Shown in pieces: positions 1-59,567 of a DNA stretch of 59,567 nucleotides (the first letter of the stretch is position 1; every line of letters begins with the position of its first letter). Source of the stretch: Anaerolineales bacterium (GTDB taxonomy: Bacteria > Chloroflexota > Anaerolineae > Anaerolineales > UBA11579); assembly GCA_020059485.1 (NCBI GenBank), contig JAGVCA010000041.1, positions 1 to 59,567 of the forward strand, given 5' to 3'. The position numbers and the translations under genes were made by a program. The notes under the pieces were generated by a model that was given only the letters and a program-made list of their open reading frames with translations, was not told where the DNA came from and ran no database searches.

Positions 1-585
1 CTGCTGGAACTCGACCTAGCTGGCATGGCGGCGCGCGGCGCGGCTGACCCGGACCGGCTGCGGGAAGAACCCCTTTATCTGGTGTGCGCCAATGGCAAGC
101 GCGATCTGTGCTGCGCCCGTTTCGGACGCGGGTTGTACCAGGCCATGCAGGACGCCGATGCCGCTAATGTCTGGATGTCCTCCCATATCGGCGGGCACAA
201 CCTGGCGCCGATCAATCTATTCTTCCCTCACGGGGTGAACTATGGCCGCACCACGCCCGAAAAGATCGGCGGGACCATGGCCGCCTTCCGCCATGGACAG
301 GTCGATCTGGACAATTATCGCGGCCGGGTAGGTTACGACAAGCCGGTGCAAGCCGCCGAGCATTACTGGCGGGAGCAGACCGGCAACCTAACGCTGCCGG
401 GATTGCAGATCGTTTCAGTTGAAGTGCTGGGGGAGGATACGTGGGACGTCGAGCTGGCTGGTACGGATAGCGGGGATGCCATGCATCTAGTCATCGCCCG
501 TTATGAATCTGAGTATCTGATCCCGATCACCTGCGCCCAGAACAAGCATGCCCCGATTGAGCGGTTCACAGTCTCACAGCGCTAA
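1..585 (+). CDS. Sucrase/ferredoxin-like protein, 5' truncated by window edge
   Basis: The reading frame is open from the first base of the window, so the N-terminus is missing; the first internal Met codon is at 25. The visible part carries the signature of the sucrase/ferredoxin-like (AIM32-type, PF06999) family: a Cys-rich stretch CANGKRDLCC near the start of the visible part, then SHIGGHNLAP. In that family the C-x8-C pair and the HxGGH motif lie in a thioredoxin-like fold and are thought to bind a [2Fe-2S] cluster through His and Cys. The GVNYGR segment that follows HxGGH is also typical. No signal peptide is visible, and a cytoplasmic redox role is inferred. The physiological substrate is unknown for the family. 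It ends ten bases before the convergent panD stop codon. Confidence 0.75.
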   Translation: MLELDLAGMAARGAADPDRLREEPLYLVCANGKRDLCCARFGRGLYQAMQDADAANVWMSSHIGGHNLAPINLFFPHGVNYGRTTPEKIGGTMAAFRHGQVDLDNYRGRVGYDKPVQAAEHYWREQTGNLTLPGLQIVSVEVLGEDTWDVELAGTDSGDAMHLVIARYESEYLIPITCAQNKHAPIERFTVSQR

Positions 586-594
586 TTCCACCGA

Positions 595-939
595 TTACAA
601 AGACTTCACGAATTTGTTTTTCTCATCCACCAGGATAAAGGTTGGTTTGATCGGCTTTTTGGTCAGCGCGAAAGCCATGATGATGATCACCTCGCCCGGT
701 TTGATCAGATGCGCGGCCGCCCCGTTCATGCAAATACAGCCCTTGCCGGCTTCGCCTTCGATCACATAGGTCTCAAGGCGGGCGCCGGAGGTATTGGAGA
801 CCACCAGGACCTTCTCGCCGGGCCACAGGTTGGCCTTCTCGATCAGGTCCTTGTCGATCGTGATGCTGCCAATGTAATTCAGGTTGGCATCTGTCACGGT
901 GGCATTATGGATCTTGGAATGAATTACCTGTCTTCTCAT
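595..939 (-). CDS. panD: Aspartate 1-decarboxylase
   Basis: PanD decarboxylates L-aspartate to beta-alanine for pantothenate and CoA synthesis in the cytoplasm. The 114-residue length is close to the family norm. The self-processing site is in place: Gly24-Ser25 in NYIGSITID, where cleavage makes the catalytic pyruvoyl group from Ser25. Other conserved parts are the KIH segment at residues 9-11, the catalytic-site Tyr22 region and the NGAAAHL motif near residue 72 that forms the substrate pocket. No other pantothenate gene is adjacent. It is convergent with the upstream sucrase/ferredoxin-like gene and divergent from purA across about 126 bases. The start ATG at 939 is the only one that keeps the standard N-terminus. 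Confidence 0.95.
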
Positions 940-1021
940 TAAGGTCAGAATTCCTTGGGTGGGATGTCGCCATATTTTATCGCGTTTTACAAATGGTAGG
1001 GGTTCCTCACCCGACCTCCGT

Positions 1022-1027
1022 TATAAT
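1022..1027 (+). promoter_or_regulatory. Possible -10 element for purA
   Basis: A perfect TATAAT lies 38 bases before the purA start. I see no convincing -35 hexamer 16-18 bases upstream, so this is only a candidate. A GGAG ribosome-binding site follows closer to the ATG. Confidence 0.4.
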
Positions 1028-1065
1028 CAGGATAGCCACAAAAAACCGGGAGATCGGAGTTTGTA

Positions 1066-2367
1066 ATGCCATTAGATATCGTAGTCGGCGCCCAATGGGG
1101 CGATGAGGGGAAAGGTCGGATGGTGGACTTGTTCGCCGGGAAGGCCAGTATCGTGGCCCGCTTCAGCGGCGGCGATAATGCCGGCCATACGGTTACGGTC
1201 GGAGACCAGATCTTTAAACTGCACCTGGTGCCATCTGGTCTGGCCCGGCCGCACACCCTCGGCATCCTGGGGAACGGTGTGGTGGTCAATCCGGCCACCC
1301 TGCTGCACGAGATCGACACCCTGCGTCAGGGCGGCGTGACCGTCAACCCGGACCGGCTGAAGATCTCCCCGGCTGCACATCTGATCACACCTGCCCACCG
1401 GGCGCTTGATGCCGCCCAGGAAGCCAGCCGCGGCCAGGCCTCGCTCGGTACCACGCTGCGGGGTATCGGCCCGGCTTACATGGACAAGACCGCCCGCCAG
1501 GGCATCCGCGCCGCCGAGATGCTGGATGAAGAGGCTTTTGCCGACCGGGTGTCTGCCCACGTCGAAGCCGCCAACCGCCTGCTGACCGGCATTTACGGCA
1601 CCGAGCCGCTGGATGCCAGCCGGGTCGCCAGCGAGTATCTGGACTACAGCCGGCAGTTGAAGCCGTACATTGGCGACACCGTCGGGCTGGTGGCGGAGGC
1701 CCTCCAATCCGAGAAGACTGTCCTGGCGGAGGGCGCTCAGGGCACCCTGCTGGACCTGGACCACGGCACGTATCCCTTTGTCACCAGTTCCAATCCGACG
1801 GCCGCTGGCGCACTGATCGGTTTGGGGGTCGGTCCGCGCTGGGTACGCGAGGTCATCGGGGTGGCCAAGGCCTTTCAGACGCGCGTCGGCGAGGGCGGGT
1901 TCCCGACCGAACTGGATGGCGAGATGGCAATCCGGTTACGCGGTACCGGCGAGAATCCCTGGGATGAGTTCGGCACCACCACTGGGCGGGCCCGCCGCGT
2001 CGGCTGGCTGGACCTGGTGCTGCTGCGCTACGCCGTCCGCGTGAATGGCCTGACTCACCTGACCCTGACCAAACTGGATATCCTCTCCGGGATTAAGACC
2101 CTTAAGCTTTGCGTGGCCTATGAACGTGATGGCCGGTCCTCTCCGGATCTGGCCCTGGGCACCTATGAGATGGGACACTATCGCCCTGTGTATGAAGACC
2201 TGCCCGGGTGGGAACAGGACATCCAGGATGCCCGTGTCTGGAACGATCTTCCGCCTCAGGCCCAGCAGTATGTCCGCCGCATCGAGGCACTGGCCGGCGT
2301 TAAGGTCGGCTGGATCTCGGTTGGGCCGGAACGCGATCAGATGGTACAACTGGTCTCTGTGGAGTGA
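1066..2367 (+). CDS. purA: Adenylosuccinate synthetase
   Basis: PurA joins IMP and aspartate with GTP hydrolysis to form adenylosuccinate, the first committed step from IMP to AMP. The 433-residue protein has the family landmarks: GAQWGDEGKG at residues 8-17, which is the GTP-binding loop with the catalytic Asp, GDNAGHTV near residue 36 with the catalytic His, GTTLRGIGPAY near residue 125 for IMP binding, the EGAQGTLLDLDHGTYPFVTSS stretch beginning near residue 223 (first part seen as EGAQGTLLDLDHGTYPF), and TTTGRARRVGW near residue 304. Length and motif order are normal. The lipoprotein gene downstream begins five bases after its stop, so the two are probably co-transcribed. Confidence 0.97.
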   Translation: MPLDIVVGAQWGDEGKGRMVDLFAGKASIVARFSGGDNAGHTVTVGDQIFKLHLVPSGLARPHTLGILGNGVVVNPATLLHEIDTLRQGGVTVNPDRLKISPAAHLITPAHRALDAAQEASRGQASLGTTLRGIGPAYMDKTARQGIRAAEMLDEEAFADRVSAHVEAANRLLTGIYGTEPLDASRVASEYLDYSRQLKPYIGDTVGLVAEALQSEKTVLAEGAQGTLLDLDHGTYPFVTSSNPTAAGALIGLGVGPRWVREVIGVAKAFQTRVGEGGFPTELDGEMAIRLRGTGENPWDEFGTTTGRARRVGWLDLVLLRYAVRVNGLTHLTLTKLDILSGIKTLKLCVAYERDGRSSPDLALGTYEMGHYRPVYEDLPGWEQDIQDARVWNDLPPQAQQYVRRIEALAGVKVGWISVGPERDQMVQLVSVE

Positions 2368-2371
2368 TCGC

Positions 2372-3169
2372 TTGCGTGTAGTCTTGATCGTGCTGTGTGC
2401 GCTTGGAATATCCCTGGCTGGCTGCAGACAGTCTGCCAACCCTGCGGAGACGCCAATCCCCGCCGAGCCGACCAGCCTGCCCTCAACGGCCACCCTGACC
2501 GTGCCGCCGACCCCCACCATCGATTGGTTCCCGGCCACCAACACTCCGACACTGCTGCCTACACTTCCGCCGCAGCCCGCCCAGGACCAGCGTCCGGATA
2601 TCGGCGATTTGCTCTATCAGGATGATTTCAGCGATCCGGATAACTGGGTGGAGTTCCAGATCGTCAACAGCAGTGTCAGCCTGTTGAATCAAGATCTTAC
2701 GATGGTCATCGACCAGACCGCCGGGACGGTCTACGCCTTCCGCGCCGCCCCGCTGCTGGATGATTTTTATGTCGAGGTGACTGCCAGCCCGAGCTATTGC
2801 CAGGGGGAGGATGAGTACGGGCTGATGTTGCGCGTCACCGGCACCCGGCGGGACCACTACCGGTTTGCCATCACCTGTGACGGCCGGGCTGGCGTTTTCA
2901 GGGTGGTGAATGACGGCCGCATCCAGATCGTGGACTGGACCAGACACCCATTGATCCCGACCAGTTTCCCGCTCAACAGCCGTTTGGGGGTTTGGGTGCA
3001 AGGCCGGGAGATGCGCTTCTTCATCAACGATGCCTATCTCTTCAGTGTGGTCGATTCAGTCATCGCCCGCGGGACTGTCGGGATGTTTGCGCAGGCCAGC
3101 GCGCGCGATTCGATCTCGGTCAGCTTCTCCGAACTGGAGGTTTATTCCCTGGAAGGACTGGAAGAGTGA
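2372..3169 (+). CDS. Secreted lipoprotein with a beta-sandwich-like domain
   Basis: I place the start at TTG 2372: it has GGAG eight bases upstream (overlapping the end of purA) and gives a proper lipoprotein signal peptide ending in the lipobox LAGC, with the lipidated Cys at residue 18. Upstream ATG codons in this frame lie inside purA and have no support. After the Cys comes a Pro/Thr-rich linker of about 50 residues, then a domain starting LLYQDDFSDPDNW. That opening and the later FFINDAYLF segment resemble LamG/3-keto-disaccharide-hydrolase-like concanavalin folds often found in Chloroflexota surface proteins; this is a resemblance and not a firm family call. Expected location is the outer face of the cytoplasmic membrane. 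The stop overlaps the ATG at 3169. Confidence 0.75.
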   Translation: MRVVLIVLCALGISLAGCRQSANPAETPIPAEPTSLPSTATLTVPPTPTIDWFPATNTPTLLPTLPPQPAQDQRPDIGDLLYQDDFSDPDNWVEFQIVNSSVSLLNQDLTMVIDQTAGTVYAFRAAPLLDDFYVEVTASPSYCQGEDEYGLMLRVTGTRRDHYRFAITCDGRAGVFRVVNDGRIQIVDWTRHPLIPTSFPLNSRLGVWVQGREMRFFINDAYLFSVVDSVIARGTVGMFAQASARDSISVSFSELEVYSLEGLEE

Positions 3170-4046
3170 TGCCAGTCCGGGGGATGGATCTGCCGATCAG
3201 CCCGGACTGACCGCGGCCGCCGTGCAGGAGGTCGCCGCTTCATTGGTCAGCCCGGCGCGACAGTTGTTCCTCGACCGGTATGACGATATGCGCATGCGGG
3301 TTGCCGGAAATATTGTATCCCTGGCTTTCCGACGTGCACTGCAGCAACACAGGATCCCCCATGAGTATGTCCCGCCAGTCAGCTTCACCGAGCCGGATCG
3401 GATGGAGATCTCAATCGGCGGCCGGCTCGGTGTGCCGGTGGTTCAGCTGGATTCCAGTTCTGAGGAACTGCTCATGGTGGAAGTGGACCGGCCGGATGCG
3501 CCGTCTCTGGCAGCAATGCCCACTCACCGAGGTGCCCCGGTCTACCGGGGTGTGGATGTCCTGGTCTTCATCCATCTTGAGGCCGGGCTGACTCGCAGCC
3601 GCGAAGCGCTGGACCGGGCCCTCGCGGCGGGGGCGGAAGTCTTTCTGCTGCACGCCTTGCCCTCTGCCTGGTCGCAGCCGCACAACTGGACGGGCCTCGG
3701 CCGCCTGGTGATCAAATCCGATACCAGCGAGGACCTTGACCTGACCCTTTATGGGCAAGATAATCTGCGTAATTCGCTCACCCGGGCACTTTCGCTTCCG
3801 GCCCGCCGCCGCACCGGGCTGGAGGAAGGATTTTTCGCTCTGGGAGGGGTGCACTCGGCTGCCATCCCCAGCGCGCCGGTCGGAATGTTCAGCCCGGCGC
3901 TGGATGACCTGCACCTGATCCATCCTTATCAGTGGGGCAATATCCGGGTGTATCCCCGCCAGATCACCGTGGCTGGATTTGAAATAGGCCAAGTGGTTGC
4001 CGGGCCGCTATGCCGCGCCGGACAACCCCTGCCTGGAGGAAATTGA
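3169..4046 (+). CDS. Unrecognised protein, probable one-base frameshift near the start
   Basis: I do not recognise this family. The body of the protein (frame of 3222-4046) is about 275 residues with no signal peptide or membrane segment, and includes GVDVLVFIHLEAGL and YGQDNLRNSL. The start is odd. ATG 3169 overlaps the previous stop codon and has a good GGAAGAG ribosome-binding site, but its frame ends at TGA 3208 after 13 codons. Adding one G to the run of five at 3179-3183 would join it to the long frame and give MPVRGDGSADQPGLT. Without that, translation would need GTG 3222 or CTG 3207, neither with a ribosome-binding site. So it is either a frameshifted gene or sequence error. It is translationally coupled to the lipoprotein and is the last gene of the purA group. 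Confidence 0.6.
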
Positions 4047-4127
4047 CTGCCTGGCTGGCCCGCTGACGGCACTTTCACCGATTTAGGATTTATTCCACCG
4101 CGCCCGGGAATGGGCGGCGCAGTCCCC

Positions 4128-4618
4128 TTAATTAGTTGTACCTCTTTCGGCCAGAAACCGGTTTTGCTGTGCGCGCTTGTACAGCTCTAAGGCCAGCAGG
4201 ATCGCGATCGGAATCAGCCCAATCATCATGAGCAGGGTCGGTGCAAACCACATTTCCCATGACCGGATCTGGCGTCTGAGGGATCTTCAGGGTTGTAGAG
4301 TACTTCGACGGTCTCCCCTTCCTCATATTTAGCCGGATATGTGCCGATCCCGCTGGTAAAGGTCCTGGTTTGCTCGGTCTCGGTGCGGAAGGACACCTCC
4401 GGATAGTAGGCATACGTTTCTTTGGTACTGTCTTCCAGGTCGGCGGTACCGATATATTGATTGCCTATAACCTGACCTTCGGCAACCGAGAAATTTTGGG
4501 AATCCATCCAGACCTCCCAGGCTTCATAACCGCCGATGCAAAAGAACGGCAGTCCAACCATCAGCAAGGGGATCGCAAGCAGCCCAATCCCGCCCTCCAA
4601 TTGATTTCGAATTTTCAT
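4128..4618 (-). pseudogene. DUF3592-type membrane protein, frameshifted before the second TM helix
   Basis: The first 115 or so residues look like a DUF3592 protein: an N-terminal membrane helix (LLAIPLLMVGLPFFCIGGY), then an extracytoplasmic beta-rich part ending in VEVLYNPEDPSDAR, a typical lead-in to the second helix in this family. The open frame then runs into unrelated sequence and stops at 4226. Another frame carries exactly what is expected: WEMWFAPTLLMMIGLIP, IAILLALELYKR and a short tail, ending at TAA 4128. One extra base between about 4258 and 4285 would fuse the two and give a normal protein of about 163 residues. Function of the family is unknown. It could be decayed or a sequence error. 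Confidence 0.6.
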
Positions 4619-4687
4619 CCCGGTTCCTCCACGGTTGCAGCGCTCGGCGGTTGTGGTCCGCCGGTATCAGGAAGCACGTTTGTATTT

Positions 4688-4715
4688 ATTGTAGACCCTA
4701 TTTAAACCTGCGCAA
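4688..4715 (-). promoter_or_regulatory. Candidate sigma-70 promoter for the DUF3592-type gene
   Basis: On the minus strand TTGCGC (4715-4710) is followed after 16 bases by TACAAT (4693-4688), 69 bases before the ATG at 4618. It lies in the 329-base stretch 4619-4947. The rest of that stretch shows no gene I can support; a 64-codon frame at 4752-4946 has no ribosome-binding site or recognisable content. An AGGAGG site at 4935-4940 belongs to the next gene. Confidence 0.5.
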
Positions 4716-4947
4716 ACTGGCAATCATGGGTTTTCAGATATCGGGAACAAATTGATCCGGAGTAACATGAGGTGCATTCCGGTCATGTACCGCTGTGGGT
4801 CCATTCTGAGCAGAGGAGCAAACTACGGGTCGATCCCCGCCAGATCACTTGGACTGTACCCTGTCAATGGCCTGAAAAGACTGCCGTCCGGACTCATTTT
4901 CATGGTATTGTTGAGGTATGTGACCAATTTGTTAGGAGGTTTTTAAA

Positions 4948-5781
4948 ATGAAACGCACGCTATTGATCTTGTCTTTGCTAGTGATCCTGGCGCTGGCTTG
5001 CGCTTCCCTGCCGTTCTTTGGCAATGAGGATAACCCGGCTGTATCGCCTAAAGACCCTGGAGATGCCGCCAACAGCGGCGGGGATGCTGGCCAGCCGGGA
5101 ACGGATAGTCAGGCCGGCGGCGGCGAACCGGCAGCAGCCTGTGACAATCCTTTTTACCCGGTAGAGACTGGAAGTACGCTCTCGTACCGGGCAGCCTTTG
5201 TCACGAACCCGGATGCTGGCTTGACCCCGGAAGATTTTTCGTACTATCAGATCGTGACCGTCGAGAAGACCGACGAGACCATCACCGTCCAAATGCTTTT
5301 TGACGAGGTCAGCAGCGAGGTGAAGTGGTTGTGCGGCGAGGATGGTCTGTTTTCCAGTGAGTACGCCCAATTCAATTTCACCGATATCCTGGATGCCGAG
5401 ATCGAAACAGTCAGTTATTCCGGCATCACCCTCCCGAACGAAGAACAGTGGTTTATTGGCAGTGTCTGGGATATGGACTTTGAGGTCAATATGGCCTATG
5501 AGATCGAAGGGATCGAAATTTCCTCCGTCCTGACCGGTGATTTTGCCAACGAAGTGGTGGCGATCGAGTCTGTTAGCGTGCCGGCTGGCGATTTCCCTGA
5601 AGCCTATGTGCTGGAGACTACCGGGTCGATGACCATAAATTCAGATATGATGGGCTCCCAGATGACCGTGACTGTCCCGATATCGACCACCTCCTGGTAT
5701 GTCAAGGGGGTCGGAATGGTCAAGCAGGTTTCGGTTGATGAAACCGGCCAGACCCTGACTGAACTGGTTGCTTACGAGTAA
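4948..5781 (+). CDS. Lipoprotein of unknown function
   Basis: The protein has 277 residues. The N-terminus is a lipoprotein signal peptide: MKRTLLI, a hydrophobic core, and a LALAC lipobox with Cys near residue 18. A Gly/Pro/Asp-rich linker of about 45 residues follows and then a globular part with FYPVETGSTLSYR and the ending GVGMVKQV. The pattern of a beta-rich domain with WYVKGVGMVK near the end is common in bacterial lipoproteins that carry a DUF3108-like or YcfL-like fold, but I cannot assign a family. An AGGAGG ribosome-binding site eight bases upstream makes the ATG at 4948 certain. It stands alone, with a strong terminator downstream. Confidence 0.75.
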   Translation: MKRTLLILSLLVILALACASLPFFGNEDNPAVSPKDPGDAANSGGDAGQPGTDSQAGGGEPAAACDNPFYPVETGSTLSYRAAFVTNPDAGLTPEDFSYYQIVTVEKTDETITVQMLFDEVSSEVKWLCGEDGLFSSEYAQFNFTDILDAEIETVSYSGITLPNEEQWFIGSVWDMDFEVNMAYEIEGIEISSVLTGDFANEVVAIESVSVPAGDFPEAYVLETTGSMTINSDMMGSQMTVTVPISTTSWYVKGVGMVKQVSVDETGQTLTELVAYE

Positions 5782-5802
5782 ATCGACCACGATCCTGACA
5801 GC

Positions 5803-5836
5803 AAGAACGCCGGACAGCCATCCGGCGTTCTTTTTG
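5803..5836 (+). terminator. Intrinsic terminator
   Basis: A 12-bp perfect stem, AAGAACGCCGGA with TCCGGCGTTCTT, encloses a six-base loop and runs into T residues. It sits 21 bases after the lipoprotein stop. Confidence 0.9.
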
Positions 5837-5888
5837 ATATCATCATCGGCCCGGTCGGGCTGATGATGATTATTTCCAGCTTCAAGCC

Positions 5889-7049
5889 TTAGTTCTCGAT
5901 CTGGCCGATCTCGACTTCGACCGGCTGGGTGGAAAGATCATCCGCCTGTACCATTTCCAGGAACTGGTCCACCACTTTGGGGTCAAATTCTTCTCCCGCT
6001 TTGGCTTTGATGTATTCCAGTGCATCGTCTTTCGGCCAGGCCTTGCGGTAGGGCCGGTCGGAGGTCAGCGCATCCCAGACATCCACCACGGCAAAGATGC
6101 GCGCCTGGAAGGGGATCTCCTCCGCCTTCAGCCCGCGCGGATACCCGGAACCATCCCATTTTTCGTGGTGGCAGTAGGGGATATCCAGCGCCGGCCGCAG
6201 ATAGCGGATCGGTTTGAGCAGTTTATAGGCGAACTTTGGATGTTCCCGCATCACCCGCCATTCCTGGTGGTCCAGCGGACCGGTCTTGTGCAGGATGTTA
6301 TCGGATACCGCCAGTTTCCCAATATCATGCAGCAGCACCCCGCGGGAGATATGCACCAGCATCTCATCCGGTACACCCATCAGGCTGGCCAGACGGAGGG
6401 TCATCTCCAATACGCGGTGGGTGTGCCCGGCGGTGGCGTGGTCACGGATCTCAAGGGCGCGCACCCAGGCTTCCAGGGTCTCACTATAAGCCACTTCCAG
6501 TTCTGCGGTAGTGGTATCCTGCTTCTGCAGCTGGGCTTTGCGCTGGATGGTGTTGGCAGCGAGGCTGTGGATGAAACGCGCCTGTAGCTTCCACACTGGT
6601 GTGATATTGATCGGTGTCTGACTGAACATTTCCAGCACACCCAGCAGCTGATGTCCTTCGGTGATCGGGATGCCAAGATAGTCATAAAAGCCTTCTTCGG
6701 TGATGAAATTAATAAAACCTTCTGAGGCTGTATTGGCGATCGTTGGGTTGTGCTGGATGGCTTTCTTGGCGTTCATCACCGCGTAAGCCAGCCCTTCTGA
6801 CCGGTTGATCAATGCTTCCAGGCTGTCGCCGAAGCGGAAGCCCAGCCGGGCGATGTTGGTCAGTTGCAGCCGGGGGTTGGTGACATGCAGGGCAACCGCG
6901 TTAACATCCAGTTGGGTCCGGATATGATCGAGCAATATGTAATAGCATGTGTTCGAGCGGATCTCCCGGTTGACCGCACCTAGGATATCGGCCACCGCTT
7001 CCAGGCGGTGAGTGTATTCCTTACATGGATCTTGTTTGATGCCTTCCAT
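5889..7049 (-). CDS. GAF and HD-GYP domain protein, putative c-di-GMP phosphodiesterase
   Basis: The protein has 386 residues. An N-terminal GAF domain spans roughly residues 15-165. A helical linker leads into an HD-GYP domain from about 185 to 365. The metal-binding signature is complete: HTHRVLEMT, LLHDIGKLAVSD with the HD pair, the CHHEKWDGSGYP segment with the GYP triad, and a later VVDVWDALTSDRPYR. HD-GYP domains of this make-up hydrolyse cyclic di-GMP, so a cytoplasmic sensor-phosphodiesterase is the likely role, with the GAF domain as input. It has no receiver domain and no membrane segment. It stands alone between convergent and divergent neighbours, so its regulon cannot be inferred from context. 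Confidence 0.88.
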   Translation of the reverse strand: MEGIKQDPCKEYTHRLEAVADILGAVNREIRSNTCYYILLDHIRTQLDVNAVALHVTNPRLQLTNIARLGFRFGDSLEALINRSEGLAYAVMNAKKAIQHNPTIANTASEGFINFITEEGFYDYLGIPITEGHQLLGVLEMFSQTPINITPVWKLQARFIHSLAANTIQRKAQLQKQDTTTAELEVAYSETLEAWVRALEIRDHATAGHTHRVLEMTLRLASLMGVPDEMLVHISRGVLLHDIGKLAVSDNILHKTGPLDHQEWRVMREHPKFAYKLLKPIRYLRPALDIPYCHHEKWDGSGYPRGLKAEEIPFQARIFAVVDVWDALTSDRPYRKAWPKDDALEYIKAKAGEEFDPKVVDQFLEMVQADDLSTQPVEVEIGQIEN

Positions 7050-7170
7050 AATTCATCCAAGTCCTTTCATGGGTTCCGGAGTAATGGATGCATATTTCGT
7101 ACCAGAAAGGGGAGTTTAGGACGATCGTACCGTTTTGAGCTGGGCTATGGGCGAAACCGACTTTTTCGGG

Positions 7171-7176
7171 TACAAT
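7171..7176 (+). promoter_or_regulatory. Candidate -10 element of the gltD-like gene
   Basis: TACAAT lies 168 bases before the gltD-like ATG, immediately upstream of a Rex-like operator and of a structured leader. No good -35 hexamer is visible, as might be expected of an activated or weak promoter. Confidence 0.4.
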
Positions 7177-7180
7177 TTAT

Positions 7181-7198
7181 TTGTGTATTTGTTCACAA
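7181..7198 (+). promoter_or_regulatory. Rex-like redox operator
   Basis: TTGTGTATTTGTTCACAA matches the Rex consensus TTGTGAANNNNTTCACAA at 13 of its 14 defined positions; the flanking T and A extend the symmetry to TTTGTG/CACAAA. It begins five bases after the TACAAT element, so a bound repressor would cover the predicted transcription start. Rex senses the NADH/NAD+ ratio; no rex gene lies in the window. Confidence 0.55.
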
Positions 7199-7204
7199 AA
7201 GTAT

Positions 7205-7328
7205 TAACTAGACAAAATTTCTCTAGTTAGTGCGTAAAGGACATATGCCCCCGTAAGAAGGGGACATCTGCAACTGCGAGCCTCCCGGAGAGTAGTATTT
7301 AATATACAAGGGAGAAACCCCGCAGTTG
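7205..7328 (+). promoter_or_regulatory. Structured 5' leader of the gltD-like gene
   Basis: Three separate foldable units fill the leader. First, TAACTAGA (7205-7212) pairs perfectly with TCTAGTTA (7222-7229). Second, ATG/CAT and CCCC/GGGG pair across 7245-7267 with one mismatch. Third, CAACTGCG (7271-7278) pairs with CGCAGTTG (7321-7328), enclosing CTCCC (7282-7286) with GGGAG (7310-7314), and inside that GTAT/ATAC (7295-7307). The 3' arm of the last stem ends just before the AAGGAG ribosome-binding site. It matches no riboswitch class I know. The DNA palindrome at 7205 could instead be a protein site. Confidence 0.5.
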
Positions 7329-7343
7329 AAGAAGGAGCAGATT

Positions 7344-8807
7344 ATGCGACACATCCCTGGCGACACCCTAGACATTAATCGCAAAGAGCGAGCCCAGACA
7401 CCATCTCTGGAGATCCAGGACCGGCTGCCGACGCTCCGTATCTGTGACTTTGAGGAAGTTCGGATCCCTTTTACGCCTGAGCAGGCCATGTACGAGGCTT
7501 CCCGCTGCATCGAATGTCCGGACCCGGCTGCCTGTGTGCGTGCTTGCCCGGTCCACAACGATATTCCCTCGGCCATGTGGTTGATCTCGCAGGGCCAGTT
7601 CCTTGATGCTGCCAAGATCTATCACGAGACCAGTTCGCTCCCGGATATCTGCGGACGGGTTTGTCCACATGAGATCCTGTGTGAAGGCTCCTGCGTGCAG
7701 GGCAAACATGATGACCCTGTCGCCACCGGTGCCCTGGAAGCCTTTGTGATCGATTATGAACGCAAGTACGGCAAGAACGACCTGAGCGTTCCAGAGTGGA
7801 ACGGGCAAAAAGTTGCCATTATCGGCTCCGGTCCGTCGGGGCTGAGCTGCGCCGAGCAATTAATGAAGCGTGGCTACAAAGTGACCATTTTTGAATCCAA
7901 ACCTCAACCCGGCGGCCTGCTGTTGTACGGCATCCCCAACTTCAAGCTGGACAAAAATGTGGTCTTCGACCGGATCGAGGAGATTTGCGCCATGGGGGTT
8001 GAGTTTGTCCCCAATACCATGATCGGCAAAGACAAGAGCGTCGAAGAGCTGTTCAAGGAAAGTTTTGAAGCGGTCTATGTCGCGGTTGGCACCTGGGTGG
8101 ACGCGCCGATGGATATCCCCGGCGAAAACTTGCCAGGCGTGTACAAGGGCACCGAGTACCTGATCCGCAACAATGTTTGTGACGAACTCTTCCCGCAAGA
8201 CCTCGACCCGAACACGATCACTGGCAAGAAGATCGTGGTGATCGGCGGTGGTGATACCGCTTCCGACTGTCTCCGCACAGCTGTCCGGATGGAAGCCGAA
8301 CAGGTTACTTGTCTCTACCGGCGAACCGAGGCCGAGATGCCGGGCAGCGAGAAGGACCGCAAACTGGCCATGGAAGAAGGCGCCAACTACCAGTTCCTGA
8401 CCCAGCCGGTCAAGTTCATCGCCAACGACGAGGGTAACCTGGCGGCGGTGGAGTGCATCCAGATGGAACTGGGCGAACCGGATGCCAGCGGCCGACGCCG
8501 GCCCGTGGCAGTAGAGGGCAGCAACTTCATCGTTGAAGCCGATATTGCTGTGCTTGCGCTGGGTTACTGGCCGGATGAGACCATCGGCAAGTCGGACCCG
8601 GACATCGAGACCCACAAATGGGGTCTGATCGTGGCGGATAAGGAATCCCAGGCGACCAGCAAGGAAGGCGTATTTGCCGGCGGTGACGCCGTCACCGGGC
8701 CAGACCTGGTGGTGACCGCCATGCGGGCTGGGCGCAAGGCCGCCCACTCGATCGATCTCTATCTTCGGGAGAAGCGCGGGGCTCGTTTGGACGAAAAAGC
8801 CGGTTAG
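7344..8807 (+). CDS. gltD: NAD(P)-dependent oxidoreductase, GltD/NfnB-like beta subunit
   Basis: The protein has 487 residues. The N-terminal Fer4_20-type domain has two Cys groups, CIECPDPAACVRACP and CGRVCPHEILCEGSC, that bind [4Fe-4S] clusters. Then comes the FAD site VAIIGSGPSGLSCAEQL and the pyridine nucleotide site KIVVIGGGDTASDC, and a C-terminal FAD motif GVFAGGDAVTGPDLV. The architecture fits the small subunit of glutamate synthase and its relatives: NfnB/NfnL of the electron-bifurcating transhydrogenase and sulfide dehydrogenase alpha. No glutamate synthase large subunit or NfnA is adjacent, so the partner is unknown. I take ATG 7344, with AAGAAGGAG eight bases upstream, over TTG 7326, which lies inside the ribosome-binding region. 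A Rex-like operator and structured leader precede it and a terminator follows, so it is monocistronic. Confidence 0.88.
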   Translation: MRHIPGDTLDINRKERAQTPSLEIQDRLPTLRICDFEEVRIPFTPEQAMYEASRCIECPDPAACVRACPVHNDIPSAMWLISQGQFLDAAKIYHETSSLPDICGRVCPHEILCEGSCVQGKHDDPVATGALEAFVIDYERKYGKNDLSVPEWNGQKVAIIGSGPSGLSCAEQLMKRGYKVTIFESKPQPGGLLLYGIPNFKLDKNVVFDRIEEICAMGVEFVPNTMIGKDKSVEELFKESFEAVYVAVGTWVDAPMDIPGENLPGVYKGTEYLIRNNVCDELFPQDLDPNTITGKKIVVIGGGDTASDCLRTAVRMEAEQVTCLYRRTEAEMPGSEKDRKLAMEEGANYQFLTQPVKFIANDEGNLAAVECIQMELGEPDASGRRRPVAVEGSNFIVEADIAVLALGYWPDETIGKSDPDIETHKWGLIVADKESQATSKEGVFAGGDAVTGPDLVVTAMRAGRKAAHSIDLYLREKRGARLDEKAG

Positions 8808-8842
8808 TTCAAAACATATTGAGGAATTTAAATGACACACTT

Positions 8843-8877
8843 CGGCGCAGGCCATTCGGCTTGCGCTGTTTTTTTTT
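8843..8877 (+). terminator. Intrinsic terminator
   Basis: GCGCAGGCC pairs with GGCTTGCGC (one G-U pair) around an ATTC loop and is followed by a long T run. It ends the gltD-like transcript. Confidence 0.92.
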
Positions 8878-9017
8878 GGGGGGGCACGGTGGGATCACTC
8901 CTTTTTCGTACACCTAACAAAAATGATCAGTAGTACATTCGTAAGGTGGTCGAAAACCAGCGGATATGGGATTATGCGGTCAGTTGTACCTAAACCGATT
9001 CCTGATGGAGGTAAAAA

Positions 9018-10040
9018 ATGAAAACCAAAATTCTGATCTTTGGCGCATTGCTGATCCTGACCCTTGGTCTCGCCACAACCGCTTTTGGGGAAGAAGCCAT
9101 CCCCGCCTGCACCGGCGATCAGGTCACAGGAACGTTGGTTGACTTTGATCCAGAGACCAATACCGCTACGATCGACACCGGCGAAGGCTTGTGTACGGTT
9201 GTGTTCAATGATGAATATGACCACCCGATCGTCAATCTCCTTGGTGGGTTCTTCTCGGTGTTCGATCCCGAAGACCTGGCCGGATCATTGCAGGCTACCA
9301 AAGTCTGCATCGTGCAGGATCCGTTGACTCTGGAATGGAGCCTGTATGAACCTGCCGAAGGTGAAGACTGCCCTGGACAGGAAGCCATGGTGACGGCTAT
9401 CAACGAAGACGGCTCTTTCGCGCTGGTCTTCTCGGTCGAGGGTGTGGAGCAGCAAGTCAATCTGGTTGTGGACGAGTCGACTGCGGCCGCTTTCCTGGAA
9501 GCCCTGGAGAGTCTGCTCATCGATTGGGAACTAAACAATGATGGCAGTTTCTTGGATACCGGTTCAGAGATTGCCGCCTACCACGACAGCGGGATCGGTT
9601 TTGGCGTCCTGGTCAAACTGTACGCTATTTCCATGGCTTCTCAGGAAGCCTGCGAGGCCGAGCCTGTTGGTGAAGAAGAGCCGGTCGAAGACCCGGAGGC
9701 TGAAACTCCCGAGGAATCCTGCGGCGTTTCGGTAGAACAGCTGGTAATGGAATTCGAGGGTGGTGCCGGTATCGGCGATCTGTTCAAGACCTATGGCAAA
9801 CCGGAACTGCTCGGTGTTGGTCATATCCGTAAACTGGTCTCTGGTGAGGACCATCCTTCCGACAAAACCAAAGGCATTTGTAATGCGATTGCCAATGGCG
9901 TTGCCCCCCAGGGCCACGACGATGTCGACTGCGGCGAAGAAGAAATTTCGCTGGCAACCGACAGTGAACCCCGAAACAACAAGACCAAAGATAAACCGAA
10001 CAAGAACAAACCCAACAAGAATAACGGCAAGAACGATTAG
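9018..10040 (+). CDS. Secreted protein of unknown function with a Lys/Asn/Pro tail
   Basis: The protein has 340 residues with a Sec signal peptide (MKTKILIFGALLILTLGLA, cleavage predicted near TAFG-EE). The mature part starts with a short beta-rich unit, TGTLVDFDPETNTATID, typical of proteins that bind or bury small ligands. Two related segments, SGIGFGVLVKLYAIS and GAGIGDLFKTYGKPELLG, are separated by an acidic Glu/Pro linker. The last 25 or so residues are a basic run rich in Lys, Asn and Pro. Proteins with a GFGVL-K-YA type repeat and such tails occur in Anaerolineae, but no function is known to me. GGAGG sits before the ATG. The gene stands alone with its own terminator. Confidence 0.75.
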   Translation: MKTKILIFGALLILTLGLATTAFGEEAIPACTGDQVTGTLVDFDPETNTATIDTGEGLCTVVFNDEYDHPIVNLLGGFFSVFDPEDLAGSLQATKVCIVQDPLTLEWSLYEPAEGEDCPGQEAMVTAINEDGSFALVFSVEGVEQQVNLVVDESTAAAFLEALESLLIDWELNNDGSFLDTGSEIAAYHDSGIGFGVLVKLYAISMASQEACEAEPVGEEEPVEDPEAETPEESCGVSVEQLVMEFEGGAGIGDLFKTYGKPELLGVGHIRKLVSGEDHPSDKTKGICNAIANGVAPQGHDDVDCGEEEISLATDSEPRNNKTKDKPNKNKPNKNNGKND

Positions 10041-10064
10041 CCACCTTGAATGATTGATCTAGGG

Positions 10065-10096
10065 AACAGGCCCTCTCGCAAGAGGGCCTGTTTTTC
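10065..10096 (+). terminator. Intrinsic terminator
   Basis: A 12-bp perfect stem, AACAGGCCCTCT with AGAGGGCCTGTT, closes a CGCA tetraloop and runs into TTTTT. Confidence 0.94.
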
Positions 10097-10157
10097 GTCC
10101 TATGGGGCTTGATGGTTGCGGGATAATGTCCAACTTCCAAACCGGCGATGATTCGAC

Positions 10158-10163
10158 TACAAT
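10158..10163 (+). promoter_or_regulatory. Leaderless-type -10 element of holB
   Basis: TACAAT ends six bases before the holB ATG and there is no ribosome-binding site between them, so transcription would start at or next to the start codon. The -35 region (TTCCAA at 10135) is poor. Confidence 0.4.
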
Positions 10164-10169
10164 ATCAGC

Positions 10170-11156
10170 ATGAGCGACAACTGGGATCTCCTTGGACACG
10201 AGTGGGCGGTCAGCCTGTTGCAGAAGCATCTTTCCGGTGGACGGCTGCGGCATGCCTACCTGTTCTGCGGGCCGGATGGCATCGGGCGGCGCACGCTGGC
10301 GCTGCGCTTTGCCCAGGTCCTCAACCATCCCGACCATCGCTACGATCCGGATCATTCGGCTGCCAAACAGATTGCCCGGCTGCAGTACCCTGATCTGAAT
10401 GTGGTCCAACGACAGGAGGGCGACCGGGATATCAAGATCGACGCGGTGCGCGGCTTGCAGCAGATGCTCTCGCTCAGCCCATATATGTCCGAACGTAAGA
10501 TCGCCCTGCTGCTCGATTTTGAACTGGCCAGCGATGGTGCTTCGAATGCCTTGTTGAAGACGCTGGAAGAACCGCCTGGCCGGACCATCCTGCTGATGAC
10601 TGCCGAAAGCCCGGATTCCCTGCTCCCGACGATCGTCTCTCGCTGCGAGGTGTTGCTGCTGCGCCCGATGAACCTCGCGGCGCTGGCGGATGGGCTGGCG
10701 GCTCGTTTCGGGATCGAACCCGATCTGGCGCGGTTGGCTGCGCACGTTTCCGGCGGCCGGCCAGGGTCTGCTGTTCACCTGGTGCAATCCCCGGACGCGC
10801 TCGATCAGCGCGCACGCATTCTGGATGATCTGCACCGCCTGCTTGGCAGTGGAAGGGTGGCGCGCTTTCAGTACGCCAACGAGTTTTATGGCGAAAAGGA
10901 ACTGCTCGTCGAGACGCTCTCGGTCTGGCTGACTTACTGGCGCGATATTTTGCTGCAGACTACTGGCAGCCTGTCGCCGTTGATCAACCTCGACCGGCAG
11001 CAAGAGATCGGACACCTGGGCGGGCAGCTGGACACCGAAACGTCCCACCGGGCGGCATTGGCTGTCGAGCGGAAACTGCAGGAGCTGCGGACCAACATCG
11101 AACCGCGCCTGGCCGCTGAATCTCTGATGCTGGAACTGCCGACCTTGAAGAACTGA
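10170..11156 (+). CDS. holB: DNA polymerase III delta prime subunit
   Basis: The 328-residue protein is a clamp-loader AAA+ ATPase-like subunit that helps load the beta clamp. It opens with the family's LLGHEWAV-LLQKHL and has LRHAYLFCGPDGIGRRTLA, where the P-loop lies near residues 34-41 with Arg in place of the catalytic Lys. It also has NALLKTLEEPPGRTILLMTA and PTIVSRCEVLLLRPM, which is the sensor 1 region with the SRC arginine-finger motif. The altered P-loop is usual for delta prime, which does not hydrolyse ATP. The four-Cys zinc module seen in Escherichia coli delta prime between the P-loop and Walker B is absent. The start has no ribosome-binding site but a TACAAT six bases upstream, pointing to a leaderless message. 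Confidence 0.87.
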   Translation: MSDNWDLLGHEWAVSLLQKHLSGGRLRHAYLFCGPDGIGRRTLALRFAQVLNHPDHRYDPDHSAAKQIARLQYPDLNVVQRQEGDRDIKIDAVRGLQQMLSLSPYMSERKIALLLDFELASDGASNALLKTLEEPPGRTILLMTAESPDSLLPTIVSRCEVLLLRPMNLAALADGLAARFGIEPDLARLAAHVSGGRPGSAVHLVQSPDALDQRARILDDLHRLLGSGRVARFQYANEFYGEKELLVETLSVWLTYWRDILLQTTGSLSPLINLDRQQEIGHLGGQLDTETSHRAALAVERKLQELRTNIEPRLAAESLMLELPTLKN

Positions 11157-11204
11157 CAGCACATCAGGGAGGAAATCCGGATCGCAGCCAGTCGATTGGA
11201 GTTG

Positions 11205-11213
11205 TGCTATACT
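11205..11213 (+). promoter_or_regulatory. Extended -10 promoter of the histidine kinase gene
   Basis: TGTGCTATACT contains an extended -10 (TGC followed by TATACT at 11208-11213), 43 bases before the kinase ATG. No clear -35 is needed for this class. Confidence 0.45.
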
Positions 11214-11255
11214 TTTTTGTGATTTTCACTACAAATCCAGCCTGAAAGGGTCCGG

Positions 11256-13313
11256 ATGAACCTGCCGACCAATTCCACCAGTGAGTCCCTCAATCTGCTC
11301 TACAGCATCAGCCGAGAGCTGGTCTCCGCGCTGGAACTCCGCATCGTCCTGCAGCGCGTACTCTCCCGTTCTCTCGAGATCGTGGAGGCCAGCAGCGCCA
11401 GCATCATCATCCTGGATGATAAGCAGGAACCGGTCGATGCCGCCATTATTGTGGATGGTAACGTCCACGATGGCAGCGTGGAGCGGTTGAAGTCCACTCT
11501 GGAGAGCGGCCTGGCCGGGTGGGTGGTACGGAACCGGGAGGCAGCTCTGGTGCAGGATACCAGCGTTGATCCGCGCTGGACCAAACGCGGATATGAGGAT
11601 GACCAGAAGTCGGCCAAATCCTCCCTGTGTGCGCCGCTGATCGCCCGGGACCAGTTGGTTGGGGTCATCACCCTGACGCATGCCGAAACTGGTTACTATA
11701 CCTCACAGCATCTCGATCTGGTGCAGGCCATCGCCGACCAGGCGGCCATCGCCGCACTGAATGCCCAGTTGTTTGAGGCCAGCCAGCGGCGGGCCAACGT
11801 GATGTCCCTGCTGGTCGATATTTCCGCTTCCATCACCAGCACGCTGGAATTGGACGAAGTCCTGAACCGGATCCTTGAACAGACTTCCCGCGCCCTGGAA
11901 GTGGATGTGGTCACCCTCGGGCTGGTCGACCGGGCCAGCGGTGATGTGACCGTCCAAAAGATCTGGGGCCAGGCAGAGATCCGTCAGGTCGGCCAGCGCT
12001 TCAGTCGGAGTGAGGGCGTGCCTGGGTGGGTGGTCAAACACGGTGAAGAGGTCAAGGTGTCCGACCTGGCGGACGATGAGCGCTTCAGGCGGGATGAGCC
12101 GGTTAAAGGCCATTATGCGGTTGCCGCAGCCCCGATCAAAACCGAGGACGAGGTCGTTGGGGTGCTGGAAGCGATCAAGCCGCAGGGTGAATTCACCAGT
12201 GATGATATGCTATTGCTGCAGGGCATCTCCGGCCTGGCAGGCACCGCGATCCGGCATGCCCGCCTGTTCCAGGAAGTCCAGCTGGCGCATGCCCGTTTCC
12301 GCCAGTTGTTTGAAGACAGTATCGACATGATCTTCATCTCTGATTGGGATGGCGGGATCCTGGAAGCCAACCTGGAAGCGCTTGAACTGACCCGCTACAG
12401 CCGGGAAGAACTACTGGAGATGCAGGTCTACCATTTTATCGAGGTGGACTGGAATGTGGTTGGCTTCAATTTCGTCAATTTACGCACTGGACAGCGCGAG
12501 ACCTATGAGACCTATCTGCAGCCCAGTGCAGGGCCCAGTTTCCCGGTCGAGGTGCATGTCCACCGCGTTACGATCGATGACCAGGACGGCCTGCAGTGGA
12601 TCATGCGCGATATCACCGATCTGAGGAAGTCCGAACTCTTGCGCGAAGACCTGACTTCAATGATTTACCACGACCTGCGCTCTCCGCTGGCGAATGTGGT
12701 CTCGGGGCTGGACCTGATCCGGACGATGGTGCCAGATGAGGAAGGGATCGAATCGGTCCTGCGGATCGCCGAGCGCTCGATCGGACGGATCCAGCGGTTG
12801 ATCAGTTCTCTGCTGGACACCAGCCGGCTGCAAGCCGGGCACAAGATCACCACCATGCAGCCGACAGTCGTGCAGCAGTTGATCGCCGAGGCTATCGAAA
12901 CCGTCCGTCCGGCGGCAGATGCCAGCAATTTCATCATCAACCTCGATCAGCCCGAAGACCCGCTGACCATGATGATCGATGCCGATATGATCCGCCGGGT
13001 GATGATCAACCTGCTGGAGAACGCCATCAAATATTCACCCGAAGGCCGGCATATCCATGTAACGGTGGAAGAGAAAGACGCGGCGCTGTCCTTCTCCGTC
13101 CAGGATGAAGGCCGCGGCATTTCTGAAGAAGATCAGGAACATGTTTTTGAACGTTTCATGCGGGCAGACCTGACCGCTAAACGCGCACGCGGTATCGGAT
13201 TGGGACTGGCATTCTGCAAATTAGCGGTTGAAGGCCACCGGGGCCGTATCTGGGTAGAAAGCGAACTCGGGAAAGGCTCCAGATTTACTTTCACATTGCC
13301 GCTTGAACAATGA
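11256..13313 (+). CDS. Soluble hybrid-input sensor histidine kinase (GAF-GAF-PAS-HisKA-HATPase)
   Basis: The protein has 685 residues and no membrane segment, so it is a cytoplasmic sensor. Two GAF domains are visible at about residues 15-170 and 185-345, the second with GVPGWVVKHGEEV. A PAS domain follows at about 350-460 (RQLFEDSIDMIFISDW). The dimerisation domain has the phosphorylated His at residue 472 in MIYHDLRSPLANV. The catalytic domain has the N box (MINLLENAIKYSPEG), the G1 box (VQDEGRGISEED), the F box (VFERF) and the G2 box (GIGLGLAFCKLAVEGH). No response regulator is adjacent, making it an orphan kinase; the atypical regulator at 25027 lacks a phosphoacceptor Asp and is not an obvious partner. 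The aldo/keto reductase gene follows after 36 bases. Confidence 0.92.
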   Translation: MNLPTNSTSESLNLLYSISRELVSALELRIVLQRVLSRSLEIVEASSASIIILDDKQEPVDAAIIVDGNVHDGSVERLKSTLESGLAGWVVRNREAALVQDTSVDPRWTKRGYEDDQKSAKSSLCAPLIARDQLVGVITLTHAETGYYTSQHLDLVQAIADQAAIAALNAQLFEASQRRANVMSLLVDISASITSTLELDEVLNRILEQTSRALEVDVVTLGLVDRASGDVTVQKIWGQAEIRQVGQRFSRSEGVPGWVVKHGEEVKVSDLADDERFRRDEPVKGHYAVAAAPIKTEDEVVGVLEAIKPQGEFTSDDMLLLQGISGLAGTAIRHARLFQEVQLAHARFRQLFEDSIDMIFISDWDGGILEANLEALELTRYSREELLEMQVYHFIEVDWNVVGFNFVNLRTGQRETYETYLQPSAGPSFPVEVHVHRVTIDDQDGLQWIMRDITDLRKSELLREDLTSMIYHDLRSPLANVVSGLDLIRTMVPDEEGIESVLRIAERSIGRIQRLISSLLDTSRLQAGHKITTMQPTVVQQLIAEAIETVRPAADASNFIINLDQPEDPLTMMIDADMIRRVMINLLENAIKYSPEGRHIHVTVEEKDAALSFSVQDEGRGISEEDQEHVFERFMRADLTAKRARGIGLGLAFCKLAVEGHRGRIWVESELGKGSRFTFTLPLEQ

Positions 13314-13349
13314 CGTCATCATAGATCAACTGGAGAAAGGAAACAACCA

Positions 13350-14318
13350 ATGCATTATAGAAGACTCGGACAATCGGGACTGAAGGTCAGTGAGATCTCG
13401 CTGGGTGCCTGGGTGACGATGGGATCCCAGATCGATGAAAAGGTTTCTGGCGAACTGCTGCACTACGCCTTTGAGAACGGAATCAATTTCTTTGACAATG
13501 CCGATATCTATGCCCGCGGCCAGGCCGAGACCGTGATGGGCGAGGCGATCAAGGATCTGCCGCGCGAGCAGCTGGTCATCTCCAGCAAGGTTTTCTGGCC
13601 GACCATGGAAGGTCCAAACGGGCGCGGCCTCTCGCGCAAGCACATCACCGAATCGATCCACCAGTCCCTCAAGCGGCTGGGGACGGATTACCTCGACCTG
13701 TATTTCTGCCACCGCTTTGACCCGGATACCCCGGTCGAGGAAGTGGTTGTGACCATGAACCTGTTGATCCAGCAGGGCAAGATCCTGTATTGGGGCACCT
13801 CGGAATGGCGCGCCTCGCAGATCGCCGAAGCCTACGGCATAGCCCGCCAGTATCACCTGATCCCCCCGACGATGGAGCAGCCGCAATATCATATGTTCCA
13901 CCGCCGGCGGGTGGAATCCGAACTGGCCTTGCTGGTGGAATCGTACGGCATCGGTCTGACCACCTGGAGTCCACTCGCCTCCGGCATCCTGACCGGCAAA
14001 TACAACGACGGGATCCCATCGGGCAGCCGCGCTTCTCTGGAAAGTATGGCCTGGCTGAAAAGCCACATCACCCAGGACCGGATCGCCCGCGTCATCAAAC
14101 TGCAGGAGGTCGCCGACGACCTGGAGGTCTCCACCGCCCAATTGGCAATCGCCTGGCTGCTGCGCCGCAAGGAGGTCAGTTCGGTGATCACCGGGGCCAG
14201 CAAGCTTTCCCAACTGAAAGAAAATATCGCCGCCCGCGAGATCCTGGACGTCCTGGATGATGAGGTCCTGGAACGGATCGAAACCATTCTGGACAATAAT
14301 CCGCTGGATAGCGACTAA
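13350..14318 (+). CDS. Aldo/keto reductase of the Kv-beta type
   Basis: The protein has 322 residues, forming a TIM-barrel NADPH-dependent carbonyl reductase. It starts MHYRRLGQSGLKVSEISLG, and has the active-site Asp and Tyr in FFDNADIYARGQAE, Lys in VISSKVFWP, and the His-containing LDLYFCHRFDP, so the DYKH tetrad is complete. GVTTWSPL-type (here GLTTWSPLASGILTGKY) and VITGASKLSQL are the cofactor-binding segments of the potassium-channel beta-subunit subfamily. The natural substrate cannot be told. GAAAGGA precedes the ATG. It is probably in one transcription unit with the kinase upstream and the M29 peptidase downstream. Confidence 0.92.
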   Translation: MHYRRLGQSGLKVSEISLGAWVTMGSQIDEKVSGELLHYAFENGINFFDNADIYARGQAETVMGEAIKDLPREQLVISSKVFWPTMEGPNGRGLSRKHITESIHQSLKRLGTDYLDLYFCHRFDPDTPVEEVVVTMNLLIQQGKILYWGTSEWRASQIAEAYGIARQYHLIPPTMEQPQYHMFHRRRVESELALLVESYGIGLTTWSPLASGILTGKYNDGIPSGSRASLESMAWLKSHITQDRIARVIKLQEVADDLEVSTAQLAIAWLLRRKEVSSVITGASKLSQLKENIAAREILDVLDDEVLERIETILDNNPLDSD

Positions 14319-14350
14319 GAACAAGCCCGACACAAGGAGAACCTGACACC

Positions 14351-15454
14351 ATGACTGACAAGCGTATGAAAAAACTGGCTGACGTGCTGGTGAACTATTC
14401 CATCCAGGTGCAGCCGGGGGATTGGGTCTACATAAACTCGAGCATTGTGGCGCTGCCGCTGCTTAAAGAGGTCTATCAAGGCGTGCTCAAGGCCGGCGGC
14501 AACCCGACCGTCAACATTTACCAGGACGACCTCAACGAGATCTACTTCCGGGAGGCCGGCGAGTCCCAGCTGGACTTTGTTTCGCCGACCCTCAGCATGC
14601 TGTACGAGCAAGCCAATGCCCTCATCCACCTGCGCGGGGCCGAGAATACCCGGGCGCTTTCCGGCGTGGACCCGAAGAAACAGGCCCGCCGCGCCCAGGC
14701 TACCCGAGGCCTGACCGAAACGTATATGGACCGCTCGGCCAAGAAGGAACTGCGCTGGGTGCTGACCGATTATCCCTGCCTGGCCTTTGCCCAGGAAGCC
14801 GATATGAGCTTGCGCGATTTTGAGGATTTTGTCTATTCCGCCACCTACGCCGACCAGGAAGACCCGGTCGCGGAGTGGACCCGCATCCACAAGGAGCAGC
14901 AGAAGGTGGTCGATTGGCTGGCCGGCCGCAAGACCGTGACCGTCAAAAGCCCGAACGCCGACCTGACTCTCTCGATCGAGGGGCGCACCTTCGTCAACTC
15001 GGACGGGCGGCACAATATGCCCAGCGGCGAGGTCTTCACCGGCCCGGTGGAGGACTCCGCCAACGGCTGGGTGCGCTACACCTACCCGGCGATCAGTAAC
15101 GGCCGCGAGGTCGATGGTATCTACCTGGAGTTCAAGGACGGCCAGGTGGTCAAAGCGACTGCCGAGAAGAATGAGGAGTTCCTGCTGACCCAGCTGGAGA
15201 CCGACGAGGGCGCCAAGTATCTGGGCGAGTTTGCGATCGGGACTAACTACGGCATCCAACGCTTCACCAAGAGCATCCTGTTCGACGAAAAGATCGGCGG
15301 CTCGTTCCACATGGCGCTGGGGGCCGGCTACCCGGAGACTGGCAGCAAGAACAAGTCCAGCATTCACTGGGACATGATTTGCGACATCCGGCAGGACAGC
15401 GAGATCCGCGTCGACGGCGACTTGCTGTACAAGGATGGGAAATTCAAGATCTGA
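14351..15454 (+). CDS. M29 family aminopeptidase (copy 1)
   Basis: The protein has 367 residues and belongs to the thermophilic M29 metallo-aminopeptidases (AmpS/PepS type), which remove N-terminal residues using two metal ions. The C-terminal catalytic part shows SFHMALGAGYPETGS, and IHWDMICD with the His and Asp ligands; the metal-bridging Glu residues lie in EVFTGPVEDS and the later NEEF/LGEFAIGTN segments. No signal peptide is present, so it acts in the cytoplasm. A close paralogue of the same length lies at 35674-36777 on the other strand. It follows the aldo/keto reductase by 32 bases and has AAGGAG 16 bases before the ATG. Confidence 0.92.
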   Translation: MTDKRMKKLADVLVNYSIQVQPGDWVYINSSIVALPLLKEVYQGVLKAGGNPTVNIYQDDLNEIYFREAGESQLDFVSPTLSMLYEQANALIHLRGAENTRALSGVDPKKQARRAQATRGLTETYMDRSAKKELRWVLTDYPCLAFAQEADMSLRDFEDFVYSATYADQEDPVAEWTRIHKEQQKVVDWLAGRKTVTVKSPNADLTLSIEGRTFVNSDGRHNMPSGEVFTGPVEDSANGWVRYTYPAISNGREVDGIYLEFKDGQVVKATAEKNEEFLLTQLETDEGAKYLGEFAIGTNYGIQRFTKSILFDEKIGGSFHMALGAGYPETGSKNKSSIHWDMICDIRQDSEIRVDGDLLYKDGKFKI

Positions 15455-15466
15455 TAACGAGAATTG

Positions 15467-16806
15467 ATGGATAAGATCAGGCGAGCTTGGGTAACCCTCC
15501 TTAATCAGGGCTGGGTCTTTTGGGTTGGGCTATTGATCCTTGGTGCGTACGCCGTCTTTAGAATTGGCAGTACTTTGCCAGTACTGCAGGAGATGCGCGT
15601 AGATTGGGATACCCACCAATACGTTGAAATCTCTAAACATCGGGTCTGGGAGCGCGGATTCTGGGCGGGTATTAAGCCCTTCAGTACGCCGCTGGTCTTC
15701 AAGCTGGCAGACCAGGATCGGACCACGGTGGGGGTGTATTTCCTGCTGATCTCTACATTGAGCTGGGGATTCTTCGCAGTCCAGGTTGCCCGTAGTATGA
15801 AGCATCCCCTCGCGAAGGTAGGTGGATTGAGTTTTATCCTGGTCTTCAGCCTGATCCGACAAATCTCCGGCTGGGATGGCTTTCTGATCAGTGAATCGCT
15901 CTCGTTCTCACTGCTTGTCCTATTCCTCGGGATGTGGCTGGAAACGCTGCATGGCTGGACCTGGGGGAAGACTGGCCTGTTGCTGGCAGTCGCTTTTTTC
16001 TGGGTTTTTGCCAGAGACACGAATGCATACGTTGCCTTGATGATCGGTCTGTTGCTGGCAGTGTTCGCATTATCTGATCATCAGCACCGCCGCTACTTGT
16101 GGATTGCAGGAGGGCTAATTGTATTCTTCGGATTAAGCAGCGCAACAGCCAATCTTGGCCAGCGTTGGGTACTGCCTTTCCAACATGTTCTCACACACCG
16201 GATCTGGCGTTCCAATCAGGATACGGCTTATTTCAAAGCGTGTGGCATGCCGGTTTCCGAGGAGATGACGGAGATGGCGGGCGAGCTGTGGCTTGATGAG
16301 GATTGGGCATTGTATGGCGATTTAAGGGCCTGATACTGGAATCGGGAAAAGAATGTTATTACCGCTGGTTGCTTTCGGATCTCGGGCGCAGCTTGCAAGA
16401 ACCATTGGCTGATGTTGACCTCATGCTTGGGTATTACAAAAAGCTCTACGCCCCGCGTTATGAGCAATTGCTGCCGAATCGCGTCGAGGCGTTGGTTTAC
16501 CCCTATCAAAGCGGATTGATCCTGATATACCTGGCCTGGTTCGGCGCGGGATTGGCGGTCCGGCCAAATTTCCTGCGCCAGGAACCACGCTGGATCGTGC
16601 CGGTATTGATGGTTCTGTTGTTCACTCCGCACGCTGTACTGGTGTGGCATGGTGATGCGGTGGATATTGACCGGCACGCCCTTCAGGCTGGGATTCAATT
16701 TTTCCTGGGCTTTTGGCTGCTGGTTCTCTTTTCAGCAGACCTTGGGCTTGTAGCGATGACTCGGTTATGGCAGGAACGAACTGGCCGTACCCAGGTTGGA
16801 AGTTGA
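15467..16806 (+). pseudogene. Multi-pass membrane protein, frameshifted into two frames
   Basis: Two open frames together make one membrane protein of about 446 residues with eight or more hydrophobic segments. Frame one runs 15467-16333 and ends just after EDWALYGDLRA. Frame two carries on from about 16303 to 16806, with FKGLILESGKECYYRWLLSD right where the first breaks off. One more T in the TTT at 16321-16323 turns GDLRA-stop into GDFKGLILESG and joins them. I do not recognise the family; the layout (hydrophobic helices, an early Asp-rich loop VDWDTHQYVEISKHR) recalls GT-C-like integral membrane proteins, but this is weak. Base composition is visibly less GC-rich than in neighbouring genes, which suggests acquisition. 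Start ATG 15467 is preferred over TTG 15464. Confidence 0.6.
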
Positions 16807-16847
16807 TGCAAGTGTGAGCGTCTCATCTTCGAATTGATCGAAGAAAC

Positions 16848-16873
16848 GCGGCGCAATATTCTGCGCCTCTTTG
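16848..16873 (+). terminator. Weak intrinsic terminator after the membrane protein
   Basis: GGCGCA (16850-16855) pairs with TGCGCC (16862-16867) and is followed by TCTTT. It is short and only moderately convincing. Confidence 0.4.
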
Positions 16874-16878
16874 TAAAT

Positions 16879-16907
16879 AAAAAAAACCGAGCGGCGTACC
16901 GCTCGGT
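16879..16907 (-). terminator. Intrinsic terminator of the infC-rpmI-rplT operon
   Basis: Read on the minus strand, ACCGAGCGG pairs with the inverse repeat CCGCTCGGT across a short loop, followed by eight or so T residues. It lies 36 bases past the rplT stop. Confidence 0.92.
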
Positions 16908-16942
16908 AAGGTTCAAGAGAGTGTTGTCAGGCAGCGTGTGTC

Positions 16943-17293
16943 CTATTTTCCGGCCGCCAGATTGACGACTGCGGCGAACGCATTCGGGTCGCGCACAGCC
17001 ATGTCGGCCAGCATTTTGCGGTTGAGGTTGATCTTGGCAATCCGCATGCCGTGGATCAGACGGCTGTAGGTCGTGCCGTTGAGCCGGGCGGCAGCATTGA
17101 TGCGGGCGATCCATAACCGGCGCAGGTCGCGCTTGCGGTTGCGGCGGTCACGGTAGGCATACCACAGGCTCTTCAGCCGGGCCTCATTGGCGCGGCGGTA
17201 AAGCTTGGAGCGGGTGCCGTACTGACCCTTGGTGATCTTTAAGACTTTTTTATGCCTTTTCCGGCGAGTGAAGCCGGTCTTTACTCTAGCCAT
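16943..17293 (-). CDS. rplT: 50S ribosomal protein L20
   Basis: The protein has 116 residues, the normal length. It opens [18 protein letters not shown] and contains GSRSKL-like [12 protein letters not shown], then [18 protein letters not shown] and MADMAV-type LADMAVRDP near the C-terminus. L20 binds 23S rRNA early in 50S assembly, and in many bacteria also represses its own operon by binding the leader. It is the last gene of infC-rpmI-rplT, 105 bases after rpmI, followed by a strong terminator. GGAGG-type ribosome-binding site precedes the start. Confidence 0.97.
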
Positions 17294-17398
17294 AGTTACC
17301 TCCTGCGTACCCCTGGGCGCCGGCAGCCTGGCAAGCGAGTGGTTCCGCTTGCTGTCTGCCAGTTGCGTACACCCAGCAGCCGCAAATCATCTTGGATG

Positions 17399-17662
17399 CT
17401 ACTTCGCTGTCCGGGCGGTTGGGGTGGTCCGGTACTTGCTCATGTACGGGGCCAGCCGCCGGATGCGTTTCAGAAAACCCGAGCCTTGAACGACCTGCAT
17501 CTCGCCAAACTGTCGCTTGGCGCGCTTGGAACGGCGGCGGCGGAAGTGGCTCTGTCCGCCTTTGGTGCGGACGATCTTCCCGCTGCCGGTCATTCGGAAG
17601 CGTTTGGCTGTAGACTTGTGGGTCTTCAGTTTGTACTTGCCTGTTGTTTTTTTGCGAACCAT
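17399..17662 (-). CDS. rpmI: 50S ribosomal protein L35, with C-terminal extension
   Basis: The first 65 or so residues are a standard L35: VRKKTTGKYKLKTHKSTAKR, then FRMTGSGKIVRTKGG, and SHFRRRRSKRAKRQF. The usual protein stops near residue 65; here it goes on for about 20 more residues (RRLAPYMSKYRTTPTARTAK), still basic. The start ATG is fixed by the conserved N-terminus and a GGTAG ribosome-binding site. It sits between infC and rplT, the usual operon order. Confidence 0.95.
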   Translation of the reverse strand: MVRKKTTGKYKLKTHKSTAKRFRMTGSGKIVRTKGGQSHFRRRRSKRAKRQFGEMQVVQGSGFLKRIRRLAPYMSKYRTTPTARTAK

Positions 17663-17759
17663 TGCTGCTACCTCTCACACTTTCCGCGCCCTGGCCGGAT
17701 CAGACCGTCAGGACGCAGATTTCCTGCAACATTCTCTTGAGTCTGGCAATTTTGATTGG

Positions 17760-18281
17760 TTACTTTTTGCCGGTATTGGGTGCGATCACCATCAGCATAT
17801 CGCGGCCCTCGAAGGAGGGTTTTTGTTCCACCACACCGACATCTTCAAGCTCGGTGGCGATCTCGTTCAGGTCTGCGATCGCGATCTCGGGATAATCCCG
17901 TTCACGGCCGCGGAAGCGGACCCGGACTTTGACCTTTTTGCCTTCCTCCAACCAGCGCCGGGCATCCCGGATCTTGAAGGATTTGTGGTGGTCAGTGGTC
18001 TTGGGGCGCACGCGGATCTCTTTGATCTCGATTGTTTTCTGCGCCTTTTTGGCCTCTTTCTCCTTCTTGGTGCGCTCGTACATGAACTTGCCGTAATCGA
18101 TCACCCGGCAGACCGGTGGATCTGCCTGTGGGGCGATCTCGACCAGGTCCATGCCGGCATCGATGGCTGCCTGTTGTGCATCCCGGATGTCGACGACGCC
18201 GACATTCTCGCCGTTGGCATCGATCAGCCGCACCTTGGGGGATCTGATCTGCTCATTTAACCGATAGTTTGATGTACTTAT
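17760..18281 (-). CDS. infC: Translation initiation factor IF-3, probable AUA start
   Basis: IF-3 keeps ribosomal subunits apart and checks the start codon-anticodon match. The core is clear: PKVRLIDANGENVGV, DLVEIAPQADPPVCRVIDYGK, KEIRVRPKTTDHH and the C-terminal FRGRE domain. The conserved N-terminus YRLNEQIRSPKVR lies upstream of the first canonical start (GTG 18233) and has no ATG, GTG or TTG before an in-frame TAA at 18296. The only workable initiator is ATA at 18281-18279, seven bases after AAAGGAG. This gives 173 residues. infC with a rare start codon (AUU in Escherichia coli) is known to be repressed by IF-3 itself, so the same control is likely here. Confidence 0.93.
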   Translation of the reverse strand: MSTSNYRLNEQIRSPKVRLIDANGENVGVVDIRDAQQAAIDAGMDLVEIAPQADPPVCRVIDYGKFMYERTKKEKEAKKAQKTIEIKEIRVRPKTTDHHKSFKIRDARRWLEEGKKVKVRVRFRGRERDYPEIAIADLNEIATELEDVGVVEQKPSFEGRDMLMVIAPNTGKK

Positions 18282-18351
18282 CTCGCTTCTCCTTTACCGG
18301 CCTGACGATAGTTAAAACATGACTCTGCCGCCGGGGGCAAAGCCAACCGTG

Positions 18352-18381
18352 ATGATACCATGTTTCAGGCGCAATCGTCAA
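18352..18381 (-). promoter_or_regulatory. Sigma-70 promoter of infC
   Basis: On the minus strand TTGACG (18381-18376) and TATCAT (18357-18352) are 18 bases apart. Transcription would start near 18345, leaving a leader of about 64 bases before the AUA start of infC. The remainder of 18382-18738 holds the inverted repeat listed next and the ribosome-binding site of the gene at 18739; no other gene is visible there. Confidence 0.7.
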
Positions 18382-18549
18382 CACTCGCGCGGGGAAAAGC
18401 AGGGGGATTTGTGCGTGGTCACCTGGTGATTGGGCGCCTGGGGATGGGGATAGCAAGGTAGGGTAGTTTCCTGGCGGATTTCGTGACAGACAGCACCAAG
18501 TTGATTAATCATCTGAAGTAGGGTACGATTTATCCACGAGCGAGTGAAG

Positions 18550-18655
18550 ATCGGACATCCTTCTGGATGGATGCCGGATGCCACTCACGTCCAATGCAGT
18601 TTCCTTTCAGCCCATCGACCATCCCCCAACAGCCATCCATCCGGAGTGTCCGATG
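18550..18655. repeat. Imperfect inverted repeat in an intergenic stretch
   Basis: Two blocks pair perfectly: ATCGGACA (18550-18557) with TGTCCGAT (18648-18655), and GGATGGATG (18565-18573) with CATCCATCC (18635-18643). The internal loop is 7 against 4 bases and the apical loop about 60 bases. A direct repeat ATGCAGTTT lies in the loop (18594) and just past the second arm (18654). It could be a structured RNA or a protein site; no transposase is associated. Confidence 0.5.
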
Positions 18656-18738
18656 CAGTTTGCATTGACCAAAAAGGAGTCTGTATGTCCTGAAACCCGG
18701 CTGAAATGGAGAATCACGATTACGATTGGAGGAAAAAA

Positions 18739-19329
18739 ATGAAATCTGTAAAAGTATTCTTGGCACTGCTGCTCTCATTGCTCTTGATCGGGCTGGTGGC
18801 GATCCCGGCGGCGGCTGGTGGGCCCAATCTCGCCAGTCTCAACGCCCGGATGATCCAATGGCAGGAGCGAGACAACGTCATCCATATCATCGTGCAGGAA
18901 GACGACGGCCGCTCGATCGTCGGGCCGGCCTATGTCCCGGATGGCAAGCCCCTGCTGTTCGGGTTCGAGTGGTTTGGGGGAGACGATTTTACGCTTGAAG
19001 AACTGAATGCAGCGTACATCGACGACCCCGGTCACGACATCACCCTGGAGATCTCAGGCGATCTAGTTGTCCCCGAACACTCGCTCAAATCCTTCTACCA
19101 GGAAGCCCATGAAGCCACCCCTGGCAGGGGAGCGCCCTGGCTGTGGGACCACGACCATGACGGTCTCGGCGACCGGGACGGAGACGGGATCGGCGATCTA
19201 TACGGTTCGGTCCTGTTCTTCCGCTATCCATATCCCGGCCTGAGCGCAGGGACTTACTACTTCACCTTCACGCTCTACGATGGGTTTGCCCCCTTCTATT
19301 CGGATACGATCACGGTGATCGTGCCGTAA
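18739..19329 (+). CDS. Secreted protein with an Asp-rich calcium-binding-like loop
   Basis: The protein has 196 residues. ATG 18739 has GGAGG nine bases upstream and gives a clean Sec signal peptide, MKSVKVFLALLLSLLLIG, cut near AAAGG; ATG 18706 would add ten charged residues before it and is unlikely. The mature part has a central WDHDHDGLGDRDGDGIGDL segment, two DxDxDG-type loops of the kind that bind calcium in thrombospondin type 3 and dockerin-like repeats. The rest (YFTFTLYDGFAPFYSDTITV) is beta-rich, as in an immunoglobulin-like fold. I know no function; an extracellular calcium-stabilised protein is an inference. It has its own terminator. Confidence 0.75.
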   Translation: MKSVKVFLALLLSLLLIGLVAIPAAAGGPNLASLNARMIQWQERDNVIHIIVQEDDGRSIVGPAYVPDGKPLLFGFEWFGGDDFTLEELNAAYIDDPGHDITLEISGDLVVPEHSLKSFYQEAHEATPGRGAPWLWDHDHDGLGDRDGDGIGDLYGSVLFFRYPYPGLSAGTYYFTFTLYDGFAPFYSDTITVIVP

Positions 19330-19350
19330 GAGCACGCGGCAAGCGAACTG

Positions 19351-19379
19351 GAGGCCAGTCCATAAACTGGCCTCTTTTT
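19351..19379 (+). terminator. Intrinsic terminator
   Basis: GAGGCCAGT pairs with ACTGGCCTC around a six-base loop, followed by TTTTT. It ends the transcript of the secreted protein gene just before the ssb promoter. Confidence 0.93.
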
Positions 19380-19380
19380 A

Positions 19381-19409
19381 TTGACTAATTTTCCATAAAA
19401 CAGTACAAT
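19381..19409 (+). promoter_or_regulatory. Strong sigma-70 promoter of the ssb operon
   Basis: TTGACT (19381-19386) and TACAAT (19404-19409) are exactly 17 bases apart. Transcription would start near 19416, giving a leader of about 225 bases before ssb. It starts two bases after the previous terminator's T run. Confidence 0.8.
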
Positions 19410-19417
19410 TGTTCTGT
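19400..19417. promoter_or_regulatory. Operator-like palindrome over the ssb -10 box
   Basis: ACAGTACAATTGTTCTGT is symmetric at 16 of 18 positions and contains the -10 hexamer. An adjoining CTGTAATTGCACAG at 19414-19427 gives a second CTGT/ACAG pair. Such a position suits a repressor; an SOS-type regulator is possible because ssb is often damage-inducible, but the spacing fits neither the Escherichia coli nor the Bacillus LexA site. Confidence 0.5.
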
Positions 19418-19500
19418 AATTGCACAGTAAGCGTAATCTGACACTGCCAGAGTGATCGACACTCCGAACTTCCCCCGCCGCTTACTGGAAAGGAGCACAA

Positions 19501-19542
19501 ATGAATAAGACCTGTTTCAGTACCTGCAAAGGTAGCGGATAG
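19501..19542 (+). CDS. Putative 13-residue leader peptide upstream of ssb
   Basis: ATG 19501 has a good AAAGGAG ribosome-binding site eight bases upstream and opens a 13-codon frame, MNKTCFSTCKGSG, that ends with TAG at 19540-19542. The stop codon lies inside the 5' arm of the hairpin at 19531-19561. This is the arrangement of a translated leader that decides whether a downstream hairpin forms. The peptide has two Cys three residues apart and no run of one amino acid, so it does not look like an amino-acid biosynthesis attenuator. I know no homologue. Too short for ordinary gene finding; the case rests on ribosome-binding site, start, stop placement and hairpin. Confidence 0.45.
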   Translation: MNKTCFSTCKGSG

Positions 19543-19572
19543 ACAAACCCATCCGGCTATCTTTGTTTGTTT
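19531..19572 (+). terminator. Terminator-like hairpin (candidate attenuator) before ssb
   Basis: GGTAGCGGAT (19531-19540) pairs with ATCCGGCTATC (19551-19561) with one bulged G and one G-T wobble, closing a ten-base loop, and is followed by TTTGTTTGTTT. It lies between the leader ORF and ssb, so it would cut transcription before the operon unless prevented. Confidence 0.55.
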
Positions 19573-19641
19573 AAGGCTGTTTACGGCGCAAACTGTTCAC
19601 AGCCCGAGATCGGAAAAATATACCATCCTAAGGAGTGCACC

Positions 19642-20061
19642 ATGTCTTACCAGAAGATCGTGATCGTCGGCAACCTCGGCCGAGACCCTGAAATGTCCTA
19701 TCTGCCCAACAACGGGCAGGCGGTCACCAATTTCAATGTCGCCACCAACCGCCAGTACACGGCCAGCAATGGCGAAAAGGTCAAAGAGACCACCTGGTTC
19801 CGGGTGACCGCGTGGGGCCGCCAGGCCGAGACCTGCAATGAATATCTGCGCACCGGCTCCCAGGTGCTGATCGAAGGGCGGCTGAACCCGGATAAGGAGA
19901 CCGGTGGCCCGCGGCTCTACCAGCGCAACGATGGTTCCTGGGGTGCCGGTTATGAGATCACCGCCGAGCGTGTGGTCTTTATGTCCACCCGCGGCAGCGC
20001 CGGCGGCTACGAATCCGGCTCCGGCGAACCTGTCATGGATGACGACGAAATTCCTTTCTAA
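19642..20061 (+). CDS. ssb: Single-stranded DNA-binding protein
   Basis: The protein has 139 residues. ATG 19642 has TAAGGAG before it and gives the usual N-terminus MSYQKIVIVGNLGRDPEM; the in-frame extension back to 19567 has no support. The OB fold has the common VTNFNVATNR and TTWFRVTAWGRQAE segments and QVLIEGRLN. The C-terminus ends in the acidic tip MDDDEIPF, which binds repair and replication partners. SSB coats single-stranded DNA in replication, repair and recombination. It leads an operon with a DUF3467 protein, a translin-like protein and a Cas4-like nuclease, behind a promoter, palindrome, leader ORF and hairpin. Confidence 0.96.
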   Translation: MSYQKIVIVGNLGRDPEMSYLPNNGQAVTNFNVATNRQYTASNGEKVKETTWFRVTAWGRQAETCNEYLRTGSQVLIEGRLNPDKETGGPRLYQRNDGSWGAGYEITAERVVFMSTRGSAGGYESGSGEPVMDDDEIPF

Positions 20062-20092
20062 CCGAGCCAACCAGACCTGAAAGGATTTCTAG

Positions 20093-20431
20093 ATGAGTGA
20101 AATGAAAGGTAAGCCGCCCCAACCACCGCGCCCGCAGATCCACATCCCGGCCGATCTCGATCCCGCCTATGCCAATCTGGTGCGGATCGCCCATACCCCT
20201 TCGGAAGTGATGCTGGACTTTGCCCGCTTGCTGCCCGGAGATGGGCATGCCAAGGTCGTCAATCGGGTGCTGGTCTCGCCATTGAGCGCCAAGCTGCTGG
20301 TCAAGGCTCTGAGCGAAAACCTGGCCAAGTATGAAGCACAGTTTGGCGAGATCGTGATCCCGCAAAAGCAGTCGCTGGCGGATTTCCTCTTCCGCCCGCC
20401 GACCAAAGACAATGAACCGGAAGCCGAATGA
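20093..20431 (+). CDS. DUF3467 family protein
   Basis: The protein has 112 residues and no signal peptide or membrane segment. ADLDPAYANLVRIAHTPSEV, MLDFARLLPG and a VVNRVLVSPLSAKLL segment are the hallmark of DUF3467, a family of unknown function found in many phyla, in which the fold resembles immunity or chaperone-like small proteins. AAAGGA precedes the ATG, 31 bases after ssb. Its stop overlaps the start of the translin-like gene by four bases, so the two are translationally coupled and may form a complex. Confidence 0.8.
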   Translation: MSEMKGKPPQPPRPQIHIPADLDPAYANLVRIAHTPSEVMLDFARLLPGDGHAKVVNRVLVSPLSAKLLVKALSENLAKYEAQFGEIVIPQKQSLADFLFRPPTKDNEPEAE

Positions 20432-21081
20432 TGAAACACCTCGAAGAGATCGCTGAGCGGATCCGGGAAGATTTCGATGCCCAGAACGATGCCCGCGACA
20501 AAGCCCTTGTCCAGACCCGCACCCTGACTCGCCACTGCGCCCATGCCATCCGCGCAGTCCACCGGCAAGAGCGCGAGAATGCCGCTGCCGAACTGGAACA
20601 GGCCGGGCAGATCGCCCGTTCGCTTTCCAGCGCGCTGAAAGGCGATTACCCCAGCCTGTATTTTGCCGGCTACACCCAGGATGCCCTCAAGGAATATGCC
20701 GAGGCCCGTATCGTGTACGCCCTGGTGGATAATGAACCGCTCCCCACCCCGGAAGACCTTGAGATTGAGTCGGCCACCTACCTGAAAGGCTTGGCCGAAG
20801 CGGCCGGAGAACTACGCCGCCGGATCCTGGATATCATCCGCCATGGGCATTCCCAGGAGGCCGAACGCCTGCTCCAGCACATGGACGAGATCTTCGCCGT
20901 GCTGGTGACGATGGACTACCCCGATGCAGTCACCTATGGACTGCGCCGGCAGACGGATGTTACCCGCAGCATCATCGAGCGCACCCGCGGCGACCTGACC
21001 GTAAGTTTTCGCCAGCATCAATTGGAGAAAACTATCCGCAAGGCCGAGGAGAATTTCCTCGTCAACAACGACGAGGACTGA
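20428..21081 (+). CDS. Translin family protein
   Basis: The protein has 217 residues, nearly all predicted helix. YLKGLAEAAGELRRRILD at about residues 116-133 is the signature stretch of translin/TRAX-like proteins; YAEARIVYALVDNEPLP, before it, corresponds to the helix that lines the central cavity. Eukaryotic translin forms octamers that bind single-stranded RNA and DNA and, with TRAX, degrade RNA (C3PO); archaeal and bacterial relatives include RNases. I cannot tell from sequence alone whether acidic active-site residues of TRAX are all kept, so binding versus cleavage is open. The gene overlaps DUF3467 by four bases and is 12 bases before the Cas4-like gene, in the ssb operon. Confidence 0.75.
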   Translation: MMKHLEEIAERIREDFDAQNDARDKALVQTRTLTRHCAHAIRAVHRQERENAAAELEQAGQIARSLSSALKGDYPSLYFAGYTQDALKEYAEARIVYALVDNEPLPTPEDLEIESATYLKGLAEAAGELRRRILDIIRHGHSQEAERLLQHMDEIFAVLVTMDYPDAVTYGLRRQTDVTRSIIERTRGDLTVSFRQHQLEKTIRKAEENFLVNNDED

Positions 21082-21093
21082 ACCAGGGCTGTC

Positions 21094-21330
21094 ATGCGAG
21101 TGATCCGGGCATCCGAGATCGGCGCGTACCTGTACTGCCGCCGGGCGTGGAAATACCAGCGGCGGGATGTGCCGTCCGAAAATGTGCAGGAGATGGTCTT
21201 CGGCGCGGAGATCCACCGCCAGCACGGCCGCCGGGTGATGGCGGCGGGTTGTCTCCGCACTCTGGCGCTTGCCATGCTGCTGGCTGCTATGGTCCTATTT
21301 GTAGCCTATCTGCTCAGGATGGCGCTGTAA
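21094..21330 (+). CDS. Membrane Cas4-like nuclease, N-terminal part
   Basis: The protein has 78 residues. The N-terminus matches the start of Cas4/RecB-type nucleases: SEIGAYLYCRRAWKY, with Cys15 as the first iron-sulfur ligand, and FGAEIHRQHGR with the motif I His. A membrane helix (LALAMLLAAMVLFVAYLL) follows at once and the frame ends at TAA 21328-21330. The catalytic D-ExK and the remaining three Cys are in the next gene, which starts on the last base of this stop (TAATG). Homologues known to me from Chloroflexota are one protein with a two-helix hairpin in this place. So this may be a real two-subunit enzyme joined by its helices, or a gene one base short. Confidence 0.7.
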   Translation: MRVIRASEIGAYLYCRRAWKYQRRDVPSENVQEMVFGAEIHRQHGRRVMAAGCLRTLALAMLLAAMVLFVAYLLRMAL

Positions 21331-21854
21331 TGCAGTACGCTGCGCTGGCGCTGCTGGTTCTGGCGGTGGTCTTGCTGCTGGTGTCCACTCGGGCGCGCCA
21401 GGCTGCTGGCCTGCCCGGCGGAAGGGTGGTCTATGAGGACACCTCCCGCTGGGAAAAATTGGAAAAACCGCTCTACGACCCGATCACCCAGCTGACCGGC
21501 CGGCCGGATTATCTCGTCCGGCAGGGGAAGCAGGTCATCCCGGTGGAAGTCAAAACTGGCCGGGCACCGGAGAGTCCGTACGATTCCCATATCTATCAGT
21601 TGGCGGCCTACTGCCTGCTGGTGGAGCGAGAGTATGGTCAGCCTCCGGAGTACGGTATCATCCATTACACCGGCCGGACTTTTTCCGTGCCCTACAATGA
21701 TGAACTCAGAGAGGCCCTGATCGACCTGCTGACCGAGATCCGCCGCGACGACCAGCGCCAGAATGTCGACCGCTCGCACGACCAGCCGGCCCGCTGCCGG
21801 GGATGCGGCTACGCCTACACCTGTGACCAGGCCTTGGATGAAGGATTTCATTGA
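21330..21854 (+). CDS. Membrane Cas4-like nuclease, C-terminal catalytic part
   Basis: The protein has 174 residues. It starts with a membrane helix (ALALLVLAVVLLLV) and a GLPGGRVVYEDT segment, then the PD-(D/E)xK core: Asp60 in LTGRPDYLV, Glu73 and Lys75 in IPVEVKTGR, and the Q-x3-Y motif in HIYQLAAYCLLVE. The C-terminal CRGCGYAYTC supplies three Cys of the [4Fe-4S] cluster; the fourth is in the preceding gene. Cas4 enzymes are 5'-to-3' or end-processing DNA nucleases. There are no other cas genes and no CRISPR array here, so this is a stand-alone form. ATG 21330 overlaps the preceding TAA. An open frame upstream (from 21147) is only a shadow of the first part. Confidence 0.75.
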   Translation: MQYAALALLVLAVVLLLVSTRARQAAGLPGGRVVYEDTSRWEKLEKPLYDPITQLTGRPDYLVRQGKQVIPVEVKTGRAPESPYDSHIYQLAAYCLLVEREYGQPPEYGIIHYTGRTFSVPYNDELREALIDLLTEIRRDDQRQNVDRSHDQPARCRGCGYAYTCDQALDEGFH

Positions 21855-21862
21855 CGTATAAT
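21834..21862 (+). promoter_or_regulatory. Internal leaderless promoter of nadK
   Basis: TTGGAT (21834-21839) and a perfect TATAAT (21857-21862) are 17 bases apart, inside the end of the Cas4-like gene. The -10 ends six bases before ATG 21869, so the message would begin at the start codon. Confidence 0.6.
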
Positions 21863-21868
21863 ACCGAT

Positions 21869-22744
21869 ATGGCCAAAGACCACATCTCCGGATTCAACAA
21901 GATTGCCGTGCTGGCCCATCCGATGATCGATCAGGCCGTTGCTCACGCTGCCCGGGTTGCGGCTGATCTGGCTGCTGCCGGCTGCGAGATCATCCACGGC
22001 AACCTGAACGACGAAACGCTGCGCAGCCAGGTGGTTGGAGAAGGCTTTGACCTCGTTATCACGCTGGGAGGTGATGGGACCGTACTGCGGGCCGGGCATC
22101 TGTGTGCGCCGTACAACATCCCGATCCTGCCGATCAATCTGGGCAGCCTGGGTTTCCTGATCGAGATCTCCCCGGAGGATTGGCCTGATACGCTAAAAAG
22201 ATTAATGGCGGGAGATTACTGGCTGGAAAAACGCATGATGCTGCGCACCCAGGTTTGGCGCAGCGATGAATGTGTGGCCGATTTTGACGTCCTGAACGAC
22301 ACGGTGATCGCCCGGGGAGAAAACCTGCGGCCGGTGCATTTGCGCGCCAGTCTGGATGGCCAGGTGGTAACCACCTATGTTGCCGATGCCCTGGTCGTCT
22401 CTACCCCGACCGGGTCAACCGCCTACGCGCTAGCCGCCGGCGGGCCGATCCTCCCGCCCGAACTGAGGAATATCCTGCTGGTCCCGGTGGCGCCACACCT
22501 TTCGATCGACCGCGGGATAGTGCTGGCTGAAGGCTCGACCGTATCGGTGACCGTCCAGTCTGACCACGGCACTATCGTCAGCGGGGACGGCCAGGCCCCG
22601 CTCGCCCTGGAATTAGGGGACCGTGTCGATGTGTGTGCCAGTGAACATGTCACCAGGTTGGTGCGCTTCCAGGAGGTCGATTATTTTTACCGTAATCTGG
22701 TATCGTTAATGGACCAGAATCCCTCCGCAGGAGTTAATCGATGA
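21869..22744 (+). CDS. nadK: NAD kinase
   Basis: NadK phosphorylates NAD to NADP in the cytoplasm. The protein has 291 residues from ATG 21869. It has the catalytic GGDGT motif (near residues 67-71), LGSLGFL, the NDT-type VLNDTVIARG, and STPTGSTAYALAAGGPIL, the Gly-rich region that binds NAD. DHGTIVSGDGQ is the normal C-terminal segment. An in-frame TTG at 21851 overlaps the preceding stop and could add six residues, but ATG 21869 lies six bases after a TATAAT and has no ribosome-binding site, which fits a leaderless message. The stop overlaps the next gene's ATG. Confidence 0.95.
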   Translation: MAKDHISGFNKIAVLAHPMIDQAVAHAARVAADLAAAGCEIIHGNLNDETLRSQVVGEGFDLVITLGGDGTVLRAGHLCAPYNIPILPINLGSLGFLIEISPEDWPDTLKRLMAGDYWLEKRMMLRTQVWRSDECVADFDVLNDTVIARGENLRPVHLRASLDGQVVTTYVADALVVSTPTGSTAYALAAGGPILPPELRNILLVPVAPHLSIDRGIVLAEGSTVSVTVQSDHGTIVSGDGQAPLALELGDRVDVCASEHVTRLVRFQEVDYFYRNLVSLMDQNPSAGVNR

Positions 22745-23283
22745 CAGAACAACCAATGGTCTGCTACCGGCATCCCACCAAAGAGACCACCCTTCGCTGC
22801 AACCGCTGCGACAAACCGATCTGCGCCCAGTGTGCCCGCCGCACGCCGACTGGTTACCGCTGTCCGGATTGTATCCGGGAGATGGGGAAGGTGTTTGTCA
22901 CCGCCCGCTGGTACGATTACATCACCGCTTTCCTGACCGCAATGATTTTGGCCTTAATCGCTGCGCTGCTGGTTGGCCTGCTTGGCAGCGGTCTGGGCCT
23001 GTTCTTCATTTTCATCATCGTGGCTGCGGCCACTGCGGTTGGCTCGCTGATCGCCGAGGCGGTCCGCCGGGTGGTTGGCAAACGGCGTGCCCGGCCTTTG
23101 TTCATCACCGCCACCGCCGGCGTGGTGGTTGGAGGGTTGATCCCCAACCTGCCGCTGCTGGTTACCGTCTTCCTGATGGGAGAACTGGGCGGGCTGCTGG
23201 CCTTGCTTTGGCCGGGCGTTTTTATCTTCCTGGCGGCGTCCACCACGTATGTGCGCCTGTCCGGGATCCAGATTGGCAGGTAA
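22741..23283 (+). CDS. B-box-like zinc finger membrane protein
   Basis: The protein has 180 residues. The first 45 hold a zinc-binding module with CYRHP, CNRCDKPICAQCARRTP and CPDCI, the pattern of a B-box or rhomboid-associated zinc finger. Four or so membrane helices follow, including ILALIAALLVGLLGSGLGL and the final GVFIFLAAS. No rhomboid serine or histidine motif is visible, so it is not a rhomboid protease. Proteins of this layout are common in Chloroflexota and have no known function. It overlaps nadK by four bases and is followed by recN after six, so it is co-translated with both. Confidence 0.75.
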   Translation: MTEQPMVCYRHPTKETTLRCNRCDKPICAQCARRTPTGYRCPDCIREMGKVFVTARWYDYITAFLTAMILALIAALLVGLLGSGLGLFFIFIIVAAATAVGSLIAEAVRRVVGKRRARPLFITATAGVVVGGLIPNLPLLVTVFLMGELGGLLALLWPGVFIFLAASTTYVRLSGIQIGR

Positions 23284-23289
23284 CCAGGT

Positions 23290-25017
23290 ATGCTGCTAGA
23301 ACTGCGCATCGAAAACTTCGCCATTATCGACCGGATCGAAATGGAGGTCGGCCCCGGGCTGACCGTCTTCACCGGGGAAACGGGCGCCGGGAAGTCGATC
23401 ATCATTGACGCCGTCGAAACCCTGCTCGGGGTCCGGGCGGATTCAAGCGTCATCCGTACCGGTGTGGAGCGTTCGAGCGTGGAAGCTACTTTTTTGATCG
23501 GACCCAAAGTCCGAGAGCAGGTGCATGCCATCCTGCAGGAAGAAGAACTGCTCGATGATCAGGAATATGTCACCCTGGGCCGCGAGTTCAGGCGTGAGGG
23601 CCGCAATATTGCCCGGGTGAATGGCCGGACGGTTAACCTGACCCTGCTGCGCTCACTGGGAGAACTGCTGATCGATCTGCATGGGCAGTCCGAACATCTC
23701 TCCTTGCTTCGGGTCAAGAACCATCTCGATCTACTGGACCGGTTTGCGGAGAATGAGCACGCCTTGGCGGATTACCGCATCAGTTATAAGCAGTTGCAGC
23801 AGGTCCGCACCGAACTGCGCACGCTGCGCCAGGCCGAGAAAGAAGCCGACCGCAAGATCGAAATGCTGACCTTCCAGGTCGATGAGATTGCCAACGCCAA
23901 CCTCAACCCGGAAGAGGAAGACCGGCTGAAAGCCGAACGCACCCGCCTGGCCAACGCCGAAAACCTGGCCCGCCAGGCTCAGATCGCGCTCCAGGCACTA
24001 GATGAGGGCGAACTGGACTCGGCCTCGGCCACTGATCGGCTGGGGATCGCGCTCGAAGCCTTGGAGTCGCTGGCGAAGATCGATACTGAACAGCAAGGCT
24101 TGCAGGCCCGCATCCAGGAATTGTTTGACGGCACAGTTGAACTGGCCCGCGACCTGACCCATTACCTGCAGGAGGTCGAGTTCGATCCGGCCCGCCTGGA
24201 AGAGGTCGAGGAGCGGCTGAACCTGATCTTTGTCCTCAAACGGAAGTATGGCGAGACGATTGCCGAGGTGATCGCATTTGGTGAAAAAGCCCAGGCCGAA
24301 CTGGATGCCATCACGCATGCCGGCGAGCGGCTGGAAGCCCTGACCACCCAGGAGAAGACCCTGCTCAAAGAGCTGGCCGACAAGGCCAGAGTGGTGTCCG
24401 ATCTGCGACATGCCGCCGCCGAGAAAATGAGCGCGGCGATCGAAACCGAGCTGGCCGACCTGAAAATGGAGCGGGCCAGATTCCAGGTAGATTTCAAGAC
24501 CACCACGGACGAGCGCGGCCTGCCTCTGCCGGACGGCCAGCGGGTGGCCTTTGACCGCAACGGTTTTGAACAGATCGAATTCATGATTGCGCCCAATCCA
24601 GGTGAGGGGATCAAGCCGCTGGTCAAGATCGCCTCCGGCGGTGAGACAGCCCGGCTGATGCTGGCCCTGAAAAATGTGCTGGCCCGCGCCGACCACACCC
24701 CGACCCTGATCTTTGACGAGATTGACCAGGGCATCGGCGGACGGGTCGGGTCGGTGGTCGGTGAAAAACTGTGGCGTCTGGCTCGTGAGCACCAGGTCCT
24801 ATGCATCACCCACCTGGCGCAGTTGGCCGGGTATGGCGAACGTCACTTCAAGGTTGAAAAGGTCATCCAAGACGGACGCACGACCACCGCGCTCAAACCG
24901 GTGATCGGGGATGCCCGCCTGGTGGAACTGGCCAATATGATGGGCGAACTGACCGAGGGCACCCTGCAGTCGGCCAACGAGATCCTGCAGAACGTCCACC
25001 GGTCAACTTCGTCCTGA
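23290..25017 (+). CDS. recN: DNA repair protein RecN
   Basis: The protein has 575 residues, an SMC-like ATPase that acts at double-strand breaks. It starts MLLELRIENFAIIDRIE and has the Walker A GETGAGKS at residues 29-36, LIDLHGQSEH in the middle of the head, a long coiled-coil with many Glu, Arg and Leu at about 155-365, then the signature segment SGGETARLMLALKN and the Walker B LIFDEIDQGIGGRVG, followed by ITHLAQLAGYGERHFKVEK. Length and order are normal. recN is usually in the SOS response; this copy lies in a long unit with nadK in the ssb operon and shows no separate promoter I can see. Confidence 0.96.
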   Translation: MLLELRIENFAIIDRIEMEVGPGLTVFTGETGAGKSIIIDAVETLLGVRADSSVIRTGVERSSVEATFLIGPKVREQVHAILQEEELLDDQEYVTLGREFRREGRNIARVNGRTVNLTLLRSLGELLIDLHGQSEHLSLLRVKNHLDLLDRFAENEHALADYRISYKQLQQVRTELRTLRQAEKEADRKIEMLTFQVDEIANANLNPEEEDRLKAERTRLANAENLARQAQIALQALDEGELDSASATDRLGIALEALESLAKIDTEQQGLQARIQELFDGTVELARDLTHYLQEVEFDPARLEEVEERLNLIFVLKRKYGETIAEVIAFGEKAQAELDAITHAGERLEALTTQEKTLLKELADKARVVSDLRHAAAEKMSAAIETELADLKMERARFQVDFKTTTDERGLPLPDGQRVAFDRNGFEQIEFMIAPNPGEGIKPLVKIASGGETARLMLALKNVLARADHTPTLIFDEIDQGIGGRVGSVVGEKLWRLAREHQVLCITHLAQLAGYGERHFKVEKVIQDGRTTTALKPVIGDARLVELANMMGELTEGTLQSANEILQNVHRSTSS

Positions 25018-25026
25018 GGAGGGGGA

Positions 25027-25722
25027 ATGCGAGCAGTTTACTATTGCTATCATCTGGATGAAGCGGCTGTGATCCAGCTGGCGCTGCAGCGGGCGGGTTT
25101 CTCACCGCAGCAGGTCAATGAACTATCCCGTTTTCTGGAAGTCTTGATCGAGAGGCCGGCAGATTTCATGGTGGTCTCTTTTGGGGGCGATAAGCACGTC
25201 AACCTGAACCTGCTGCAGTCTCTTCGCTCGCAAACCACCGTCCCGCTGGTCGTGATCGGGGAGGTGATTACCGAGGATATGCAGGTCAACCTGCTGGACG
25301 CTGGGGTGGACCTGTACATCCAGCGGCCATTCAGTGTCAGGGTGTTCATTGCCCAGGTCAGGGCTTTGATGCGGCGGGCGGCCGGGATGCCCTCATTCAG
25401 CTTCCCGGTCCTACAGCAATCCGGCGTGATGATCGATCCGTCCACCCGCACCATCCAGGTTGAAGACGGCGCCCATCACCGGCTCACGCAGCTGGAGTTC
25501 CGGCTGCTGTACACCTTGATGACCTATGCCGGGCGCGTCATCCCGACCGAGACGCTGGTGGAATATGTCTGGGGATTCAGTGGAGAGGGCAACCGCAGCC
25601 TGGTGCGCGGCCTGATCCAGCGGCTGCGGTCCAAAGTGGAGCCAGATCCAGCCAACCCGCGCTACATCCTGACCGAACCGGGTCTCGGCTACCAGTTTAA
25701 CCCGTATCAGGATGGCGAGTAG
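25027..25722 (+). CDS. OmpR-family regulator with a degenerate receiver domain
   Basis: The protein has 231 residues. The C-terminal half is a normal OmpR-type winged helix (LTQLEFRLLYTLMTYAG, TETLVEYVWGF, RGLIQRLRSKVEPD and PGLGYQF). The N-terminal half is receiver-like but lacks the usual phosphorylation residues: the beta-1 acidic pair is missing (RAVYYCYHLDE), the site that should have Asp reads MVVSFGGD, and the Lys near the end of the domain is Arg (QRPFS). It therefore probably does not work by phosphorylation. It follows recN by nine bases and has GAGGAGG before the ATG, so it belongs to the same unit. The target genes are unknown. Confidence 0.85.
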   Translation: MRAVYYCYHLDEAAVIQLALQRAGFSPQQVNELSRFLEVLIERPADFMVVSFGGDKHVNLNLLQSLRSQTTVPLVVIGEVITEDMQVNLLDAGVDLYIQRPFSVRVFIAQVRALMRRAAGMPSFSFPVLQQSGVMIDPSTRTIQVEDGAHHRLTQLEFRLLYTLMTYAGRVIPTETLVEYVWGFSGEGNRSLVRGLIQRLRSKVEPDPANPRYILTEPGLGYQFNPYQDGE

Positions 25723-25846
25723 CTCGAAAAACACCTGGACGTTCGCGGGGATTTATAACGGGTATTACACAATAATTATACGGAATTTGAACACAACCTC
25801 GATATACTGCGCGTCAGACTTCCCTGACAAAAACAAGGAGTATGTC

Positions 25847-26080
25847 ATGGCTAATGGAAAGTGCCCGATGTGTGGGGCAACCGTCACAGTACCGACCAAC
25901 GTGAAGCAAGGTGACCTGGTATCGTGTGAGGCTTGCGATGCCGAACTCGAAGTCGTCAATGTCAAACCCCTGGAGCTGGACTGGCCCCTGGACGACTATG
26001 AGTATGAGGATGACTTTGACGATTACGAGGACGATGATTTTGATGATGACGACTTTGACGATGACGATGACGATTTTTGA
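25847..26080 (+). CDS. LysW-like zinc-ribbon protein with an Asp-rich tail
   Basis: The protein has 77 residues. AAGGAG before ATG 25847 sets the start; the longer frame back to 25712 has no support. Two CxxC-like pairs, CPMCGATV and CEACDAELEVV, form a zinc ribbon close to LysW, the amino-group carrier of lysine synthesis. LysW ends in EDWGE, whose last Glu carries the substrate. Here that motif is absent, and the last 29 residues are almost only Asp, Glu, Tyr and Phe, ending in DDDDDF. So it is not a functional LysW carrier by sequence; no lysine genes are near. The acidic end with a last Phe recalls the tip of SSB. Function is unknown. Confidence 0.65.
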   Translation: MANGKCPMCGATVTVPTNVKQGDLVSCEACDAELEVVNVKPLELDWPLDDYEYEDDFDDYEDDDFDDDDFDDDDDDF

Positions 26081-26133
26081 TCACTGCATCTGAGAAAGCG
26101 ATTCCTTATCCACCGAAAAACCGAATATGAAAA

Positions 26134-26163
26134 CAGCCGCCTGATCGGGCGGCTGAATTGTTT
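26134..26163 (+). terminator. Terminator after the zinc-ribbon gene
   Basis: CAGCCGCC pairs with GGCGGCTG around a six-base loop, followed by a modest T tract (AATTGTTT). Confidence 0.7.
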
Positions 26164-26205
26164 CCCTCTCTTTTGGTATCGCGAGCGCAACGAAGCGATC
26201 TGTGC

Positions 26206-26241
26206 GAAAAAAAGTCGGCCAGTTTTCTGGCCGACTTTTTA
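26206..26241. terminator. Bidirectional terminator
   Basis: AAAAAAAGTCGGCCAG and CTGGCCGACTTTTT pair perfectly around a TTTT loop. It has A/T tracts on both sides, so it can stop the ssb-side transcript and, read on the minus strand, the dnaG-rpoD transcript that ends at 26261. Confidence 0.93.
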
Positions 26242-26260
26242 CTTCAATCTTTGGGTTGCA

Positions 26261-27865
26261 TCAAGACAAATAATCGCGCAGATCGCGGCTGCGCGTCGGG
26301 TGGCGCAGCTTGCGCAGCGCCTTGGCTTCGATCTGCCGGATGCGCTCGCGCGTCACCTTGAAATACTGCCCGACTTCCTCCAGGGTATGGTCCTTACCGT
26401 CCAGCAGGCCATAGCGGAGTTCCAGCACCTCGCGCTCCCGGTCAGTCAGGGCAGCCAGCGCGTTCTGGACCTGGTCGCGCAGCATCTCTCGGGCGGCGGC
26501 ATCCATCGGCTCAAGCGCTTCATCATCTTCAATAAAATCGCCCAGCTGGCTGTTGTCGCCAGTCCCGACCGGGCTTTCCAGGCTCATCGGTTCCTCAGCC
26601 GTGCGCAGTGTTTTTTCCACCTTGGTGGTCGCCCGGTTCCAGCGGCGGCGCAGGGCGGATGGCAGATCGATCTTGCTTTCCAGCGCTTCCCGGATGGCCT
26701 CTACATGCTCGGGTTCAAGGAAACCGGATTCCAGCGCCAGTTCATCGCTGCGCGGTTCGCGACCCAGTTTTTGTGTCATCTCTCGCTGGGTGCGCATCAA
26801 ACGCTGGATCGATTCCAGCAGATGGACCGGGATCCGGATCGTGCGGGCCTGGTCGGCGATCGAGCGGGTGATGGCCTGCCTGATCCACCAGGTGGCATAG
26901 GTTGAAAACTTGAAGCCCCGGGTGACATCAAACTTGTGCACCGCCCGCAGCAGACCGATATTGCCTTCCTGGATCAGATCTTCGAATGAACTTCCGCGCC
27001 CGACAAACCGCTTGGCGATGCTGACCACCAGTCTGAGGTTGGCGCTGATGATCGCATCCTGGGCGTTATTGGCGCGGAGATGGAAAGCCTTGATGTGCAA
27101 TTTGAGGGCATTGAGTTCCGGCAGGTGGCGGTTGAAAGTCCGTTTGTTCGGTAAACTGCCTTTACTGCTGTAATAGTCCCGAAGCCAGGCGGCAGTCTCG
27201 GGTGGCAGCAGGTAGCAGATGATGAAAACCTTAAACACCGTCCGGGCGATCTCATCCCAATCTTCGTTGTTGGACCACATCCCGTTATCCAGATAGCCGC
27301 GGGTATAGCCCTCTCGTTTTAGCTGCCAGCCGTATTCCAACTGCTGGCCCTCTTTCAGAATCTCCAGCAGGTCCGGGGGTTCCATCTTCAGGTAACGGGT
27401 ATCTTCCAGGATCGCTTTCCAATACTTGAGCAGATCGCTGTACAGGGCCTTATAGGCCGCATCTTCTCCGCCGCTGTTACGCTTGGCGATCGGGTTCTGT
27501 TTACAGGTCTGTTCGAACAGTTTTGGGGCTTCCAGGTGAGTGGCCAGCCAGAATTCATGGTCGACATCCAGCAGATCTACCTGGCCGATCTCTTTCAGGT
27601 AGAGCCGCACGGGGTCGCTGCCGGTTTCGGCGCTGACCTGCGTGATCGGGACACGGTCCGCATTCCGCTGTTGTGAAGCGCGTTCCATCCGCTGGATCTC
27701 GTCCGCTAGGGCGATCTCCTGGATGATATCCTCGTTAATTTCCAGATCGTCCAGGACTTCCAATTCGACGACGTCATCCGACTGGTCTTCTTCATCCAGG
27801 ATCTCATCGGACTCATCCTCGATATCGAATTCCTCGTCTGCGTCGTGGGAGGGCTTTTGGGACAT
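26261..27865 (-). CDS. rpoD: Primary RNA polymerase sigma factor (sigma-70)
   Basis: The protein has 534 residues. The N-terminal 60 are very acidic. Region 1.2 is at about 82-115 ([17 protein letters not shown]). A non-conserved insert of about 150 residues separates it from region 2. Region 2 is complete: [33 protein letters not shown], and [17 protein letters not shown], the -10 contacts. Region 3 begins IRIPVHL, and region 4 has LRYGLLDG and [20 protein letters not shown], the -35 helix-turn-helix. This is the main housekeeping sigma factor. It lies 18 bases after dnaG, the common dnaG-rpoD arrangement without rpsU, and ends in a bidirectional terminator. Confidence 0.95.
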
Positions 27866-27883
27866 GCTGCCTTGCCTTCGATG

Positions 27884-29824
27884 TTAGTTGACCGGTTTCG
27901 CCTGCGGACCAAGCGCCTTGTGGATGCGGCGCAGCGCCAGGGTGTTCTGTACCATGGTGGTATTATACTGTTTTATGTCATCCGGGCTGCTTTCCTGGGC
28001 TTCCTCCATCAAGAAGCGCAGCTGCTGGTTAGTGGATTGCAGGCGGGTCTCGCGCAGCCGCAGAATGGCACGGAAGACATCTTCCAGGATGTGGTCCAAT
28101 TTCGGGTTGAAATTTTCCGATTGTTCCAGGATCTTCTCGGCTTTCTCAAGCAGTTGGAACGGGATATGGTCGAGGGCAAAGCTGACCGGGCTAAGCTGGT
28201 CCTGCTGCAGCGATTTGCTGGCGGCCAGCAGTAATTCCTGGTGGATGGTGTTCTCAAAGTCGTCGATCGAGACCGGCGCCAGCTCGGCATGTTTGAGTGC
28301 CCGGTCGAGTTTATAGATCAGTTCCGGTTCACGCATCAGGATCGAAACACAGTGTTCTTCCAGTCCGTTGACCATATGGGCCTGGCCGCCGCCCGGCAGG
28401 GTCAGCATTTTTTCAGCCGTCATCTTGCCCGTCCGGGCATCCCGGTCTGGTGCGAATTCCGGCTTGCGGCGGACCGGCTTGCTAGTGACTGGCGGGCGCA
28501 GGGCCAGCAAACTGCGCTCGTCCACCTTCAGCAGCCGGGCAAGCTGCTGCAGATAGGCATCCCGCTCAATGGCGTTTGGCAGGTCCTGGATCAACGGCAG
28601 CACCTGTCCGGCGATCTCGGTCTTGGCTTTGGGGTCGGTAATATCATATCCGGCGGCGAGCGTGCGCATGACATGCTCGACGATCGGCTTGGCCTGGGTG
28701 ATCAGGTCGGCCCATTGCTGCGGGTCCTGCTGCACCACCTCGTCCGGGTCCAGCCCATCCGGCAGGGTGCTGACGCGGATATCCGCTTTCAGCCGGGCTT
28801 CGGATTGCAGCAAGCCGCGGGCATCGAAGACCACTTCCGTTTCCCGGTCGAGGGTCTGCCGGGCTACCTGCAGCCCGCGCAGGGTCGCTTTCTGACCGGC
28901 GGCGTCGGCATCCAGGGCCAGGACGATCTTGCGGGTCAACCGCTTGATCTGGCGCAGCTGCGCTTCGGTCATGGCGGTGCCCATTGTCGAGACCAGGTTG
29001 GTGAACCCGGCCTGGTATGGCGCGATCACATCCAGGTAACCCTCGACGATCACGGCCTGGTCTTCGGTCCGGATGCTGCGCCGGGCTTTATCCAGACCGT
29101 ATAGCAGGCTGCTTTTGTCGAACAGGGCGGTCTGAGGCGAATTGAGATACTTGGGGTTGTCTTCCGGGTCGATGGCCCGGGCGCCGAATCCGGTCATCCG
29201 CCCGCGCCCATCCCGGATCGGGAACATCACCCGGTGGCGGAAGCGGTCGTACAGGCTGCCGTCATCCCGTTCAGATGCCAGACCGGCCTCAATCAGATCG
29301 AAGCGCGAATAGCTTTTTTCCAGGAATACCGGATAAGTGTTCTCCCAACCTTGCGGGGCATACCCAAGTTCGAAAGCCTCGATCGTGGCGTCTTCCAGCC
29401 CGCGGCCCCTGAGATACTCCAGGGCGATCTGGCCTTCCGGGTTGTGGAACAATTGGTGGCGGAAGTAGGTGGTGGCGTCTTCCAGCAGCTTGCGGAGAGT
29501 GTCATGCTCCTCGCGCTGGATGGTCTCTTCGGGTGTCAGCTGACGAAGCTGGATCCCGGCGCGTTGGGCCAGTTGGCGCAGCGCCTCGGGGAAATCCCAG
29601 CCTTCCCGTTTCATGACATACTTAAAGATATCCCCGCCATCATTGCACTCCCCAAAACAGCGCCAGGTCCCGGTGTCCGGCCAGACGACGAAGGCCGGCG
29701 TCCGTGTGTTGGAATGGAAGGGGCAAAATCCGGTATAATTCTTACCTGACCGCTTTAACTGAACATCTTCGGACACAATGTCCAGGATGTCCAGACGGGC
29801 TTTGATCTCTTCGATATCGCTCAT
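27884..29824 (-). CDS. dnaG: DNA primase
   Basis: The protein has 646 residues and makes RNA primers at the replication fork. It has the CHC2 zinc finger at residues 34-60 (CPFH then CFGEC, with Cys34, His37, Cys56 and Cys60; one residue more between the last two Cys than in Escherichia coli). The RNA polymerase domain has YGLDKARRSIR-type segments and a Toprim fold with VIVEGYLDVIA and LALDADAAGQKA. The C-terminal third is the helicase-binding region, as expected poorly conserved. It is first in a dnaG-rpoD operon. A TATAAT at 29869-29864 on the minus strand, 40 bases before the ATG, may be its -10 box; the -35 is poor. Confidence 0.94.
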   Translation of the reverse strand: MSDIEEIKARLDILDIVSEDVQLKRSGKNYTGFCPFHSNTRTPAFVVWPDTGTWRCFGECNDGGDIFKYVMKREGWDFPEALRQLAQRAGIQLRQLTPEETIQREEHDTLRKLLEDATTYFRHQLFHNPEGQIALEYLRGRGLEDATIEAFELGYAPQGWENTYPVFLEKSYSRFDLIEAGLASERDDGSLYDRFRHRVMFPIRDGRGRMTGFGARAIDPEDNPKYLNSPQTALFDKSSLLYGLDKARRSIRTEDQAVIVEGYLDVIAPYQAGFTNLVSTMGTAMTEAQLRQIKRLTRKIVLALDADAAGQKATLRGLQVARQTLDRETEVVFDARGLLQSEARLKADIRVSTLPDGLDPDEVVQQDPQQWADLITQAKPIVEHVMRTLAAGYDITDPKAKTEIAGQVLPLIQDLPNAIERDAYLQQLARLLKVDERSLLALRPPVTSKPVRRKPEFAPDRDARTGKMTAEKMLTLPGGGQAHMVNGLEEHCVSILMREPELIYKLDRALKHAELAPVSIDDFENTIHQELLLAASKSLQQDQLSPVSFALDHIPFQLLEKAEKILEQSENFNPKLDHILEDVFRAILRLRETRLQSTNQQLRFLMEEAQESSPDDIKQYNTTMVQNTLALRRIHKALGPQAKPVN

Positions 29825-29889
29825 ATTGTTAAATTCGGTATGGAGACAGGCGGATTCAGTCCAATTATATCATTGCTTGCTTTCCCGCC

Positions 29890-29918
29890 TTCCCACGAGG
29901 GGACTCGGGTGTTACAAT
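29890..29918 (+). promoter_or_regulatory. Candidate promoter of glgP
   Basis: TTCCCA (29890-29895) and TACAAT (29913-29918) are 17 bases apart. The -10 is good and the -35 weak. The start of transcription would fall in the palindrome that follows directly. Confidence 0.5.
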
Positions 29919-29934
29919 ATGCAACCGGTTGCAT
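29919..29934. promoter_or_regulatory. LacI/GalR-type operator upstream of glgP
   Basis: ATGCAACCGGTTGCAT is a perfect 16-base palindrome with a central CG, like many LacI/GalR-family sites. It abuts the -10 box and lies 18 bases before the glgP ATG, so a bound repressor would block initiation. No LacI-type gene is in the window. Confidence 0.65.
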
Positions 29935-29952
29935 TAACGAGAGGTGACATGT

Positions 29953-32148
29953 ATGTATCAATTTAAAGGCACCCCTGCCAATCATTTTGAACTTCCCGAC
30001 CGCATTGACCGGCTCGGTAAACTCGCCTATAACCTGTGGTGGACCTGGCGTCCGGACGCACAGCGGCTCTTCAAGTGGATCGATGAATACCTGTGGGAAG
30101 AAACCTACCACAATCCGGTGCTCTTCCTGCGCAAGGTCCGCCGCATTGACCTGAACGCCGTGCTCCACGACCGTAACTTCATGGCCTCCTATGATGAGGT
30201 CATCCGTGATTTCGACCATTACATGGAGAATTCGGATAGCTGGTTCCACAATACCTACGCCAGCCACGAAAACCGGCTGATCGCGTATTTCTCGACTGAA
30301 TTTGGCCTGCATGAAACTCTGCCGATCTATGCCGGCGGCCTCGGCGTACTCTCCGGAGACCATGCCAAGGAAGCCAGCGATCTCGGTTTACCGTTCGTCG
30401 GCGTCGGGTTCTTCTATACGCGGGGCTACTTCTCCCAGCACATCACCGATGATGGCTGGCAGCAAGCCAATGAGGTCCACATGAGCTTTGAAGACCTCCC
30501 GGTGCTGCCTGTGCTGGAAGAGGATGAATCCCCGATGACAGTCTCGGTGGAGCTCCCCGGCCGGACCGTACTGGCCCGCATCTGGGAAGTGCAGGTTGGC
30601 CGGATCCCGCTCTACCTGCTGGACTCCAATGTGGAGGGCAACTCCGAGAGTGACCGCCGCCTGACCGCCCGTCTGTACAGCAGCGATCTCGACCTGCGCA
30701 TCTCTCAGGAGATCATTCTGGGGATCGGCGGCGTGCGGGCGCTGGAACAGCTCGGCTTTGATCCGGATGTCTGGCATATGAACGAAGGCCACTCCGCCTT
30801 CCTAAGCCTGGAGCGCGCCAGAAAATTTGTAACCGAAGGCAAGACCTTTGTCCAGGCGGTTGAACTCATTCGCAACAGCACGGTCTTCACCACCCATACC
30901 CCGGTCCCAGCCGGGAACGACGAATTCCCGTTATGGCTGATCGACAAATATTTCTCTGAAATGTGGCCTAGCCTGGGTCTTGAGCGCGAGGCTTTCATTG
31001 ACCTCGCCCGCCACCAGGTATCCTGGGGTGAGACCTTCAGCATGCCGGTACTCGCTATCCGGATGGCAGAAGCCATCAACGGCGTATCGGAACTGCACGG
31101 GCAGGTTGCCAGGCGGATGTGGCAGTTCTTGTGGCCTGAGAAAAAGGTCCAGGAAGTTCCGATCACTCATATCACCAATGGCGTGCACACCGGCACCTGG
31201 CTGGCCCGCCGGATGGGGGTGCTGTATGATGAACACCTCCCATCAGGCTGGCGCACTCAGCTGGACGACCCGGATATCTGGGAGGATGTGCTTCAGATCC
31301 CTGATGAGGCCCTGTGGGATGTCCGCCTGCACCTCAAACGTAAGCTGGTTGCCTATATGCGAGAGCGCGCCCGTCAACAGTGGTTGAACGACAGTATCCA
31401 CCCGGTGCAAGTGGTGGCCGCCGGCAGCCTGATCGATCCCTATATGCTGACGATCGGCTTCGCCCGCCGCTTCGCCACCTACAAGCGCGCCGGCCTGATC
31501 TTGCAGGATTTCGACCGACTGCTGGAGATGGTCAACAAGCCCAACCGGCCGGTCCAGATCATCTTTGCCGGCAAGGCTCACCCGGCCGACGAGCCGGGCA
31601 AGCTGCTGATCCAGGAGGTTTACCGCAAGGTCAAGAAGGCCGAGACCGGCGGACGGCTTGTCTTCCTGGAAGACTATGACATGAACCTGGCCCGCTACCT
31701 GGTGCAGGGCGTGGATGTCTGGCTGAACACCCCCCGCCGACCGAACGAAGCCTCCGGCACTTCGGGCCAGAAAGCCGCCCTCAACGGTGTGCTCAACTTC
31801 TCCATCCTGGACGGCTGGTGGCGCGAAGGCTACAACGGCAAGAACGGCTGGGCGATCGGCCAGGACAAGGAATACGATGACCCCAACCTGCAGGACGCGG
31901 AAGATCTCTCCAGTATGTACGATATCTTGGAGAAAGAGATCATCCCGATGTATTATGATCAACTCACCGGCGATAATATGTCGGTCGAGTGGGTCCGCAA
32001 GATCAAGGAATGCATCCGCACTTTGGCCCCGCGCTTCAGTATGAGCCGGATGGTCAAGGAATATACCGAAAGCCTGTACATCCCGGTGATGGAAACGGCT
32101 GAAAAGGCGCAGGGCAAAAAGAAGGGGAGCGTCAAACAGAAGTCATAA
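29953..32148 (+). CDS. glgP: Alpha-glucan phosphorylase (short GT35 type)
   Basis: The protein has 731 residues. It releases glucose 1-phosphate from glycogen, starch or maltodextrin. It belongs to the short alpha-glucan phosphorylases (TIGR02094-like), not the 800-residue classic form. It begins with the usual LAYNLWWTWRPDAQRLF, has YFSTEFGLHETLPIYAGGLGVLSGDHAK, and STVFTTHTPVPAGND. The PLP-binding region is EASGTSGQKAALNG, with Lys the likely cofactor ligand, then VLNFSILDGWWREGY. I prefer ATG 29953 over GTG 29944, which lies within the AGAGGTG ribosome-binding site. A LacI-type palindrome lies just upstream. A terminator follows. Confidence 0.93.
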   Translation: MYQFKGTPANHFELPDRIDRLGKLAYNLWWTWRPDAQRLFKWIDEYLWEETYHNPVLFLRKVRRIDLNAVLHDRNFMASYDEVIRDFDHYMENSDSWFHNTYASHENRLIAYFSTEFGLHETLPIYAGGLGVLSGDHAKEASDLGLPFVGVGFFYTRGYFSQHITDDGWQQANEVHMSFEDLPVLPVLEEDESPMTVSVELPGRTVLARIWEVQVGRIPLYLLDSNVEGNSESDRRLTARLYSSDLDLRISQEIILGIGGVRALEQLGFDPDVWHMNEGHSAFLSLERARKFVTEGKTFVQAVELIRNSTVFTTHTPVPAGNDEFPLWLIDKYFSEMWPSLGLEREAFIDLARHQVSWGETFSMPVLAIRMAEAINGVSELHGQVARRMWQFLWPEKKVQEVPITHITNGVHTGTWLARRMGVLYDEHLPSGWRTQLDDPDIWEDVLQIPDEALWDVRLHLKRKLVAYMRERARQQWLNDSIHPVQVVAAGSLIDPYMLTIGFARRFATYKRAGLILQDFDRLLEMVNKPNRPVQIIFAGKAHPADEPGKLLIQEVYRKVKKAETGGRLVFLEDYDMNLARYLVQGVDVWLNTPRRPNEASGTSGQKAALNGVLNFSILDGWWREGYNGKNGWAIGQDKEYDDPNLQDAEDLSSMYDILEKEIIPMYYDQLTGDNMSVEWVRKIKECIRTLAPRFSMSRMVKEYTESLYIPVMETAEKAQGKKKGSVKQKS

Positions 32149-32187
32149 CTGCCAGGAACATCCATCCAGGACCAATCCGGATGTTTG

Positions 32188-32220
32188 GGACGGCCGTTTT
32201 CTCCTAGAATGGCCGTCCTT
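32188..32220 (+). terminator. Possible terminator after glgP
   Basis: GGACGGCC pairs with GGCCGTCC across a 15-base loop, followed by only TTCT. The stem is strong but the T tract is short. Confidence 0.5.
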
Positions 32221-32262
32221 CTGGTTAAATGGGATTGTGCCTGACAGATGCTCAATCGGAAG

Positions 32263-32293
32263 TTGAAAAAACACAGCAAAGATGGGATAGAAT
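32263..32293 (+). promoter_or_regulatory. Leaderless-type promoter of the UPF0316 gene
   Basis: TTGAAA (32263-32268) and TAGAAT (32288-32293) are 19 bases apart, slightly wide. The -10 ends seven bases before ATG 32301 and there is no ribosome-binding site. Confidence 0.4.
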
Positions 32294-32300
32294 TACGATT

Positions 32301-32828
32301 ATGGAAGAATTCTTGTCTGCTGAAGTTTGGCTCGGCGCAGGTGTGATCTTCATCCTGCGGGTGATCAACATGACCCTCGATACCCTGAGGATCCGGATGA
32401 TGGCGCGCGGTCAAAAAGCGCTTGCATTCCTGTTCGGTGTAATCGAGACGATTATTTTCTTGTATACGCTTTCCAGTGTGTTTGAAGACCTTGATAATAT
32501 CGTCAATACCCTGGCGTATGCCTTTGGTTTTGCCACCGGCAGTATCGTCGGCATGAACCTGGACGAACGCCTGGCGGTCGGTTACATCCATCTCCGGGTG
32601 ATCAGCCCCAACCGCGGCGCGCTGATCGCCGAATCGCTGCGCGGCCAGGGGTTTGCGGTCACGGAATTCTCCGGCCGCGGCCGGGATGGGACTGTCTCAA
32701 TGCTCAGTTTGAGCGTTAAACGCAAGAATGCCAAACGGATCCGCGCGGCGGTGGAAGAATTGGACGAGAATGCCTTTATCACTGCTGAAGACCTGACGCC
32801 CGTCCGTCGCGGCTACTGGGGGATGTGA
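32301..32828 (+). CDS. UPF0316/DUF2179-type membrane protein
   Basis: The protein has 175 residues. An N-terminal part with three membrane helices includes IFILRVINMTLDTLRIRMM, FGVIETIIFLYTLSSVFE and YAFGFATGSIVGMNLDE, the pattern of UPF0316 (DUF5698). The cytoplasmic C-terminal part is a small alpha/beta domain, with VTEFSGRGRDGTVSMLSL and KRIRAAVEELDENAFIT, of the DUF2179 kind, which is thought to bind small ligands or nucleotides; some relatives bind second messengers, but nothing here shows that. Codon 32301 is the first ATG that gives the standard start. It stands alone between glgP and the convergent ABC operon. Confidence 0.85.
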   Translation: MEEFLSAEVWLGAGVIFILRVINMTLDTLRIRMMARGQKALAFLFGVIETIIFLYTLSSVFEDLDNIVNTLAYAFGFATGSIVGMNLDERLAVGYIHLRVISPNRGALIAESLRGQGFAVTEFSGRGRDGTVSMLSLSVKRKNAKRIRAAVEELDENAFITAEDLTPVRRGYWGM

Positions 32829-32883
32829 TCGTTACAGCACGAGCCATGCGCGAAGACAATCCGGACGAGAAGATCGAAACGGA

Positions 32884-32912
32884 AGAAACAGGCGGTTGAT
32901 CTCAACGCCTGT
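32884..32912 (-). terminator. Terminator of the ABC transporter operon
   Basis: Read on the minus strand, ACAGGCG and CGCCTGT pair around a loop of about 11 bases, followed by TTCTT. It lies 24 bases past the stop of the last permease gene. Confidence 0.6.
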
Positions 32913-32935
32913 TCGCAAATTCTTACTGTCAGGGC

Positions 32936-33733
32936 TTAAGAACCAGTCCCCGTATACCCATTGACGCCTTTCATCCATACCCAGTAAGCCAGCGCAAAGG
33001 TGGCTGCCCCGATCAGCGGAGAGAGGTATACCGCAGTTGAGTTCGATCCCGTATTGAGAAAGATCTGAGCCGGATAGAAGGCCACAAAGCCGATCGGGAT
33101 GATGTAGGTGAACATGAGCTTGAAAAAGCCGTCGAAGATCGTCATCGGATAGGGGGAGAACTCGCGCAGGCGGCGGGCCAGGTCCAGCACCGGGTAGGAA
33201 TTGTAGATCCAGAAGGACGTACAGGCCGCGATCACCATGATCGAGATCGTCACCAGCGCCGCGCTGATCATCGTCACGAGCAGCAGCAGCACTTGCGGCA
33301 GGTTCCAGACCACACCCAGGCGAATAGAGGCATAAATGAACATGGCAATCCCGAGCACGAACTGCACCACGCCCTTGATGTCGAACATCTCCGAGACATA
33401 GTAGAACATCATATTTAGCGGGCGGAAGTAATATTTGATGAATGTGCCCTCGATCACATGGAAGCGCAGCTGCCAGAAGTGGTCGAACAGGATCTGGAAC
33501 GGCGAGATCGCCAGCATGTAAAAGGCATAGATGAATACCAGCTGATCGAAGTTCCACCCGGCCAGGTCCGGGATGGATGCCAGCAGCACCCAGAAGACCG
33601 CGATGGTCGTCAGGCTGGAGAACACCATCCCAATCCCACTGATGATGAAATCGTCGCGGTACTGCATCTTGGACTTGATGTACTGTGTTTCGATCAGGAA
33701 ATAGATCCGCAAGTAATATCGCAGCCGCTGCAT
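32936..33733 (-). CDS. ABC-2 type permease (COG3694-like)
   Basis: The protein has 265 residues and about six membrane helices, among them VIAACTSFWIYNSY in the fourth. DQLVFIYAFYMLAISPFQILF, IEGTFIKYYFRPLNMMFYYVS and the late TIFDGFFKLMFTYIIPIGFVAFYPAQIFL are typical of the permeases that go with COG4586 ATPases. These exporters are widespread and uncharacterised. It is last in a three-gene operon, three bases after the other permease. The substrate cannot be told. Confidence 0.85.
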   Translation of the reverse strand: MQRLRYYLRIYFLIETQYIKSKMQYRDDFIISGIGMVFSSLTTIAVFWVLLASIPDLAGWNFDQLVFIYAFYMLAISPFQILFDHFWQLRFHVIEGTFIKYYFRPLNMMFYYVSEMFDIKGVVQFVLGIAMFIYASIRLGVVWNLPQVLLLLVTMISAALVTISIMVIAACTSFWIYNSYPVLDLARRLREFSPYPMTIFDGFFKLMFTYIIPIGFVAFYPAQIFLNTGSNSTAVYLSPLIGAATFALAYWVWMKGVNGYTGTGS

Positions 33734-33736
33734 GTG

Positions 33737-34528
33737 TTAGCCTCCAGCCACCCGCAGAACTCTGATCGCCCGGTTGTAAAATAACCGCGCCAGCGCCAGC
33801 AGCGCCGCCACCCAGAAGAGCTGCACACCCAAAGACATTACATAGGTCATCACGGGCTGTTCCGGTTCGATCAGCATCATCAGCGGCAGGTGATACATCG
33901 CCTGGAAGGGGAGCAGTTTGAGCGTTTGCTGGGCCCAATCCGGGAAGAACTGCAGCGGGATCAGCGAACCGGACAGGAACAGGATGATGATGTCCTTGGT
34001 GGCGCTGATCCCCCAGATCGACTCGGTGTAGAACGATGTCAGTCCGATCATGTAGTCGATTGTCGTATTCAATACGAAGGAGAACACCAGCGCCAGCGGC
34101 AGGAACAGCAGCCCGATCCCGCTGTAGAACGGCACCTGGAAAACGAACACCAGAAATAGGACTGATGGGACCACCACGGTCAGGAAGTTCATCACGCTAA
34201 ACCCGACCGATTGCGACATCATCAGCCACTGGAATTTAACCGGTTTGACCAGGGACATGATGATCGAGCCGGATACGATCTGGTGGGAGATCTCCCAATC
34301 GGTCCAGGTCTTCAGCGTCACCATCAGCGAACTGGCTAGAGTGATATACAAAAAGGTCTGGTCAAAGGTCAGCCCGCGCAGCGTTTCCTGACCCTGGAAG
34401 ATCGAACGCCACAGGAAAAAGGCGATCGTGATATAGACCAGGTTGTTCAGGATCGAAAAAATGAACCCTGAGCGGTAGGCCAGGTAGGCCAGGAAGCTGC
34501 CGCGGGTGGTTGCCAGGTAGGCTCTCAA
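33737..34528 (-). CDS. ABC-2 type permease (COG4587-like)
   Basis: The protein has 263 residues and six membrane helices. It begins with the cytoplasmic RAYLATTRGSFLAYLAYR and has QIVSGSIIMSLVKPVKFQW, the coupling-helix region of this permease group, then FYTESIWGISATKDIIIL and SGSLIPLQFFPDW. It pairs with the neighbouring permease to form a heterodimer. Its start overlaps the end of the ATPase gene by four bases (ATGA), so the subunits are made together. Confidence 0.86.
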   Translation of the reverse strand: MRAYLATTRGSFLAYLAYRSGFIFSILNNLVYITIAFFLWRSIFQGQETLRGLTFDQTFLYITLASSLMVTLKTWTDWEISHQIVSGSIIMSLVKPVKFQWLMMSQSVGFSVMNFLTVVVPSVLFLVFVFQVPFYSGIGLLFLPLALVFSFVLNTTIDYMIGLTSFYTESIWGISATKDIIILFLSGSLIPLQFFPDWAQQTLKLLPFQAMYHLPLMMLIEPEQPVMTYVMSLGVQLFWVAALLALARLFYNRAIRVLRVAGG

Positions 34529-35547
34529 AGCAGGGCTCCGTCATAGATCTTCTGGACCACATTCTCCATCGAGATCTCCACGATGCGGATATCTTCCAGC
34601 TCGAACTTCGACATGACCAGATTGAGCACCTCCCGCAGGGGCGCTTTCTCCTGGTTGATGATGATATCCGTCCAGAAATTCTCATTCTCTTCGACATGGA
34701 CGGCATCCGGGTCGGCAAAACGGTCCTGCACCAGGGCTTTCAGACGATCCAAAGTTGTGTCGTTGTAATCGAAGATCTGAGCTTTGAAGGTCCGGTACAC
34801 GCCGAACAGCTGGTTAACGCGCTGCACCGGGCCGTCGAAGAGGAGCTTGCCCTTGTCGATAATGATGATCCGCTGGCATAACGCTTCAATATCGCCCAGG
34901 TCGTGGGTGGTCAGGATGATGGTGATATTCTGGGTGCGGTTCAGTTCGCGGATCACATCCCGGATCCTGGCTTTGACGGACACATCCAGGCCAATGGTTG
35001 GTTCGTCCAGGAAGACGACCTTGGGCTGGTGCAGGAAGGATGCGGCGATATCGCACAGCATCCGCTGGCCGAGCGACATCGTCCGGACCTGCACCGGATA
35101 CAGTTTTTTCAGCCCGATCAGGTCTTCAAACAGGGCCATCTGCTGCCGGTAGGTCTGGTCATCCACCGCATAGATCTCTTTCAGGATCTTAAATGACTCG
35201 ATCACCGGCAGGTCCCACCACAACTGGGTGCGCTGGCCGAAGACCACGCCCATCCGCCGGGCATTGCTGATCCGGTTGGAATACGGCTCGATCCCATTGA
35301 TCAGTATCTTGCCTTCGGTGGGCTGCAGGATGCCGGTCATCATTTTGATGGTGGTGGATTTCCCAGCACCGTTCGGCCCGATATACCCGACGATCTCCCC
35401 CTCATCGATCGAGAAGGAGATATCATCGACCGCCTTCACCGTGCGGTAGTTTCCTGAGAACAGGTCCAGGAACGCGCCTTTAAGCCCTTCCCGCCGGTTC
35501 AGGAGTTTGAAATGCTTGCTCAGGTGTTCGATCTCGATCAGTGCCAT
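34525..35547 (-). CDS. ABC transporter ATP-binding protein (COG4586-like)
   Basis: The protein has 340 residues. Walker A is GPNGAGKST at residues 57-65, the signature MSLGQRML, and Walker B VVFLDEPTIGLD, followed by the His switch in ILTTHDLGDIE. The N-terminus has the extra KHFKLLNRREGLKGAFLDLF stretch typical of the COG4586 group. After about residue 250 there is a C-terminal regulatory domain of the type found in drug and polysaccharide exporters. It leads an operon with two permeases, so the complex is a three-gene exporter in the cytoplasmic membrane. Confidence 0.92.
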   Translation of the reverse strand: MALIEIEHLSKHFKLLNRREGLKGAFLDLFSGNYRTVKAVDDISFSIDEGEIVGYIGPNGAGKSTTIKMMTGILQPTEGKILINGIEPYSNRISNARRMGVVFGQRTQLWWDLPVIESFKILKEIYAVDDQTYRQQMALFEDLIGLKKLYPVQVRTMSLGQRMLCDIAASFLHQPKVVFLDEPTIGLDVSVKARIRDVIRELNRTQNITIILTTHDLGDIEALCQRIIIIDKGKLLFDGPVQRVNQLFGVYRTFKAQIFDYNDTTLDRLKALVQDRFADPDAVHVEENENFWTDIIINQEKAPLREVLNLVMSKFELEDIRIVEISMENVVQKIYDGALL

Positions 35548-35652
35548 CTGACCTCACTTGATTGCCGCGTACAAACTGCGAGGGAGCGGCGGCCCGCTGG
35601 TGGGAGCTGCCCATCGCAATGCCACTCGGAGAAAATATGTGAATATTGGTGT

Positions 35653-35681
35653 GAAAAAATTGCCCGACCGAGGTCAGGCAA
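35653..35681 (-). terminator. Terminator overlapping the end of the M29 gene
   Basis: Read on the minus strand, TTGCCTGACC and GGTCGGGCAA pair with one G-T and are followed by TTTTTT. The 5' arm includes the stop codon of the aminopeptidase gene. Confidence 0.88.
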
Positions 35682-36777
35682 CGAATTTGCCGTTCTTGTA
35701 AACCACCTGCCCATCGACGTTGATCTCGGAATCCTTGCGCAGGTCGCAAATCATATCCCAATGGATCTGGCTCTTGTTCTGGCTCCCGGTTTCCGGGTAG
35801 CCCGCGCCCAGGGCCATGTGGAACGAGCCGCCGATCTTCTCATCGAAGAGGATATTGCCGGTGAAGCGGTCGATCTCGAAGTTCAGCCCGATGGCAAACT
35901 CGCCGACGAAGCGCGCTCCGGCATCGGTATCCAGCATCCGCAGCAGGAAATCCTGGTTCTTTTTGGCTTTGGCGTGCAACACCCGGCCCTCAACGAATTC
36001 CAGTTCGATATTCTCGACCACCCGGCCTTCATAGATCGACGGATACGTGAACCGCACCCAACCGTGGACCGAGTTTTCAACCGGGCCGGTAAAGATCTCG
36101 CCATCCGGCATATTGTTCAGGCCGCAGGCATTCACGAACTTGCGCCCCTTGACCGACAGCCGCAGATCGACATTCGGCCCGCGCAGCACGACCTTGTCGC
36201 GGCCTTCGAACATCTTCACATATTCGGCCTGTTCGGCTTTGACCTGCTCCCAGTAGCTGACCGGATCGTCGGTGTCGGCGTGCATCGTCCCGTAGATAAA
36301 ATCCTTGTAGGCCTCCAGGCTCATCCCGGCTTCGTCGGCGTAAGCCTGAGTGGGGTACAGGGTGGTGCACCACTTCAGGTCGCGCGACAGGCCGCGCTGC
36401 ATCTGAGTGGAAAGGATCGGCGACATCGCCCGGGCGTGCAGGGCCTGTTTTTCCGGGTCCACCTTGCTGAGGTGTTTGGTATCGGTCAGCGAGTGCAGCC
36501 GGATACGGGCTTCGAAGGTCTCGTAGGCCAGTTTGAGGAATTCCGGGGTCTGGATCAGTTGGGCCTCACCGGCATGCTGGTAGAAGATGGCGTCCTCGCG
36601 GGGCAGTTTGGTGATCAGGTATGGATACCCGCCGCGCGCCAGGATCCGTTCGATCAGCGCTTCCAGCATCGGCTCGGCGGCGGTGGTAGATTCGATCACC
36701 ACCCGGTCTCCGGGTTGGATATCGGTCGAGTAATTCACCAGGATGTCGGCGTGTTTTAGCAGTCTAGGGTCGGTCAA
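35674..36777 (-). CDS. M29 family aminopeptidase (copy 2)
   Basis: The protein has 367 residues, the same as copy 1 at 14351. The two share many long identical stretches, such as GGSFHMALGAGYPETGS and IHWDMICD with the His and Asp ligands, and the final YKNGKF against YKDGKF. It has DGEIFTGPVENSVHGWVRFTYPS and the AVIxGPNVDLRLSV-type region (here VVLRGPNVDLRLSV). A cytoplasmic metallo-aminopeptidase. The two copies come from an old duplication, as the N-terminal halves differ more. It is monocistronic between the ABC operon and the bi-domain gene. Confidence 0.92.
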   Translation of the reverse strand: MTDPRLLKHADILVNYSTDIQPGDRVVIESTTAAEPMLEALIERILARGGYPYLITKLPREDAIFYQHAGEAQLIQTPEFLKLAYETFEARIRLHSLTDTKHLSKVDPEKQALHARAMSPILSTQMQRGLSRDLKWCTTLYPTQAYADEAGMSLEAYKDFIYGTMHADTDDPVSYWEQVKAEQAEYVKMFEGRDKVVLRGPNVDLRLSVKGRKFVNACGLNNMPDGEIFTGPVENSVHGWVRFTYPSIYEGRVVENIELEFVEGRVLHAKAKKNQDFLLRMLDTDAGARFVGEFAIGLNFEIDRFTGNILFDEKIGGSFHMALGAGYPETGSQNKSQIHWDMICDLRKDSEINVDGQVVYKNGKFVA

Positions 36778-36985
36778 AATGGGTCTCCTTGGGTGTGCAA
36801 CCAGTACGTGGATTATAACCCTTAACGGGGTGAATAGTCACCTGGCCATCAGAATAGTTACCGGGTTGCCGCAGATCCAGATAAGCGCTTTGATGCTTTT
36901 CCTTGTTGGCCTGGTGCCCCGGTGACAAATCAATATTCCTGTCCCTCATGGTAGAATTTTCACAAATCGATCTGATCGAGGCAAA

Positions 36986-39124
36986 ATGAAACAATTACTC
37001 CAGAACATGCGCGACGGCCGCTCCGAGGTGGTCGATGTGCCCATCCCCACGCCCCAGCCGGGGATGCTGCTGGTCCGCACCGGGGCTTCCCTGGTCTCGG
37101 CTGGCACCGAGCGCATGGTGGTGGAATTTGCGGAAAAATCGTTGCTGGGCAAGGTGCGCGCCCGGCCGGACCTGGCGAAACAGGTGCTCGACAAGGCCCG
37201 GCGTGAAGGGGTACTCTCCACCGTGGAAGCTGCCTTCAACCGGCTGGACCAGCCGATGGCCCTGGGGTATTCCTCTGCCGGGACGGTGGCTGGATTGGGC
37301 GAAGGGGTGACGGGATTTCGGGTCGGGCAGCGGGTGGCTTGCGCTGGCGGCGGTTATGCCGTGCATGCCGAGTATGCCGTCATCCCGCAAAACCTGGCCG
37401 CCCCCCTGCCGGACAATGTCGACTTTGAGTCTGGCGCTTTCGGCACCCTGGGGGCGATCGCCCTGCACGGGTTACGCCTCGGCCAGCCTCAGGTCGGTGA
37501 GACGGTCGTCGTCATCGGGCTTGGTCTACTGGGCCTCATCTCGGTCGGTCTGGCGCAGGCGGCTGGCTGCCGCGTCTTCGGCGTGGACCTGGATGAGCGC
37601 CGGGTGGCGCTGGCCCGCAGTCTGGGCGCGGAAGCCGTGCTGCGTGAGGGGGCGGAACAGGCGGCTGGGGTGTTCACCCAGGGTTACGGCGCCGACCTGG
37701 TGCTGATCTGCGCCGATGCCGCCTCCAACGATCCGGTGGAACTGGCTGGTGAACTGTGCCGCGACCGCGGCCGGGTGGTGGCGGTCGGGGCGGTCGGGAT
37801 GGACCTGCCGCGCCGGGTGTATTTCTACAAAGAGATCGATTTCATCGTCTCGCGCTCTTACGGCCCTGGGCGTTACGACCCGGTGTACGAAGAGGGCGGG
37901 GTTGATTACCCGATCGGCTTCGTGCGCTGGACGGCCGGCCGCAACCTGGGCGCTTTCGTCCGGATGATCGGCGATGGCCGGCTGGATGTCAGATCGCTGA
38001 TCAGCCACCGCTTCCTGATCGCCGAGGGCGCTGCCGCCTATGAACTGATCACCGGCAAGCGCGGCGAACCGTTTTTGGGCGTGGTGCTGACCTATCCCGA
38101 CGCTGCATCGGCGGATGAAACCGCCGGGCGAACGGTTGAATTTACGCCTGCGCCCAGGCCGGACAGCGGCCGCGTCCAATTGGGCGCACTGGGGGCCGGC
38201 AATTTCGCCGGGGCGGTCATTTTCCCGGTCGCCAAACGCCGCGCCGAGATCGACCTGGTCGGGGTGGCATCCGCCTCCGGGCGCAGCGCCCAGCATGCCG
38301 CCCGCAAATACGACTTTACTTACGCCACCAGCGACGAAGCCCGCCTGATCGAAGACCCGGGAGTCAACACCCTGGCCGTGCTCACCCGCCACCACTTGCA
38401 CGCCGCCCAGACCCTGGCCGGACTGCGGGCCGGCAAGCACGTCTTCTGCGAGAAACCGCTGGCGCTGACCCGCGCTGAACTGGACCAGATCCGAGCCGAG
38501 GTTGAGAAGCCCGGCGCGCCGCTGCTGATGGTCGGCTACAACCGCCGCTTCGCGCCGCTGGCTATCCAAATGAAGGACTTTCTGTCCGCCAGCCCGGAAC
38601 CGCTGGCCGCCCATTACCGCGTCAATGCCGGGTTTATCCCCGCCGAGCACTGGGTGCACGACCCGGCCCAGGGCGGCGGGCGAATCTTGGGCGAGGCCTG
38701 CCATTTCATCGACTTCCTGACCTGGCTGGTCGGCGCCGCGCCGGTGTCCGCCACAGCCCAGGCCCTACCAGACCTCGGCCGCTATCGACAGGACAATGTC
38801 ATCATTCTGTTGACCTTCCCGGACGGCTCGCTCGGTACGGTCAGTTACCTGGCCAACGGCGATAAAGCCCTCCCCAAGGAGCGGGTCGAGGTCGCCACCG
38901 GCGGCCGGGTGGCGGTGCTGGATGACTTCCGTGCGCTGGAGACCTATGCCGGCGGCAACCGCAAGGTTACCCGTTCCCGCCTGCGCCAGGACAAAGGCCA
39001 TGCCGGGGAGTGGGAGGCATTTACCGCCGCGATCCTGGCGGGCGGCCCGCCCCCGATCCCGTATGACCACATCTTCGGCGGGATGCAGACGACCTTTAAC
39101 GCGCTCGAGTCGCTAGGCAGCTAG
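36986..39124 (+). CDS. Bi-domain oxidoreductase: MDR alcohol dehydrogenase fused to Gfo/Idh/MocA
   Basis: The protein has 712 residues in two parts. Residues 1-370 are a medium-chain dehydrogenase: LVRTGASLVSAGTERMVVEF, then GYSSAGTVAGLGEGVTGFRVG, the Rossmann VVVIGLGLLGLISVGLAQAAG and VVAVGAVGMDLPRR. Zinc ligands of classic alcohol dehydrogenases are not evident. From about 385 to the end is a Gfo/Idh/MocA-type dehydrogenase: LGALGAGNFAGAVIFPVAKR, HVFCEKPLALTRAEL with the EKP motif, and EACHFIDFL. Such fusions lie near sugar or capsule genes in other genomes. Here no such neighbours are present, so the substrate is unknown. It is divergent from the M29 gene. Confidence 0.9.
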   Translation: MKQLLQNMRDGRSEVVDVPIPTPQPGMLLVRTGASLVSAGTERMVVEFAEKSLLGKVRARPDLAKQVLDKARREGVLSTVEAAFNRLDQPMALGYSSAGTVAGLGEGVTGFRVGQRVACAGGGYAVHAEYAVIPQNLAAPLPDNVDFESGAFGTLGAIALHGLRLGQPQVGETVVVIGLGLLGLISVGLAQAAGCRVFGVDLDERRVALARSLGAEAVLREGAEQAAGVFTQGYGADLVLICADAASNDPVELAGELCRDRGRVVAVGAVGMDLPRRVYFYKEIDFIVSRSYGPGRYDPVYEEGGVDYPIGFVRWTAGRNLGAFVRMIGDGRLDVRSLISHRFLIAEGAAAYELITGKRGEPFLGVVLTYPDAASADETAGRTVEFTPAPRPDSGRVQLGALGAGNFAGAVIFPVAKRRAEIDLVGVASASGRSAQHAARKYDFTYATSDEARLIEDPGVNTLAVLTRHHLHAAQTLAGLRAGKHVFCEKPLALTRAELDQIRAEVEKPGAPLLMVGYNRRFAPLAIQMKDFLSASPEPLAAHYRVNAGFIPAEHWVHDPAQGGGRILGEACHFIDFLTWLVGAAPVSATAQALPDLGRYRQDNVIILLTFPDGSLGTVSYLANGDKALPKERVEVATGGRVAVLDDFRALETYAGGNRKVTRSRLRQDKGHAGEWEAFTAAILAGGPPPIPYDHIFGGMQTTFNALESLGS

Positions 39125-39133
39125 ATAGTCCCG

Positions 39134-39694
39134 ATGGTACCTAATCCCGAACAGGTGCAGATGGTCTGGCCGTCTGATCTGCCCGCGCCTGAGGTCCAGC
39201 CGCTGCTTCCGCCTGAGGTGCTCCTCCGCACCTGCCTGCCGGGCGACCTGCCGGGTTTCTATGCCCTGATGGCTGACGCCGGCTGGCCGGGCTGGGATGC
39301 GGAGAGACTGCGATCGTGGCTGTACCGGATCCTGCCGGGTGGGTGGTTTATTCTCGAGGACTTGGATAACGGCGAGATCATTGGTACCAGCATGGCTACC
39401 CACGACCACACCTGGATCGAGCCGTTCTGCGGCGAGGTCGGCTGGACAGCTGTGCACCCCCGCCATCAGGGGAAGGGCTTGGGTTCGGTCGTCGTGGCCG
39501 CGGTGCTGGCGCGCTTCCGCCATGCCGGCTATACCTGCATTCACCTGTACACCGAGATCTGGCGGCTGGCCGCGCTCAAAATGTATCTCAAACTGGGGTT
39601 CGTCCCCTGGCTGGACCCGCCCGAAGCGCGCCAGCAATGGCAGTCGATCTGTGCACAGCTCGGGTGGCCGTTCAAGCCCGATCGTTGGCCGTAA
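39134..39694 (+). CDS. GNAT family N-acetyltransferase
   Basis: The protein has 186 residues. The acetyl-CoA site is VHPRHQGKGLGSVVVAAVLARF, in the third quarter of the protein (first part VHPRHQGKGLGSVV), followed by CIHLYTEIWRLAALKMYLKLGF, a classic GNAT ending. The N-terminal part has LRTCLPGDLPGFYALMADAG. The substrate cannot be inferred. The gene begins nine bases after the bi-domain oxidoreductase, so the two are likely one transcript. Confidence 0.88.
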   Translation: MVPNPEQVQMVWPSDLPAPEVQPLLPPEVLLRTCLPGDLPGFYALMADAGWPGWDAERLRSWLYRILPGGWFILEDLDNGEIIGTSMATHDHTWIEPFCGEVGWTAVHPRHQGKGLGSVVVAAVLARFRHAGYTCIHLYTEIWRLAALKMYLKLGFVPWLDPPEARQQWQSICAQLGWPFKPDRWP

Positions 39695-39775
39695 CCCGGC
39701 CAGACCGTTGATCTTTGAAAGTTTGCCCACTCGATCGATTAGATTTTCTTATCGTTTATAATAGATATGAAATTA

Positions 39776-39792
39776 TCTAGCTATGTGCTAGA
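39776..39792. promoter_or_regulatory. Palindrome upstream of the nuo promoter
   Basis: TCTAGC and GCTAGA are perfect inverted repeats around TATGT, ending six bases before the -35 box. It is well placed for an activator or repressor. Between 39695 and 39976 I see no gene, only this, the promoter and a TTGTGAA half-site at 39840-39846. Confidence 0.4.
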
Positions 39793-39798
39793 GAAAAA

Positions 39799-39827
39799 TT
39801 GCACAAAGTAAATAAATAGGGTAAAAT
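39799..39827 (+). promoter_or_regulatory. Promoter of the nuo operon
   Basis: TTGCAC (39799-39804) and TAAAAT (39822-39827) are exactly 17 bases apart. Transcription would start near 39834, about 140 bases before nuoA. A second TATAAT lies at 39757-39762 but lacks a -35 box. Confidence 0.65.
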
Positions 39828-39976
39828 TGGTAAAGTTATTTGTGAAAAATGTTACTGGACGCTGTTTTTAGCCTGTGTTAGACTAAACCGGCTTGGTCTT
39901 CAGGGCGCAGCGAGGTCCGCCTGCCCCGGAAAACTGCTCCAGTACAACGACAATCTAGATACAGACAAGGTGTACC

Positions 39977-40333
39977 ATGCTCGAATCGTATTACCCCATT
40001 GCCATCCTGATCGGGATCACCTTTGCCCTGGGCGTGCTGGTCACCGTGCTGGGACACCTCTTTGGTCCCCGCCGCCCGACAGAACGGAAAGGCGCCCCTT
40101 ACGAGTCCGGGATGATGCCCTACGGCCCCGGGACCCGCCAGATGCCGATCCGCTTTTATCTGGTGGCGGTCTTGTTCATCCTCTTTGATATCGAAGTCAT
40201 TTTCCTGTTCCCCTGGGCGGTGGTCTACCGCGACCTGGGCGTCTTCGGTGTGATCGAGATGGCGATCTTCGTATTCATTTTACTGGTTGGCTTTGTGTAT
40301 GCCTTGAAGAAGGGAGCGTTCGAATGGGAGTAG
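39977..40333 (+). CDS. nuoA: NADH-quinone oxidoreductase subunit A
   Basis: The protein has 118 residues and three membrane helices. The family signature between helices one and two is [20 protein letters not shown], the matrix loop that closes the quinone site, and [22 protein letters not shown] follows it (first part [18 protein letters not shown]). NuoA is part of the membrane arm near the quinone cavity. It is first in a 14-gene complex I operon in standard order A to N. Its end overlaps nuoB by ten bases. Confidence 0.97.
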
Positions 40334-40806
40334 AGCAAAAACTCGGCAATATGGGTGTGGTCACCCACCGGTTGGAAGACCTGGTGAACTGGAGCCGCAC
40401 CCGGGCGATGTGGCCGATGCTGTTTGGCCTGGCGTGCTGCGCGATCGAGATGATGTCCGCCCAGGCCTCGCATTTTGATATGAGCCGCTTCGGGATGGAA
40501 CTGATGCGTGCCAGCCCTCGTCAGTCGGACCTGATGATCGTGGCCGGGCGCGTTTCGCGTAAGATGGCCCCGGTCCTGCGCCGGCTGTACGACCAGATGC
40601 CCGACCCCAAGTGGGTCATTTCGATGGGCGACTGCGCCTCCTGTGGTGGTGTCTTCAATAATTATGCCATTGTCCAGGGCGTGGACGAGATCGTGCCGGT
40701 GGATGTGTTCGTTGCCGGCTGCCCGCCCCGCCCTGAAGCGTTGATCCACGGGATCGTCACCCTGCACGAGAAGGTCAAGGGTGAGAAGATGTCGGATTGG
40801 GCCTGA
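40324..40806 (+). CDS. nuoB: NADH-quinone oxidoreductase subunit B
   Basis: The protein has 160 residues and carries the N2 [4Fe-4S] cluster that passes electrons to quinone. The tandem Cys38-Cys39 in [11 protein letters not shown], the Cys in [10 protein letters not shown] and the one in AGCPPRPEA are the four ligands. [19 protein letters not shown] is the conserved middle part. It is in the hydrophilic arm at the membrane surface. It overlaps nuoA and is followed by nuoC. Confidence 0.98.
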
Positions 40807-40818
40807 CAGGTGATCGTG

Positions 40819-41334
40819 ATGGAAAATGAAGCCTTGAACAAAGCAGTCCAGGACCTGGAAGCACGTTTCGGCGGCACATCCAGGATATTCCGCGGGCAAG
40901 TCCAGGTAGAACTCCCGGTCGGACAGATCGTGGCCGCGGCCACTGCCCTGCGGGATGAGCATGGCTTCGAAGTCATGCCCGATATCACCGCCGTGGATTA
41001 CTGGCCGCAGACCTCCCCGCGCTTCCATGTGGTCTACCAGTTCAACTCGGTCAGCAAGAACATCCGCGTCACCGTGCGGGTCCCGCTGGACGGCAACGAG
41101 CCAACCCTCCCGACCATGACCGGCGTGTTCCCGAATGCCAACTGGCTGGAGCGTGAACTGTGGGATATGTTCGGCATCCGGGCCGAAGGCCATCCCGACC
41201 TGCGCCGCATCCTGATGCCGTATGACTGGGAAGGGCATCCCCTCCGTAAGGACTACCCTCTGGGCTACGAAGAGGTGCAGTTCACCTTTAACTACGACGA
41301 GATCGACCAGCGCAAACCGCGCCCGAAGGAATAG
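40819..41334 (+). CDS. nuoC: NADH-quinone oxidoreductase subunit C
   Basis: The protein has 171 residues from ATG 40819, which has AGGTGAT as ribosome-binding site; GTG 40810 lies in that site and is less likely. The conserved part is [16 protein letters not shown], then the 30-kDa subunit signature [20 protein letters not shown] and [20 protein letters not shown]. It is a separate NuoC rather than the NuoCD fusion of Escherichia coli. It is a hydrophilic-arm subunit that docks to NuoD. Confidence 0.96.
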
Positions 41335-41344
41335 GTGAAGCCTT

Positions 41345-42580
41345 ATGGCAATGCTGGATAGAATGGACGTAACCCTGGACGAACTCAAACACCTGGTCAG
41401 CGACCAGGCCCTTGAGGGTGACACCCTGCTCCTGAACATGGGCCCGCAGCACCCCAGTACCCATGGTGTGCTGCGTTTGCTGCTGGAGCTGGATGGCGAG
41501 ATCATCATAAACTGCATCCCGGATATTGGTTTCCTGCATACCGGTATCGAGAAGAACATGGAAGCCAAGACCTATATCAAAGCTGAGGTGATGACCGACC
41601 GGCTGGATTATCTGAATACGATGGGCAACAACCTGGCCTATTGTCTGGCGATCGAACGTCTGGCCGAGTTGGATGTCCCCGAACGGGCTCAGGTTGTCCG
41701 GGTGATCTTCGCCGAACTGCAGCGGATCGCCTCGCATCTGGTCTGGCTCGGTACCCAGGCGCTGGACCTGGCGGCCATGTCGGTCTTCCTGTACTGCTTC
41801 CGCGAGCGCGAGTACATCCTGGATATTATGGAAGCCGCCTCCGGCCAGCGCATGATGACCACCTATTTCCGCCCCGGCGGTTTGTGGCGCGATGTGCCGG
41901 TCGAATTTGAACGGGCGGTGCGCAGCTTCCTGAAGTACATGCCCGGGCGCATCCAGCAATATGAAGACCTGCTGACCAAGAACCCGATCTTCCTCGACCG
42001 GGTGCGCGGCATCGGCGTGATGACCAAAGAACAGGCCCTGGCCTGGGGCGCGACCGGCGCGACCGCCCGCGGTTCCGGCGTGACCTATGACATCCGTAAG
42101 GCCATGCCGTATTCCGGCTACGAACAGTATGATTTCGACGTCCCCACCCATACCGCTGGGGATGTGTTTGGCCGCTACATGGTGCGGATGGAAGAAATGC
42201 GCCAGTCCCTGCGGATTATCGAGCAGGCCATCAACCGGTTGCCAATGGGTCCGTTCCGCAGCAACGACCGCAAATTTGTCCCGCCGCCGCGCTCCGAACT
42301 TGGGCGCAGCATGGAAGCGGTCATCCACCATTTCAAACTATGGACCGAGGGTTTCAATGTCCCCAAGGGGTCGGTTTACCAGGTAGTTGAATCGCCGCGC
42401 GGCGAACTGGGCGTGATGCTGGAAAGCGATGGCGGCCCGAAGCCGTACCGGATCAAATGGCGCACGCCCTCCTTCAGCCACATCCAGTTACTTTCCTGGA
42501 TCGCGAACGGACATTATGTTGCCGACCTGGTTGCCATTATCGGAAGCGTTGACATTGTGTTGGGAGATACAGACCGGTGA
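41345..42580 (+). CDS. nuoD: NADH-quinone oxidoreductase subunit D
   Basis: The protein has 411 residues, related to the large subunit of NiFe hydrogenase but without metal ligands. NMGPQHPSTHGVLRLLLEL at about residue 35 holds the conserved His of the quinone site, and then IPDIGFLHTGIEKNME, the 49-kDa subunit signature. It ends DLVAIIGSVDIVLGDTDR, as usual. It forms the quinone cavity with NuoB. The end overlaps nuoE by four bases. Confidence 0.98.
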   Translation: MAMLDRMDVTLDELKHLVSDQALEGDTLLLNMGPQHPSTHGVLRLLLELDGEIIINCIPDIGFLHTGIEKNMEAKTYIKAEVMTDRLDYLNTMGNNLAYCLAIERLAELDVPERAQVVRVIFAELQRIASHLVWLGTQALDLAAMSVFLYCFREREYILDIMEAASGQRMMTTYFRPGGLWRDVPVEFERAVRSFLKYMPGRIQQYEDLLTKNPIFLDRVRGIGVMTKEQALAWGATGATARGSGVTYDIRKAMPYSGYEQYDFDVPTHTAGDVFGRYMVRMEEMRQSLRIIEQAINRLPMGPFRSNDRKFVPPPRSELGRSMEAVIHHFKLWTEGFNVPKGSVYQVVESPRGELGVMLESDGGPKPYRIKWRTPSFSHIQLLSWIANGHYVADLVAIIGSVDIVLGDTDR

Positions 42581-43077
42581 ACCAACTCCACGAAAAATAT
42601 GCCAAAGAAATCGCCGAGATCCTGGCGAAATACCCGGCCGACCGCAAACGTTCCGCCGTCATGCCCCTGATCTACCTGGCGCAGCGGGACGGCAATTACA
42701 TCACCAAGCAGGAGATGTCCGAGATCGGCGAGATCCTCGAGATCACCACCACCGAGGTGGCTTCGATCGTCGGCTTCTATACCCTCTACCACGACAAGCC
42801 GGGCGGCAAGTATCGCATCCAGGTGTGCACCGACATGCCTTGCGCCCTGCGCGGGGCGGAGGAGTTCCTGGTGAACCTGTGCGAGAATGTCGGCGTCAAG
42901 GTCGGCGAGACCAGCGAAGACGGCCTGTTCTCGATCGAAGCGGTGATGTGCCTAGCAGCCTGTGACAAGGCGCCGATGTTCCAGGTGCAGTCCGACGACG
43001 GGATCGAATACCACGAGAACCAGACAGTCGAAGACACCAGGGCGCTGATCGACGGTTGGAAGAAGAAGGAGGGCTAA
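42577..43077 (+). CDS. nuoE: NADH-quinone oxidoreductase subunit E
   Basis: The protein has 166 residues from GTG 42577, which overlaps the end of nuoD (GTGA). It carries the N1a [2Fe-2S] cluster in a thioredoxin-like domain: CTDMPCALRGAEE and CLAACDKAPMFQV hold the four Cys. VASIVGFYTLYHDKPGGKYR is the family's usual stretch before the first pair. It pairs with NuoF at the NADH end of complex I. Confidence 0.97.
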   Translation: MNQLHEKYAKEIAEILAKYPADRKRSAVMPLIYLAQRDGNYITKQEMSEIGEILEITTTEVASIVGFYTLYHDKPGGKYRIQVCTDMPCALRGAEEFLVNLCENVGVKVGETSEDGLFSIEAVMCLAACDKAPMFQVQSDDGIEYHENQTVEDTRALIDGWKKKEG

Positions 43078-43078
43078 G

Positions 43079-44335
43079 ATGGCAGAGCACAAAGTCACCG
43101 GCCACCGCATCCTCCTGCGCCACCGCGATATTCCCGAGATCGGCAAGTTCGAGGTCTATACCGCCCAGGGCGGGTTTGACACCTTTAAAAAGGTTGTCAC
43201 TACCATGCAGCCCGCCGATGTCAAAAAACTTGTGCTGGATTCCGGCCTGCGCGGGCGCGGCGGTGCCGGGTTCCCCACCGGCCGCAAGTGGATGTTTGTC
43301 GACGACAACAACTGGCCGCACTACCTGGTGGTGAATGCAGACGAATCCGAACCAGGCACCTTCAAGGACCGCGAGATCATGGAGAGGAACCCGTGGCAGT
43401 TCCTGGAGGGTATCATGTGCAGCGCCTTCGCCATCGGCGCCAACGAGATCTACATCTACTTGCGCGGCGAATTCTGGCAGCTGGCCCATGAACTGGACCG
43501 GCAGATCGGCCGGCTGCGCAAGGAAAAACTGCTGGGCGAGAAACTGTTCGGCAGTGATTATTCCTTGAACATTTTTACCCACCTCGGCGCGGGGGCTTAT
43601 ATCTGCGGCGAGGAGACCGCCCTGCTCAATTCCCTCGAAGGCGTGCTGGGTCAGCCGCGGCTGCGCCCGCCCTTCCCGCCGGCAGTCGGCCTGTACGATA
43701 AACCGACCGTGGTCAACAATGTTGAGACTCTGGCCAATGTCGCCCTGATTCTGGAGAAGGGCGCGGACTGGTATCGTTCTTTCGGTACCACCGAGAGCGC
43801 CGGCACCAAGGTCTTCAGCCTTTCCGGGCGGGTGAACAAACCGGGCAATTATGAACTGCCCCTTGGCGCTACCTACCGCGAATTGATCTACGAATACGGC
43901 GGCGGGATCATCGACAACAAGAAGATCAAAGGGATCATGTCCGCTGGCGCTTCCTCGGCGGTGATCATCGCCAATGACGAAGCCCTCGATACTCCGATGG
44001 CGTATGAGTCAGTTCCCAAACTGGGTGCCGACCTCGGCTCGGCTTCCGTCATTATTCTGGACGAGACCGTCGATATGCGCTGGTTGATCAATAAAACCAT
44101 CCATTTCTTCAATCATGAGTCCTGCGGCAAGTGTACCCCCTGCCGTGAAGGCAATTACTGGATGCGGCACCTGACCGAGCGGATCTGGCACGGCCAGTCC
44201 GACCAATCGGATGTCATCCTGCTGGATAATGTAGCGAAGAACATGCAAGGAAAGTGTTTATGCGCTCTGGGCGAGTTTTCCACCATGGCGGTGGTCTCTT
44301 CGATCGAACGCTTCCCCGAGGACTTTAAGGCATAG
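43079..44335 (+). CDS. nuoF: NADH-quinone oxidoreductase subunit F
   Basis: The protein has 418 residues and contains the NADH and FMN site: LRGRGGAGFPTGRKWMFV and NADESEPGTFKDREIM. The N3 [4Fe-4S] cluster uses ESCGKCTPCREG and the later Cys in GKCLCALGEF. TNVETLANV-like VVNNVETLANVALIL is also conserved. This is the entry point of NADH electrons. Confidence 0.98.
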   Translation: MAEHKVTGHRILLRHRDIPEIGKFEVYTAQGGFDTFKKVVTTMQPADVKKLVLDSGLRGRGGAGFPTGRKWMFVDDNNWPHYLVVNADESEPGTFKDREIMERNPWQFLEGIMCSAFAIGANEIYIYLRGEFWQLAHELDRQIGRLRKEKLLGEKLFGSDYSLNIFTHLGAGAYICGEETALLNSLEGVLGQPRLRPPFPPAVGLYDKPTVVNNVETLANVALILEKGADWYRSFGTTESAGTKVFSLSGRVNKPGNYELPLGATYRELIYEYGGGIIDNKKIKGIMSAGASSAVIIANDEALDTPMAYESVPKLGADLGSASVIILDETVDMRWLINKTIHFFNHESCGKCTPCREGNYWMRHLTERIWHGQSDQSDVILLDNVAKNMQGKCLCALGEFSTMAVVSSIERFPEDFKA

Positions 44336-44337
44336 CT

Positions 44338-46851
44338 ATGGCAGAACAGGTAAAAGAAAAAATGGTCACTCTGACCATTGACGATGTGGAAGTTACCGTG
44401 CCGGAAGGCACGCTGGTGGTCGATGCTGCCAAGATGGTCGATATCGACATCCCGGTGTTTTGCTACCATCCCAAAATGGACCCGGTCGGGATGTGCCGGA
44501 TGTGCCTGGTGGATGTCGGCTTCCCGATGCGCGACCGCGAGACCGGCCAGCCGATCCTGGATGAGGACAGCAAGCAGGCTATTCAGTTTGGCCGCACCCT
44601 GGTGACCGGCTGTACCCAGGTGGTATCCGAGGGGATGGTCGTGATCGGTTACTCCGATAAGGTCAAGAAAGCCCGCAGCGACATCCTGGAAATGTTCCTA
44701 ACCTCGCACCCGCTGGACTGCCCGATCTGCGACAAGGGCGGTGAATGCCCGCTGCAGAACCTGACCATGAGCCACGGTCCGGGCGAGTCGCGCTTCCTGT
44801 TTGATGAGAAGAAGCACAACGAGAAGCATGTCCCCTTGGGCGAACTGATCTATCTGGACCGCGAGCGCTGCATCCACTGCGCCCGCTGTACTCGCTTCCA
44901 GGACGAGATCGTCGATGACCCGGTGATCGGTTTTTATAACCGCGGCCGCAGCCTTGAGATCACCACCTGGTCTGAGCCGGGCTTTGATTCCTACTGGTCG
45001 GGCAACACCACCGATATCTGCCCGGTCGGCGCGCTCACGACCGCTGATTTTCGCTTCCGCGCCCGGCCGTGGGAGATGCTGGCTTCGGCTTCGATCTGCA
45101 CCCAGTGCGCCGTCGGCTGCAACCTGACCCTGAACACCCGCCGGGAAGCGAAGAGCGACGGCCGGCTGGTGGTCAAGCGCGTCATGCCCCGACAGAACGA
45201 GCAGGTCAACGAACTGTGGATCTGCGACAAGGGCCGCTTTAATTACCACTACGCCGCTGCCGATGACCGCCTGACCAGCCCACTGGTCCGCAAGGACGGC
45301 AAGTTTGAAGCCGTCAGCTGGGAAGAAGCGCTGGACCTGGTGGCTGAGAAGTTCAAAGCGGCTGGCACCAGCCTGGTGACCCTGGCTGGCGGGCAGCTTT
45401 CGAACGAGGATTACTTCAACCTCGGCCAGTTATCCGGGCACCTGGGCGGCAAGTCCGCTCTATATTCCGGCATGATGGGCGGCAGCCTGACCGCCAAACT
45501 CGGGATCGGACTGGATAGTAACCTGGCCGACTTGGGCGCAGGCGACGCCATCCTGGTGGCTGCCAGCGATCTGGAAGAAGAAGCCCCGCTGTACTGGCTG
45601 CGCGTCAAGCAGGCCGCCGAACGCGGTGCGGCCTTGATTGTTGCCAACCCGCGCCGCACCAAGACCGACCGCTATGCCAGCCTCAAGCTGCGCTATGGGT
45701 ACGGACAGGAAGCGGCCGTGGTCATGGCGCTGATCAGCGCCATCTCGCCCAAGCAGCCCAACCTGTCTGAGGATGTCAAATCACTGGCGAAGGATGCGGC
45801 CGTCAAAGAGACTGCTCAGGTCTTGGCCGAAGCAAACAACCTGGTCGTATTTTTCGGCAGCGAAGGCACCGGCCTGGCGCAGTCTGAAGCATTGGCAAAG
45901 GCCTGCGCAAACCTGCTGACGGCCACCGGGCATACCGGCCGCCCCAATAACGGCTTGATTGGGGTGTGGGACCGCGGCAACGTTCAGGGCGCCTGGGATA
46001 TGGGCTTGCAGCCCAGCCCCAGCCTGTTCGAAGATTTAAAAGCTGCCAAAGCCGCCTATGTGGTTAGTGCAGACCCGGCCGGCGACGACCCGGCGCTGAA
46101 AATGGCGCTGGTCAAGGCTGAGTTTGTGGTTGTTCAGGAACTGCACCACACCGCCACGATGGAACTGGCCGATGTCGTGCTGCCTGCCCAGTCCTTTATC
46201 GAGCGTGAGGGCAGCGCCACCAACGGCGAACGCCGCGTCCAGCGCTACTATCCGGCTGTCACGCCTGTCCCAGGGACGAAGCCAGACTACGCCATCACGG
46301 CGGAGATCGGCGTTCGGCTCGGTAAACAATTGGAGAGCTTATCAGCCGGGATGGTCTTCACCCAGGTCGTCGGTAAATTTGCCGATTACGCCGATTTGGA
46401 TTATCAGGCATTGGCAGAAGTGCAGGACCAGTGGCCGATCATCGGCCGGGAAGACTTGTACTACGGCGGCACCGGCTATGCCAATAAGCAGGGCTTGGGC
46501 GTGCAGTTGAACACTGCTGCCGGGCGCGGGGAACCTGTCCCGCTCGAGATCTTCGATCTGCCTGAGATCAAAGTAGACGGACTGCTGGCCGTACCGGTCA
46601 CCAGCCTGTACGATCAGGGGAACAGCATGCGCTATGCTGCCGTCATGTTCCCCCGGATTGCCGCCACCCATGTGGTGATGAACCCGACGGATGCGGACGG
46701 CTTTGGCGAACATGTCGGGGTGACCCTGAACGGGTTCGATGCCCAGGTCGACCTGATGCTGGATGAAAAAGTCCCGCCGGGCGTGGTGCTGGTACCGCGC
46801 AGCTTTGGCCTGCCGATCTCCGGCCCGACGCCGATCACGATCAAGAAGTAA
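44338..46851 (+). CDS. nuoG: NADH-quinone oxidoreductase subunit G
   Basis: The protein has 837 residues. The N-terminal ferredoxin part has the N1b cluster (CYHPKMDPVGMCRMCLVDVG, then GCTQVVSEG), the N5 motif with its His ligand (HPLDCPICDKGGECPLQ) and the N4 Cys set (CIHCARCTRF and ICPVGAL). SICTQCAVGCNL and a later LWICDKGRF match the extra N7 cluster of some bacteria such as Escherichia coli and Thermus. The rest is a molybdopterin-oxidoreductase-like fold without a functional cofactor role. It ends with a C-terminal beta-barrel like part. Confidence 0.96.
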   Translation: MAEQVKEKMVTLTIDDVEVTVPEGTLVVDAAKMVDIDIPVFCYHPKMDPVGMCRMCLVDVGFPMRDRETGQPILDEDSKQAIQFGRTLVTGCTQVVSEGMVVIGYSDKVKKARSDILEMFLTSHPLDCPICDKGGECPLQNLTMSHGPGESRFLFDEKKHNEKHVPLGELIYLDRERCIHCARCTRFQDEIVDDPVIGFYNRGRSLEITTWSEPGFDSYWSGNTTDICPVGALTTADFRFRARPWEMLASASICTQCAVGCNLTLNTRREAKSDGRLVVKRVMPRQNEQVNELWICDKGRFNYHYAAADDRLTSPLVRKDGKFEAVSWEEALDLVAEKFKAAGTSLVTLAGGQLSNEDYFNLGQLSGHLGGKSALYSGMMGGSLTAKLGIGLDSNLADLGAGDAILVAASDLEEEAPLYWLRVKQAAERGAALIVANPRRTKTDRYASLKLRYGYGQEAAVVMALISAISPKQPNLSEDVKSLAKDAAVKETAQVLAEANNLVVFFGSEGTGLAQSEALAKACANLLTATGHTGRPNNGLIGVWDRGNVQGAWDMGLQPSPSLFEDLKAAKAAYVVSADPAGDDPALKMALVKAEFVVVQELHHTATMELADVVLPAQSFIEREGSATNGERRVQRYYPAVTPVPGTKPDYAITAEIGVRLGKQLESLSAGMVFTQVVGKFADYADLDYQALAEVQDQWPIIGREDLYYGGTGYANKQGLGVQLNTAAGRGEPVPLEIFDLPEIKVDGLLAVPVTSLYDQGNSMRYAAVMFPRIAATHVVMNPTDADGFGEHVGVTLNGFDAQVDLMLDEKVPPGVVLVPRSFGLPISGPTPITIKK

Positions 46852-46860
46852 GGACGCATT

Positions 46861-47877
46861 ATGAGTGAGACAACCGGCATGATCCTGGAATGGTCGATCA
46901 AAGCGGCAGTCGTGACTGTCATCTGCCTGATCGGCTTTGCCTACACCACCTACTACGAGCGTCGTTTCCTGGCCCGCATCCAGGTGCGGATCGGTCCCAA
47001 CCGGGCCGGCCCGTGGGGACTGTTGCAGCCGGTGGCGGATGGGGTCAAGCTGATCTTTAAGGAAGAATTGATCCCGCAGAAAGCCTATAAGTTCGCCTTT
47101 ATGCTGGCCCCGATCCTGACGATGATGCCGGCGATCATTGTGATGGGCGTGGTCCCCTGGGGGACCGAGGTGCAGATGTTCGGACGGACGGTCGAACTTG
47201 GGATCAGCAATGACCTTAACGTCGGGATCCTGTACATTCTCTCGGTGACCTCGATCGCGGTGTATGGCATTGTGCTGGCCGGCTGGTCTTCGAATAACAA
47301 ATATGCGATGCTGGGCGGCTTGCGCTCGACGGCCCAGATGATCTCGTACGAGCTGGCGCTCGGTCTGTCCTTCCTGCCGCCGATCATGCTGGCCGGCAGT
47401 ATGAGCCTGGCCGACATCGTGCGCGGGCAGCAGGATCTAGCCTGGTATTTTATTCCGCTGCTGCCGACCGCCATCGTGTTCTTCATCGCCGTACTGGCTG
47501 AGGTCAACCGCTCACCTTTTGATATGCCCGAGGCTGAGCAGGAACTGGTCGCCGGGTATCATACCGAGTATTCCGGGATGAAGTTCGCCCTGTTCTTCAT
47601 GGGCGAGTATGTCAAGATGTTCTCGATGAGCGCGGTCTTCAGCACGCTGTTCCTGGGCGGGTTCGCCGGGCCGTGGGTGGACCAGCTTCCCTGGCTGGGA
47701 CCGATCTATCTGCTGCTGAAGATCATTTTTTGTCTGGGCCTGATGATCTGGATCCGGGCCACGCTGCCGCGCTTCCGCTACGACCGCCTGATGGGTTTCG
47801 GCTGGAAGGTGCTGCTGCCGTTCGCGCTGATCAACATCGTGCTGACCGCCCTGATCATCACTCTCTTTGGTTTATAG
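46861..47877 (+). CDS. nuoH: NADH-quinone oxidoreductase subunit H
   Basis: The protein has 338 residues and eight membrane helices. YYERRFLARIQVRIGPNRAG and GLLQPVADGVKLIFKEE are the ND1-subunit landmarks at the quinone tunnel, followed by EVNRSPFDMPEAEQELVAGY, the second signature. It couples quinone reduction to the proton pumps. It lies ten bases after nuoG. Confidence 0.98.
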   Translation: MSETTGMILEWSIKAAVVTVICLIGFAYTTYYERRFLARIQVRIGPNRAGPWGLLQPVADGVKLIFKEELIPQKAYKFAFMLAPILTMMPAIIVMGVVPWGTEVQMFGRTVELGISNDLNVGILYILSVTSIAVYGIVLAGWSSNNKYAMLGGLRSTAQMISYELALGLSFLPPIMLAGSMSLADIVRGQQDLAWYFIPLLPTAIVFFIAVLAEVNRSPFDMPEAEQELVAGYHTEYSGMKFALFFMGEYVKMFSMSAVFSTLFLGGFAGPWVDQLPWLGPIYLLLKIIFCLGLMIWIRATLPRFRYDRLMGFGWKVLLPFALINIVLTALIITLFGL

Positions 47878-47902
47878 GTGTTAACGGAATAAGGATGCGA
47901 TT

Positions 47903-48415
47903 ATGAGCATATACAACCCGCTGCCGATCCTGAAAGGTCTGTGGACCACGCTGAAATCCGTGGTCGAAAGACCGGTCACGCTGCAGTATCCGGAAGAGAA
48001 GCGCGTCATGGTCGAGCGTTTCAAGGGCAGGCATCACCTCCGGCGCTACGACAACGGCCTGGAGAAATGCATCGGCTGTGCCCTGTGCGCGGCGGCCTGC
48101 CCGGCGGATGCCATCTTCGTCGAGGCTTCGGAGAATACGGATGACGTCCGTTTCTCCCCGGGTGAGCGTTATTCCAGCACCTATGAGATCAACCTGATGC
48201 GCTGCATTTACTGCGGCTATTGTGAGGATGCCTGCCCGACCCAGGCGATCGAACTGGGCAAAGACTACGAACTGTCTTATACCGAGAAGCGGAATTCGAT
48301 CATCACCCGCGAGGGGCTGCTGGATCAGGTGCCGGATGGCGGCGCACCGACCCCGCAAAAGGTCGAGCCGGGCAAGTTTGACCGCTCGATCCCCGATATG
48401 CCGGACCCGAAGTAG
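47903..48415 (+). CDS. nuoI: NADH-quinone oxidoreductase subunit I
   Basis: The protein has 170 residues and is an 8Fe ferredoxin-like subunit with clusters N6a and N6b: CIGCALCAAACPADAIF and CIYCGYCEDACPTQAIELG. KGRHHLRRYDNGLEKCIGC-type entry (here FKGRHHLRRYDNGLEK) leads in. It links the NuoG clusters to N2 in NuoB. It follows nuoH by 25 bases. Confidence 0.98.
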   Translation: MSIYNPLPILKGLWTTLKSVVERPVTLQYPEEKRVMVERFKGRHHLRRYDNGLEKCIGCALCAAACPADAIFVEASENTDDVRFSPGERYSSTYEINLMRCIYCGYCEDACPTQAIELGKDYELSYTEKRNSIITREGLLDQVPDGGAPTPQKVEPGKFDRSIPDMPDPK

Positions 48416-48428
48416 GAAGGGTGTGCTA

Positions 48429-48965
48429 ATGGATGCGAACCTGATCGTTTTTATCATTATGGCCGTTGTGGCCGTCGGCTCGGCGCTGGGGATGCTGCTG
48501 AACCGCAATGCGGTCTACTCGGCCCTGTTCCTGATCCTGAACTTTGCCACCATGGCGGTCTTTTATATCATCCTGGGCGGCCCGTTCATCGCCATGACCC
48601 AGGTGACGGTGTATGCCGGCGCGATCATGGTGCTGTTTCTGTTCGTGATCATGCTGCTGGGCGCGGAAGAACTGGCCGGCGGGCGGGTTAAGATCGACTG
48701 GCAGAAACCGGCCGCGGTCGTGCTTGGCCTGCTGTTGATGGCCGAACTGTTCGTGGTGGTCTTCTTCCGCGAAACCGTGTTCGGCGAGGCTGCTGAACTG
48801 ACCGAGTTCGGCACCCCGCAGCAGATCGGTCTGACCCTGTTCAACGATTACCTGCTGCCGTTCGAGATCACCGCTTTCCTGCTGCTGGCTGCTATGATCG
48901 GCGCGATCGTGATCGCCCGGCGGGTGCGCCAGAAACCGGGTAAACAGGAGACTGAGGAGAGATAG
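48429..48965 (+). CDS. nuoJ: NADH-quinone oxidoreductase subunit J
   Basis: The protein has 178 residues and five membrane helices (ND6-like). RNAVYSALFLILNFATMAVFY, then FIAMTQVTVYAGAIMVLFLFVIMLL, cover the helix with a pi-bulge important for coupling (central part QVTVYAGAIMVLFLFVIM). The tail is charged, ending KQETEER. ATG 48429 is 14 bases after nuoI; the frame is open much further upstream but that is inside nuoI. Confidence 0.95.
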   Translation: MDANLIVFIIMAVVAVGSALGMLLNRNAVYSALFLILNFATMAVFYIILGGPFIAMTQVTVYAGAIMVLFLFVIMLLGAEELAGGRVKIDWQKPAAVVLGLLLMAELFVVVFFRETVFGEAAELTEFGTPQQIGLTLFNDYLLPFEITAFLLLAAMIGAIVIARRVRQKPGKQETEER

Positions 48966-48968
48966 GCT

Positions 48969-49271
48969 ATGGTTCCGATTGATTATTACGTTGCATTATC
49001 AGCCGTCCTGTTCACGATTGGTGCGCTGGGTGTCCTCACCCGGCGGAATGCCATCATCATTTTCATGTCGATCGAGCTGATGCTGAATGCCGGCAACCTG
49101 CTGTTCGTGGCCTTTGCCCGTATGTACGAAGCCCTTAGCGGTCAGATCTTCGTCTTCTTCGTTATGACGGTGGCGGCGGCTGAGGTGGCGGTTGGCCTTG
49201 CGCTGATCGTGGCGGTCTTCCGCACCAAGAACACCATCAATATCGACGAGGCCAGCACGCTGAAGGGGTAA
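48969..49271 (+). CDS. nuoK: NADH-quinone oxidoreductase subunit K
   Basis: The protein has 100 residues and three membrane helices (ND4L-like). [20 protein letters not shown] carries the conserved Glu of the proton path, and [20 protein letters not shown] the second one. It starts three bases after nuoJ. Standard length. Confidence 0.98.
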
Positions 49272-49294
49272 CCCGGCGCTGCGAGGAGTAACAC

Positions 49295-51478
49295 ATGCTG
49301 CTTAGTGAAACTACGACAACCGGATTTTTCCAACTCGTCCCCTGGATCGTGTTCTTCCCGGCGATCGGCTTGCTGATCAATACGTTCATGCCCTTAGTGA
49401 TGAAAGCCTTAAAGCGGGAGTGGGGCGAGCCGGCCGTGGCGATCACCGGCGTGACGGCTTCCGGGCTGGCATTGGTCGTTTCGGTGCTGCAGTTTATTTC
49501 GCTGCGGGCCGCACACGGGCACGAGCAGGTCGTCGGTGTGGCTGATTGGCTCAATATCGGTAGTTTCAACATCCCGTGGGAGTTCCGGGTGGATACGCTC
49601 TCGGTGACCATGATGCTGGTGGTCTCCGGCGTAGGCACCCTGATCCACCTGTATTCGGTCGGCTACATGCACTACGACGTGCGTTACAAAGGCGATCCGA
49701 AATCATACGCCCGCTTTTTCGTTTACCTGAACCTGTTCATCGCCATGATGATGATCCTGGTGAGCGGGAATTCCTACCTGATGCTGTTCGTCGGCTGGGA
49801 GGGCGTCGGTTTGTGCTCGTTCCTGCTGATCGGCTTCTGGTACACCAAGAACCCGGATGCCACCGATGGCACAAAAAATTCCTACGCCGCAAAGAAAGCC
49901 TTCATCGCCAACCGCGTCGGTGATTTCGGCTTCCTGATGGCGATGTTCATCACTTTCTGGCACTTCGGCACCCTCTCGTTCAGCGAGATCTTCCCCGAGG
50001 TGGCACATTACTCCGGTCCAGATGGCCTGATCTGGTGGATCGCCGGGTTCATGCTGCTGGGCGTGACCGGCAAATCGGCCCAGATCCCGCTGTATGTCTG
50101 GCTGCCGGACGCTATGGCCGGCCCGACACCGGTCTCGGCCCTGATCCATGCCGCCACGATGGTGACCGCTGGCGTGTACCTGGTGGCGCGCTCGGCCCCG
50201 GTCTTCAATGCCGTGGAGGGTGTGCATGTGCTGGTGGCGCTGGTCGGCGCGGCCACTGCCCTGTTCGCCGCCACGATCGCGGTCGGGCAATATGACATTA
50301 AAAAGGTGCTGGCCTATTCGACCGTCAGCCAGCTCGGTTTCATGGTGGCGGCGGTCGGGATGGGCGCGTATGTCGCCGGGATGTTCCATCTGGTGACGCA
50401 CGCCTTCTTCAAGGCGCTCTTGTTTCTGGCTTCCGGTTCGGTCATTCTGGCGGTCGAGCGCGGCCACCATCCGCTCGAGGAGACCGGCGACGCTAAGCAT
50501 ACGGGACACGATTCTCACCATGATGACCATGATGCGCATCATGAGGTCTTCGACCCGCAGGACATGCGCAACATGGGCGGCCTGCGCAAGCGCATCCCGT
50601 GGACCTTCTGGACCTACATGGCCGGGACACTGGCGCTGGCGGGCATTTTCCCGTTTGCCGGGTTCTGGTCCAAGGACGAGATCCTGCTGGACGCCTCGCA
50701 CTTTGAAGGCACCGCACTGGTGTACATCTTCCTGGTGATCGCTGCTATCTTCACCGCCTTCTATATGGGGCGGCAAGTGTGGATGGTGTTCTTCGGCGAA
50801 CCCCGTCATCACGCCGCGGAAGAGGCCAAAGAATCCCCCTGGACCGTGCTGGTGCCGTTGGTGGTCCTGGCTGTCCTCTCGGTGCTGGGCGGCTTCATGA
50901 ACTGGCCGTTCAAAGAAGGGCTGGAACCGCACGCCTTCGGACACTGGCTGGATTACACCTTTGCAGTCTCGACCGGGCATGAGGGCCACTTCCCGGAGTT
51001 CGACTTCGGCGTGGCGATCCAGTCCACCATCCTGGCGGTCGCGGCGATCATCGGCTCGTGGCTGCTCTACGGACGCAAGCCGCTCAAGGCTGGTCAGACC
51101 GACCCGCTGGCGAAAGCCCTCGGCCCGATCTTCAAGGGGATGAACGCCAAATGGTGGGTGGATGAACTCTACCAGGCGGTCATCCTGACCCCGTATGAAA
51201 AACTGGCCAAGTTCCTGTCCCAAACGATCGACTGGAACTTCTGGCACGACTGGTTCCACGAGAAGGGCATCCGCGACAACTTCCAGCGGCTGGCCCGCTT
51301 CCTGGCCGACCCGGTCGACCTGGGCTTCATTGACAGGATCTCACACTGGCTGGCGCAAGGCGCTCAAGGCTCCGGCGGCTGGCTGAGCAAGCTGCAGACC
51401 GGTTATGTCCGCAACTACGCGCTGGCCGTCTTCACCGGTGTGGTCGCGATCCTGGGCTATCTGATCCTGCTGCGGTAG
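49295..51478 (+). CDS. nuoL: NADH-quinone oxidoreductase subunit L
   Basis: The protein has 727 residues, an antiporter-like proton-pumping subunit with about 16 membrane helices and the long lateral helix near the C-terminus. GWEGVGLCSFLLIGFWYTK holds the key Glu, and GKSAQIPLYVWLPDAMAGPT and VSALIHAATMVTAGVYLVAR are the pump signatures. A loop near residue 400 has an unusual His/Asp-rich run (HTGHDSHHDDHDAHHE) between helices. It starts 23 bases after nuoK, with GAGGAG before the ATG. Confidence 0.97.
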   Translation: MLLSETTTTGFFQLVPWIVFFPAIGLLINTFMPLVMKALKREWGEPAVAITGVTASGLALVVSVLQFISLRAAHGHEQVVGVADWLNIGSFNIPWEFRVDTLSVTMMLVVSGVGTLIHLYSVGYMHYDVRYKGDPKSYARFFVYLNLFIAMMMILVSGNSYLMLFVGWEGVGLCSFLLIGFWYTKNPDATDGTKNSYAAKKAFIANRVGDFGFLMAMFITFWHFGTLSFSEIFPEVAHYSGPDGLIWWIAGFMLLGVTGKSAQIPLYVWLPDAMAGPTPVSALIHAATMVTAGVYLVARSAPVFNAVEGVHVLVALVGAATALFAATIAVGQYDIKKVLAYSTVSQLGFMVAAVGMGAYVAGMFHLVTHAFFKALLFLASGSVILAVERGHHPLEETGDAKHTGHDSHHDDHDAHHEVFDPQDMRNMGGLRKRIPWTFWTYMAGTLALAGIFPFAGFWSKDEILLDASHFEGTALVYIFLVIAAIFTAFYMGRQVWMVFFGEPRHHAAEEAKESPWTVLVPLVVLAVLSVLGGFMNWPFKEGLEPHAFGHWLDYTFAVSTGHEGHFPEFDFGVAIQSTILAVAAIIGSWLLYGRKPLKAGQTDPLAKALGPIFKGMNAKWWVDELYQAVILTPYEKLAKFLSQTIDWNFWHDWFHEKGIRDNFQRLARFLADPVDLGFIDRISHWLAQGAQGSGGWLSKLQTGYVRNYALAVFTGVVAILGYLILLR

Positions 51479-51508
51479 CCGGTAACCAACTTTACAAAGA
51501 GGATGATG

Positions 51509-53008
<1,500 letters not shown>

Positions 53009-53017
53009 GGCGCAGTG

Positions 53018-54463
53018 ATGAGTGGATATAGTCTAACTGACCTGGTCAATACCTTACCGATCACATTCCTGCTTCTCTGGGCGCTGGTGCTGGTGCTGGT
53101 GGAAGCCTTTGCCAAACGCAGCAGCCTGACGATGGTCCTGGCAGCGGTTGGCTTGATGGCTGCCATTGTGCTGTCCGTGATGCAGTTTGGCGTCGAGTCC
53201 TCGGCGTTCAAAGGCATGCTGACGATCGATGGCTATGCCATCTTCATCTACGTCCTGGTGCTCGGATCCGGGCTGCTCTCGATCCTGCTTTCCTATGACT
53301 ACAATCGGCGGATGGGCTGGGCCCGGGGAGAGTATTACATCCTGATGCTGTTCTCGATCGCCGGTGCCATGCTGATGGCTTCAGCCGCCAACCTGATCGT
53401 GGTCTTCCTGGCGCTGGAACTGCTCTCGATCCCACTGTATATCCTGGCGGCGTTCGTGCCGAACAATGCGGCCTCCGAGGAAGCGGGCCTGAAATACTTC
53501 TTGCTGGGGGCGTTTGCCGGCGGTTTCGTGCTGTATGGCATCGCCCTGATCTACGGCGCGACCGGCGCGACCGATCTGACGGAGGTCGTGGCCGCCATCC
53601 CGACGACGCAATCGCCAGTCTTCATCCTGGCGGGAGCGGCGCTGCTGCTGATCGGGCTTGGCTTTAAGGTGGCGGTGGTGCCGTTCCATATGTGGACGCC
53701 GGATGTGTATGAAGGCGCGCCGACCCCGGTGACCGCTTACATGGCAGTGGTGGCCAAGGCGGGCGGGTTTGCCGCTTTGCTGCGGGTGTTCATCTCGGCC
53801 TTCCCCTCGGTAGCGGCGGACCTGGTGCCGGTGCTCTCCGCGCTGGTGATCCTGACGCTGGTGGTTGGGAACCTGGCGGCCCTGGCGCAGAAGAACATCA
53901 AGCGCATGTTCGCCTATTCTTCGATCTCGCACGCCGGGTTCATCATGATGGCCTTCGTGACCTACGGCCAGCCCGGCCTGTATGCCGATGCGGTCACATC
54001 GGTGCTGTTCTATCTGCTGGCTTTCGCAGTGACCTCGTTCGGCTCGTGGGCGGTGGTGATCGCGCTGGAGCAGGCCGAGGGCAAGGGCCTCAACTTTGAG
54101 GACTATGCCGGGCTGGGTAGGAAGTACCCGGTGCTGTCGGCGGCGATGCTGGTCTTCCTGCTCTCGTTTGCCGGCGTCCCCCCGACGCTCGGTTTTGGCG
54201 GCAAGTTCTTTCTTTTCCGCACGGTGCTGGAGGGCGGTTACACCGGCCTGGCGATCGTCGGCGTGCTGGCTTCGCTGGTCTCGGCGTATTACTACCTGCG
54301 GGTGGTGATCTTTATGTACTTCCATGACGGCGAGCCGCAGGTGCGTAGTGAACCGGCGCTGAACCTGGTGACCGCCCTGACGGCGGTCGGGACGATCTTC
54401 CTGTTCCTGTTCTCCGGGCAGCTGCTGGCCTGGGCCTCGCAGGCGGTGCTGGCGCTGCTGTAG
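53018..54463 (+). CDS. nuoN: NADH-quinone oxidoreductase subunit N
   Basis: The protein has 481 residues with 14 membrane helices, the third antiporter-like pump. FLALELLSIPLYILAAF has the pump Glu, FKVAVVPFHMWTPDVYEGAP the channel Lys, and KRMFAYSSISHAGFIMMAF is a conserved helix. GTG 53015 lies one codon upstream; ATG 53018 is preferred. It is the last gene of the operon, followed by a strong terminator. Confidence 0.97.
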   Translation: MSGYSLTDLVNTLPITFLLLWALVLVLVEAFAKRSSLTMVLAAVGLMAAIVLSVMQFGVESSAFKGMLTIDGYAIFIYVLVLGSGLLSILLSYDYNRRMGWARGEYYILMLFSIAGAMLMASAANLIVVFLALELLSIPLYILAAFVPNNAASEEAGLKYFLLGAFAGGFVLYGIALIYGATGATDLTEVVAAIPTTQSPVFILAGAALLLIGLGFKVAVVPFHMWTPDVYEGAPTPVTAYMAVVAKAGGFAALLRVFISAFPSVAADLVPVLSALVILTLVVGNLAALAQKNIKRMFAYSSISHAGFIMMAFVTYGQPGLYADAVTSVLFYLLAFAVTSFGSWAVVIALEQAEGKGLNFEDYAGLGRKYPVLSAAMLVFLLSFAGVPPTLGFGGKFFLFRTVLEGGYTGLAIVGVLASLVSAYYYLRVVIFMYFHDGEPQVRSEPALNLVTALTAVGTIFLFLFSGQLLAWASQAVLALL

Positions 54464-54483
54464 GGCTTTGATCCAAAATATTG

Positions 54484-54515
54484 CTCCCCCCGGTTGGCTG
54501 ACGGGGGGAGTTTTG
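54484..54515 (+). terminator. Terminator of the nuo operon
   Basis: CTCCCCCCG pairs with CGGGGGGAG around a nine-base loop and is followed by TTTT. It lies 20 bases after the nuoN stop. Confidence 0.92.
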
Positions 54516-54796
54516 CTTATATGAATCAGAGCCTGCAGGTTGGTAGGGAAGTAATCATCATTATCAATTGACCCCGATTGAGGCCTGACATCGCCACAGC
54601 AGTCTGAAAGGGAACTGCATTGCACCCAACCAGACCCATTATCAAAAATGCGGATCACGCTGTCTGGGGGATAATTACCTTGTAAGTCGCCCCAATCTCG
54701 GTGAGTTCAGACCTGACCTAACAAAAAAGGGGTCAAGTAGTATTGATGCGTGCATCCGCGGGAAGCGAGATTCGAGGGATCGGTATCTGGAATCAA
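54516..54796. other. Intergenic stretch with no recognised gene
   Basis: The 281 bases between the nuo terminator and the 3' end of the metal ATPase gene have no open frame with a ribosome-binding site, no clear hairpin with a T tract for the minus-strand ATPase gene, and no repeat I can support. It lies at the junction of two converging units, the usual place for non-functional DNA. Confidence 0.5.
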
Positions 54797-56878
54797 TCAG
54801 GCCCAGGACAGATCTTGCCGGTGGAGTAATTGGGCATTGACCGCCACAATCACCGTGCTGAGCGACATCAGCAAGGCTCCTACAGCCGGCGAGAGCACAA
54901 TCCCCACCGGGGACAACACGCCAGCAGCCAATGGCAGGGCGATCACATTGTAGCCAGTTGCCCAGATCAGGTTCCGTACCATTTTCCTGTGGCTGGCATG
55001 GCTCAGTGCTAAGATGCGAACGACATCCATCGGATTGCTTTTCACCAGGATCAGCCCAGCGGATTCAACCGCTACATCCGTACCGCTACCGATCGCGATG
55101 CCCACATCGGCGCGCGTCAGGGCTGGCGCATCATTGACCCCATCGCCGACCATTGCCACCTGTTTACCCTCATCCTGTAATTTCTGGACCATCTTGTCTT
55201 TGTCTTCGGGCAGCACCTCCGCAAAGAACTGATCGATGTCCAATTCCTCGGCTACGGATTCTGCAACTGCCTGGCTGTCGCCTGTCAATATCACGACTTT
55301 GATCCCCTTTTCGTGCAGCCGTTTGATCACGGCCGCGCTTTCCTCACGGATCACGTCTGCCAAGGCCAAGGAGCCAAGCACCTTCTCACGACGGATGACA
55401 TGCACCACGCTCTGCCCTCTTGCGCTCGCGGCACTTTCGAATTCCCGCAGTTTTTCGGGCAGAGACAAGCCCAGATTTTCCAGCATCGCCGGGCCGCCGA
55501 CATACACCAGTTCAGACTCGATCTCAGCCCGTACCCCGCGGCCTTGGATGGCTTTAAAGTTTGTGGCCTTCGGCACGGAGAGCTCTTTTTCCTCCGCCGC
55601 TGTACGAATACCCCGGGCAATCGTGTGCTCGGAATCGCTCTCAACTGCAGCGGCAAAAGCCAGGATCTCGTCATCAGACAGGTCACCCGTGGCAGCAATC
55701 TTAACCACGCCAAACTCGCCGCGGGTGAGTGTGCCGGTCTTATCGAAAATCACTGTATCGACCTCGCGCACTTTTTCAAGAGCAATCCGGTCCCGCACGA
55801 GAATCCCGTTCCTGGCACCGATCGAAGTGGTGATTGCCACGACCAGCGGGATCGCCAGGCCCAGGGCGTGCGGACAGGCGATCACCAGCACGGTCGCAAC
55901 CCTGGAGATCACCTGGACATCCATCCCGACAGCGATCAACCAGGCCGCCGCAGTCAGAACGGCGCTCCCGACGGCAATATAGAACAGCCAGCCAGCGGCT
56001 TTATCTGCCAACACCTGGGTATCCGATTTACTTTGTTGGGCTTCATCTATCAGGCGCATGATCCCAGCCAGAGTAGTCAGATCGCCGGTAGCGGTAACCT
56101 CGACCCTCAGGCTGCCGTCGCCATTGATCGTTCCGCCGATGACTTTTACGCCGGGGGATTTGCCAACAGGTTTCGATTCACCAGTGATCATCGATTCGTC
56201 CACATCGGACTGGCCATCAACCACTTCGCCGTCAGCCGGGACAGACCCGCCGGGCCGTACCAGGACGCGGTCACCCGCTTCCAGCTTGGAAAGCGGCACT
56301 TCTTCCAACTCACCGTCCTCACGGATGCGTTCGGTCGTATCCGGCATAAGTTTAACCAGTTCGTCCAGCGCGCCGGACGCCTGACGAACGCTTCGCATCT
56401 CGATCCAATGGCCGAGGAGCATGATGTCGATCAGCGTGACCAGTTCCCAGAAGAAAGTGGAGCCAAGCGAGAAAATCTGCGCGGCAAGACTATAGACAAA
56501 GGCAACGATGATCGCCAGGGAGATCAAGGTCATCATGCCGGGTTGGCGCTTCCTGATCTTAGGCACTGCCATCTGGATAAAGGGAATTCCCCCGACGATA
56601 AAGACGACGACGGCAAAGATCGGTGTGATCCAGGCCGACCCGAAAAAGTTCGGAATCCTGTAGCCCAAAAAATCCTGGATCGTCGAACTGAAGACCAGCA
56701 CCGGGATTGACAAAAGCGTATTGATCCAGAAGAGTCTCCTGAATTTTTCCTCGTGGCCGGTATGGTCCTTGTGCCCGCCGTGGTCGTTGTGAGCTTCCGG
56801 AGATGTGTCTTGCTCCTCGGAATTGTTCCGGGCTTGATGTCCGGTATGCTCCTGATTTGCCCCTCTACTCATCTTCAA
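54797..56878 (-). CDS. Heavy-metal P-type ATPase, CopB-like (CPH type)
   Basis: The protein has 693 residues. The cytoplasmic N-terminus is His-rich (EAHNDHGGHKDHTGHEEKF), as in CopB-type copper or silver pumps; no CxxC metal-binding domain is present. TM segments include FFWELVTLIDIMLLGHWIEM. The metal-path motif is CPH (IACPHALGLAIPLV), which marks the P1B-3 group that exports Cu(II) or Ag(I). The phosphorylation site is DKTGTLTRGE, with the actuator motif MITGESKPVGK and the hinge GDGVNDAPAL. It should export copper from the cytoplasm. Its neighbours on the minus strand are a DoxX protein and an FAD reductase; a link is only inferred. Confidence 0.92.
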   Translation of the reverse strand: MKMSRGANQEHTGHQARNNSEEQDTSPEAHNDHGGHKDHTGHEEKFRRLFWINTLLSIPVLVFSSTIQDFLGYRIPNFFGSAWITPIFAVVVFIVGGIPFIQMAVPKIRKRQPGMMTLISLAIIVAFVYSLAAQIFSLGSTFFWELVTLIDIMLLGHWIEMRSVRQASGALDELVKLMPDTTERIREDGELEEVPLSKLEAGDRVLVRPGGSVPADGEVVDGQSDVDESMITGESKPVGKSPGVKVIGGTINGDGSLRVEVTATGDLTTLAGIMRLIDEAQQSKSDTQVLADKAAGWLFYIAVGSAVLTAAAWLIAVGMDVQVISRVATVLVIACPHALGLAIPLVVAITTSIGARNGILVRDRIALEKVREVDTVIFDKTGTLTRGEFGVVKIAATGDLSDDEILAFAAAVESDSEHTIARGIRTAAEEKELSVPKATNFKAIQGRGVRAEIESELVYVGGPAMLENLGLSLPEKLREFESAASARGQSVVHVIRREKVLGSLALADVIREESAAVIKRLHEKGIKVVILTGDSQAVAESVAEELDIDQFFAEVLPEDKDKMVQKLQDEGKQVAMVGDGVNDAPALTRADVGIAIGSGTDVAVESAGLILVKSNPMDVVRILALSHASHRKMVRNLIWATGYNVIALPLAAGVLSPVGIVLSPAVGALLMSLSTVIVAVNAQLLHRQDLSWA

Positions 56879-56999
56879 TCCTTCCTTGAATGAACGGTTA
56901 TCCGCTCACCGGTTATGCTCCAATGACATCATGGGCCCTTAACCCATTTTGAGGCCTGACCGGTGATTAGTTTGATCTTTTTCTCGGTTCTTCTGGATT

Positions 57000-57590
57000 C
57001 TATAGGCTTTCTTTATTTGATTCACGCTCAAAAATGAAACCCGGCCGCCACGGGGTGCCGAGCGCTGGCAGCGCCCAGCGGTCCAGGCCCCACCAGCCAG
57101 CCACCCGCCAGGCGAGGATGATGAACAGTGACAGGAATAATAGAATCGGGTTGGTGCTGACCGTTCCTGAGAGCAGATAGTTCATATTCATGAAACTGCC
57201 AAAGAAGGCCGCAATGCCAGTAAACAGACCCAGGATCAGGGCGATCCCCACCAGGACTTCACCATAGGCGACCATGTGAGCGAAGATCTTGCTGTTTGGC
57301 TGGACCAGGTTTTCCAGAAACCAGGCATACCAGCCCTGGACGGCGGGATTCTCGCCAGTTGCCTTCTGCAGCGCGCCGCTGACAAAGCCGTTGAGCGCTG
57401 TACCGGCCTCGCTGCCGGTCCAGGCCGGACTGCCTACCTTGCCCCAACCAGCCTGCAGCCAACGCACGCCCAGGTAGACGCGTACGATCAGCCATAGCCA
57501 GGCCCAGCTGACACTGCTGAACAACGCCCTGGCGATTGGTGGTTCTTCCAGCCGAGTGACAAATTTGCGCTTCTGATTGTTAATAGTCAT
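57000..57590 (-). CDS. DoxX family membrane protein
   Basis: The protein has 196 residues and four membrane helices. WLIVRVYLGVRWLQAGWGKV is the DoxX opening, and AYGEVLVGIALILGLFTGIAA the second part, with MNMNYLLSGTVSTNPILLFL later. It resembles the DoxD/DoxX-type quinone-linked proteins, which in archaea oxidise thiosulfate and elsewhere take part in redox stress. Its role here is not known. Position upstream of the metal ATPase on the same strand, 121 bases away, is compatible with co-transcription. Confidence 0.8.
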   Translation of the reverse strand: MTINNQKRKFVTRLEEPPIARALFSSVSWAWLWLIVRVYLGVRWLQAGWGKVGSPAWTGSEAGTALNGFVSGALQKATGENPAVQGWYAWFLENLVQPNSKIFAHMVAYGEVLVGIALILGLFTGIAAFFGSFMNMNYLLSGTVSTNPILLFLSLFIILAWRVAGWWGLDRWALPALGTPWRPGFIFERESNKESL

Positions 57591-57686
57591 ATTTCCTTTC
57601 TGGTAGTTGGTGGACTGAGATAAGAATGATAGCAGTCCTGCCCGTAAACACCTATATAGAATTGTTAAGCCTTGATCAGACCAGCT

Positions 57687-57756
57687 TGATTGGCGGCGCG
57701 GCAGTGATCAAGCCGATACTTCGCATGCGCCTGGTCGTTTCGCCGCGCCCCAATCA
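57687..57756. repeat. Strong inverted repeat between the reductase and doxX
   Basis: TGATTGG plus GGCGCGGC (57687-57693, 57695-57702) pair with GCCGCGCC plus CCAATCA (57742-57749, 57750-57756): 15 base pairs with one bulged C, and a loop of 39 bases. There is no T tract on either side, so it is not a standard terminator. The rest of 57591-57863 shows no gene. Confidence 0.6.
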
Positions 57757-57863
57757 CCTTCTTCGATCAGTTGATTTCCTTCAATTCCAGGTCGTGTCGT
57801 TATCTGTGATAGCCTATCTCATCTCAAAAACAATTTAACTGCTGATGGAACAAATGCTGGATT

Positions 57864-59057
57864 CTAGATTTTGTGAACCAAATCTACCGGTTCATAACTT
57901 TCTTCCGAAGCAATCAGCTGGCGGGCTTCATCTGTCTTTCCATAGATATTCCATAACAAAACCCCGCGGACATCGCGTTTCTCGGTATCAAGATAATAGA
58001 CCACACCTTTTTCCGGCTTATTTTTCCAATCGATCACAATATCCATATTCGGGTCCAATTGGCCTATTGCCTCAAAACCCATCCCAAACATATCTGAATA
58101 GAATAGCGGCAGCCGATTATAAGGTTCGCTTGCTCCGGCCATATTTCTGCCGGCGACCTTCCCCATTTGATTTGCATTCTCAGCATGTTCGATCCGGATC
58201 CTTTTTTTGAGATGGGGAGAATAGAATTTTGCGACATCACCCGCAGCCCAAATATTGACGTCTGATGTTCGCAAGGTCTTGTCGACCAGGATACCATCTT
58301 CCACTTCCAAGCCGCAGTTTTCAGCCAGCGTTGTATTTGGCATAATCCCCAGGCCAGCAATGACAACTTCTGCCATGACTGTTTTTCCCGATCCGGTTGT
58401 GAGGGAATAACGGCCATTCGTTCGTTGAACATCCTCAACGGTTTCATTGGCATATACTTCGACCCCTTTTTCAAGGTACTGTTGTGTAATGATCTCAGCC
58501 AATTGTTCCGGATAACGCAACCCACCGACATATTCTTCCGGAAAGATCATTTTTACTGCTTTCCCATTTTGGTTCAAGGCAGCCGAGATCTCAGCACCAA
58601 TGAACCCGCCGCCGATGACTGCATAAGCCTGGTGCTTATCTTTATTTTGATACAGTTCCTGAAAATCTTTCAACGATCGGAAGTATAAGATCTGTTCGCC
58701 ATCAGGATCAAACGGCAAGGTCTTAGGATGGCCGCCGGTCGCCAACAGTAATTTTTCATAGTGGTATTCGTTTGACTCTTCATCCACAACAAAGCGTTCC
58801 TCGCGGTTTATTCTTTCAATGGCATGTTCTAAATGCATGTCCACATTTTTGATTGACCCGGTCTCGCGCCAAATATCATCGATTGTCGGTTTTCCTTCCT
58901 GCCAGAGACCCTTTGTCAAGGGCGGTCTGTTATAGGGCGGATCAACTTCCTTTGAGAACAAACCAACATCACCGCTATCCATATCGCGTATGCCCTCAAC
59001 TGCAGAAGCAGCCGCCATGCCTCCACCAACAATCAGGTATTGATAATGTTTTTCCAC
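57864..59057 (-). CDS. FAD-dependent pyridine nucleotide-disulfide oxidoreductase
   Basis: The protein has 397 residues from GTG 59057, which has AAAGGAG seven bases upstream; the longer frame back to 59096 begins before that site. YLIVGGGMAAASAVEGIRD is the FAD site and YAVIGGGFIGAEISAAL the NAD(P)H site, with the GRPPLT-like PPYNRPPLTKGLW near residue 50 typical of ferredoxin/rubredoxin reductases and AIF-like enzymes. TSDVNIWAAGDVAKFYSP is the second FAD motif. The gene is clearly more AT-rich than those around it, and its codon choice differs, suggesting horizontal transfer. No partner ferredoxin gene is nearby. Confidence 0.88.
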   Translation of the reverse strand: MEKHYQYLIVGGGMAAASAVEGIRDMDSGDVGLFSKEVDPPYNRPPLTKGLWQEGKPTIDDIWRETGSIKNVDMHLEHAIERINREERFVVDEESNEYHYEKLLLATGGHPKTLPFDPDGEQILYFRSLKDFQELYQNKDKHQAYAVIGGGFIGAEISAALNQNGKAVKMIFPEEYVGGLRYPEQLAEIITQQYLEKGVEVYANETVEDVQRTNGRYSLTTGSGKTVMAEVVIAGLGIMPNTTLAENCGLEVEDGILVDKTLRTSDVNIWAAGDVAKFYSPHLKKRIRIEHAENANQMGKVAGRNMAGASEPYNRLPLFYSDMFGMGFEAIGQLDPNMDIVIDWKNKPEKGVVYYLDTEKRDVRGVLLWNIYGKTDEARQLIASEESYEPVDLVHKI

Positions 59058-59140
59058 TAGAAATCTCCTTTCCGCACAAGGAATCCTACTCAGCAATTAC
59101 GGAAACTGCGGATATCAGTAAGACTCACAGCGTTTATTGC

Positions 59141-59149
59141 AGTATAGCA
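59141..59149 (-). promoter_or_regulatory. Extended -10 promoter of the reductase gene
   Basis: On the minus strand TGC is followed directly by TATACT (59146-59141), 83 bases before the GTG start. The -35 region is weak. The rest of 59058-59391 holds only this and the terminator at 59327; no gene is visible. Confidence 0.45.
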
Positions 59150-59326
59150 AAAGCTTTTATAGATATTTTCCTTTTTGCACCAATTTGTATCGAAAACTAT
59201 ATCTGCCCGCTGTATCCTGACATATATCACTTCGGGAATTTCCAACTATTCCTCGGCGGAGAGGAGATGACGTAAACTTGCTGACCGCTTTTCTGGAATG
59301 GGTTGAGCCAGGCCTAACCGGCAGAT

Positions 59327-59357
59327 ACCAAAACCGGGAGCCAGTGCGGCTCCCGGT
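59327..59357 (-). terminator. Terminator of the fasciclin-domain gene
   Basis: Read on the minus strand, ACCGGGAGCC pairs perfectly with GGCTCCCGGT around a five-base loop, followed by TTTT. It lies about 35 bases past the stop codon. Confidence 0.9.
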
Positions 59358-59391
59358 TTGGACTAAGGAGAGGAGAAGAATTGTGTCGGTA

Positions 59392-59567
59392 TTAGGGGAC
59401 CAGCACGGCATCGATCACGTGGATCACGCCGTTGGAGGCTTCGATGTCGGCGATGATGACCATCGACTCGTTGATGTACAGGCTGCCATCACGGACGGAG
59501 ACGGTGAAGCTGTCGCCCGACAGGGTCTCGACGGTCTGCCCATCCAGGGTTAGGGCGGTCTCGGACA
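59392..59567 (-). CDS. Fasciclin (FAS1) domain protein, C-terminal end only
   Basis: The frame enters from the right edge of the window and ends at TAA 59392. The 58 visible residues are the end of a FAS1 domain: LDGQTVETLSGDSFTVSV, then the H2-type box ASNGVIHVIDAVLVP right before the stop. FAS1 proteins are secreted or surface-bound adhesion proteins. The N-terminus, any signal peptide and further FAS1 repeats lie outside the window. Confidence 0.88.
   Translation of the reverse strand, partial: SETALTLDGQTVETLSGDSFTVSVRDGSLYINESMVIIADIEASNGVIHVIDAVLVP

Follow-up and report, generated by a model that had tools for sequence, protein, structure and literature searches.

The window analysed here, a contig of 59,567 nucleotides from an Anaerolineales bacterium (Chloroflexota), carries a gene for single-stranded DNA-binding protein, ssb, followed on the same strand by genes for a DUF3467 protein, a translin-like protein and a Cas4-like nuclease. 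The gene order ssb, DUF3467, translin-like is conserved as an operon throughout the order Anaerolineales, often with the Cas4-like nuclease. Between the terminator of the upstream gene and the ssb start codon lie a promoter, an operator-like palindrome, a folded RNA element, a short open reading frame (ORF) and a hairpin (Table 1). We refer to the window's family within Anaerolineales as f1, and SSB was searched in 61 genomes.

Table 1. Features of the ssb leader and operon in the window
Feature	Position	Strand	Remark
Intrinsic terminator of upstream gene	19350..19379	+	10-pair stem, 6 GC, then TTTTTATTGAC
Sigma-70-type promoter TTGACT-N17-TACAAT	19381..19409	+	-35 at 19381-19386, -10 at 19404-19409
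LexA-type operator ACAGTACAATTGTTCTGT over -10 box	19400..19417	+	Core GTACAATTGTTC, one off GAAC-N4-GTTC
Conserved structured RNA of ssb leader	19425..19495	+	Covariation, covariance-model matches, absence from Rfam
AAAGGAG, ancestral ssb Shine-Dalgarno, now before leader ORF	19489..19495	+	In 36 insert-free genomes, homologous GGAG then ssb start
13-codon leader ORF MNKTCFSTCKGSG	19501..19542	+	AAAGGAG 5 nt before ATG 19501; stop TAG 19540-19542
Lineage-specific insert between ancestral and present ssb start codons	19504..19641	+	Comparison with relatives
Hairpin (19526-19566) and T-rich stretch (19562-19572), candidate weak terminator/attenuator	19526..19572	+	-18.0 kcal/mol, 0/100 shuffles
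Present Shine-Dalgarno of ssb, AAGGAG	19630..19635	+	
ssb, single-stranded DNA-binding protein, 139 aa	19642..20061	+	PF00436, E 3e-28; PDB SSBs
DUF3467 protein	20093..20431	+	PF11950, E 1.8e-20
Translin-like protein	20428..21081	+	PF01997, E 2.2e-5, just below gathering score
Cas4-like PD-(D/E)XK nuclease	21207..21854	+	PF01930, E 2.4e-10

The ssb promoter stands where an earlier note on this DNA had placed it. It matches 10 of 12 consensus positions with a spacer of 17 nt, and its -35 box is abutted by the T run of the upstream gene's terminator, which a terminator scan lists as strong at 19350-19375. The note had also described an 18-base near-palindrome over the -10 box and taken it for an operator. 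That palindrome is present, symmetric at 16 of 18 positions, and it is recognizable as a LexA-type box. Using a matrix drawn from lexA promoters only (two boxes, eight relatives), it scores 17.4 bits, which equals the best lexA boxes and is reached by none of 200 shuffles. A lexA gene was found in 12 of the 12 genomes tried, and the boxes in the relatives' own lexA promoters read AGAACGnnTGTTCG and AGCACAAATGAACT. As in known LexA/SOS promoters, the palindrome overlaps the promoter. It differs in its left half-site, altered to GTAC because the same letters serve as the -10 hexamer, and is otherwise nothing unusual. LexA-type boxes recur at ssb in families f1, f5-f9 and f14 and in weaker form in f3, f4, f10, f12 and f15, while the matrix scan of the relatives' ssb promoters detected none in f2, f11 and f13; the place of the box within the promoter varies among relatives. 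The box and its recurrence make SOS control of the window's ssb through LexA likely. The ssb promoters of one f1 genus, g9 (L010-L017, L019), have lost the box at -10 and carry a similar one, CGCACATTTGGTCT, between -35 and -10.

Downstream of the promoter, the predicted fold of the whole leader pairs CAGTAAGCG with CGCTTACTG, enclosing GAGTG/CACTC, ahead of AAAGGAG. The element consists of a stem P1 (19425-19433/19479-19487) and, inside it, a stem P2 (19450-19454/19460-19464). This structure, larger than the hairpin and upstream of the ORF, had escaped the earlier note. Relatives in several families share a common ssb leader of ~75 nt, GGTGAGTG...[CCGGGC..GCCCGG]GAAC...GCCGCTCACC, with GGAG at its end. 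An alignment of 23 leaders reveals two-sided, compensatory changes at 14 of 16 pairs, and 87.9% of its cells are paired compared with 31-41% in slid controls; no shuffle reached the observed values. The signal persists in 48 sequences, with double-change cells numbering 80 (19.4 in shuffles), although the larger alignment, having been fitted to the model, leans towards it. Families f6, f8 and f14, together with the f1 genome G005, have a third helix, P1b (GGC-N-CTG/CAG-GCC with a bulge), stacked on P1 and itself partly covarying, which brings the sister families to 21 pairs, 15 of them two-sided. Covariation of this kind supports the fold. The stems are nested, and by inspection alone no partner for a pseudoknot was seen. 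Rfam has no match to the element in the window at E <= 5, apart from a single hit (E 3.7) that lies on the opposite strand and is due to chance, and in six relatives the element goes unmatched at E <= 2. The main result of this work is a new, evolutionarily conserved structured leader RNA of ssb that is absent from Rfam.

The element is tied to a single gene. Of 301 genomes from the order, 49 contain a single match each to a first covariance model, R1, and 48 of the 49 matches lie directly upstream of ssb; the exception (L076 in G220), not at ssb, was rejected as a chance match. A second model, R2, has matches in 59 genomes. In every one of the 56 genomes with E <= 2e-5 the match is immediately followed by ssb; four further matches, with E > 1e-3 (G035, G091, G116 and G157:C104), do not stand before ssb and were likewise set aside as chance. 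The carriers belong to f1, f5, f6, f8 and f14. Because a sample of 400 genomes from the phylum returned only the window itself (0 of 399 others), this is a narrow family of elements. The second ssb of the window's genome, a paralogue located in rpsF-ssb-rpsR, is without the element. Families f7, f11 and f13 keep the same operon with no detectable element, so the element is dispensable for gene order. Since the operon is conserved both with and without it, the DUF3467 and translin-like partners do not explain its distribution. In f3 (L155), f9 (L158/L165) and f10 (L159/L173), the ssb leaders also have a stem ending near the Shine-Dalgarno, some with an inner hairpin. The likeness is one of shape, judged by eye from single-sequence folds, and does not extend to the sequence; f3 alone (L155, z = -4.4) does better than shuffles. 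Going by these modelled folds, an architecture with a stem near the Shine-Dalgarno may extend beyond the leaders that the covariance model detects.

Where the element sits relative to the ribosome-binding site bears on what it does. The end of P1 adjoins the Shine-Dalgarno, at most ~10 nt before it. Sequestration of that site by P1 was considered and rejected, as the site is unpaired in the predicted fold; for the same reason an on/off switch is not visible in the sequence. In 36 of the 56 genomes with the element, including G005 of f1, ssb uses the GGAG behind P1 as its Shine-Dalgarno and starts within ~20 nt of it. Because AAAGGAG serves ssb itself in these genomes, the most likely role of the element is that of an operator acting on ssb translation. 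A folded RNA beside the landing site of the ribosome probably lets the cell tune the amount of SSB. The element could instead be a passive stabilizer of the 5' end, or a ligand-free spacer that keeps the site accessible to ribosomes, a role that would suit stems whose sequence varies freely and a P1 that begins only ~8 nt into the expected transcript. We consider this improbable, because the sister families conserve more than a stabilizer would call for, namely the internal-loop letters GGAAC and GACAG and the third helix, and because the link to one gene is strict.

The remaining 20 of the 56 genomes, all from f1, have 75-140 nt between the old Shine-Dalgarno and ssb, with a second Shine-Dalgarno at ssb. 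The 13-codon ORF of the window, which the earlier note had correctly described together with its well-spaced AAAGGAG, exists because the window's family gained this insert after the old start codon. A mobile-element origin of the insert was rejected, as it is present in a single copy in its genome and has no match in the genus. The ATG following the old Shine-Dalgarno is kept in 8 of the 20 insert-bearing genomes (G000, G001, G002, G007, G008, G009, G012 and G014), and 8 of the 12 that lack it have ATA, ATT or ATC at the old start position. The Shine-Dalgarno is retained even where the ATG is lost. We also rejected the ORF as a conserved peptide, since the ORF encodes unrelated peptides even in members of the genus (MNKTCFSTCKGSG, MNSPTSDS, MNTNRCSVSKIV). 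Likeness to the SSB N-terminus, MYHTIIIVGNLGRD, is seen for the G009 peptide, MQNPIVLDGRKPRD (15 tests, p < 0.0005), and weakly for those of G012 and G014 (p ~0.05), but not for that of the window (p = 0.29). In G008 (L005) the ORF is in frame with ssb with no stop between, and an N-terminally extended SSB could arise there from the old start.

From the position of the old Shine-Dalgarno, the ATA/ATT/ATC remnants, the G008 frame and the G009 likeness, the most plausible reading of the ORF is that ssb once started there. Comparison of the leaders shows the order of events, in which the ORF is a late addition specific to this lineage; a shift of a gene start can leave a Shine-Dalgarno and a start codon behind as a leader ORF. 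It is a nearly even call whether the ORF is by now nothing but a passive relic of that start, with no present function. The features just listed are what such a relic would leave. Three observations speak against it: the absence of SSB likeness in the window's own peptide, the retention of the Shine-Dalgarno in genomes without the ATG, and the co-occurrence of the ORF with a hairpin.

This hairpin, followed by a T-rich stretch, and the placement of the TAG stop within its 5' arm are as the earlier note had stated. The extended form has 15 pairs, the T-rich stretch is TTTGTTTGTTT, and none of 100 dinucleotide shuffles of the window's spacer equals its combined hairpin and T score. Because G breaks up the T tract and the extended stem takes in part of it, the hairpin is only moderate as an intrinsic terminator, and the terminator scan of the window does not list it. 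The note had read this geometry as translation-controlled attenuation, in which a ribosome on the 13-codon ORF would cover the 5' arm and block the terminator, making transcription of ssb depend on translation of the ORF. The geometry is real. Among the 8 ORF-bearing genomes, 4 (G000, G002, G012 and G014) have their stop within the 5' arm and G001 has it at the base of the arm, and the hairpin beats shuffles (at most 4/100) in 8 of 8 genomes with the ATG compared with 2 of 12 without. In G007, however, the ORF stops ~20 nt before the hairpin, and in G009 it passes through it. On an SSB tree, itself weakly supported, ORF and hairpin each changed only ~4 times; several genomes have poor or interrupted T tracts. 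The global fold of the leader lets the upstream stems and the hairpin form together, and no antiterminator fold was identified in it. Leader-peptide attenuators of the trp and erm type likewise have a short-ORF stop overlapping the 5' arm and T-rich DNA after the hairpin, but the window's leader differs from them in having no conserved peptide, codon run or identified antiterminator, and in being lineage-specific. Conservation of ORF, stop and stem across Anaerolineae, which the note had proposed to look for, fails outside f1, where there is no leader ORF and AAAGGAG is the ssb Shine-Dalgarno; within f1, a minority of the insert-bearing genomes keep the ATG, and the peptides are unrelated. Judged from these leaders, attenuation is possible within f1, though we would give it a low probability, and it is not the conserved mechanism. 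What stands of the earlier reading is a regulated ssb leader with an operator and a regulatory-looking RNA; the part that is conserved and covaries is the upstream two-stem RNA rather than the ORF and hairpin.

The amount of SSB in a cell must match the amount of single-stranded DNA. We slightly favor a reading in which this is an SOS-type leader of the ssb operon, comprising a LexA-type box and then a conserved folded RNA that acts as a translational operator, with SSB as its most economical ligand and a relay through the ORF possible in f1. SSB is the most economical choice because this ssb alone carries the element and because SSBs bind RNA; the E. coli protein, for example, binds mRNA (PMC5811048). 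According to this scheme, LexA bound to the box on -10 would hold transcription of the operon. The transcript would start with the folded RNA, P1 closing it and P2 inside, and the end of P1 would lie inside or next to the 30S footprint at the exposed Shine-Dalgarno. A ligand bound to the internal loops or stabilizing P1 could then hinder loading of the 30S subunit at the adjacent Shine-Dalgarno, and SSB released from single-stranded DNA would shut off its own synthesis. In f1, the insert would later have shifted the ssb start downstream, whereupon the old Shine-Dalgarno, in some genomes with the old ATG, would open a short ORF leading into the hairpin, and control might be relayed through that ORF. 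We infer translational action, SSB as the ligand and any role of the ORF, and autoregulation by SSB through the element is our leading guess, by analogy. Two features of the window count against the scheme: its element no longer stands at the ssb start, and P1b is gone from it. A ligand other than SSB, or a passive stem, would leave identical traces in the sequence.

Translins bind RNA. The operon encodes a translin-like protein conserved order-wide, and two stems with internal loops form an architecture that suits many ligands, so the element might serve as an operator or riboswitch that responds to another ligand, which could be a small molecule, a ribosomal protein, or the translin-like or DUF3467 protein. 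This seems unlikely to us, as the genes for both partner proteins are present in the element-less f7, f11 and f13 too, Rfam gave no match to known riboswitches or r-protein leaders, and the element is always at ssb and only there.

Returning to SSB as the ligand, the closest precedent is from phage. Gp32 of T4 represses its own mRNA via a folded leader 67 nt upstream of the start codon (PMC3014915, PMC535899). The T4 operator combines a pseudoknot with A+U-rich repeats over the ribosome-binding site; compared with the gene 32 operators of T4 and RB69 (PMC3014915, PMC535899), the ssb element has two nested stems with internal loops and a P1 close to the Shine-Dalgarno, belongs to a cellular gene, and has a ligand that is still putative. 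Leaders binding S6:S18 in rpsF-ssb-rpsR operons (PMC7247131, PMC10931766) are also structured and precede an operon that can hold ssb, but the window's ssb lies outside the rpsF operon, the genome's other ssb being the one inside, and its leader has no Rfam match. The STAXI motif (PMC2864571), another structured motif near ssb-type genes, consists of tandem pseudoknots that possibly act as DNA, whereas the ssb element is a single-copy, two-stem structure always in the 5' leader of ssb. No ssb leader RNA in cellular genomes was found in the open-licence literature. It is conceivable, although we hold this view only tentatively, that the element represents a new class of cis-regulatory RNA that lets a cellular SSB, or an operon partner, detect free SSB and repress its own translation on top of LexA control, and that the old start in f1 has become a leader ORF through which translation status reaches the hairpin. 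A covarying leader confined to ssb and absent from Rfam makes self-control of translation by a cellular SSB, as known for gp32 of phage T4, directly testable.

LexA-like boxes were also seen at other genes in G000. Five genes that by eye, from FVWCPKYRRK, resemble IS200/IS605-type transposases (C10:92001, C16:509, C17:81674, C20:15885 and C49:102; L175-L179) have the exact box AGTACAATTGTTCTAT over -10. Their ATG follows TACAAT by 7 nt, making them leaderless, and the boxes suggest SOS-controlled transposition. A further LexA-like box, AGCACAATTGTTCTGA, lies ~150 nt upstream of an rpoC-like gene (G000:C57:69664, L180).
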